A program made the translations under genes and the position numbers. The notes below the pieces were generated by a model. That model ran no database searches, had not been told where the DNA came from, and saw only the letters and a list, made by a program, of their open reading frames with translations. From a virus: a DNA stretch of 31,548 bases. The stretch covers positions 1 through 31,548 of IMG/VR virus record IMGVR_UViG_3300020195_000116; one strand, 5' to 3'. This document shows positions 1 to 31,548 of the stretch, in pieces (the stretch's first letter is position 1; every line of letters starts with the position of its first letter).

Positions 1-570
1 AACAACCGTTATTGAGGCTAAGGTAGTATTGCTGCTGTTGGTGTTTTGGATTTTGGTTTTGGGAGTAGTAGTATTAATAGGGGTTAAATTTGGACCCTCT
101 AGATTTGTCTGGAGATCCGAAAAGGGTACCTCAAGGTTCGGGTGGGGGGTCAAATTTGGACCCTCTAGATTTTCGGAGGCATCAACGATCCCCATTTTTA
201 ACATCAAGTAATTGTAAGCATCTTCTCTCCCCGGTTTACTCGCTTGGGCCATTGTTAGTTCCCAAAACCAAGGAGTGAGTTTGAAGATCGCGCCATGTTT
301 ATTAGAGGAAGGATTGGATTCGTAAATAAGGTTTAGTTTCTTTAAATGACGCAAATCTCTCTTAATGCTAGTTTTTGAGGCGCCGGTGTTAACGGCCATT
401 GTCTCATTGGCCATAGGCCGTTTTAAGGGAGAATTATGAAACTCTAAGATGTATTCAAGAGTGAAACGTTGCCCTCTCGAGATGATTCGATTGGCGCTTA
501 ATTGTCTGAAAAAGTTTGGAACTTGGGTGAAACCTAGACATAGTTTTTGCGTAGCTGTATTGTCGTTCAC
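1..570 (-). CDS. Replication initiator protein, N-terminal half (runs through the window start)
   Basis: Read on the minus strand from GTG at 568-570, this frame is open to base 1. The start is the first GTG/ATG after an in-frame TAA and has an AAAAAGGA ribosome site about 6 nt upstream. The first ~110 residues look like a winged-helix domain (S-K-T-S-I-K-R-D-L-R-H-L-K-K-L-N-L-I-Y), which fits DNA binding. From about residue 119 comes a low-complexity Asn/Thr-rich linker with three NLEGP motifs spaced 11 residues apart. If the genome is circular, base 1 continues in frame at 31462 and the gene ends at 30503, giving about 509 residues. A winged helix, an iteron-containing linker and a separate C-terminal domain is the plan of lambda O-type initiators. 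The identity as an initiator is inferred from this plan and the neighbouring SSB and ERF genes; a transcription regulator is the alternative. Confidence 0.72.
   Translation of the reverse strand, partial: MNDNTATQKLCLGFTQVPNFFRQLSANRIISRGQRFTLEYILEFHNSPLKRPMANETMAVNTGASKTSIKRDLRHLKKLNLIYESNPSSNKHGAIFKLTPWFWELTMAQASKPGREDAYNYLMLKMGIVDASENLEGPNLTPHPNLEVPFSDLQTNLEGPNLTPINTTTPKTKIQNTNSSNTTLASITVV
90..172. repeat. Iteron-like repeats inside the initiator gene (first copy)
   Basis: TTGGACCCTCTAGATTT occurs at 90-106 and again at 156-172, exactly 66 bp apart. A degenerate third copy (GGGTACCTCAAGGTT, 124-138) sits halfway, so the period is 33 bp. On the coding strand these encode the three NLEGP motifs. 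Iterons within the linker of the initiator gene are known from lambda O. Function as initiator binding sites is inferred. Confidence 0.6.
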
Positions 571-769
571 GTGAAGTCCTTTTTGCGCTCGAAGCTTCCC
601 TACTAATAAAAGAAAGAGCTTCGGGCCAATTTAAAAGATTAAATAATAGCTCGTCTAAATCTCTTATATTGGCCTAAACGAAATAGTCCAGACAAATCTT
701 TTTAAAAAAAATAATAAATCTTTCAAAAATCAACCAACAGATGTAAACCTTTTCCTACGGAGGTTCTAT
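571..769. promoter_or_regulatory. Divergent control region with an inverted-repeat operator candidate
   Basis: This 199-bp AT-rich gap separates the leftward initiator gene from the rightward repressor-like gene. GGGCCAATTTAA at 623-634 and TTATATTGGCCT at 664-675 form an inverted repeat with 11 of 12 matching arm positions after the outer base is ignored (one internal mismatch), centred at 649. A TATTAT box for leftward transcription lies between the arms (complement of 643-648), although I see no good -35 for it. Binding by the HTH protein at 770-994 would let it control the initiator promoter; that is inference from position. Confidence 0.45.
689..717 (+). promoter_or_regulatory. Candidate rightward promoter for the early genes
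   Basis: CAGACA (689-694) and TAATAA (712-717) are 17 bp apart, in front of the repressor/ERF operon. Both hexamers match the sigma70 consensus only partly, so this is a weak call. The A/T-rich spacer and the ribosome site ACGGAGG before the ATG at 770 fit a start of transcription near 724. Confidence 0.3.
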
Positions 770-994
770 ATGATTTTCGATTCAACAAAACTTAGAAGAC
801 ATTTGAAGATGCTAGGGATCAAGCATAAAGCGTTAGCAGACATGATAGGCGCCTCTGGCGCAATGCTCTCCAATTTCATGAGAGGGAAGCTTGCCTACCC
901 CCAAACCTATATTACAAAGATTGCGGAAGTACTCAACTTGGATCAAAAGGCCTTATTCTCAGGCAAGGTTGTTATCCTTAAAGGAAAAAAGTGA
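770..994 (+). CDS. Cro/CI-like helix-turn-helix regulator
   Basis: A 74-residue protein with an HTH_3-type fold. Residues 6-60 hold two helices (L-R-R-H-L-K-M-L-G and K-A-L-A-D-M-I-G), the turn A-S-G-A-M-L-S-N-F and a following I-T-K-I-A-E-V-L-N-L segment, as in Cro/CI and xenobiotic-response regulators. It has no dimerisation or cleavage domain, so it resembles Cro more than a full CI. It is the first rightward gene, starts with ATG behind ACGGAGG, and its stop overlaps the GTG of the next gene (GTGA). The inverted repeat at 623-675 is its likely operator. No integrase is present, so a role in a lysogenic switch is not established. Confidence 0.8.
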   Translation: MIFDSTKLRRHLKMLGIKHKALADMIGASGAMLSNFMRGKLAYPQTYITKIAEVLNLDQKALFSGKVVILKGKK

Positions 995-1632
995 AAAGGT
1001 CTGATTCGACTGTCGAACTTTCCAAGGCCCTCGCGGCCACATGGACGGAGCTCGAGGATCCCACCAAGTCTTCCTCTAATCCCCACTTTAAAAGCTCGTA
1101 CGCGGACTTGTCGCAAGTCCTCTTAGCAGTAAGACCTGTGTTGGCCAAAAACGGTCTATCGGTCGCACAAGGCCCTACACGGGTAGAGGGATGGCTAGTG
1201 CTGTCTACTCAGCTGCTCCATTCGTCAGGCGAGTATCTAGAGACAGAGACGCCCCTACTTATGGAGAGTGCTCGGGGGCAGACGATGCAAGCGTTGGGGT
1301 CAGCGATAACCTATGCTCGTCGCTATGCCCTCCAAGCGATCATCGGCTCCGCTGGGAAGGGAGACGACGACGACGGCAACAAGGCAACTCCTGCAAAAAG
1401 CATGCCGAAGATCATTGGCCCGCCGGTCGGCCTAAGCATGGACGACAAAATTAGAACTGAGTTCTCTCGGCTCATCAAGAGGGGGGAGAGTCAGCAAGAC
1501 CTCATCCAGGAGATCGACCAAGTCGTCCAGACTGCATCGCTCGGAGATAGGGGCGTCGACGATCCCAAACAGATCCTTGCCCTTCCAGAAGAATTAAAAG
1601 AGCTGGTTCTCAATCACCTAAAGGAAAAATAA
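991..1632 (+). CDS. erf: ERF-family single-strand annealing recombinase
   Basis: 213 residues. The ERF core is clear: N-P-H-F-K-S-S-Y-A-D-L near residues 30-40, V-R-P-V-L-A-K-N-G-L at 48-56, a T-Q-L-L-H-S-S-G-E stretch at 73-81, and the hallmark Q-A-L-G-S-A-I-T-Y-A-R-R-Y-A-L at 100-114 followed by the acidic D-D-D-D-G at 125-129. ERF proteins (P22 Erf, phage Sak-like annealing proteins) anneal complementary single strands during phage recombination and genome circularisation. The C-terminal ~80 residues are variable, as is usual. The GTG start overlaps the preceding stop, so the two genes are translationally coupled. The VRR-NUC nuclease at 2228 and the SSB at 29351 are plausible partners. 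Confidence 0.9.
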   Translation: MKRSDSTVELSKALAATWTELEDPTKSSSNPHFKSSYADLSQVLLAVRPVLAKNGLSVAQGPTRVEGWLVLSTQLLHSSGEYLETETPLLMESARGQTMQALGSAITYARRYALQAIIGSAGKGDDDDGNKATPAKSMPKIIGPPVGLSMDDKIRTEFSRLIKRGESQQDLIQEIDQVVQTASLGDRGVDDPKQILALPEELKELVLNHLKEK

Positions 1633-1675
1633 GAAGATGTGCTAAGCTTTGATATATTTTGCCAAGGGGTAGCAA

Positions 1676-1894
1676 GTGATCAAAGGTCTTAGCGACGAAG
1701 AGCGAATGGCATTTATCATAAACTTAGCGACAATCAACGGCCGTGTTGAGGCGCTTATAGCAGTGAAAGAGCTGGCAGCAATGAATGTGTACTTAGATCA
1801 GAATATTACAACCGCTGTAATCGCGGAAGCAGTGACCCGGCTGCTGCCTCCAGAATCGTTCGAGCGAGTGTATGGTGTAAGGATGGAGAGTTAA
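1676..1894 (+). CDS. Hypothetical protein, 72 residues
   Basis: GTG start behind AAGGGG at a spacing of 6 nt. The protein is mostly helical, with an amphipathic N-terminal region (E-E-R-M-A-F-I-I-N-L-A) and no cysteines or membrane segment. I do not recognise a family. It lies in the early rightward operon between the ERF gene and a small membrane protein, one base before the next ATG, so it is probably co-expressed with them. Confidence 0.65.
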   Translation: MIKGLSDEERMAFIINLATINGRVEALIAVKELAAMNVYLDQNITTAVIAEAVTRLLPPESFERVYGVRMES

Positions 1895-1895
1895 G

Positions 1896-2036
1896 ATGAG
1901 CAAAGAAGTTATCCCTCCGAAGCAGCAGATAGTAAATTTGCTAATCTTATTTGCATATACCTTCGGGGGTATTATGTTTTGTTTTGCCGCTATAGTTTTA
2001 GTTATGAAGTGTTATCAGTATTTGCTAACGATGTGA
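1896..2036 (+). CDS. Small membrane protein, 46 residues
   Basis: ATG at 1896, right after the preceding TAA, with a weak GGAGAG ribosome site inside the end of the upstream gene. The short protein begins M-S-K-E-V-I-P-P-K-Q-Q and then has a single hydrophobic stretch (about residues 13-37, L-L-I-L-F-A-Y-T-F-G-G-I-M-F), ending in a short tail. One transmembrane helix is predicted by eye. The function is unknown; small early membrane proteins in phages often act on host processes or superinfection, but nothing here shows that. A hairpin follows directly. Confidence 0.55.
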   Translation: MSKEVIPPKQQIVNLLILFAYTFGGIMFCFAAIVLVMKCYQYLLTM

Positions 2037-2038
2037 AA

Positions 2039-2060
2039 AAGGGGGAATCTCTTCCCCCTT
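2039..2060 (+). terminator. Hairpin, probable terminator of the early operon
   Basis: AAGGGGGAA (2039-2047) pairs perfectly with TTCCCCCTT (2052-2060) around a TCTC loop. The downstream bases are AGCATTTGTT, so the U tract is poor and termination may be partial. The remaining gap, 2061-2227, holds no open frame I can support; an AT-rich stretch near 2165-2205 could carry a promoter for the nuclease gene, but no good pair of hexamers is visible. Confidence 0.6.
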
Positions 2061-2227
2061 AGCATTTGTTAGAGAAATTCCTAGTCGGGTAAGTTCTCAA
2101 CTTCTTGCAACGGATGGCAACGCTTGCCGAATTCCATTCTCCCAATTCCAACAAACCTTCGTCAATAAAATAAATCTCGAGTAAAGTCAGTCTTTTTTAG
2201 CAAAGAGTTACAAGGAGTAGTAATTTC

Positions 2228-2629
2228 GTGAAAAAGTTGAGATTATCAGCGAAAAAGAGGTCGACAATGGATTGCCCTACCTTAGAAGTTTTCGTGGTCA
2301 AAGAGAAGACGATTGAGCGGGCGATCCTGGACTACTTAACCGCTCGCTCGATCTTCTGCTTTAAGGTCAACAACACTGGGATATGGGACCCTCATCGCAA
2401 AGTTTTCAGACTCGCAAAAAGCCAATACATCATCAAAGGCGTCGCTGATATCATCGGGATATTCGGGGGGAGGATGCTAGCGATAGAGGTAAAAACTCCC
2501 CAGCGAAGGAGGGCGCTATCGGAAGCTCAAAAGGCATTTCTGGACACCGTCCGTCTCCAAGGAGGAATCTCGATTCTCGCCACCAGCATCGAGGATGTAG
2601 CAAACGCGCTAGAAGAATACGAGGTTTAA
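2228..2629 (+). CDS. VRR-NUC domain nuclease
   Basis: 133 residues. A PD-(D/E)XK fold of the VRR-NUC type is indicated by G-V-A-D (D74), A-I-E-V-K (E87, K89) and the following S-E-A-Q-K-A-F-L (Q101), with A-I-L-D-Y-L near the N-terminus. VRR-NUC proteins in phages are structure-specific endonucleases that cut branched DNA. The GTG start at 2228 has AAGGAG 10 nt upstream; ATG at 2267 with AAGAGG at good spacing would give a protein 13 residues shorter and still complete. Its likely role is resolving recombination or packaging intermediates with the ERF protein. Confidence 0.85.
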   Translation: MKKLRLSAKKRSTMDCPTLEVFVVKEKTIERAILDYLTARSIFCFKVNNTGIWDPHRKVFRLAKSQYIIKGVADIIGIFGGRMLAIEVKTPQRRRALSEAQKAFLDTVRLQGGISILATSIEDVANALEEYEV

Positions 2630-2634
2630 AGAAA

Positions 2635-2841
2635 ATGATGGATGCTCAAGCTCTCACAAAAGACTACGAAGACAAAATAAACCAATTGCTAACAGCTATT
2701 ACCAAGCGGCAGAAAGAGAATCTACAAGTCGCCGTCGAGCAAAATCATCTGCATGTGAATTTGCTTTTACTCAAACAGATCAATCCTCAAAGTGCTGTCT
2801 TGTTAGAGTTTAGACAAAACTTCCCCACCTACAAGATCTAA
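2635..2841 (+). CDS. Hypothetical coiled-coil protein, 68 residues
   Basis: It starts with two consecutive ATG codons (2635, 2638) six bases after the nuclease stop, with a weak AAGAAA ribosome site. The protein is charged and helical (D-Y-E-D-K-I-N-Q-L-L-T-A-I and K-R-Q-K-E-N-L-Q-V-A-V-E-Q), consistent with a short coiled coil. No family is recognised. It lies between the nuclease and the terminase genes, so it might belong to either module. Confidence 0.6.
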   Translation: MMDAQALTKDYEDKINQLLTAITKRQKENLQVAVEQNHLHVNLLLLKQINPQSAVLLEFRQNFPTYKI

Positions 2842-2887
2842 CTATCCCCAAAATTCATAAGCGAAAGTACAGGCCTAAGTTTTTAAA

Positions 2888-3061
2888 ATGAGCTATAAAG
2901 ATTTATTAAACCCAGGCCAGAGAGGAATATGGCGAAAGAAAAAAAGGGCACCGACGTTCCAAGGAAATTCCATAAGTACAAAACAGAGTATGCTCAAATG
3001 CTTTATAATCATTTATGTGAAGGGAATTCTTTTAAATCATTTACTGATCTTGTCGATATAA
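2888..3061 (+). pseudogene. Possible relic of a large-terminase N-terminus, out of frame with terS
   Basis: A 57-codon frame overlaps the start of the small terminase gene. Its residues 8-20 read N-P-G-Q-R-G-I-W-R-K-K-K-R, close to residues 14-26 of the real large terminase downstream, H-P-G-Q-I-E-I-W-K-N-K-A-R. Beyond residue 20 the similarity stops. There is no convincing ribosome site. It could be a remnant of an older terL start left when terS was inserted or rearranged; a chance match cannot be excluded over so short a stretch. Confidence 0.3.
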
Positions 3062-3564
3062 CAGAGAAAGCACTGCATGGATGGAAGAAAAGATACCGTG
3101 ATTTTGGGGATGCTTATACCAATGCCAAAAGGGATTCCGGCGATAATTGGAACTCAAAGGTTTGTGTCGGAATGAAGTCGAAATACAAAACAGATTATGC
3201 CCAAATGATGCACAATCATCTCAAAGAAGGATTTTCATTTAAATCTTTTGCACGCAGAATAAACACTACTGCGAAAACTCTCCATCAGTGGAGGCATGAC
3301 CATCCCGACTTTAGCGATGCCTACGACCTTGCAAGGACAGCGACCGAAGGGTGGTGGGATGACTTAGGGAGAACTCACGCACTCTCCAATGCCAATGCGT
3401 GGAAAGCAAACGTTGAGATGCGGTTTGGTCACAGTGCTTATAGGCCTAGTGAGCCACCAGAAGATGATGAACGAGAGGGAGAATTAAGTGAACCAACGGA
3501 GCAAGTTCGGGAACCTCATTTCGTCTCATCCGGGGCAGATCGAGATATGGAAGAACAAAGCTAG
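2929..3564 (+). CDS. terS: Terminase small subunit with a duplicated DNA-binding domain
   Basis: 211 residues. Two tandem copies of a helix-turn-helix-type module are visible at about residues 16-74 and 85-143; both follow the pattern K-Y-K-T-(E/D)-Y-A-Q-M, then N-H-L, S-F-K-S-F, a T-x-K-x-L-H-x-W recognition-helix segment and a D-A-Y ending. The C-terminal part (A-W-K-A-N-V-E-M-R-F-G) resembles the end of other phage small terminases, and the last ~35 residues are acidic. Small terminases recognise the packaging site and hand the DNA to the large subunit. The start has AGAGGA just upstream, and the 3' end overlaps terL by 77 bp in another frame. The role is inferred from this overlap and the HTH content. 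Confidence 0.75.
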   Translation: MAKEKKGTDVPRKFHKYKTEYAQMLYNHLCEGNSFKSFTDLVDITEKALHGWKKRYRDFGDAYTNAKRDSGDNWNSKVCVGMKSKYKTDYAQMMHNHLKEGFSFKSFARRINTTAKTLHQWRHDHPDFSDAYDLARTATEGWWDDLGRTHALSNANAWKANVEMRFGHSAYRPSEPPEDDEREGELSEPTEQVREPHFVSSGADRDMEEQS

Positions 3565-4741
3565 ATTTAAAGCGATCTGTTGTGGAAGGCGCTGGGGCAA
3601 AACATTCTATATATTAGAGCGATTAACTTACTTATCGAGAAACACTAAGCACTTGTATTGGTACATCGCCCCTACGTATGGAATGGCAAAAGAGTTGTTA
3701 TGGGGACCGATCAAAGAGCGATGGGATCAGCTCGGCTGGAAGTATGATAAGGATGAAGCGCGCATGGTTATTAAGCGCCAATCTACGGGTTGTACCATAG
3801 CTCTAAAGTCTGCTGAGAAAGAGCGTTCCCTTAGAGGCAAGGGGCTTAACGGCGTCTTCTTCGATGAGTTCTCTGATATTAAGAAAGTGATATGGACGCA
3901 CGCTATTCGCCCAGCACTCTCCGACAAGCTCGGTTTTGCTGAATTCCTCGGCACGCCTAAGGGCATGAACCACTTCTATGACCTCTTCTGTGATGCTAAG
4001 GTGCGAGCAGACTGGGCAACGTTCCAGTTTACTACTCTCCAGTCGCCATTCTTTCAGACGAGTGCAGGGCAAGCAGAGATCGTAACCGCTATGCAAGACT
4101 TAGACTCTAAGACCTTTAGGCAAGAGTACGAAGCAAGCTTTGAGAACTTCGGGGGACTTATTATGTATGCCTTCGACCGCGGCAAGTTTAACACCGATTA
4201 TAGCTACAACCCGGAGCTCCCTATATACATAGGGCAGGACTTTAACCGGAACCCTATGAGCGGCGTATTGTTCCAGAAGGTCGCAGGGAAGCTCATCGCC
4301 TTCGAAGAAATGTCCGTGCCAACGTCATCGACTGACGAGGTTTGTCGCATGATCTTAGAGAAGTTCCCCAAGGCCGTGCAAAGAGGCGTGATCTTTAGGC
4401 CGGACGCTTCAGGGTCAAGAAGGACGTCCAACAGTTCGCGGTCAGATCATGAAATAATTCGCAGCTATGGCCTTAAGATAGACGTAGGCGCAAGCAACCC
4501 CCGTCGTATAGATAGATGGGCAAGCGGGAACAAAGCTTTCGAGAACGGCACAGTCCTCATCAACACCAAGAAGTGCCCGAAGCTCACCAGAGAATTCGAA
4601 ACGATCGCTTATAAAGAGGGGACTTGTGAACCCGATATTCGCGACGCTTTAGTTGGTCACTTATTCGATGCATTCGGGTACAATGTTTATTATGATTACC
4701 CGCTTATTAAACAGATATCCGCAAGAGTCCAAAACTATTAG
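3488..4741 (+). CDS. terL: Terminase large subunit
   Basis: 417 residues, a typical length. The ATPase domain has Walker A G-R-R-W-G-K-T at 33-39, Walker B V-F-F-D-E-F at 123-128 and the coupling motif L-G-T-P-K-G at 154-159. The C-terminal RNase H-like nuclease shows acidic positions D251 (I-G-Q-D-F-N), D306 (F-R-P-D-A-S-G) and D394 (H-L-F-D-A-F-G-Y). The protein pumps DNA into the prohead and cuts the concatemer. The GTG start has GGGAG at a 7-nt spacing and lies inside terS. The portal gene follows 8 bp after the stop, giving the usual terS-terL-portal order. Confidence 0.95.
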   Translation: MNQRSKFGNLISSHPGQIEIWKNKARFKAICCGRRWGKTFYILERLTYLSRNTKHLYWYIAPTYGMAKELLWGPIKERWDQLGWKYDKDEARMVIKRQSTGCTIALKSAEKERSLRGKGLNGVFFDEFSDIKKVIWTHAIRPALSDKLGFAEFLGTPKGMNHFYDLFCDAKVRADWATFQFTTLQSPFFQTSAGQAEIVTAMQDLDSKTFRQEYEASFENFGGLIMYAFDRGKFNTDYSYNPELPIYIGQDFNRNPMSGVLFQKVAGKLIAFEEMSVPTSSTDEVCRMILEKFPKAVQRGVIFRPDASGSRRTSNSSRSDHEIIRSYGLKIDVGASNPRRIDRWASGNKAFENGTVLINTKKCPKLTREFETIAYKEGTCEPDIRDALVGHLFDAFGYNVYYDYPLIKQISARVQNY

Positions 4742-4749
4742 AGGTAAAT

Positions 4750-6348
4750 ATGGCAGCTCCAGTTTTAAATGAAGAACTCATGAAAGCATTACTTGACGGG
4801 ACCTATGAAACGCAATCGATGGATGTAAGGCACGATGATCTAAGCCGATGGCTCATGTATAACGGCAATATAAAGAACATCGTCTTCGAGGCCATCAAGA
4901 AGGAATTTAAGAAGCCCGAAACGGTCAACGAATTAAAAGAGCGGATCATCCCCCTCAATATCCCCCAAAAGATCGTCAACAAGTTAGCGCACGTCTATAA
5001 CGAAGATCCAGAGCGTAAGTCCGCCGATGAGAATGAGTCCGATCAAGACCTAATGGATAATCTCGTACAGCTAATGGAGTTTAATACTCGCCAGAAAGAA
5101 GCAAACAGGTATTACAAGCTGTTTAAATGTAACCTCCAAGAGATGATCGTCGATGACAAGGGATACCCAGGACTACGCAACATCCCTCGGCATGCTTATT
5201 CCGTCTGGTCGCATAGCCACGTCACCCCCAACATCCCCGACACATTCGCTAAGTTCGTCAACTTCGACAAAGATAGGGACAAGTCGCGGGTCATCTGGTG
5301 GACCGACACACAGCATATCGTCACTAATGGGTACGGCAAAATCCAAGAAGCTGAGATGGCAGCTATGAATAACCCAGATGGTATTAATCCATATGGGGTA
5401 ACTCCGTTCATCTACATCAATCAAGATACCTACTCTTCTAACCCTGTGCCAGACGACGACTTACTCCGTATGGGGATCGTAATACCGCTGTTACTCTCCG
5501 ACCTTTCTTATGCCATTAAGTATCTAAGCTATGCGGTAGTGTATACCGTTGGAGCTGGGGAAACAGATATTCCGTTCTCTCCGAACTCCATCATCAACTT
5601 TGGCTATGGACCAGACGGGCAGAAGCCGGAGATCGGCACAGTCGCACCCACAGTAAACATCGACGGTGTACTCAAGTTGATCGAGTCTTTAGTGGCCATG
5701 CTACTCTCCACGAAGAACCTTTCCACGTCAGCTATCTCTGGAACGCTTTCCGCTGCCAACCCAGCTTCAGGAGTAGCAAGGGCACTAGACTCAGCTGAGT
5801 CACAAGAGGATAAGAAGGACCAGCAAGCGGTGTTCTGGGCAGCAGAAAAAGAACTGTGGTGGAAGTTTGCTTACAAACTTTACCCTGTTTGGCGGAAAGC
5901 TAGGATGCTAGCAGCAGAAGTGAACAGGGAATTCTCAAGCACATTTGACATAAAGCTCAAGTTTAGGGAGCCTCAAATCGTCATCTCTGAGAGGGAGACG
6001 ATAGAGCTTTCTGTTTATAAAATACAGAACGGGTTGAGTACTACAAAGCGAGAGCTTGAGCGTATTTACCCCGGGCTAAAGGATAAAGACTATGATCAGA
6101 TGTTGCTCGAAATCATGGAAGAGAGGGCCAAACAAAACGAATACACCCTCGCTGCTGCACCTCCGGTCGCTGAGGAAGTTGCTCATAGGCATTCCCATAT
6201 GGGTACTGAGGCCGATGATGGAGTGGGTGGGTTACACGATCATGAGATGCTCGATGGCTCGGGGAAAACCTCCACTGAATCATACGGCGAAAAGCACGTT
6301 CATGTGCTACCTGATGGATCTCAATCCTCCCTTGAGGCGAAAGTTTAA
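4750..6348 (+). CDS. Portal protein
   Basis: 532 residues directly after terL, the usual place and size for a portal. The N-terminal part (N-I-P-Q-K-I-V-N-K-L-A-H-V-Y near residues 75-90) matches the pattern of SPP1 gp6-like portals, and the middle holds the hydrophobic and loop segments expected for the ring core. The portal forms the dodecameric vertex through which DNA passes and on which the tail is joined. Its C-terminal 55 residues (from 478) are unusual: seven histidines in H-R-H-S-H, L-H-D-H and K-H-V-H clusters among Gly/Asp-rich sequence, suggesting metal binding. The stop overlaps the next ATG (TAATG). Confidence 0.85.
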   Translation: MAAPVLNEELMKALLDGTYETQSMDVRHDDLSRWLMYNGNIKNIVFEAIKKEFKKPETVNELKERIIPLNIPQKIVNKLAHVYNEDPERKSADENESDQDLMDNLVQLMEFNTRQKEANRYYKLFKCNLQEMIVDDKGYPGLRNIPRHAYSVWSHSHVTPNIPDTFAKFVNFDKDRDKSRVIWWTDTQHIVTNGYGKIQEAEMAAMNNPDGINPYGVTPFIYINQDTYSSNPVPDDDLLRMGIVIPLLLSDLSYAIKYLSYAVVYTVGAGETDIPFSPNSIINFGYGPDGQKPEIGTVAPTVNIDGVLKLIESLVAMLLSTKNLSTSAISGTLSAANPASGVARALDSAESQEDKKDQQAVFWAAEKELWWKFAYKLYPVWRKARMLAAEVNREFSSTFDIKLKFREPQIVISERETIELSVYKIQNGLSTTKRELERIYPGLKDKDYDQMLLEIMEERAKQNEYTLAAAPPVAEEVAHRHSHMGTEADDGVGGLHDHEMLDGSGKTSTESYGEKHVHVLPDGSQSSLEAKV

Positions 6349-6968
6349 TGACAGCTTCTAAGCAGAAATATGTGCTTAATTTAGTGGAAATCTTTAACCG
6401 CAGCTTTAGCGACAGGCCTTCTGCGGTCAAGGATAAGCTTCGGAAGTTCCTGTCCGACCCTGGAGTCAAGTCCGACTTTGCAAGGGAAGTGATTAGAGAG
6501 ATCCAGAAGCGAACTGCTAAGGGCGTAGACAAAGACGGGGTAAGCTTCCCCGACTACTCGGCGAGCTATAAGAAGTCACTTGTGTTTAAGATTTACGGGA
6601 AGTCGGCGGGGGATGTGAACCTAAAGCTATCAGGGCAAATGCTCGCGGGCATGGACCCTGATGTGGTATCAGGGGCAAGGGTCGTGATCCACTTCCCAAG
6701 CTCTGCCCAGAACGCTAAGGCAGACGGACACATCACTGGCAACATCGGAGCAAAGAGAGATTTCTTCGGGCTGCCTATCGATGACGAGGCGCGGATACTC
6801 AAAGAGACTATCGTTAACCAGTCTCAGCTAAGTTTCCTCTCTTCGATCGATGACATTGCAGCAACGAACCAAGTAGTGACTGGGACCATAGGGACGCAGA
6901 CGATCACAGTGGGTAGTACTAGAGCTTCGATAGCTCGAAACCTAGGGGTAGACGATGACGATTTCTAA
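6348..6968 (+). CDS. Virion morphogenesis protein (Mu gpG / tail-completion type), first paralogue
   Basis: 206 residues. The pattern R-T-A-K-G-V-D-K-D-G-V-S-F-P-D-Y near 60-75, then Y-K-K-S and L-K-L-S-G-Q-M-L-A-G-M-D, is that of the phage virion morphogenesis/tail-completion family, in which a GxDxDGxpwpp loop is followed by L-x-x-(T/S)-G-x-(L/M). The later K-R-D-F-F-G-L-P-I-D-D-E-A stretch matches the family's R-P-F-L-G-(L/V)-s-x-x-(D/E) segment. Such proteins act in head completion or head-tail joining. The next gene encodes a shorter relative and overlaps by 14 bp. Family membership is by motif reading only. Confidence 0.65.
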   Translation: MTASKQKYVLNLVEIFNRSFSDRPSAVKDKLRKFLSDPGVKSDFAREVIREIQKRTAKGVDKDGVSFPDYSASYKKSLVFKIYGKSAGDVNLKLSGQMLAGMDPDVVSGARVVIHFPSSAQNAKADGHITGNIGAKRDFFGLPIDDEARILKETIVNQSQLSFLSSIDDIAATNQVVTGTIGTQTITVGSTRASIARNLGVDDDDF

Positions 6969-7458
6969 GACCGGACAAAAGATAAAGGATCTCCTTAACA
7001 GCACGGCGCTAAAGCAGAGGCTCGCTAATAAGGCCCGAGACATCATTTTTAGGAGAACTAAGGAGGGTTACGGAGTAAGCGACGCCACTTCCCCTAACCC
7101 CTCTAGAACAACGCTCAAAGCACTAAGCGCCCCGTATATGAAGAAGAGGGCAAACAATACCTCTATGGGATCGTTCGGCAGTCCAGCGAAAAGCAACTTA
7201 ACGCTGTCTGGGCAAATGCTCAATGCCTTAGTGGGGCAAGCAACAGAGGAAGGGTTTAGGGTCTACGTCCAGAGCACGCCCCGAGAAGGGTTTAAGTTTA
7301 ACAACTCCTTCGCCAAAGCTTCCTCCACTAACGCTGTGGTCGCTGGGTTTGCATCACGAGAGAGACCGTTTTTAGCACTAACCGGAGATGAGCAAAAAAT
7401 ATTAGCTAGGATTATAGATACAGAAATACAAAAAATAATAAAAGAGGATTCCAGATGA
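6955..7458 (+). CDS. Virion morphogenesis protein, second paralogue
   Basis: 167 residues with the same plan as its upstream neighbour: a basic N-terminal helix (R-L-A-N-K-A-R-D-I-I-F-R-R-T-K-E-G-Y-G-V), N-L-T-L-S-G-Q-M-L-N-A-L in the middle, and R-P-F-L-A-L-T-G-D-E-Q-K-I near the end. The shared L-(K/T)-L-S-G-Q-M-L motif suggests that the two genes arose by tandem duplication and then diverged. One may act as head-tail connector and the other in tail completion, but which does what cannot be read here. It overlaps both neighbours (ATGA with the scaffold gene). Confidence 0.6.
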   Translation: MTISKTGQKIKDLLNSTALKQRLANKARDIIFRRTKEGYGVSDATSPNPSRTTLKALSAPYMKKRANNTSMGSFGSPAKSNLTLSGQMLNALVGQATEEGFRVYVQSTPREGFKFNNSFAKASSTNAVVAGFASRERPFLALTGDEQKILARIIDTEIQKIIKEDSR

Positions 7459-8060
7459 CCGAAGAATTAAACCAAGCAATAACCCCTGATGTACCAGTAA
7501 CGGCGATCGTGCCTGATGCTGTAGAAGTTTATACGAAAGACTTCGTCGAGAAGCTAAAGCAAGAAAAGTCAGCAGCTCTCCAAGCTACAAGAGAAGTCAA
7601 AGAACAAAACCGGCTCATGATCGACGAGAAAATGCGTGCCGAGAATAATTACAAGGGAATAGCTGAAGCGCGGGAAAAAGAAGCTAACGAGTGGCGCAAC
7701 AAGTATGAGCAAAAAGAGAAGATGATCCAGGAAGCGGCCAAGCGGTCCTCTATGAAAAAAGAACTGCGAAAGCTTGGCTTCGATGGACCAGACGACTCTA
7801 GCGAATCGTTGCTAAAGCTCGCGAATTTCGAACGCATCAATATAGACATGGAAACGAATGTCGTGACAGGCGCGGCAGAAGAAAGTAGAATTATCGCACA
7901 AAGGTTTCCGCAGCTTTTTGGAGTTACCCCAGTCGGAGTTAATCAGGCGTCGCCAGTAGGCCGTCCGACAGCTTTGACTTTGGATGACTGGAAAAAGCTT
8001 CCAGCTGATGAGCGCAGGAAACGGCAGAACGAGTTGTATACCAACTTAGGTGTTCGATGA
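7455..8060 (+). CDS. Capsid scaffolding protein
   Basis: 201 residues just before the major capsid gene. Residues 25-105 are highly charged and helical (E-K-L-K-Q-E-K-S-A-A-L-Q-A-T-R-E-V-K), which predicts a long coiled coil. An acidic N-terminus precedes it, and the C-terminal end (D-D-W-K-K-L-P-A-D-E-R-R-K-R) is basic, as in scaffolds that bind the coat protein's inner face. Scaffolds guide coat assembly and then leave the prohead. No protease domain is seen, so the scaffold may be released intact or cut by a host protease. The call rests on position and composition. Confidence 0.75.
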   Translation: MTEELNQAITPDVPVTAIVPDAVEVYTKDFVEKLKQEKSAALQATREVKEQNRLMIDEKMRAENNYKGIAEAREKEANEWRNKYEQKEKMIQEAAKRSSMKKELRKLGFDGPDDSSESLLKLANFERINIDMETNVVTGAAEESRIIAQRFPQLFGVTPVGVNQASPVGRPTALTLDDWKKLPADERRKRQNELYTNLGVR

Positions 8061-8238
8061 CTCTCCTGTAGGAAGTCATACTTTGGTCCTGTAGGGCCTA
8101 AGGTCAACCAATTAGTGCACACCCCCTCTGCTCAATATTCAGCAAAAGTGCTCTCCTTGTAAGGATTGCAGCGGGGCTCCTGTAGGACCACGCCTAGAAG
8201 AAATAACATATTAATTATTTTCAATTAGGAGTATCCTC
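8061..8238 (+). promoter_or_regulatory. Structured leader before the major capsid gene: four small hairpins with TGTA loops
   Basis: This gap holds no credible open frame. Four short palindromes share a TGTA loop: TCCTGTAGGA (8064-8073), GGTCCTGTAGGGCC (8085-8098), TCCTTGTAAGGA (8154-8165) and TCCTGTAGGA (8178-8187). They occur as two pairs, followed by an AT-rich stretch and the AGGAG ribosome site at about 8227-8231. Repetition of the same stem-loop is unlikely by chance. It may set mRNA stability, processing or translation of the capsid message, or bind a phage protein; all of that is inference. Confidence 0.5.
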
Positions 8239-9087
8239 ATGGCCTTCGGTGTAACCGGCAAGTCAGAACTTGCTTATTTAATTCCTCAAGTATGGTCTTC
8301 TTTAATGTACGATGAGCTGCGAAATCAGCTTTTAGTCGCTAACGTTTTCTCTCGCGCTTACGAATCTCAGCTTGGTCTAAAGATGGGAGACGTTGTTAAG
8401 ATAAACCAATTAGTGGCCCCTACAGCACAAATTCTTTCCGACGATAAAGATAGCTTCGAAGCAAGCGTTATGAGCGTTAACCAGTTCTCAGTGACTGTTA
8501 ACAAGCGAGCAGTAGCTTCTTTCGAAATTACAGACATGGCGTTATTACAATCTCAAGAGTTTGAAGCTCAGCTCCAAGCAGAGCTTGTGTACGCTATCCG
8601 CAAGAAGATGGAAGAAGATGTTATCGCTGCACTACTCCCTTCACTATCAGCTCCAGATCATGACATTGCTCCAGGTACACCTGGCGTGCTAGTAGCTTCT
8701 GACTTAGCTGGAATGCGAACGCTTCTTTCTAATGCTAAAGTTCCTACACTAAATCGCTTCTTCTTTGCTTCTCCTAGCTATTATGGGGATCTACTTGGAT
8801 CTACGAACTTCATTAGCTCTGACTTTGTACCAGCAGGAAGTCCAGCTTCTAGCGGTGCATTCAGCTCACCACTCTACGGCTTCACAGTTATGGAGAGTGA
8901 TATTCTAGGCAACGATGTTGGTTACGCAGTTCACCCTTCAGCTTTACAAATGGTTATCCAAAAAGACATCACTGTGAAAATGTCTGACCTTCATTCTCAA
9001 AAGAAGTTCGGTCAATTAATCAGTGCTGATATCGTTTACGGTTTTAGCCTTTTTGATAACACACGTTTAGTTAAAATTTCTGGTTGA
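8239..9087 (+). CDS. Major capsid protein
   Basis: 282 residues after the scaffold gene and before a strong terminator, with a good ribosome site (AGGAG, 7 nt). The sequence begins M-A-F-G-V-T-G-K-S-E-L-A-Y-L-I-P-Q-V-W and includes G-D-V-V-K-I-N-Q-L near residue 52 and N-K-R-A-V-A-S-F-E-I-T-D-M near 88, as in coat proteins of the HK97 fold (the P22 coat-like group places a similar 'F-x-I-T-D' strand here). There is no delta-domain-like N-terminal extension, in line with a separate scaffold. The AT-rich leader and even codon choice fit high expression. The exact coat family is not certain. Confidence 0.8.
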   Translation: MAFGVTGKSELAYLIPQVWSSLMYDELRNQLLVANVFSRAYESQLGLKMGDVVKINQLVAPTAQILSDDKDSFEASVMSVNQFSVTVNKRAVASFEITDMALLQSQEFEAQLQAELVYAIRKKMEEDVIAALLPSLSAPDHDIAPGTPGVLVASDLAGMRTLLSNAKVPTLNRFFFASPSYYGDLLGSTNFISSDFVPAGSPASSGAFSSPLYGFTVMESDILGNDVGYAVHPSALQMVIQKDITVKMSDLHSQKKFGQLISADIVYGFSLFDNTRLVKISG

Positions 9088-9099
9088 TAAAGAGGATCT

Positions 9100-9306
9100 A
9101 TGGAACTAAGAGTGCTTAAAGCTGAGAGCGAGCAAGACCTTTGCAAGCTCGTGACGGAACGAATAGGTAGTGCGGAGCTCAAAGATATCATCTACAAGGC
9201 GCCGTTCTTCTACGCGTTTATCATGGTGACAAAGGAAGCAGTGCTTAGCGAAGCGCCTCCATTAAGAAAAGTATTAGCACTTAAAACTAAAGTTAAGGAG
9301 ATATAA
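9100..9306 (+). CDS. Hypothetical protein between capsid and decoration genes, 68 residues
   Basis: ATG 12 bp after the capsid stop with AGAGG upstream. The protein is charged at its start (E-L-R-V-L-K-A-E-S-E-Q-D-L), has a short hydrophobic centre (F-F-Y-A-F-I-M-V) and a basic end. I do not recognise it. Its place between two structural genes in the same transcript suggests a head-related role, but nothing in the sequence shows that it is a virion part. Confidence 0.6.
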   Translation: MELRVLKAESEQDLCKLVTERIGSAELKDIIYKAPFFYAFIMVTKEAVLSEAPPLRKVLALKTKVKEI

Positions 9307-9307
9307 T

Positions 9308-9712
9308 ATGTCAAGTAAAATGTGGTCAAAGAATCAAGCAGAAGTGCTTGAGAGAGTATATGACTTTGCAGTATTAGGTGGAGGAATTGGAACATTAAAT
9401 CTAGGGGATCTTCCTACCGGGTTCATTGTTAACAATGCTGAAGTTGAAATGATTACAGCTATGACGAGTGCTGGGTCACCTACAGTTGTAGTCGGAGAAG
9501 ATGGCGGAGGAGATGACGATGGTTATTTCACTACTGTATACGCTGCTGCTGCAGGAGCAGTGTTGAAACCTACTGGAGCTCTTTTGACATCAGCTACATT
9601 AAAGCATAAGGTCGCCGGAACTAAAGACGGCTGTACCGTTAAGATTGCGACTGCTGCTGTTACAGCGGGCAAGTTTGTTGTTCGTTATACAGGTCATCAA
9701 TCGTTATTCTAG
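9308..9712 (+). CDS. Probable capsid-associated structural protein
   Basis: 134 residues rich in Gly, Ala, Thr and Val, with beta-strand-like segments and a loop of Asp/Gly (G-E-D-G-G-G-D-D-D-G). It opens with W-S-K-N-Q-A-E-V-L-E-R-V-Y-D-F-A-V and has G-G-G-I-G-T-L-N-L-G-D-L-P, a pattern of short proteins encoded next to many phage coat genes. It is the last gene before the terminator at 9721 and so is co-transcribed with the coat gene. A decoration or minor head role is inferred from position and composition. Confidence 0.6.
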   Translation: MSSKMWSKNQAEVLERVYDFAVLGGGIGTLNLGDLPTGFIVNNAEVEMITAMTSAGSPTVVVGEDGGGDDDGYFTTVYAAAAGAVLKPTGALLTSATLKHKVAGTKDGCTVKIATAAVTAGKFVVRYTGHQSLF

Positions 9713-9720
9713 AGATTGCT

Positions 9721-9747
9721 AAGGGGAGATTTAACTCTCCCCTTTTT
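9721..9747 (+). terminator. Strong rho-independent terminator after the capsid operon
   Basis: AAGGGGAGA (9721-9729) pairs perfectly with TCTCCCCTT (9736-9744) around TTTAAC, and the T run continues to 9747. The 9-bp GC-rich stem plus T tract is a textbook terminator and marks the end of the head transcript. The short gap to 9788 contains the weak ribosome site AAAGGGA for the next gene; no promoter is clear. Confidence 0.88.
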
Positions 9748-9788
9748 GCTTATTAATATTTGTGTCCTCCTAAAGGGATCATAAGCGT

Positions 9789-10229
9789 ATGGCGATACAG
9801 AGAGAACATGGACTTGAGGTTATCCGCAAGTCAGGCGAAGAGGTCACGCCTAATAACAATACCGATTATTACTTAAAGGTACGAAACCCTGTTGGGCAAC
9901 CCCTTGATATCAATGGCTCGTTTGTTTTTACTGGTCTATCGATTGGTATCAGGACATCCACCATACAGATATCGGACGTTGCTACTGCTTTACCGGCGGT
10001 GGCATTCGCCTCTAGGAATTCGTTACTGCTAAGGAATCTATCAGACACAGAAGTTCTCTATCTCGGAGATGCTACAGTCACCGCTGGGCGCACAGTGGGA
10101 AGTACTACTAACGGGTTAGAGGTAGACTCGAACCAAGAGTTTAGCGTAGACATTGCTTCTGGGCTCACCCTTTACGGGATAGCACCCTCTGGGAAAACGA
10201 TCATAGTTAAGATTACGGAGTTCGCGTAA
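9789..10229 (+). CDS. Structural protein with a C-terminal beta domain (decoration paralogue 1)
   Basis: 146 residues. The last ~75 residues (S-R-N-S-L-L-L-R-N-L-S-D-T-E-V-L-Y-L-G, then G-L-E-V-D-S-N-Q-E-F and L-Y-G-I-A-P-S-G-K-T) share a plan with the C-terminus of the 322-residue protein at 10560: R-x-x-x-x-(L/I)-x-N-(L/I)-S-D-x-x-V followed by (G)-(L/I)-E-(V/I) and (L)-(Y/W)-(G/A)-I-(A/S)-x-(S/A)-(G)-K. The N-terminus is variable. The gene comes first in the block after the capsid operon. A virion surface or head-fibre role is likely but not shown. Confidence 0.6.
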   Translation: MAIQREHGLEVIRKSGEEVTPNNNTDYYLKVRNPVGQPLDINGSFVFTGLSIGIRTSTIQISDVATALPAVAFASRNSLLLRNLSDTEVLYLGDATVTAGRTVGSTTNGLEVDSNQEFSVDIASGLTLYGIAPSGKTIIVKITEFA

Positions 10230-10540
10230 TGGCAATCTCATCAAGTACTGTCAGAGCAGCGGCCCCGGCAAAAAACCCAACGATCTATAACGTCGTGACT
10301 CCGTTGACTCCAGCAACAGAGTTTTCCCAAGAGCTGGGTCCTAATACGAAGCAATTCCTCGTCAAAGTTCGTGGTAATGCCACTCTCCAGTTAGCGTTTT
10401 TTTCCGGCGATTCAGGGACTCTGTATATAACTCTGGATAAGCACACAACGTTTACGCAAGAGAACCTTGATGCATCAGTAACATTGTATATGCAATGTGA
10501 TAAAGCATTGCAGACAGTTGAAATTTTAGAATGGACTTAA
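10229..10540 (+). CDS. Small beta-rich structural protein (decoration paralogue 2)
   Basis: 103 residues. It starts on the last base of the preceding stop (TAATG), so it is translationally coupled. Strand-like pieces such as K-Q-F-L-V-K-V-R-G-N-A-T-L-Q-L-A-F-F and G-T-L-Y-I-T-L-D are followed by T-L-Y-M-Q-C-D-K-A-L-Q-T-V-E-I-L-E-W. It resembles the beta domains of its two neighbours in layout, though not in clear residues. It is probably one of a set of small virion surface proteins. Confidence 0.5.
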   Translation: MAISSSTVRAAAPAKNPTIYNVVTPLTPATEFSQELGPNTKQFLVKVRGNATLQLAFFSGDSGTLYITLDKHTTFTQENLDASVTLYMQCDKALQTVEILEWT

Positions 10541-10559
10541 ACCCTTTAGGAGAACGTAA

Positions 10560-11528
10560 ATGTCAATCCAAATTAGTAAGTTAGATTTTGATCCAGCAGA
10601 TCCTACAGCAAATCAACGAGTAGGCTCATTTCTTATTGGCGCTGCGGGAGCAGTGATCACTGAAACCGGCACCGCTTTAAACGTCAACATCGCCTCTAGC
10701 ACAGGTCTTGGGATCTATGCTGAAGACGCTGCCTCTGTTAGCGGAGACCTTGGTCAGCCGGCACTTGCTAAAAGACAAGACGTAGTTGCGATAGATACCT
10801 CGGCCGATGGGGACTATTCCTTTATTAAGGTCAATGCTAAAGGCGAGCTCTACACTATCGATCAAGATGCCAACGCACTCTTAGTGACAATGGTGGCAGA
10901 GACAACTTCTATAGACGCAACGCTGATCGCTCTTTCTAAAGCAGAAGATGCAGCACACACTTCTGGCGACCAAGGCGTTATGGCACTAGTGGTTCGTCAC
11001 GATGCTGGCGGCACCCTTGTTTCTGCTGATGGAGACTACTCTCCATTACAAGTCGATGCAGCGGGTTTATTACGTACTAGCGCGCAAGTCACAGGCACAG
11101 TCGCAGATGACGCCGCTGATACAGGGAACCCTATTAAAGTCGGTGGTCGCGCACTTACCACTGCGACAGCGTTGGCCGCTGTGTCTGGCGCCAATGACCG
11201 CTTCGACCTAGCTGCTGATTTATACCGTCAGCTATTCGTTCGTGATTCACATGACGTTGCGTGGAAAGTGAGTGGGGCAACAGTTGGTGCCACTGCTGCA
11301 CAAGTAGCGGCGACTCCTCTCGCTGCACGTAAAACAGTGATGATCCAAAACATTTCCGATAAATCTGTATGGCTAGGCTTTGATGCAACTGTTGATATCT
11401 CAGGGGCAGCTCGCGGAATTGAAATTCCCAAAAACGCTTCTATGGAATTTAAGTTCGGTGCCGCGCTACAACTATGGGCAATCTCAAGCGCCGCCGGCAA
11501 AGCGATTACAATTCTAGAAGCTGCATAA
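10560..11528 (+). CDS. Probable decoration or head-fibre protein with repeated beta modules
   Basis: 322 residues, ribosome site AGGAG at 7 nt. Two repeats centred on A-D-G-D-Y-S-(F/P)-(I/L)-(K/Q)-V-(N/D)-A-x-G-(E/L)-L lie near residues 82-99 and 156-172, each preceded by a S-G-D-(L/Q)-G-(Q/V)-x-A-L-(A/V)-x-R-x-D segment. These G-D-Y-(x)-(L/I)-x-V-(x)-x-x-G-x-L units occur in phage surface proteins. The C-terminal ~100 residues carry the domain shared with the 146-residue protein at 9789. No enzymatic motif is present. The internal duplication and alternating Ala/Thr-rich linkers fit a trimeric or fibrous surface protein. Confidence 0.6.
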   Translation: MSIQISKLDFDPADPTANQRVGSFLIGAAGAVITETGTALNVNIASSTGLGIYAEDAASVSGDLGQPALAKRQDVVAIDTSADGDYSFIKVNAKGELYTIDQDANALLVTMVAETTSIDATLIALSKAEDAAHTSGDQGVMALVVRHDAGGTLVSADGDYSPLQVDAAGLLRTSAQVTGTVADDAADTGNPIKVGGRALTTATALAAVSGANDRFDLAADLYRQLFVRDSHDVAWKVSGATVGATAAQVAATPLAARKTVMIQNISDKSVWLGFDATVDISGAARGIEIPKNASMEFKFGAALQLWAISSAAGKAITILEAA

Positions 11529-11537
11529 GGATTACTA

Positions 11538-11714
11538 ATGAAATCTAAAGATTTGAAGAATGTGTTAGCAGCGATTCGAATTTCTAAGCAGATTACTTTG
11601 GAGGGCGAGTCATTACTCGTCCTCTGCTCTTCGCTAGCGCAGGTCTCTGCTTTTATACAAGAGTTAGAAGCAAAGGAAAGAGCAGAAGAAGAGGCGAAAA
11701 ATGCCGATAAATGA
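11538..11714 (+). CDS. Small coiled-coil protein, 58 residues
   Basis: ATG at 11538 with AAGGA 6 nt upstream; the 3' end overlaps the next gene by 14 bp. The protein begins M-K-S-K-D-L-K-N-V-L-A-A-I-R and ends in a charged helix (F-I-Q-E-L-E-A-K-E-R-A-E-E-E-A-K), consistent with a short coiled coil. No family is recognised. The good ribosome site and the tight packing with its neighbours support a real gene. Confidence 0.6.
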   Translation: MKSKDLKNVLAAIRISKQITLEGESLLVLCSSLAQVSAFIQELEAKERAEEEAKNADK

Positions 11715-12330
11715 CGTCAACCGAACTGACTCCCAAGACAATGCAGTAGTCGCTATCGGAGAGTCGGGTAGCGCGAACATCGCAGGGCTTACGCTGAAGA
11801 CCAATAGCAAGTACGGACTTGAAGTCATCGCTGAGATCGTCACGCTCCCTACCGATGTAGCGACGGTCGTTCACGCAGCTGTAAAGCTACTTAGCGGCGC
11901 ATCCGCCTCGATGAACGTCAACGGTTCAGTAACTCCCGTAGTGTTCTCTCAAACGGTCACAGCGGGGCAAACCTGGTACATGACAGAGATCTCGGTCCTG
12001 CTTTCAGCAACAGGCACTCCCGACCCAGGAGACTTTGCAGACTTAGCAGCTTTGACCAACGGGCTCATCATCGAATACGTGAGCGGGGTGACTTACACCA
12101 TTTGTAATCTCCAAAACAACTCAGACGTCTCGCTTTTTTATTCAGAGAGTAGGCTTATTCCGCCTATCGGGTCAGGGTTTCTCAACAGCTCAGACTTGTA
12201 TGTGGGAACCTTCAGGTTCGATCCACCTTTAAAGATGCCGGACGGGGCGGTGATTAGAGCAAGGGTCAGAGACAATATTACCGCCGTTTCATTCCTCAAC
12301 ATGAATATAAAATATTGGAGAGGAATATGA
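11701..12330 (+). CDS. Hypothetical structural protein, 209 residues
   Basis: It starts with an ATG inside the end of the preceding small gene. The sequence is beta-rich with frequent Gly, Ser and Val (A-G-Q-T-W-Y-M-T-E-I-S-V-L-L-S, F-R-F-D-P-P-L-K-M-P-D-G-A-V-I). The aromatic strand pattern and lack of catalytic motifs fit a virion component such as a head or neck accessory. The stop overlaps the ATG of the next gene (ATGA). The family is unknown to me, and the structural role is inferred from the surrounding genes. Confidence 0.55.
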   Translation: MPINDVNRTDSQDNAVVAIGESGSANIAGLTLKTNSKYGLEVIAEIVTLPTDVATVVHAAVKLLSGASASMNVNGSVTPVVFSQTVTAGQTWYMTEISVLLSATGTPDPGDFADLAALTNGLIIEYVSGVTYTICNLQNNSDVSLFYSESRLIPPIGSGFLNSSDLYVGTFRFDPPLKMPDGAVIRARVRDNITAVSFLNMNIKYWRGI

Positions 12331-13067
12331 TTAACTTAACGTGGGTCGACCTCAAGGCCTTTATGGCAGCAAGGAACTCTTCGCTGTCTGCATTTCTCTC
12401 TGCCGAAAGGTATATCCTTATAGCAACTGACGGCAAAATCCAGGCAACTTCCTTGCTCAAAACGGAGGGGGACATTGCTGACTATTTGGCCAATTACGCC
12501 TCGTTGGCAAATATAACCAGCAGTGATGCATCCGGTAGAGAAATAATCACTGGCGGTCTAGCTCCAAGAGGGTGGACATTCCAGTTCTTGTGCTTCGAGG
12601 TCGAAACGTCAAAGCTGGCAGCGATTATTTGCAAAGACTACAAGGGCGTAGACGTTAGCGGGCTCACTGCGAAGTTCTTCAACAGTTCCGATGTGGAGCT
12701 TGTTGCAGGGACTCAAGCAGAGCTCGACGCTAACTGCACGACTACCCAAGTAGATTTCTTCCCGACGTATGACTACATGATTATAGGCGGGGGGATTATA
12801 CAAAAGACTGTCCCCTCAACAGACATGCGAATATGGGTGGTGGTTGTCCCTGACATCGCTGCCGCTAGTGGTGGCTCAAAAGAACTGATCATCAACATGA
12901 ATATAGATTACTTTGATTCTAAGTATGAGTGGAAGCTAGACGGAAGGGTCGGGAAATTGCTGAAATATCACGCTTCTTTAAAGACCAATAAGATGAGGAT
13001 GATCGTCAAGCATGATACTGGCGTTAAGCATAAGGTCATGATTAATTACGAGTATTATAAGCTGTGA
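12327..13067 (+). CDS. Hypothetical structural protein, 246 residues
   Basis: I chose ATG at 12327 because it overlaps the upstream TGA and follows GGAGAGGA; a TTG at 12315 would add four residues. The start M-I-N-L-T-W-V-D-L-K is followed by mixed alpha/beta sequence, with G-G-G-I-I-Q-K-T-V-P-S near the middle and a basic C-terminus rich in Lys and Tyr. No enzymatic motif is seen. It sits between a beta-rich protein and the papain-like hydrolase, in a chain of overlapping stops and starts, so it is expressed with them. Confidence 0.6.
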   Translation: MINLTWVDLKAFMAARNSSLSAFLSAERYILIATDGKIQATSLLKTEGDIADYLANYASLANITSSDASGREIITGGLAPRGWTFQFLCFEVETSKLAAIICKDYKGVDVSGLTAKFFNSSDVELVAGTQAELDANCTTTQVDFFPTYDYMIIGGGIIQKTVPSTDMRIWVVVVPDIAAASGGSKELIINMNIDYFDSKYEWKLDGRVGKLLKYHASLKTNKMRMIVKHDTGVKHKVMINYEYYKL

Positions 13068-13618
13068 ATATAAGACGAATGCTGTTAGAAGCAGCACTCC
13101 CCATCACTAAGATGATCTCAAAAGTAGGGGTTACTCGGAGAATAGATGATGTGCAATACCTATTGCTAAAGAAAGATATTATGCCAGGGGATGTCTTCGT
13201 CACGAGCAAAAGATTCGAACTCTCCAGCATATTTATACCAGGAGAGTTCTCGCATGTAGCTCTTTACCTAGGGGAAGATATCCTTATAGAGGCGGTTGCA
13301 AAGGGTGTGGCGTATACATCTCTGCCTTACTTTTGTTTCTCCAAGGACCGCATTGCTGTAATGAGACCGCTGTTTATCACAGGTCAAGACAGGGTCAAGA
13401 TTGAGTCTAAGAAATATATAGGTATCCCTTATGATTTCTACTTTGAGAAAACAGTGGAAGCTTTCTACTGCTCAGAGCTGGTGTACACTATACTGAAACA
13501 CTTCAACGGGTTCGAACAGTTTACTTTGAGGAAAACGCTCGGGGTAGAAACTGTGACTCCTGATGATTTTTTTAGAGCTAAAAAATACTTTTCGCTTGTA
13601 ACAGACACGGGGGCCTAA
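13064..13618 (+). CDS. Papain-like (YiiX/C92-type, permuted NlpC/P60 superfamily) hydrolase
   Basis: 184 residues. Features of permuted papain-like enzymes are in order: M-P-G-D-V-F-V-T at 40-47, F-S-H-V-A-L-Y-L-G with His64 at 62-70, I-E-A at 76-78, I-G-I-P-Y-D-F-Y-F at 119-127 and F-Y-C-S-E-L-V with the probable nucleophile Cys136 at 135-139. Relatives act as amidases or peptidases on peptidoglycan or as lipid-modifying thiol hydrolases. No signal peptide is evident. The GTG start overlaps the preceding stop (GTGA). Its place among virion genes, far from the lysis cassette, suggests a virion-borne enzyme used at DNA entry, but a role in assembly is possible. Confidence 0.78.
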   Translation: MNIRRMLLEAALPITKMISKVGVTRRIDDVQYLLLKKDIMPGDVFVTSKRFELSSIFIPGEFSHVALYLGEDILIEAVAKGVAYTSLPYFCFSKDRIAVMRPLFITGQDRVKIESKKYIGIPYDFYFEKTVEAFYCSELVYTILKHFNGFEQFTLRKTLGVETVTPDDFFRAKKYFSLVTDTGA

Positions 13619-14467
13619 ATGTTATTTCAATGGTTGAGACTTATATACAGTGATAACGGGGTGATCTCAGACCTCTCTATAGAAAACCAAGACGAATCGG
13701 TAAACGTGAGCTTAGAGCTTCACGCTACCGAGGACTACCTCTATATAGGGCAGCACTTCCCTTTCAATAACTTCTTCTTGCAAGTGAGCACGGCAAACAC
13801 TGTGACCAATGCTATATCGATGGATTACTGGGTGTCGAAATCAACAGGCTGGTATCCGGTCGTGGATATCTTAGACGGGACCAGGGCCTCGGGGAAAGCT
13901 TTAGCTAAGTCTGGCGTTGTGCAGTTCTCCCCCGACAATCAATTCACATGGGGGAGAGTGGGGGATGCTAAAGGCGAGACGCTGCCTACAGGGTTAAGTA
14001 CGGTAAAGGTCTACAACATGTACTGGCTGCGCATTAAGTGGTCTGTGCTGCCATCGGCCGGCACAGCGATGAAGCGGCTTGCCTATGCGTTCACTAGGCA
14101 TCAGCAATTAGATAACTTAGACGCACAGATCAATAGTTATCTCGGAAGCTTTGCTGTGGGGAAAACCAGCTGGGACGACGAAATCGTAACGGCCTCTATG
14201 CAAGTATTGCTAGAACTTAAGCGCAGAGGGCTTGTCGTCACGCCTGGGAATATCCTAAGGTTCGATGATGTGACTCATGCCACAGACTGGAAAGCTCTGA
14301 TACTCATTTACCAAAACCTAGGTCCTGCGTTCAGGCAGAAATTAATCGATGCCCAAGCAGAGTTTACCCGGGCACTAGACCTCACTCGGTTTTCTTTTGA
14401 CGCCGACGATAATGCTCTGCTTAGCTATAGCGAGATAGCTAACTCAGTGGCGAAGTTGGTCCGATGA
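13619..14467 (+). CDS. Head-tail or neck structural protein, unrecognised family
   Basis: 282 residues, with its ATG directly after the hydrolase stop. The N-terminal half is beta-rich (V-N-V-S-L-E-L-H-A-T-E-D-Y-L-Y-I-G, then M-D-Y-W-V-S-K-S-T-G-W-Y-P-V); the C-terminal half is helical with D-F-like and R-K-rich segments around L-E-L-K-R-R-G-L-V. The first part resembles carbohydrate- or partner-binding beta-sandwich layers of virion proteins, the second a connector. It is followed at once by a tail-terminator-like gene, so a neck or adaptor function is reasonable. No family can be named. Confidence 0.6.
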   Translation: MLFQWLRLIYSDNGVISDLSIENQDESVNVSLELHATEDYLYIGQHFPFNNFFLQVSTANTVTNAISMDYWVSKSTGWYPVVDILDGTRASGKALAKSGVVQFSPDNQFTWGRVGDAKGETLPTGLSTVKVYNMYWLRIKWSVLPSAGTAMKRLAYAFTRHQQLDNLDAQINSYLGSFAVGKTSWDDEIVTASMQVLLELKRRGLVVTPGNILRFDDVTHATDWKALILIYQNLGPAFRQKLIDAQAEFTRALDLTRFSFDADDNALLSYSEIANSVAKLVR

Positions 14468-14916
14468 GTAGGATATCTGACATATATGACGCACTAAGGG
14501 CGAGACTGGTGGCGATATACCCCTCCCATAGGGAGTTGGCCAGGCCGTCAAATATCCAACTAAACGACCTTTTAACCATGTCTAAAGGACAAGGGCTTCG
14601 AATACTCGAAGGCAATAATACTAACCGCCTAATCGGCTGCAAACTGTCGATAAGGCGGTCGTGTGAAGTCACAGTCACGAGACAGATATTTGCCAGGGAG
14701 TTGGATATAGCAGCAAGGGTTCAGACAGAAAAGGATCTTTTTGAAGACCAGTTTTTATTGATCAAAGACTTCGAAAAAGATGCTACTCTCAGCACCGTTA
14801 CCGCGAAGATCGCTTATCTTGCGGACAACGGAGTAGAAGAAATATTCATCGACCAAACAGAGTATATAATGACCAAAACCATCTTTGAGTTCGAATATCT
14901 CGAAGATTTAAATTAG
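14464..14916 (+). CDS. Tail terminator-like protein
   Basis: 150 residues, ATGA-overlapping start. It begins M-S-R-I-S-D-I-Y-D-A-L-R-A-R-L-V-A-I-Y-P, as many tail terminators (lambda gpU-like, 'minor tail protein') do, has a central strand region (G-C-K-L-S-I-R-R-S-C-E-V-T-V) and ends in a beta strand, F-E-F-E-Y-L-E-D-L. Its size and its position directly before the tail tube gene fit a protein that caps the finished tail and joins it to the head. The call rests on context and length. Confidence 0.6.
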   Translation: MSRISDIYDALRARLVAIYPSHRELARPSNIQLNDLLTMSKGQGLRILEGNNTNRLIGCKLSIRRSCEVTVTRQIFARELDIAARVQTEKDLFEDQFLLIKDFEKDATLSTVTAKIAYLADNGVEEIFIDQTEYIMTKTIFEFEYLEDLN

Positions 14917-14927
14917 GAGAGTTAACA

Positions 14928-16430
14928 ATGGCATTGCAAACAAACGCCTCTGTAATGGCGTCGAAGCTAGAGATTATCCAAGGGGTTCCTGTATCTCCAA
15001 CTGCTGGGACTGATTTTATTGCGCTCCAAAGTGATTTCTCTGTAACTCCTTCGTTTAATAACCTTGAGTCTGCAGAGCTGACTGGGAGCATCGGCAAAGC
15101 GAAGGGAGTTAAGGGGATTGAAGAACCGACTGTAAGCATGTCGCATTATCTCCGAGCTTCTGGCACTGAAGGGACTGCGCCTGACTATGCTGATTTTTTA
15201 GTCAGTGCTTTTGGCTCAACTGCTGCCAGAGCGACACAGAGGTCAACCACTACAGGGTCTACCGTTAGTGCAGTAATCCTTTCAACAGGCGGTTCAGAGT
15301 TCCAGCGCGGCGATGCTATCCTTGTTAAGCATGCGAGCAATACTTACGAGATTAGAAACGTACTTTCTGTGTCCACGAATACTTTGACACTTGCGCAGAA
15401 CTTACTTGTCGCTCCACTTACAGGAGTTGGGACAGGGAAAAACGTAGCTTTCCGTCCAGAAAACTCTGGGCATCCTACGCATACGCTGTGGTTTTACATG
15501 GGGAACGTTGTCGCTGGTGCTGTCCAGATGATGGCCGGCGCTCGATGCGTCTCTATGAACACAGACATTACTGCTGGTGAGTTCATCAGCACATCTTTTA
15601 GCTTAGAAGGCACTTCTTATTTCTATGATCCAATCGAGATCGCTGCCACAGACATTTACCTTGATTTCGACGATGGCACTGCCAGGGCAGCGGCATTGAC
15701 TGCGAAGATGTACAAAGATCCATATGAGCTAGCTGAAGCGATCCAAGCAGCAATGCAAGCACTTACGGGGGACGTTATTACAGTAAGCTATAACGATTCT
15801 ACAGGGAAGTACACGATTGCAAGTACAGGTGTGACCTTAAGTCTTTTATGGAACACTGGGGTCAATACGGCCAATACGATAGGGGACAAGATAGGGTTTC
15901 TTACGGCCGCAGATGATACAGCTGCATTAACTTATACATCTGACAACGCTGTCTCTAAAGCTGCTCCGTACACTCCAAGTTACAACGCAGCAGATCCGTT
16001 AGTGGCGAAATCAAATGAGGTATTGTTTGGGTCTTTAGGCTCACAAGTTACATGCTTCCAAGCAGCTACTGTAAGCATTTCTCTTGAGAACTCTAAGCAA
16101 AATCTTATCTCTATCTGTGCCGATTCAGGAGTTGCCGCTTCAGTATTCTCGGGAAGAACTGTTAGCGTTCAATTAAAAAGCTTAGTTGACTCACATCAAG
16201 CAGAGTTCTTTCGGAACTTTAGGAAAAACCAAAAAGTACTTTTCACTTATAATGGTGGAGAGAAGTCTGGCGGTAACTGGGTTCCGGGCAAATGTATAAA
16301 TATGCACTCTCCTACTATGGTGATAGATGAGGTCACTTTAACCGACGAGAGCGGGTTAGTGGGTCTTGACCTTAAGCTTTCTGCTTATGTAGAGAGTGGG
16401 CTAGGAGAGTTTTATCTTAACTTTTTATGA
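14928..16430 (+). CDS. Tail tube (major tail) protein with an inserted domain
   Basis: 500 residues, longer than simple tube proteins. The start (A-S-K-L-E-I-I-Q-G-V-P-V-S-P-T) and the end (V-T-L-T-D-E-S-G-L-V-G-L-D-L-K-L-S-A-Y-V) match the gp17.1/IPR-type tail tube pattern. Around residues 240-345 an extra domain is present (I-Y-L-D-F-D-D-G, then Y-E-L-A-E-A-I-Q-A-A-M-Q-A-L and K-Y-T-I-A-S-T-G-V-T). A related domain occurs in the protein at 19958 (residues 55-155), so the two tail proteins share a module. Ribosome site GGAGAG. The position before the chaperone pair and tape measure supports the call. Confidence 0.78.
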   Translation: MALQTNASVMASKLEIIQGVPVSPTAGTDFIALQSDFSVTPSFNNLESAELTGSIGKAKGVKGIEEPTVSMSHYLRASGTEGTAPDYADFLVSAFGSTAARATQRSTTTGSTVSAVILSTGGSEFQRGDAILVKHASNTYEIRNVLSVSTNTLTLAQNLLVAPLTGVGTGKNVAFRPENSGHPTHTLWFYMGNVVAGAVQMMAGARCVSMNTDITAGEFISTSFSLEGTSYFYDPIEIAATDIYLDFDDGTARAAALTAKMYKDPYELAEAIQAAMQALTGDVITVSYNDSTGKYTIASTGVTLSLLWNTGVNTANTIGDKIGFLTAADDTAALTYTSDNAVSKAAPYTPSYNAADPLVAKSNEVLFGSLGSQVTCFQAATVSISLENSKQNLISICADSGVAASVFSGRTVSVQLKSLVDSHQAEFFRNFRKNQKVLFTYNGGEKSGGNWVPGKCINMHSPTMVIDEVTLTDESGLVGLDLKLSAYVESGLGEFYLNFL

Positions 16431-16439
16431 GGGTTTATT

Positions 16440-16823
16440 ATGAGTGAAGTTCCATCAATAGTAACAGGAAAAGAAAAATTAAGAGTATGGAAACATCCCG
16501 ACCGTGAGACATGGTCGGGGTTTGTTAAGTTTAAGGTGTTGAAATATGTCCAGCGGATGAGAGAGTCGGTAAAGTTCCAGGATTTAAAGCACCTTGACTC
16601 GGCAAATAAAGAACTTAGAGAAGAAGGGTTTAACGCCATAGAAGCACTCATGGGACTCTTTAGCGAAAATGTTGTTGAGATGGATATAGTGCATCGTAAT
16701 ACTGGCGAAAAGTTTACTTGTATAGATGATTTGCTTGAAGGGGTGACCTCTGGCGACGCTACCAAGTTCTTGATGGAAGCGGCCAGTGGGATTGTTAATG
16801 GAAGCGTGCTCTCAAAGGAGTAA
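16440..16823 (+). CDS. Tail assembly chaperone, short form (gpG-like)
   Basis: 127 residues between the tail tube and tape measure genes, the standard site of lambda gpG and its relatives. The protein is charged with two helical stretches (R-M-R-E-S-V-K-F-Q-D-L-K-H-L and A-I-E-A-L-M-G-L-F-S-E-N-V-V). It ends at TAA 16821, just where the next frame continues without any normal start codon. In most long-tailed phages a small fraction of ribosomes shift frame here and make a longer protein. The chaperone pair folds around the tape measure protein while the tube assembles. Confidence 0.8.
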   Translation: MSEVPSIVTGKEKLRVWKHPDRETWSGFVKFKVLKYVQRMRESVKFQDLKHLDSANKELREEGFNAIEALMGLFSENVVEMDIVHRNTGEKFTCIDDLLEGVTSGDATKFLMEAASGIVNGSVLSKE

Positions 16824-17056
16824 CTCACAAGATCCGCAGTGAAGTAAGACTTGCTTACAAAAAGCTGCGGGCGCCTCCAAGCGGAGTTACTGCTTATGTA
16901 AATGATTTCTTTATTAGGAAGTTATTGTCATCGTTTGGGGTGACCTTTTCGGGAGATGAGATGACAGATTTGGAGGTCCAGTATTTAACAGAGGCCGCTG
17001 CAGCATTAAACCAAGTTGAAGAAGAAGAAATGAAGCAGAAGCAACGAAGGAAATAG
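16799..17056 (+). CDS. Tail chaperone extension, reached by probable -1 frameshift (gpGT-like)
   Basis: This frame is open from the TAA at 16796-16798 to TAG at 17054-17056, ends 1 base before the tape measure ATG, and has no ATG, GTG or TTG until far inside. In the upstream gene, codons TCA AAG GAG TAA (16812-16823) offer an A-AAG slip; a -1 shift there leads into GGA GTA ACT CAC. The joined product would be 205 residues: 126 from the short form plus 79. The extension is basic at its end (K-Q-K-Q-R-R-K) and has four Glu in a row before it. The exact slip site is inferred; a non-canonical ATC start at 16832 behind AAAGGAG is the alternative. Confidence 0.7.
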   Translation, partial: WKRALKGVTHKIRSEVRLAYKKLRAPPSGVTAYVNDFFIRKLLSSFGVTFSGDEMTDLEVQYLTEAAAALNQVEEEEMKQKQRRK

Positions 17057-17057
17057 C

Positions 17058-19961
17058 ATGGCAAACATAGACTTAAACGTAGAGATAAAAGGCGGGAAAG
17101 CTGTTTCCGCCGAGTTGACAAATATTCAGAAGGTCACGGAGAAAACACAGGGTGCTTTCAAAGGGCTTACTAATAGTGTTTCAGACCTCCTCTCTAGCTT
17201 CAACCCTCTCATAGTTGCTGCGGGCGCCTTTGCTGCGGCCTTTTCAGTATCAAAAGTTGTGGATGCTGCTGTCGAGCAAGAGAACGCTATCAACCGACTT
17301 AATTCTGCTTTAAGGCTAGCTGGAGACTTCTCGCTGAAGGCATCGGAAGATTTCCAAGCATTCGCGTCTGAAATTCAAAACACCTCTAGTTTTAGCGATG
17401 ATGCCGCCCTTGGGCTTGTGTCTTTGGCAAAGTCCCTTGGGATAAGTAACGAGCAAACGAAGATCGCAGTTCAAGCGGCAGTCAACCTTCAAGAGGCAAC
17501 AGGGCTCGCCGCGGAAGTAGGCATCAAGAAGTTAGCTGCCACATTGCTAGGCGCCGCTGGATCGGCAAAGAAGTTTGCTCCAGAGATAGCGAACTTAACA
17601 CAAGAGCAGTTAAAAGCAGGCGCAGCGATAGAGATTATAGACAAAAAGTTTGCCGGCTTTGCTCAGGCAACTCTCCAAACATTTTCAGGGGCCACTAATC
17701 AGGCCAAAGGAGCGTTTGGGGATCTTTTAGAAGAATTAGGGTTTTTGATTATTAAAAACCCCGCCCTTATCGCCGCATTTAATGAAGCAAAAAATGTCAT
17801 AGTACTTCTCTCGTCAGCGGTAGCAGCGAACAGAGAGGGCATCATCTCCTTCACCACCGACGGAGTAATCTTTTTAATTAAGCAATTGAGTTCATTGGTG
17901 CGCGGGACTCAACTTTTCACGACTGCGTTTAAGGCGGTAGAAGTAGTTCTTCAATTAGCAGCGTCCTCTTTGTCCTCCATCACCGGCAGTTTCTTTTCAT
18001 TCGTGGCCGGATTAATCCGGGGGTCTGCCGATATTAAAGACGCGCTGACCTCGGCGCTTAACTTCGTCACCCGCTCATTTGGCGTCTTCGCTCAAGTCGC
18101 CGTAAGCTCCCTTAGGGATGTCGTAGCAGGGTTTGGGAAACTAGCTGCGCTCTCCGGAGACAATGCCATTACAACGAATCTAACCGCGGCCACAAAGGGG
18201 TTAGATAGGCTTGTTGTTTCAACGGAAAAAGCAGTAGGCGCGTTCAAGCAAATAAGCAACAGCTCGGACGGGATACGGAAAGTAGCAACGAGCTACGATG
18301 GTCTCGCCGCAGCTAGTAATAAATTTTCTAACGCTCAAGTTGTGGCAGCTGTAGAAGCTGCTTCATCTATAAAGAACATTAATAAGCAAATAGACCAATA
18401 TGCTAACAAGCTTAGTGTAGGGCTCGTTGGCTCGATTCAAGCGGTACAGTCGGCGCAGAAGAAGCAGACAGATGATGCGAAAAAAGGACTCGGCAATGCC
18501 GCAAAAGGCGCCGAAGAGTTTGGCGATTCACTCGCCGAAGCAGCTAAAAAGGGCAACGAATCTAGCATTCGCATAACAAGGTTCCTTAACGAAATCAGAG
18601 TTGAGCTCTTTAGCATAGGCGCCGCGGCAGCTGCCGATCCCTTCAAAGGAATCTTAATAGGAGTTACCCGGCTAGAAGACAAGATCAAGGGCCTTGTTGA
18701 TAGCAACGAGTTTAAAGATTTAACCTCCTCTAAGCAAGTAGAGATAAAGCTTAAGTTAGAGGCAGAGCTAGACGCCGCTAAGCTGGCAAACTTCGTAGGG
18801 ATTGGCGCCGGGTTTGCGGCAAGCATCTCTAACGGTGCTGCCGGCGCTTCTAAGATCTTAGTAGAAGGCGCCGCCTTCGCTATAGATAGTTTCGCTCCAG
18901 GGGTAGGGCAGGCAGTTAAACCCCTCCTAGACGTCTTCCTAAAAGGCAAAGACGCTGTCAAAGCAATGGTCACCGATTTTGTCAAGGCCCTACCATCGCT
19001 ACTCGTCGCCTTGGTCCAAGGCGCCATTGCATTTGTGGAGACGCTCATCACACAATTGCCCTCTCTCATAACAAATTTGCTCCAGGCCATCCCTACCATC
19101 ATAAAATCGGTAGTTGATGCCGTCCCATCCATAATAAATTCAATCATCGTAGCTATACCCCTTATAATAAAATCAGTGGTAGAGAGTATACCCCTGATAA
19201 TAAATTCGATCATCGATGCCATCCCATCCATAATAAATTCAGTCATAGTGGCCATACCATTCATAATAAATACCATTGTCAGTGCCTTGCCTGACATCCT
19301 AAATACTATAATCTCCGGGATCCCCTCCATTATTGACCGCATAATCATAGCAATCCCTACCATCGTAAGGTCTGTAATCGAAGGCATTCCATCTATTATA
19401 AAAGCTGTAATTGAGGCCATACCTAACATCATAGGAACTTTAATTACTCTCCTCCCACAGATTATATTTGAGCTAATAAAAATAGCCCCAACGCTGGTAA
19501 TAGAGATCCTAAAGGGATTAGGGCAAGGGATTATTGACGCGATTAAAAGTGCTTTCTCTGGTATCGGCGATGGCGTCGGCAACTTCGTTACGGGAAAGGA
19601 ATCGTCTACCGGCATTCCTATTATTGGACCAATCATAGATTTAGTTGGTAGTGCCATATCAGGTATTGGAGATTTTCTTGGGTTTGCTACAGGGGGGCTT
19701 GTGCCTCAAGGCTTCACCGGAGACACGTTCCCCGCAAAGCTTACCTCTGGAGAGTTTGTAATAGATAATAGCCTGACGCCTAAGTTAGAGCAGTTCCTGG
19801 CCAATCCCGGGCAAGGACAAGGGCAAACAAACCAAATCTTGACCCAACTTTTAGAAGCGATGAATCGGCCTCAGATGGTTGACGCCTCTGTACAGTTTAA
19901 CCAAAATACTCTCGCGGATATAATCCTTACTCTGAACAGGACCAATAGGAGGTTGTCGTGA
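17058..19961 (+). CDS. Tail tape measure protein
   Basis: 967 residues. The N-terminal half is helical and Ala-rich with a hydrophobic segment (about residues 50-70). Residues 677-819 hold thirteen 11-residue hydrophobic repeats of the form (A/G)-I-P-x-I-I-x-S-(V/I)-(V/I)-x. The C-terminal part has the usual G-G-L-V-P-Q-G-F-T-G-D-T and P-A-K-L-T-S-G-E-F-V-I-D-N of tape measures, followed by G-Q-G-Q. At the customary 0.15 nm per residue, the tail would be about 145 nm long. The ATG has AAGGAA upstream. It is the longest gene in the window and follows the chaperone pair as expected. Confidence 0.92.
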   Translation: MANIDLNVEIKGGKAVSAELTNIQKVTEKTQGAFKGLTNSVSDLLSSFNPLIVAAGAFAAAFSVSKVVDAAVEQENAINRLNSALRLAGDFSLKASEDFQAFASEIQNTSSFSDDAALGLVSLAKSLGISNEQTKIAVQAAVNLQEATGLAAEVGIKKLAATLLGAAGSAKKFAPEIANLTQEQLKAGAAIEIIDKKFAGFAQATLQTFSGATNQAKGAFGDLLEELGFLIIKNPALIAAFNEAKNVIVLLSSAVAANREGIISFTTDGVIFLIKQLSSLVRGTQLFTTAFKAVEVVLQLAASSLSSITGSFFSFVAGLIRGSADIKDALTSALNFVTRSFGVFAQVAVSSLRDVVAGFGKLAALSGDNAITTNLTAATKGLDRLVVSTEKAVGAFKQISNSSDGIRKVATSYDGLAAASNKFSNAQVVAAVEAASSIKNINKQIDQYANKLSVGLVGSIQAVQSAQKKQTDDAKKGLGNAAKGAEEFGDSLAEAAKKGNESSIRITRFLNEIRVELFSIGAAAAADPFKGILIGVTRLEDKIKGLVDSNEFKDLTSSKQVEIKLKLEAELDAAKLANFVGIGAGFAASISNGAAGASKILVEGAAFAIDSFAPGVGQAVKPLLDVFLKGKDAVKAMVTDFVKALPSLLVALVQGAIAFVETLITQLPSLITNLLQAIPTIIKSVVDAVPSIINSIIVAIPLIIKSVVESIPLIINSIIDAIPSIINSVIVAIPFIINTIVSALPDILNTIISGIPSIIDRIIIAIPTIVRSVIEGIPSIIKAVIEAIPNIIGTLITLLPQIIFELIKIAPTLVIEILKGLGQGIIDAIKSAFSGIGDGVGNFVTGKESSTGIPIIGPIIDLVGSAISGIGDFLGFATGGLVPQGFTGDTFPAKLTSGEFVIDNSLTPKLEQFLANPGQGQGQTNQILTQLLEAMNRPQMVDASVQFNQNTLADIILTLNRTNRRLS
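19086..19514. repeat. Thirteen tandem 33-bp (11-codon) repeats in the tape measure gene
   Basis: The encoded units run from A-I-P-T-I-I-K-S-V-V-D to I-A-P-T-L-V-I-E-I-L-K, each with Pro at position 3. Outer units are more diverged (L-L-P-Q, I-A-P-T) than inner ones. The DNA is AT-rich compared with the flanks. Such hydrophobic heptad-free repeats in tape measures probably form the membrane-inserting or DNA-channel segment; copy-number change would alter both segment and tail length. Confidence 0.85.
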
Positions 19962-21088
19962 CAATTGCTACGTACAGAGTCCGCTTCATGGCCAACAACT
20001 CGGCATCGCTAAATGTAAACGCTTACAGCTTCTCAAGCGAAGCGGTGGGCTTTGAGTCGATCAATGCCTTTAATAGTTTTAGGTCATCGACTTGGAAGAT
20101 GACCGGGTACTTTGAGATCTATGCCACAAACAACCTGCTATATATCAATGACGGCAGCGATAAGACAGCGACCGTCCCTGTAGCTGGGTATAAAACTGCA
20201 GCAGCACTGGCAACGGCAATACAGACGGCGCTCAACGCTGTAAGCTCTCTATGGGCAGTAACGTATGACCTCGCTGGTGCCTCGTACACCTTCACTATAA
20301 CGAGAGGGAGCTCCGCCACTCTAAGACTCTCCCAAACAACGAACGCTATATGGAGTACAATAGGAATAACGTCGATCACAGACTCGACAGGGACTACGTT
20401 CTTAGCGAATGAGCAAAGGACACATACCAATGAATTTGTCACTTTTGATTTCGGATATATTTCGCCTGTTACTTTTATCGGGATTATTTCTGGTGTCGAT
20501 GTATCTTTTAACGTATCGTCGACCGCGACAATTTCCCTTCAAGGGAATAACATCAACGACTTCGCCTCTCCGGCATTTTCGACATCGCTTACGCGTACGG
20601 ACTCGGGCGTGTTTCAATTTAATATTGCGACTCCATCCGTTGCCCATCGCTATTGGCGCTTTAATATTGTTGATTATTATAACGCAGTTACTGGCCCTTT
20701 TATTGAAATTGGGTCTCTTTATCTGGGCGATTTCTTGACGCTATCGGAACGTAACATAGAGGCGGGTTTCTCTGACACCCTCAATGATCCATCGTTGAGA
20801 TCAGAGAGCGAAGGCGGAGTCCTATACTTCGACAAGCGTACAAGGTATACCTCTCTCTCTGATGTAACGTTGAGCTACCTTCTCGACTCAGACAAGCAAA
20901 TTATAAAAGATGTATTTAGAACGGTCGGGACAACTGAGCCTTTCTATATTTCCCTTGACCCGGAATTAAAGATCAACAGTGATATCACAGAGTTTACTAA
21001 GTTCGTAATCTTTAACGAGGCGCCCTCCTTTATAGGCCTTGGTGCTGGTTATTTTTCCACGAAGCTATCGTTTAGAGAGGTCGTATGA
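19958..21088 (+). CDS. Distal tail protein candidate carrying the tube-shared domain
   Basis: 376 residues, GTG start overlapping the tape measure stop (GTGA). It follows the tape measure directly, where distal tail (Dit-like) proteins are encoded. Residues 55-155 hold the module also seen in the tail tube protein: L-Y-I-N-D-G-S-D, then A-A-A-L-A-T-A-I-Q-T-A-L-N-A-V and S-Y-T-F-T-I-T-R-G-S. The later part is beta-rich (R-Y-W-R-F-N-I-V-D-Y-Y and F-I-E-I-G-S-L-Y-L-G), which resembles a galactose-binding-like or F5/8-type fold. The Dit role is inferred from gene order. Confidence 0.6.
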   Translation: MTIATYRVRFMANNSASLNVNAYSFSSEAVGFESINAFNSFRSSTWKMTGYFEIYATNNLLYINDGSDKTATVPVAGYKTAAALATAIQTALNAVSSLWAVTYDLAGASYTFTITRGSSATLRLSQTTNAIWSTIGITSITDSTGTTFLANEQRTHTNEFVTFDFGYISPVTFIGIISGVDVSFNVSSTATISLQGNNINDFASPAFSTSLTRTDSGVFQFNIATPSVAHRYWRFNIVDYYNAVTGPFIEIGSLYLGDFLTLSERNIEAGFSDTLNDPSLRSESEGGVLYFDKRTRYTSLSDVTLSYLLDSDKQIIKDVFRTVGTTEPFYISLDPELKINSDITEFTKFVIFNEAPSFIGLGAGYFSTKLSFREVV

Positions 21089-21576
21089 GTTTTCTTAATT
21101 TCTCGCAGCGGCTTATGGTGCAGGTAGTGGACACTGGGGAGAAGCTGGATCTAGGCGCCATTCGTCCATCAAAGTCTGGAGAGTTGCAGCACGTGAGAGT
21201 TGCTATGGCCGCTTTTGGGGACATGCAAGGGTCTGTGTCGGCAAGAGTAGGGTTGCACCTAAGCAATGACTTCACCGCGGCCTACGCGCTTTCAAATGCT
21301 TTCTTTTTGACATCTGTCGAAGCGCGGCTAGCGGGGACACCTACGGATTACTGGCTGGGAGAAATTAGGTTTGATTTTGCCAGACCAAACATCAATAAGA
21401 ATATAACGTATCGGCTAAGTTTGCAGCTAACCGGGTATACGAGGTCAGGAGAGACCTTCTGGGTAGGGGCGATTAGAGACTACCCTTTCCCGAATAAAGA
21501 GGTGGCAGTTCCGGGCAATTATGCGACTCTCTATCCTGCGAGGACTCAACTCTTTAGCTTGCAGGAACCGGGCTAA
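21085..21576 (+). CDS. Tail tip protein, 163 residues
   Basis: ATGA-overlapping start. A beta-rich protein with alternating hydrophobic strands (H-V-R-V-A-M-A-A-F-G-D-M-Q-G-S-V-S-A-R-V and T-Y-R-L-S-L-Q-L-T-G-Y). There are no catalytic motifs or coiled coils. It lies between the distal tail candidate and the large hub candidate in an unbroken chain of overlapping genes, so it probably belongs to the tail tip complex. I cannot name a family. Confidence 0.55.
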   Translation: MSFLNFSQRLMVQVVDTGEKLDLGAIRPSKSGELQHVRVAMAAFGDMQGSVSARVGLHLSNDFTAAYALSNAFFLTSVEARLAGTPTDYWLGEIRFDFARPNINKNITYRLSLQLTGYTRSGETFWVGAIRDYPFPNKEVAVPGNYATLYPARTQLFSLQEPG

Positions 21577-23582
21577 TGGCAAACAATTTTAACGCCGTCA
21601 AGATGGCAGCAGCATCCGAGAAGTTTAACTTAGTGAGGATGGAGCCGGCCCGAGCGATAGAAGACGATCTCACACTTGTGAGTGGCACTACTTATCAGGC
21701 AACGTTCCAGTTCGCCCACGTGTTTAAAATCGCCGTTAACGGGCAGGCCTACACTCTTGTTGCTGGTGCTCCGGCGAGCGGGCAGTTTAGCTTTGACGAA
21801 ATCACCAAACTCATTCGCATCAACCTTGGGGCAGCTCTCACAACGCAAATAGTAGTGGTCTTCTACTACCTCTTCTTTACCAAGGCCAAAGCGAGGACCA
21901 CCCACCAAACGCCCACAGATACAGCAACCGCTAGGAAGGTGTGGCTACCTAGGCTTGCAGAGGATTTTTCGGTCAGCTTTAATCTTAAAGATGTGACGGA
22001 GGGGTTTTTGAGCTTCGGGGCGTCTTCCTTAGTTTTAAACAATGAGGACGGCGATTTCGAAAAACATGTGGGTGATAACGATTCTTTTTCTAATAAGCGC
22101 ATTACAATATGGTTGGGTCTCGATAATGTAGAGAATGTCCAACTCGCCTATAGAGGCTTTATTAACCGTCTTTCTGTCACCAGAAAGGTTACCATTGAGT
22201 TTTTTGATGAGTTCTCAATATTTACCAAAAGTTATTTTTCTAACTTTAGTTATCTTCGTTCTAGCTATACCTCTACGTTTTTCTCAGGCCTTCAGCCGTC
22301 GGAAGAGAATAAACCCATCCACCGCTTGTTTGCAGAAGTCTCTTACTACAAGGTCATTAACGACGGACTCGCAGCGGGATTGTTTAGAATATCCACCGAG
22401 CGCCTATTACTAGCGAGCTGCATTAGCTTTAGCACTACCATCAGCACCACCACCAACAGAGACTGGGGCACAGTACTAGCAGAAGGCGACAGCGGAGCTC
22501 AGCTGGACTCTGTCCAAGCAGTCGGTCAGGCCGATCCTAACTTCACGCTCATTACTTATACTGCTGGCAAAAAGTTTAGAATAGGTGACACCCTCCGGTT
22601 ATCCCCAGGGATCACTGTTAGGGTCTACTACGTGGACACCGCGCTAAACCAGCTAAAAGTAACTAAGGAAATAGCAATCGCGGTAAGCGACCCTCTCACT
22701 AGAGATGGACTAAGCGCCATAGTGGTTAAGCAAAACAACCTCGAGTATTATTGCCACTGGGACCGAGACTTCGTGACGTTTTCCGTCGGACAAATTAATA
22801 ATATTGTCAAGGTTAGCTTCGTAAATAATTTCGAGGCAACAGTGGGGATGCCTACTCCCCTTAACCCTGAGTCGGACAAAGTTTACTTCCGGGCATGGTG
22901 CGACACGGGCAAAGACCTCCGTCACGGATCAGTAGTAAAGACGATCCTGGAAGAGGCCGGGTTGACCGTGAACGCTGCATCGATCGCAGCGGCAAATACA
23001 GTTGATCTAAAAACTAACTTTTATGTCCCGACAGTGGGAGAGGGCGACTTTAAACCCTACACAGACGTACTACAAAATATTCTAAAGTCTACATTCGGGT
23101 ACCTCTCTTTAAACAACAACTTGGAGTTTGAGTACAGTCTATTTAATACCCCGACCGATACTAACGTGGTAACTGATAGACAAATTCTTTTATCCACGTT
23201 TGCGCAACAAATTGAGTATAACGATTTGAGAGACAGCATTGTCCCGTCTAACCTCCACGACATTATAGAGCTAGGGTTTGTGAACGCGGGGATAGAGGTC
23301 CCACGAACCACTTATTTGCACGAGATTAATACTCAGAAGACATACGATCATGTGTTATCTTCCAGCAGCAGAATGGAGCAAGTGCTCTCGTACCTTAGCA
23401 ACCGGAAGGCGACATATAGTTTTACAACAAAAACAAACCCAGATGTGATCATAGGGGACAATTTTAAAATAGAGAGAACTCCGTTAGTAGGAGCTGTATT
23501 ATCAAGGAATATTACCGTCGTCGCTGTTAGCAAGAGCGCAACCGAAACACAAATAACCGGAACAGATTTATTAGGGATATAA
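21576..23582 (+). CDS. Tail hub / tip protein candidate
   Basis: 668 residues, start coupled to the preceding stop (TAATG). It has a beta-rich N-terminus, a segment typical of tail hub proteins near residues 130-200 (F-S-V-S-F-N-L-K-D-V-T, then N-N-E-D-G-D-F-E-K), and a C-terminal region (R-M-E-Q-V-L-S-Y-L-S-N-R-K, then I-I-G-D-N-F-K-I-E-R-T) like the part of T4 gp27/hub-like proteins that closes the tube. The size and the location before the tail fibre fit a hub onto which fibres attach. No peptidoglycan-degrading domain is visible. Confidence 0.6.
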   Translation: MANNFNAVKMAAASEKFNLVRMEPARAIEDDLTLVSGTTYQATFQFAHVFKIAVNGQAYTLVAGAPASGQFSFDEITKLIRINLGAALTTQIVVVFYYLFFTKAKARTTHQTPTDTATARKVWLPRLAEDFSVSFNLKDVTEGFLSFGASSLVLNNEDGDFEKHVGDNDSFSNKRITIWLGLDNVENVQLAYRGFINRLSVTRKVTIEFFDEFSIFTKSYFSNFSYLRSSYTSTFFSGLQPSEENKPIHRLFAEVSYYKVINDGLAAGLFRISTERLLLASCISFSTTISTTTNRDWGTVLAEGDSGAQLDSVQAVGQADPNFTLITYTAGKKFRIGDTLRLSPGITVRVYYVDTALNQLKVTKEIAIAVSDPLTRDGLSAIVVKQNNLEYYCHWDRDFVTFSVGQINNIVKVSFVNNFEATVGMPTPLNPESDKVYFRAWCDTGKDLRHGSVVKTILEEAGLTVNAASIAAANTVDLKTNFYVPTVGEGDFKPYTDVLQNILKSTFGYLSLNNNLEFEYSLFNTPTDTNVVTDRQILLSTFAQQIEYNDLRDSIVPSNLHDIIELGFVNAGIEVPRTTYLHEINTQKTYDHVLSSSSRMEQVLSYLSNRKATYSFTTKTNPDVIIGDNFKIERTPLVGAVLSRNITVVAVSKSATETQITGTDLLGI

Positions 23583-23586
23583 TATT

Positions 23587-25779
23587 ATGGGACAGATCAA
23601 AAATTTAGAATTCGTAGAAGGTGTTTTCATCGCGGCCCCAGGGTTAGCGAAGCTTGAAGTGCAGAATCCTAGTGGGTCCGTTCCTGCAGAGGCGGTCAAC
23701 GTTGGATACCTCACCGCGCTTGGAGCGGGGTTAAAGAACAACTTCGCAGCGGTGGTTGCTCCAACAGTCACCGATTCTAGTGTTGGTGGGTACGCTATCG
23801 GCTCAAGATGGATCAACACGGTAACCGATCTACATTACATTCTGGTAGACAGTACTCCGGGCAGTGCGCTCTGGAGAGAGACAGTCGATGCCGTTTCTGC
23901 ACAGGTTTTGACCAACAAGACGATTGGCGACAACATTACTATCCTAGGCACGACTCAGTCGACCTCGAAGGACACAGGAGCGATTGTTACTGAAGGCGGC
24001 GTAGGTATTGAGAAAAACTTGTACGTCGGAGGGAACGCTGTCATAACAGGTGACCTAACTGTGGACGGCACGACAACCACACTCAACACCACTACATTAG
24101 ACGTCGAAGATATTAATATCACGATCAATAAAGGTGGTAACGATGCCCTCTCTGAGGGCGCTGGGCTCACGATAGATAGGACTGGCACTAAAGGCTCTAT
24201 AGTTTATGCGGCAGCACTTGCCTCTAGATTTAGGGCAGGGGCGCTTGCTTCGGAGGTAGAGATTGCGACTGTCTCCCACACCCAAACTTTAACCAATAAA
24301 AGTATCGATGCTGATGCGAATACTATTACAAACATCGACAACGCTGACATTAAAGTTGGTGCAGCAATTGCCAGAGCTAAGCTTGCGAGTGGAACGGCTT
24401 ATCGTGTACTTGCTAATGACGTTGGAGGAGTGGTCGGAGAGAACCCCGCAATCACTGCTAGTAGAGCTCTCGCTTCAGATGCTAATGGCCAAATTGTCGC
24501 GGCGGCGACCACTGCTGCGGAATTGGGACACGTGTCAGGAGTTACTTCTCCAATTCAAACCCAATTGGGAACTAAGCTTGATAATCCCCTCACTACTACC
24601 GGAGACCTTATTTATTCCAGTGCTGGAGCTACTCCCGCAAGGTTGGGGATCGGCACTAACGGCCATGTCCTTACTTTAAGCGGCGGGCTTCCTGTTTGGG
24701 CAACAACAGGCGCAGGGGGAGTCAACGCTGTAGAGCTAAAAGATAACTTGATCATCGACGGTAACCTTACTAATTGGGAAAACAACGCTAGTTACACGCA
24801 GGTAGCGCTAGACTCGACTAAGCACATGGGGGTCTTGTGGCAATCCAATTTGGCCATTGGCTCGGGACCAGAAAGGTTTACTGTGACCAGAGAGGCAAGC
24901 TTGCCCTCGGGTGTCCCGACGGGATTCTCGTGCAGGTATGAGGTGCAAACAGCTAATGCCTCGGTCGGGGCAGGGCACAGATCGAGCGTGAGATATTTTA
25001 TAGAGGGTTATGATTTCGCTAAGATATTCGGCAAATCATTTACTTTTAATTTCTGGGTAATGAGCAGCACTACTGGGACTTATTGCGTGACCTTTAGAAA
25101 TACCGACAACATGAGAAACTATATAGTGGAGTACTCCGTCACCGCGGCCAATACGTGGGAAGAGAAGACCATGACTGTGGCACACAACACTACAGGCACT
25201 TGGAACCTGACTAACGGTAGGGGCATGCAGGTGCAGTTTGTACTCTTGGCCGGCACGAACGAGCACGGTACCGCTGGGGCATGGACCGGGACAGAGGTTA
25301 GCGCCACTTCTAATCAGACCAACATTGCAGCAACGGCAGGCAATTACATGCAGTTTACAGGGATGATGCTGTACGAGGGCGCAGACAACTCGCAGGACTT
25401 TAGGCCTTGGCTGATGAGTCAAGCGTCTACCCAGCTCGCTATAGGTAGGTACTACCAAAAAAGCTATGCCTTCGATGTGAACCCGGGAGCGTCAAGCGGT
25501 ATCGATTCGGTAGGCTACTACATCGACCTCTTGGCGGAAGCTTCTGGGCGTACATACCAATTGATACAAGAGTTGCGAGTTTCTATGCGAGCGGCCCCCA
25601 CCGTCACCGTCTATTCTGTAACCGGCGACATTGGGCTATTTAGGTTTGGTAATGATACTATTACCCCAATCTCGATTAGCAACATCGGCAACAATACATT
25701 TAGGCTTACAGGAGCCACAACAACTTCCTCAGATAGGGCCCTTCTTAGTGGTCACTATATAGCAAACGCGAGGTTATAA
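23587..25779 (+). CDS. Tail fibre / receptor-binding protein
   Basis: 730 residues. The N-terminal ~90 residues (E-A-V-N-V-G-Y-L-T-A-L-G-A-G-L-K) act as the attachment part. Residues ~100-390 are repetitive shaft sequence: V-L-T-N-K-T-I-G, then G-G-V-G-I-E-K-N-L-Y-V-G-G-N-A-V-I-T-G, Q-T-L-T-N-K-S-I, and A-E-L-G-H-V-S-G-V. These units are frequent in phage fibres and tailspikes. From about residue 400 comes a beta-sandwich region (N-N-A-S-Y-T-Q-V, V-R-Y-F-I-E-G-Y-D) and a C-terminal tip that probably binds the receptor. There is no intramolecular chaperone motif that I can see. It is the last gene of the tail module. Confidence 0.88.
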   Translation: MGQIKNLEFVEGVFIAAPGLAKLEVQNPSGSVPAEAVNVGYLTALGAGLKNNFAAVVAPTVTDSSVGGYAIGSRWINTVTDLHYILVDSTPGSALWRETVDAVSAQVLTNKTIGDNITILGTTQSTSKDTGAIVTEGGVGIEKNLYVGGNAVITGDLTVDGTTTTLNTTTLDVEDINITINKGGNDALSEGAGLTIDRTGTKGSIVYAAALASRFRAGALASEVEIATVSHTQTLTNKSIDADANTITNIDNADIKVGAAIARAKLASGTAYRVLANDVGGVVGENPAITASRALASDANGQIVAAATTAAELGHVSGVTSPIQTQLGTKLDNPLTTTGDLIYSSAGATPARLGIGTNGHVLTLSGGLPVWATTGAGGVNAVELKDNLIIDGNLTNWENNASYTQVALDSTKHMGVLWQSNLAIGSGPERFTVTREASLPSGVPTGFSCRYEVQTANASVGAGHRSSVRYFIEGYDFAKIFGKSFTFNFWVMSSTTGTYCVTFRNTDNMRNYIVEYSVTAANTWEEKTMTVAHNTTGTWNLTNGRGMQVQFVLLAGTNEHGTAGAWTGTEVSATSNQTNIAATAGNYMQFTGMMLYEGADNSQDFRPWLMSQASTQLAIGRYYQKSYAFDVNPGASSGIDSVGYYIDLLAEASGRTYQLIQELRVSMRAAPTVTVYSVTGDIGLFRFGNDTITPISISNIGNNTFRLTGATTTSSDRALLSGHYIANARL

Positions 25780-25780
25780 C

Positions 25781-25960
25781 ATGGCATTTATTAATTACAA
25801 GATGGACGGAGTCCTTGTTTCTGTATACGACGATGTGAGGAAAGAGTGGCATCCGCCCCAGCATGAGTGCGCTTCCCGCGGGAATGAAGAGTGCCATTAC
25901 TGCGACTGGATCGACTTAGGCAACACTCCAGCAGAAGTGATACTGCCGTCTTATAGCTAA
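25781..25960 (+). CDS. Small Cys/His-rich protein after the tail fibre, 59 residues
   Basis: ATG at 25781 follows the fibre stop by one base. The sequence has H-P-P-Q-H-E-C, then E-E-C-H-Y-C-D-W, so two His and three Cys lie within about 20 residues and could bind a metal ion. The short first part is M-A-F-I-N-Y-K-M-D-G-V-L-V-S-V. Small proteins after fibre genes are often fibre-assembly helpers, but no family is recognised. The start has a poor ribosome site, which fits coupling to the fibre gene. Confidence 0.6.
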   Translation: MAFINYKMDGVLVSVYDDVRKEWHPPQHECASRGNEECHYCDWIDLGNTPAEVILPSYS

Positions 25961-25979
25961 CAAAAAAAAGGGGGGGGGT
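25961..25979 (+). promoter_or_regulatory. A8G9 homopolymer ribosome site for the holin-like gene
   Basis: Eight A (25962-25969) run straight into nine G (25970-25978), and one T separates these from the ATG at 25980. The G run acts as the Shine-Dalgarno site. Long mononucleotide runs slip during replication, so the number of G could vary and change expression of the following protein. Confidence 0.5.
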
Positions 25980-26135
25980 ATGGATGCAGTTTACAGTGTC
26001 ATTGACAAAATGGGGTTCCCTATCTTTGTCGCTTGCTGGTTTATGTTTAGGCTTGAGAAGAAAATAGAGAAGACCCTCGAGATGCAATCTAAGATACTTG
26101 ATTTGATTGAAGACGAACAAGAGAGAGCGCCATGA
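25980..26135 (+). CDS. Holin-like membrane protein (BhlA/UviB-like), 51 residues
   Basis: It begins M-D-A-V-Y-S-V-I-D-K-M-G-F-P-I-F and has one hydrophobic segment (about residues 12-25), followed by a charged helix R-L-E-K-K-I-E-K-T-L-E and an E-D-E-Q-E-R end. This N-out/short-TM/charged-tail form occurs in BhlA/UviB-type holin-like proteins of phages and in small YvrJ-like proteins. Its position before the amidase supports a lysis role. The stop overlaps the next ATG (ATGA). Confidence 0.65.
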   Translation: MDAVYSVIDKMGFPIFVACWFMFRLEKKIEKTLEMQSKILDLIEDEQERAP

Positions 26136-26305
26136 TAGAGTGTTGCTTGATCTTATTCGTCGCGACTATAATTTCACTTGGCATACGTGCAGATAACAAG
26201 TTTAATAAAAAGTATCGAGAAACGAAAGAACGCATTAGCTGTATGAGGGGGCAACGTGAGGGCAATCAAAAAGATAATAATCCATTGCACAGCTTCCGAC
26301 AATGA
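26132..26305 (+). CDS. Small membrane protein overlapping the amidase start, 57 residues
   Basis: ATG at 26132, 4-bp overlap with the holin-like gene. The N-terminus has one hydrophobic stretch (C-C-L-I-L-F-V-A-T-I-I-S-L-G-I), and the rest is basic and polar (K-F-N-K-K-Y-R-E-T-K-E-R). Its last 50 bp overlap the amidase gene in another frame. The layout matches a second holin/antiholin or an inner spanin subunit, but it is too short for a certain call. Confidence 0.55.
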   Translation: MIECCLILFVATIISLGIRADNKFNKKYRETKERISCMRGQREGNQKDNNPLHSFRQ

Positions 26306-26678
26306 AGAGCATGACGATATCTCTGTTATAAGGCAATGGCATATAAAAGAAAGGAAGTGGCTAGATGTCGGGTATCACTACGTAATATCCAAAACTAAAG
26401 GGCTGCAGGAAGGCAGGAAGCTCGAAGCGGTCGGTGCGCATTGCTTCGGGCAGAACAAGCACTCGGTAGGGATTGCTCTTTGTGGTGACAAGATCTTTAG
26501 TGATTCCCAGACGAAGACATTAGCAGATGTTTGCTCGGTGCTTATACATAGGTTTAAATTATCTGTTGGTGATATTTACGGTCATTCCCATTTTAACGCT
26601 GGTAAAACGTGCCCCAATATATCGATCGAAATCATACGAAGGAGTATTAGTGATGGAAGTAAAACTAGAATTGCCTAA
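26256..26678 (+). CDS. N-acetylmuramoyl-L-alanine amidase (Amidase_2), endolysin
   Basis: 140 residues, the length of a single catalytic domain. The Zn-binding pattern is present: I-I-I-H-C-T-A (H10), G-H-S-H-F-N (H110/H112) and K-T-C-P-N (C119), with D-V-G-Y-H-Y-V-I at 37-44 and K-H-S-V-G-I-A-L-C-G at 68-77. It cuts the bond between MurNAc and L-Ala in peptidoglycan at the end of infection. There is no signal peptide or cell-wall-binding domain, so it depends on a holin. The GTG start has GAGGGGG upstream and overlaps the preceding small gene. Confidence 0.92.
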   Translation: MRAIKKIIIHCTASDNEEHDDISVIRQWHIKERKWLDVGYHYVISKTKGLQEGRKLEAVGAHCFGQNKHSVGIALCGDKIFSDSQTKTLADVCSVLIHRFKLSVGDIYGHSHFNAGKTCPNISIEIIRRSISDGSKTRIA

Positions 26679-26922
26679 GGAAAGTTACGAGATTGCCTAT
26701 GCTATTGAGTCGTTAATTAAGAGCTACAAGGCAGCAAAGTCTGACGGCTGGCGGCCGGGTCTTGATATCCCTGCAATCGTCATGAGCTCTTTTAAAGATC
26801 TCATGAACGCGATAGAGGGAGTGGACAAGGTGGCAGATGAGTTTCGGGAAATGCCTATGCAAGCGTCGCTTGCTTTAGCGGTGCCCCTCATTAAAGCTAT
26901 AGGCGAATTGCTAAAGAAGTGA
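26653..26922 (+). CDS. Hypothetical helical protein, 89 residues
   Basis: I use ATG 26653 (AAGGAG upstream), which overlaps the amidase gene by 26 bp; GTG at 26650 would add one residue. The protein is amphipathic and helical (Y-E-I-A-Y-A-I-E-S-L-I-K-S-Y and A-F-like L-A-V-P-L-I-K-A-I-G-E-L-L). No cysteines or membrane helix are seen. Placement between amidase and lipoprotein suggests a lysis-cassette or accessory role; no family is recognised. Confidence 0.65.
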   Translation: MEVKLELPKESYEIAYAIESLIKSYKAAKSDGWRPGLDIPAIVMSSFKDLMNAIEGVDKVADEFREMPMQASLALAVPLIKAIGELLKK

Positions 26923-27587
26923 CTATGCTAAATTTGCTCATAACGATTGCTCCTTTGGTCTTGGGGGGGTGTTCGTCCCTCCAAGATTTAAGAAAGACCA
27001 ACCCTGATTCTTTTTATAAAAGAACGCTCGAACTCCAATTAGAAGCTAAGGGCCTTAGCGCCGTCATTAGAGGAGTCGGCGTTTTCCCCTCCCACTCTCC
27101 AACCAAGATTATTCTAAAGACCCCCGTCGCGCCTGAGCTCATTAACATCCGCAACTGCCACAGGGACATCCAAATCGAAAACCCCGGTAAGCGAACGGAG
27201 TTTGTCTACACCCCCTCTTCGATCGAACAAGAAGGGCAATGCCCACTGCTAGTCCAAGCACTAGACATGGGTAAACGCCATGAGTGGGCGTATGTGGAGT
27301 TTCTCACCAACGAGCAGCTCTTAGCAATAGTCCAGTGCAACGGCGGGACCTCGCACCAGACAGGCATTAGCATCTGCCAAGCTCGGAAGGAGTTGCTCCA
27401 GCAGGTGGAGTTCATGTCGCCTGTTAAGTGGAAAAGCAACTGCGTCGTATTGGAGAGTGACGATGCCAAGCGGTTTCGCTATAACATGCCTATCGGGACT
27501 TGCCAGGTGCTTTTCTATGAGAACTCAAAGGTCATACACCGGCATATAGCTATAGGTTACGAGGACATCCTCTTGGAGAAGCTATGA
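26919..27587 (+). CDS. Lipoprotein (possible outer spanin-like or envelope protein)
   Basis: 222 residues. A short hydrophobic start ends in the lipobox L-V-L-G-G-C (Cys18 from the GTG at 26919, Cys16 from ATG at 26925), so the mature protein should be lipidated, which points to a Gram-negative or similar two-membrane host. The body has several cysteines (R-N-C-H-R, G-Q-C-P-L, I-V-Q-C-N, I-S-I-C-Q, S-N-C-V, G-T-C-Q) that could form disulfides in the periplasm. It is larger than usual outer spanins, and no spanin partner is certain. The GTG start overlaps the preceding stop. Confidence 0.7.
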   Translation: MTMLNLLITIAPLVLGGCSSLQDLRKTNPDSFYKRTLELQLEAKGLSAVIRGVGVFPSHSPTKIILKTPVAPELINIRNCHRDIQIENPGKRTEFVYTPSSIEQEGQCPLLVQALDMGKRHEWAYVEFLTNEQLLAIVQCNGGTSHQTGISICQARKELLQQVEFMSPVKWKSNCVVLESDDAKRFRYNMPIGTCQVLFYENSKVIHRHIAIGYEDILLEKL

Positions 27588-27793
27588 GCGTCGCTTTAAT
27601 GGAGCTTGCCGGAAAGCTGGGTCTTCTCTTCATCGATCTGTTCTATCGCAAAAGAGCGGACAATGAAGCACGCAAGAAGGAGTTCCTTAGTCACATGGAA
27701 AAGCAGATGGGTGCCTCTTGGACCAGTTCTAAAATTAGAAACGATTACAAGGACTTGTTGGGAAAAATAGAGGGCGACGATGGTAGTCTTTGA
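27584..27793 (+). CDS. Hypothetical protein, 69 residues
   Basis: ATGA overlap with the lipoprotein stop. The N-terminal ~20 residues are hydrophobic (A-L-M-E-L-A-G-K-L-G-L-L-F-I-D-L-F) and the rest is charged (R-K-R-A-D-N-E-A-R-K-K-E). This could be a membrane-anchored helix, such as an inner spanin partner to the lipoprotein, but the fit is weak. It overlaps the next small gene by 14 bp. Confidence 0.6.
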   Translation: MSVALMELAGKLGLLFIDLFYRKRADNEARKKEFLSHMEKQMGASWTSSKIRNDYKDLLGKIEGDDGSL

Positions 27794-27935
27794 CGAGGGA
27801 AAATTCCTAGTCTATTCCGAAGACGGCGGCAAGATACTCGGTTCTTTTTTAACCAGGGCACAGGCCATGGCGGTGGACAAGGAGTTAAAACGAATTAATG
27901 AATTAAAAAGAAAAAAAGCAGCAATTAAAAAGTAG
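27780..27935 (+). CDS. Small basic protein, 51 residues
   Basis: ATG at 27780, inside the end of the preceding gene. It starts M-V-V-F-D-E-G-K-F-L-V and ends in a lysine-rich helix (E-L-K-R-K-K-A-A-I-K-K). No family is recognised. The tight overlap with the upstream gene and the G-rich ribosome site of the following gene make a real gene likely but not certain. Confidence 0.5.
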   Translation: MVVFDEGKFLVYSEDGGKILGSFLTRAQAMAVDKELKRINELKRKKAAIKK

Positions 27936-27947
27936 GGGGGGCGGGGC

Positions 27948-28595
27948 ATGTGGGTTTTTAATAAACTAAATGGCGTCCTGGATTTGTTAGGGCCTAAGAA
28001 GCAAAAGAGCGGGGGCGTTGTCTTTAAGTCGCGCGAAGTGAAACCTATCCTAGTGGACGGCAAGTTCCTAGATGTGGAAATCCATGGCATGGCAGACTTC
28101 ACTCTCCAGGAAAAAGCTTTCTTTGTAGAAGCTATGAAGTTGAAGTTGAAGGTTCTCGAGTCAGAAGAATTTCGGCACGGGCTACTCAATATGGAAGCAG
28201 CGGAGACCAAGGGCATGACCCAGCTAGAAGTCTACAAGCTGCTCTTCGATGGCACCGACAACCGCAGTAAGCTCGTTGACCATGACATCGATCTGTTTAT
28301 CACCCTCTATGGGCGCGCAAACCAAAAGAGCTCGACCATCGGTTACAGCTATACATCGAACATCAAGATCTGGACTCACCGATATTACTTCTCGAAGTGG
28401 ATGACCCAACGTGACGGAATGGCACGGCTCGCTGGCCATATCCTCCACGAGGTGCTGCATACGATGGGCTTTGTCCACAACGGTCCTCACAGCAAATCCC
28501 TCGTCTACAAGACAGGATTCTTAGTAAGGACTCTCGCCCAAGAGGTTCTCAAGGGCAGGCAGCTGACCGCCATCACTTCTGTTAGGGAGAGTTAG
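27948..28595 (+). CDS. Metzincin-like metallopeptidase
   Basis: 215 residues. H-E-V-L-H-T-M-G-F-V-H at 167-177 matches HExxHxxGxxH exactly, with three His zinc ligands (167, 171, 177) and Glu168 as general base. The region before it (S-N-I-K-I-W-T-H) could be the edge strand. A Met-turn is not obvious in the ~38 residues that follow, so the fold is not certain. There is no signal peptide or prodomain. The ATG lies behind a seven-G run and GCGGGGC. It is the last rightward gene before a terminator and close to the lysis genes. The substrate is unknown; it could be a virion-release or host-envelope protein. Confidence 0.75.
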   Translation: MWVFNKLNGVLDLLGPKKQKSGGVVFKSREVKPILVDGKFLDVEIHGMADFTLQEKAFFVEAMKLKLKVLESEEFRHGLLNMEAAETKGMTQLEVYKLLFDGTDNRSKLVDHDIDLFITLYGRANQKSSTIGYSYTSNIKIWTHRYYFSKWMTQRDGMARLAGHILHEVLHTMGFVHNGPHSKSLVYKTGFLVRTLAQEVLKGRQLTAITSVRES

Positions 28596-28651
28596 CAGTT
28601 TTTTACTATAAGGGGATGGAGGGGCGGTGCTCTCTCTCCCCCCTCTTGCCG

Positions 28652-28680
28652 CACCATTAGTGTTGGGGCAATGGTGTTTT
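28652..28680 (+). terminator. Rho-independent terminator after the accessory genes
   Basis: CACCATT (28652-28658) pairs with AATGGTG (28670-28676) and TTTT follows (28677-28680). It ends rightward transcripts just before the convergent gene ending at 28682. A second GC-rich hairpin upstream, GAGGGG (about 28618-28623) with CCCCTC (about 28639-28644), lies in the same gap and may help. Confidence 0.75.
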
Positions 28681-28681
28681 C

Positions 28682-29083
28682 TCAAAGCGACTTAGCATCA
28701 ATAAACTTATTTATGTTCTCGATGTGTTCCCCAATCATCTTAGAGGCCCTTAGCAATGCTGCCATCGGTGCCCTTTCCACAAACTTGGTCAGCATTTCCA
28801 TCGCCGCTACACCCTGTTCGGCGATGATATCGACCTTCTCAATTCTGTCCCAGGAAAAGCAATGGAGCACTTGGTTAATGTCTTCGCCGTAGAACTTGTC
28901 ATTGTCATTGTCGTTGCCTATCCCCTCGCTCCTCCGCGCAGCGAAGGACTTGGTGGTGCCAGACGACCTGACCCAGGCAATGCTAATAAGCTCCTGGTGA
29001 GCTCGAAGCGACCTGGGGTAAGGACTAGAGGGGGCGTGGAACCTCACTAACGTGCGACTAATGTCTTTATACGATTCCTTCAA
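28682..29083 (-). CDS. Hypothetical protein, 133 residues
   Basis: Minus-strand gene with TTG start at 29083 and a strong AAGGAG ribosome site 6 nt upstream. The N-terminal part is basic (R-F-H-A-P-S-S-P-Y-P-R-S-L-R-A-H-Q), then comes a Asp/Asn run (G-N-D-N-D-N-D-K) and a helical C-terminal half (A-L-L-R-A-S-K-M-I-G-E-H-I-E-N-I-N-K). No family is recognised. It overlaps the RHH-like gene by 17 bp, so the two are coupled in the SSB transcript. Confidence 0.6.
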   Translation of the reverse strand: MKESYKDISRTLVRFHAPSSPYPRSLRAHQELISIAWVRSSGTTKSFAARRSEGIGNDNDNDKFYGEDINQVLHCFSWDRIEKVDIIAEQGVAAMEMLTKFVERAPMAALLRASKMIGEHIENINKFIDAKSL

Positions 29084-29321
29084 AGCGTTCTCCTTCCTTT
29101 AAGCTGAGCTGCTGGATCGCATCTATCATTGGGTAGAACGCTTCCCGCATCGCCCACGTAGACAGGAAGTCTTTCTTGGTGGTGCAGATCTCATTCTCGA
29201 AAACGTCATTCATATAGTTCTGTAAGGATCCGAACTCTTTCTCGACAACCTCTAGGATCTGCGGGCTGACTCGGATCGACTTCTGGATTTTGTTACCCGT
29301 CACCGGTTTTCTGATCTTCAT
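29067..29321 (-). CDS. Ribbon-helix-helix-like DNA-binding protein, 84 residues
   Basis: ATG at 29321 with AAGGAAG upstream. Residues ~10-45 read K-I-Q-K-S-I-R-V-S-P-Q-I-L-E-V-V-E-K-E-F-G, then Q-N-Y-M-N-D-V-F-E, which suits the ribbon strand and two helices of the RHH fold used by Arc/MetJ-type regulators. The C-terminal ~40 residues are an extra helical part. It could regulate the SSB transcript or neighbouring promoters. The family assignment is by pattern only. Confidence 0.6.
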   Translation of the reverse strand: MKIRKPVTGNKIQKSIRVSPQILEVVEKEFGSLQNYMNDVFENEICTTKKDFLSTWAMREAFYPMIDAIQQLSLKEGERFEGIV

Positions 29322-29350
29322 GCTAACTTCCTTGTGTTGGGTTTTGTATA

Positions 29351-29794
29351 CTAAAATGGGACGTCATCAAACATTTCTTTCTGCTGTGTAGAGATGCCCG
29401 GGGGTATATCGTAAAACCCGTGGGAGATTGGGCGCTCTTTGGCAGCAGCAGGAGGGAGCTCGGGCGTCTCTATGCTCTTCGCCTCGCCTTTGCCATCGCT
29501 CAGAAACTCAACCTTGTCCGCGATGATGGCGGTCCAATAAGTTTTCACTCCATTGGCCTCGCTAGTAGAATAGTCTATTCGTCCCTCGATCAATGCCTGC
29601 CGACCCTTGTAAAGATATTGCTTACAGCTTTCACCCGGCCTTCCGAAAACCTTAATTGTATGGAAGCTAGAAGATTCTTTGTCTTTAAACTTTTCGTTAG
29701 TCACCAATCTAAATGTGCATACGCCGTTACCCGATGCTGCGTACTTGAGCTCTGGATCGGTGACTAAGCGCCCGCAAAGCAGAATTTTATTCAT
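29351..29794 (-). CDS. ssb: Single-stranded DNA-binding protein
   Basis: 147 residues. The OB-fold starts M-N-K-I-L-L-C-G-R-L-V-T-D-P-E-L-K-Y, as in bacterial SSBs, with F-H-T-I-K-V-F-G-R-P-G-E and A-L-I-E-G-R-I-D-Y-S further on. The acidic tip D-D-V-P-F at 143-147 is the interaction tail used to recruit replication and repair partners. It coats single strands during phage replication and annealing by the ERF protein. It is the first gene of the leftward transcript from the promoter at 29834-29862. Confidence 0.94.
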   Translation of the reverse strand: MNKILLCGRLVTDPELKYAASGNGVCTFRLVTNEKFKDKESSSFHTIKVFGRPGESCKQYLYKGRQALIEGRIDYSTSEANGVKTYWTAIIADKVEFLSDGKGEAKSIETPELPPAAAKERPISHGFYDIPPGISTQQKEMFDDVPF

Positions 29795-29833
29795 GTGTTC
29801 TCCGGAGTAGTATGTTAGTTCTTTGTTGCCAAA

Positions 29834-29862
29834 AGTATAACACCGCTCAACATTTTGTACAA
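29834..29862 (-). promoter_or_regulatory. Sigma70-type promoter for the SSB operon
   Basis: On the minus strand TTGTAC (29862-29857) and TATACT (29839-29834) are exactly 17 bp apart, 4 of 6 and 5 of 6 matches to consensus. The SSB start at 29794 lies about 35-40 bp downstream of the expected transcript start. This is the clearest promoter in the window. Confidence 0.8.
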
Positions 29863-29883
29863 GCTTTGCCCTAGGAGTTTTTC

Positions 29884-30105
29884 ATGGGAGTATTCACACA
29901 GAGAGAACAAACAGATCAAACTAAGGAGAGTCCCATGGCGTGCAAATGTGCCGAGCTGGCAGCGAAGTTAAGCTTAAGCAAGGGGCAGCTCATGACAATG
30001 CTAACGAATCCTGAGCTCATGAATCAAGCGAAGATCGCTAATATCATGGACCAGCTGGCGCAGTTAGAGGCAGAGCTGTTAGCAGCTGCTGAGCATGGAG
30101 AGTGA
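29884..30105 (+). CDS. Hypothetical helical protein, 73 (or 56) residues
   Basis: Two starts are possible, each with a good ribosome site: ATG 29884 (AGGAG at 6 nt) and the in-frame ATG 29935 (AAGGAG at 6 nt). The short form begins M-A-C-K-C-A-E-L. The helical remainder (A-A-K-L-S-L-S-K-G-Q-L-M-T-M-L and I-M-D-Q-L-A-Q-L-E-A-E-L-L) suits a short coiled coil. The C-x-C pair suggests possible metal or thiol chemistry. It is the first of two rightward genes at the edge of the replication region. Confidence 0.6.
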   Translation: MGVFTQREQTDQTKESPMACKCAELAAKLSLSKGQLMTMLTNPELMNQAKIANIMDQLAQLEAELLAAAEHGE

Positions 30106-30302
30106 AGGCGGCGGTAGAGCTGAGAGAGAGGAGCAAAGAGCTGGAGTTGAGAGTCCGGAGCGTGAATAACCTCATCTGTGATCTTAGACAGATGCATCTT
30201 GAGGCGACGAAGAAGATCGAAGCGGAGCTCATCGCGCTTGAAGCGGAAATTCATGATCACCTTCGCTCGGCCAACCCCGTAATGGTCAAAGGGGTTAGAT
30301 AG
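30102..30302 (+). CDS. Coiled-coil protein, 66 residues, whose end forms the first repeat of the 34-bp array
   Basis: GTG start overlaps the preceding stop (GTGA). Nearly the whole protein is a charged helix (R-E-R-S-K-E-L-E-L-R-V-R-S-V, K-K-I-E-A-E-L-I-A-L-E-A-E-I), so a coiled coil is expected. Its C-terminal N-P-V-M-V-K-G-V-R is encoded by the degenerate first unit of the array that follows. The function is unknown. Confidence 0.6.
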   Translation: MKAAVELRERSKELELRVRSVNNLICDLRQMHLEATKKIEAELIALEAEIHDHLRSANPVMVKGVR

Positions 30303-30451
30303 TCCAACCCCTCTAATGGTTAAAGGGGTTAGATGGTCCAACCCCTCTAATGGTTAAAGGGGTTAGATGGTCCAACCCCTCTAATGGTTAAAGGGGTTAG
30401 ATGGTCCAACCCCTCTAATGGTTAAAGGGGTTAGATGGTCCAACCCCTCTA
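30271..30451. repeat. 34-bp tandem repeat array between convergent genes
   Basis: Four identical units of 34 bp (30304-30337, 30338-30371, 30372-30405, 30406-30439) are flanked by a 33-bp degenerate unit (30271-30303, partly coding) and a 12-bp partial unit (30440-30451). Each unit can pair AGGGGTT with AACCCCT, a 7-bp stem. On the minus strand each contains TTGGACCATCTA, the core of the repeats in the initiator gene. There are no unique spacers, so it is not a CRISPR array. The function as iterons is inferred; a set of terminators for the two convergent genes is an alternative. The flank 30452-30502 holds a T-rich segment and no gene. Confidence 0.9.
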
Positions 30452-30502
30452 GTTAGCGTTTAAATGCGCTTTTTAAGGGGGAAAACTAGGGATGTGTAGA
30501 AT

Positions 30503-31548
30503 TTAGTAGGCCTCCATGCCACATGCCGCAAACTCCTCCTGAGCACGTTCTCGCTGATCTCGTTCTTCACCACTCAACTCATCATCAGGGATGTCCATGT
30601 CGAGGGCCCTTATCGGTCTCGCTTTGGCAGACGTCCCGAAAATCTTCTGACCTAGCTCTGCGTCGGCCCTGGCCTCACTGTCCACTTCGCCCTCGCTTTT
30701 TAAATCTGGGAGGACGTCTTGGGAAAGTGCGAAGGCCATGAGGTTTTTCTTCAACGCTTCGTAGGTGAAGCCGGAGCCGTTTGCTGAGGGGTTGTAGCTC
30801 TCAATCGGTCTTTTCCGTATGATAAAAGTGAGGTCTTCCCCCATCACTTGCTCCATATGGCGGTTGTCGACCTTCCGGTGCTTCTTAAAGTAGCCCTCCA
30901 TTTGGAGGAAGACTTCTTTTGCCCAGACGGTCTTTTGTGCTTTGGCCTCTTCCCGCTCAACTTGGATGGCCCAGTCAGCTCTCATCATTGAGATGAGCTT
31001 CTCAATGTCGCGAATATTCTTTAGCGCCTTTAAATGCTCAATCTTTTTCTTCATAAAGGGTCGATCGAACCCTGCAACAAGCCTTTCTTGCTCAGGTAGG
31101 GAGAATCTCGTTAGCCATTGGACTGCTCCAACAGAGTACCCGTCTTCTCTAAAGTTTTCTAAAACAGGAAAAGCAGCAGTCTTCGGAAGTTTCTCAACAA
31201 CCGTTATTGAGGCTAAGGTAGTATTGCTGCTGTTGGTGTTTTGGATTTTGGTTTTGGGAGTAGTAGTATTAATAGGGGTTAAATTTGGACCCTCTAGATT
31301 TGTCTGGAGATCCGAAAAGGGTCCCTCAAGGTTCGGGTGGGGGGTCAAATTTGGACCCTCTAGATTTTCGGAGGCATCAACGATCCCCATTTTTGACATC
31401 AAGTAATCGTCTTCTCTGAAATTTTCTAAAACAGGAAAAGCAGCAGTCTTCGGAAGTTTCTCAACAACCGTTATTGAGGCTAAGGTAGTATTGCTGCTGT
31501 TGGTGTTTTGGATTTTGGTTTTGGGAGTAGTAGTATTAATAGGGGTTA
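30503..31548 (-). CDS. Replication initiator protein, linker and C-terminal half (continues past the window end)
   Basis: The frame is open from 31548 down to TAA at 30503-30505; there is no stop before the window end, so ATG/TTG at 31402-31397 is probably internal. With the N-terminal half (570-1) it would make about 509 residues if the molecule is circular. The linker carries the N-L-E-G-P repeats. The C-terminal part (L-E-N-F-R-E-D-G-Y, W-L-T-R-F-S-L-P-E-Q-E-R-L-V-A-G-F) is helical and charged, with an acidic end (D-I-P-D-D-E-L-S-G-E-E-R-D) that could contact a helicase or helicase loader, as lambda O's C-terminal domain contacts P. This partner is inference. Confidence 0.75.
   Translation of the reverse strand, partial: TPINTTTPKTKIQNTNSSNTTLASITVVEKLPKTAAFPVLENFREDDYLMSKMGIVDASENLEGPNLTPHPNLEGPFSDLQTNLEGPNLTPINTTTPKTKIQNTNSSNTTLASITVVEKLPKTAAFPVLENFREDGYSVGAVQWLTRFSLPEQERLVAGFDRPFMKKKIEHLKALKNIRDIEKLISMMRADWAIQVEREEAKAQKTVWAKEVFLQMEGYFKKHRKVDNRHMEQVMGEDLTFIIRKRPIESYNPSANGSGFTYEALKKNLMAFALSQDVLPDLKSEGEVDSEARADAELGQKIFGTSAKARPIRALDMDIPDDELSGEERDQRERAQEEFAACGMEAY
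31143..31462. repeat. 267-bp in-frame tandem duplication in the initiator gene
   Basis: Bases 31196-31407 match 1-212 with two substitutions (31323 C vs 128 A; 31395 G vs 200 A), and the block 31141-31195 reappears as 31408-31462 with two substitutions. The period is 267 bp, or 89 codons. The 8-mer TCTTCTCT occurs at 31143-31150, 31410-31417 and 221-228, marking the recombination edges. The substitutions argue for a real, aged duplication rather than an assembly stutter. Confidence 0.8.
31285..31367. repeat. Iteron-like repeats inside the initiator gene (second copy)
   Basis: TTGGACCCTCTAGATTT recurs at 31285-31301 and 31351-31367, with the degenerate copy between at 31319-31333 (GGGTCCCTCAAGGTT). 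This is the same 33-bp-spaced set as at 90-172, carried along by the 267-bp duplication, so a circular genome would contain six such sites in the gene. Confidence 0.6.
31463..31548. repeat. Terminal direct repeat, identical to bases 1-86
   Basis: The last 86 bases equal the first 86 exactly. The simplest reading is the overlap left when an assembler closes a circular or circularly permuted molecule, supported by the initiator frame continuing across the join. A true short terminal redundancy is possible. The overlap lies inside the 267-bp repeat, so the assembler may have broken here because of that repeat. Confidence 0.75.

Follow-up and report, generated by a model that had tools for sequence, protein, structure and literature searches.

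The window covers a virus record 31,548 bases in length, apparently a whole circular or terminally redundant phage genome. It encodes the structural genes of a phage (terminase, portal-like, capsid, tape measure and amidase), and its ends overlap, the first 86 bp being the same as the last 86 bp. Once the ends are joined, a frame of 509 codons runs uninterrupted along the minus strand (570 to 1/31462 to 30503). We call this gene the initiator because of weak family matches of its N-terminal part and because of the gene organization. The N-terminal part matches phrog_678, annotated as "replication initiation O-like", at E=5e-4 only, a weak match, and the phage replication-initiation families phrog_186 and phrog_1032 more weakly still. 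Family searches with the C-terminal part and a PDB search with the initiator returned no matches, and the AlphaFold model of the N-terminal part, with a pLDDT of 34, was too poor to use.

Other genes of replication and recombination are listed in Table 1 together with the repeats described below. No phage helicase or loader was identified in the record, we noted no partition genes in the scanned ORFs, and the GC skew of the genome gives no clear origin signal.

The joined initiator frame includes a tandem duplication of 267 bp, covering the linker with its repeats (31141-31548 plus 1-215) and falling exactly at the record ends. Its copies differ at a few bases, and the stretch 1-215 shares 98.6% identity with 31196-31410. 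Either the duplication is genuine and comprises at least two units, or variants were joined into a loop during assembly.

Table 1. Coordinates of the genes, repeats and flanking features of the initiator region.
Feature	Position	Strand	Remarks
Initiator, N-terminal part: HTH-like domain and NLEGP linker	1..570	-	phrog_678, phrog_186, phrog_1032, weak
Initiator, second linker copy and C-terminal part	30503..31462	-	continues the frame of 570..1 over the joined ends
Single-strand binding protein (SSB) gene	29351..29794	-	Pfam SSB E=2e-25; phrog_44
Erf-like single-strand annealing protein gene	991..1632	+	Pfam ERF E=1e-22; phrog_2324
Hjc/VRR-NUC nuclease, Holliday-junction-resolvase-like	2228..2629	+	Pfam Hjc E=2e-4; phrog_93 endonuclease E=3e-18
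AT-rich intergenic region flanked by initiator and HTH regulator	600..770		one of the genome's least stable stretches
Tandem array, 34-bp unit, 5.4 units	30271..30451		TRF; minus strand (TTAGAGGGGTTGGA CCA TCTAACCCCTTTAA CCA)n
Array core, degenerate first copy TTGGACTATCTA	30296..30307	-	1 mismatch
Array core TTGGACCATCTA	30330..30341	-	exact
Array core TTGGACCATCTA	30364..30375	-	exact
Array core TTGGACCATCTA	30398..30409	-	exact
Array core TTGGACCATCTA	30432..30443	-	exact
In-gene dyad AAATTTGGA-CCC-TCTAGATTT	31281..31301	+	21-mer; axis as in array core
Degenerate middle in-gene copy	31319..31333	-	NLEGP kept, 4/5 codons synonymously changed, dyad gone
Second in-gene dyad	31347..31367	+	identical 21-mer; axis as in array core
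In-gene dyad, duplicate block at opposite record end	86..106	+	record-end overlap
In-gene dyad, duplicate block at opposite record end	152..172	+	record-end overlap

The 34-bp array and the in-gene dyads

The array begins within the last codons of a small ORF (30102-30302, plus strand), which lies on the opposite strand to the initiator and converges with it, and ends ~50 bp past the initiator stop codon, on its 3' side. Stop codons are present in all six of its frames. TRF reports a period of 34, 5.4 copies and a 97% match; units 2-5 (30305-30440) do not differ from one another and are preceded by a degenerate first unit and followed by a partial sixth, in agreement with the four perfect 34-bp units outside the gene that were noted in a preliminary description of this DNA. 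On the minus strand the array has the regular mirror form (A-CCA-B-CCA)n, where arm A is TTAGAGGGGTTGGA and arm B, TCTAACCCCTTTAA, is the reverse complement of A except for two C-to-T changes, such that each 14-base arm is approximately the reverse complement of its neighbors. The core is positioned on the dyad axis. Because every arm can pair with both neighbors (with a CCA triloop, and G.T wobbles on the minus strand), single strands of the array fold strongly: the folding of both RNA strands far exceeds that of shuffled sequences (z -6.9 and -10.8), and a 31-base half-pair forms a DNA hairpin of 10-14 bp that is better paired on the minus strand.

The repeats within the initiator gene code for NLEGP three times per block, and two of these three copies carry the DNA site, each block thus having two dyads and one degenerate copy. 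The core TTGGACCCTCTA occurs on the plus strand at four positions (90, 156, 31285 and 31351), the block being present twice in the record because the record ends overlap. A 33-bp period had been described here; a degenerate copy does lie halfway, but the good copies are really 66 bp apart. The in-gene 21-mer is an imperfect dyad, the outer arms of which differ from those of the array (AAAT/ATTT versus GGGG/CCCC) yet are also self-complementary; the strong GGGG/CCCC arms are missing from the gene. As single-stranded DNA the 21-mer does not fold (0 kcal/mol), so that what the two sets share is probably not a hairpin but a site in duplex DNA for a dimer. The sets lie ~0.83 kb apart, in inverted orientation.

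Neither set has an AT-rich unwinding tract beside it. The AT content is 45-55% in the array and its flanks and 58-65% in the in-gene flank, the genome mean being 53% (sd 7). The strongest nearby AT-rich tract, between the initiator and the HTH regulator gene, lies ~430 bp or more beyond the in-gene repeats and is likely to be a promoter or an unwinding region.

Specificity of the shared core

The preliminary description had proposed that a DNA core is common to the initiator gene and the array, and we find stronger support for this than was first claimed, the core being centered on a dyad in both sets and unique in the genome. Throughout the record, exact matches to TTGGACCnTCTA are confined to the array and the initiator-gene repeats, and no other site in the 31.5 kb lies within two mismatches of TTGGACCATCTA; the random scatter that a genome search might have revealed is absent. 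Shuffled genomes contain 0.1 sites at no more than one mismatch, and 0.017 when the flanking dyad is included. By itself, the 12-mer is weak evidence for a common site: any 12-mer of the unit is matched at no more than one mismatch in 15 of 575 windows of 104 bp (~p=0.03 for the 12-mer alone), and 5.8% of dinucleotide-shuffled units do equally well. The symmetry axis of the core is identical in the two sets, and a 12-mer match limited to the dyad axis is found in only 1 of 356 windows. In statistics for core plus dyad, which were devised only once the match was known, none of 356 other genome windows reached the combination; core identity and flanking pairs together gave 15/17 for the gene block and 13 for the best of the 356 other windows, and in a set of 400 random palindromic arrays none equaled it under any of five settings for core plus flank. 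Gapped alignment of whole units between array and gene, on both strands, was not significant against dinucleotide shuffles and had several near-equal solutions, as palindromes would give.

Searches for related sequences

No relatives of the initiator were found in viral contigs, genome contigs, phages or plasmids, and none of the array in any collection searched. A near-identical (99.6%) partial contig of the same phage (IMGVR_UViG_3300015360_000280; L010/L045/L048), 18 kb in length, ends before the replication region. Searches with the capsid, portal and terminase also gave more distant relatives (L046-L053), those found by capsid or portal being fragments or matching neither the N-terminal part of the initiator nor phrog_678. 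Neither of these two was found in the records of L046, L047, L049-L053 and L039, by a protein search that had no positive control and thus constitutes weak evidence; the array was not found in the examined stretches of L049/L070 and L052/L071.

Pattern searches were likewise used. The sole viral contig to match the core-pair pattern (L009) has a repeat within coding sequence, which we judged to be a chance match. A generic palindrome pattern matched 16 loci, none with the core and most of them terminator-like hairpins or scattered matches, and a degenerate array pattern had zero matches in genome contigs. The matches to Rfam were sub-threshold, mostly to microRNA-type hairpins, and were rejected. 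One viral contig (L069:4917-5080) contains at least four closely spaced palindromes, ACCCCTGAACCCTCCTTCAGGGGT, unrelated by core.

Proposed function and comparison with known replication systems

The position and symmetry of the array suggest that it may be a second site for the initiator protein. We give a probability of about 0.5 to the reading that one dimeric protein, most likely the phage's own O-like initiator, has two sets of duplex sites, namely the array and the repeats in the gene, with the origin in the gene and the second set acting in regulation or as a fork block. The site would have imperfect dyad symmetry around the core TTGGA-CCN-TCTA. The in-gene set would be the loading origin, in the layout of lambda O and of SPP1 oriL, and the array would bind the initiator as a regular, 34-bp-phased complex. 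From there, the array might regulate initiation by titration or by pairing with the origin, as do P1 incA or F incC; alternatively, it might form a bound block that aids the switch from theta to recombination-dependent replication, as in the model for SPP1 oriR. We infer initiator binding to either set, the in-gene origin and the role of the array from the layout. In favor of the proposal, the array adjoins the initiator gene, the N-terminus of the initiator weakly resembles replication-initiation families, and the phage codes for an SSB, an Erf protein and a resolvase-like nuclease. Against it count the weakness of the 12-mer by itself, the post hoc statistics, the pull of the NLEGP peptide on the core, the missing GGGG/CCCC arms in the gene and the lack of an AT-rich tract at either set. 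The two-part origin or incompatibility-type site suggested in the preliminary description is likewise conjectural, given the missing AT-rich tracts and relatives. Should the initiator bind both sets, an origin and a second control site are packed into ~1.1 kb, and the role of the second array (copy control or fork block) could be addressed via one small non-coding array. A more speculative extension, which we consider improbable, is that the initiator reads the symmetric core with interchangeable self-complementary outer arms, and that the 34-bp-phased array is a built-in fork barrier that starts a theta-to-sigma switch, amounting to a compact, single-locus SPP1 scheme.

By analogy, oriL and oriR of the Bacillus phage SPP1 are the nearest studied precedent for the layout. 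The gp38 protein of SPP1 binds direct repeats at two places, oriL within gene 38 and the intergenic oriR; at oriR it is thought to stall forks and so to induce recombination-dependent replication, in which an annealing protein, an SSB and a resolvase take part (PMC6316719; PMC3485210). Like SPP1, the present phage has one repeat set within its initiator gene and another between genes (here at the sequence level only), and both phages encode a single-strand annealing protein, an SSB and an enzyme of the Holliday-junction-resolvase type. However, the SPP1 origins are 12-13 kb apart and each contains an AT-rich unwinding region, whereas the present sets are separated by less than 1 kb, inverted, and adjoined by no AT tract. 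Moreover, binding by gp38 has been reported for SPP1, while the sites described here are putative.

The iterons of lambda are 18-19 bp long and closely packed, with an AT-rich tract beside them, unlike the widely spaced good dyads of the present gene; lambda is not known to have a second array outside O. The likeness to O and ori-lambda and to the origins of Stx phages lies in the weak O-like N-terminal similarity and in the central position of the repeats within the initiator gene, and the variation between 4 and 6 iterons among relatives of these phages parallels the duplicated block here (PMC7466680).

For a purely regulatory second set, P1 incA and F incC would be the precedent. In both plasmids (repA/incA in P1, repE/incC in F) a second set of initiator-binding repeats lies past the 3' end of the initiator gene and acts on copy number. 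Their iterons are direct repeats of ~19-22 bp and the origin lies outside the initiator gene, whereas here the dyads alternate and the candidate origin belongs to a virus and lies within its initiator gene.

Alternative explanations

An unlikely but still substantial alternative is that the array is a true binding or regulatory element, for the initiator or for some other regulator of the phage, while the repeats in the gene merely encode a peptide linker, NLEGPNLTP, the codons of which resemble the core by chance. The regularity of the array and its non-coding nature agree with this as well. The preliminary description had held that the NLEGP codons cannot explain the match. For the core the codons are part of the explanation, since 20% of synonymous recodings of the peptide equal the real gene's match to the array core; for core plus dyad, only 0.5% of recodings equal the real gene and no other genome window does so, which argues against the linker as the sole explanation. 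On the other hand, the middle copy keeps NLEGP despite its synonymous changes (rough chance 0.005) and has lost the dyad; therefore the peptide too is probably under selection. Here the peptide is kept while the DNA core varies, a pattern that the preliminary description had listed as refuting for related phages, seen inside one gene and in the middle copy only, and one that weakens the earlier argument from the DNA. The initiator gene would present a case of a DNA site and a repeated peptide on the same bases.

We find it less probable again that the array is a multi-hairpin element without a replication role, serving convergent transcription units as a terminator, insulator or mRNA 3'-end stabilizer in the manner of REP/BIME elements. 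Those consist of alternating inverted units of ~34-40 bp between convergent genes, and the array, too, has an alternating inverted unit and lies between convergent ORFs; both of its RNA strands outfold shuffles, and other viral matches to the pattern AACCCCT/AGGGGTT mostly resemble ordinary terminator hairpins. However, REP/BIME elements are chromosomal families scattered through genomes, whereas the 34-bp unit was found at one place in one phage. The array hairpins have no T-run after them and no terminator-like site was called there, and the regularity of the units far exceeds what termination needs. Such an element would also leave the in-gene core unexplained, and the lack of folding of the in-gene 21-mer indicates that a hairpin is not the shared feature. 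A role of the array as a single-strand initiation or primosome/priming signal, through hairpins formed on exposed lagging-strand DNA, is very unlikely: the half-pair does give a triloop hairpin, better on the minus strand, but the in-gene sites have the core yet form no hairpins, and such signals are not typically multiplied in tandem.

Other features of the record

The tape-measure gene contains repeats with a 33/66-bp period (19130-19271) that code for repeated hydrophobic segments. The two HTH halves of a terminase-small-subunit-like protein (2929-3564), YKTEYAQMLYNHL and YKTDYAQMMHNHL, are similar, and their DNA is partly alike as well. Amid the structural genes, a Peptidase_C92 enzyme (YaeF/YiiX-type, NlpC/P60-like; Pfam E=2e-16) is encoded at 13064-13618.
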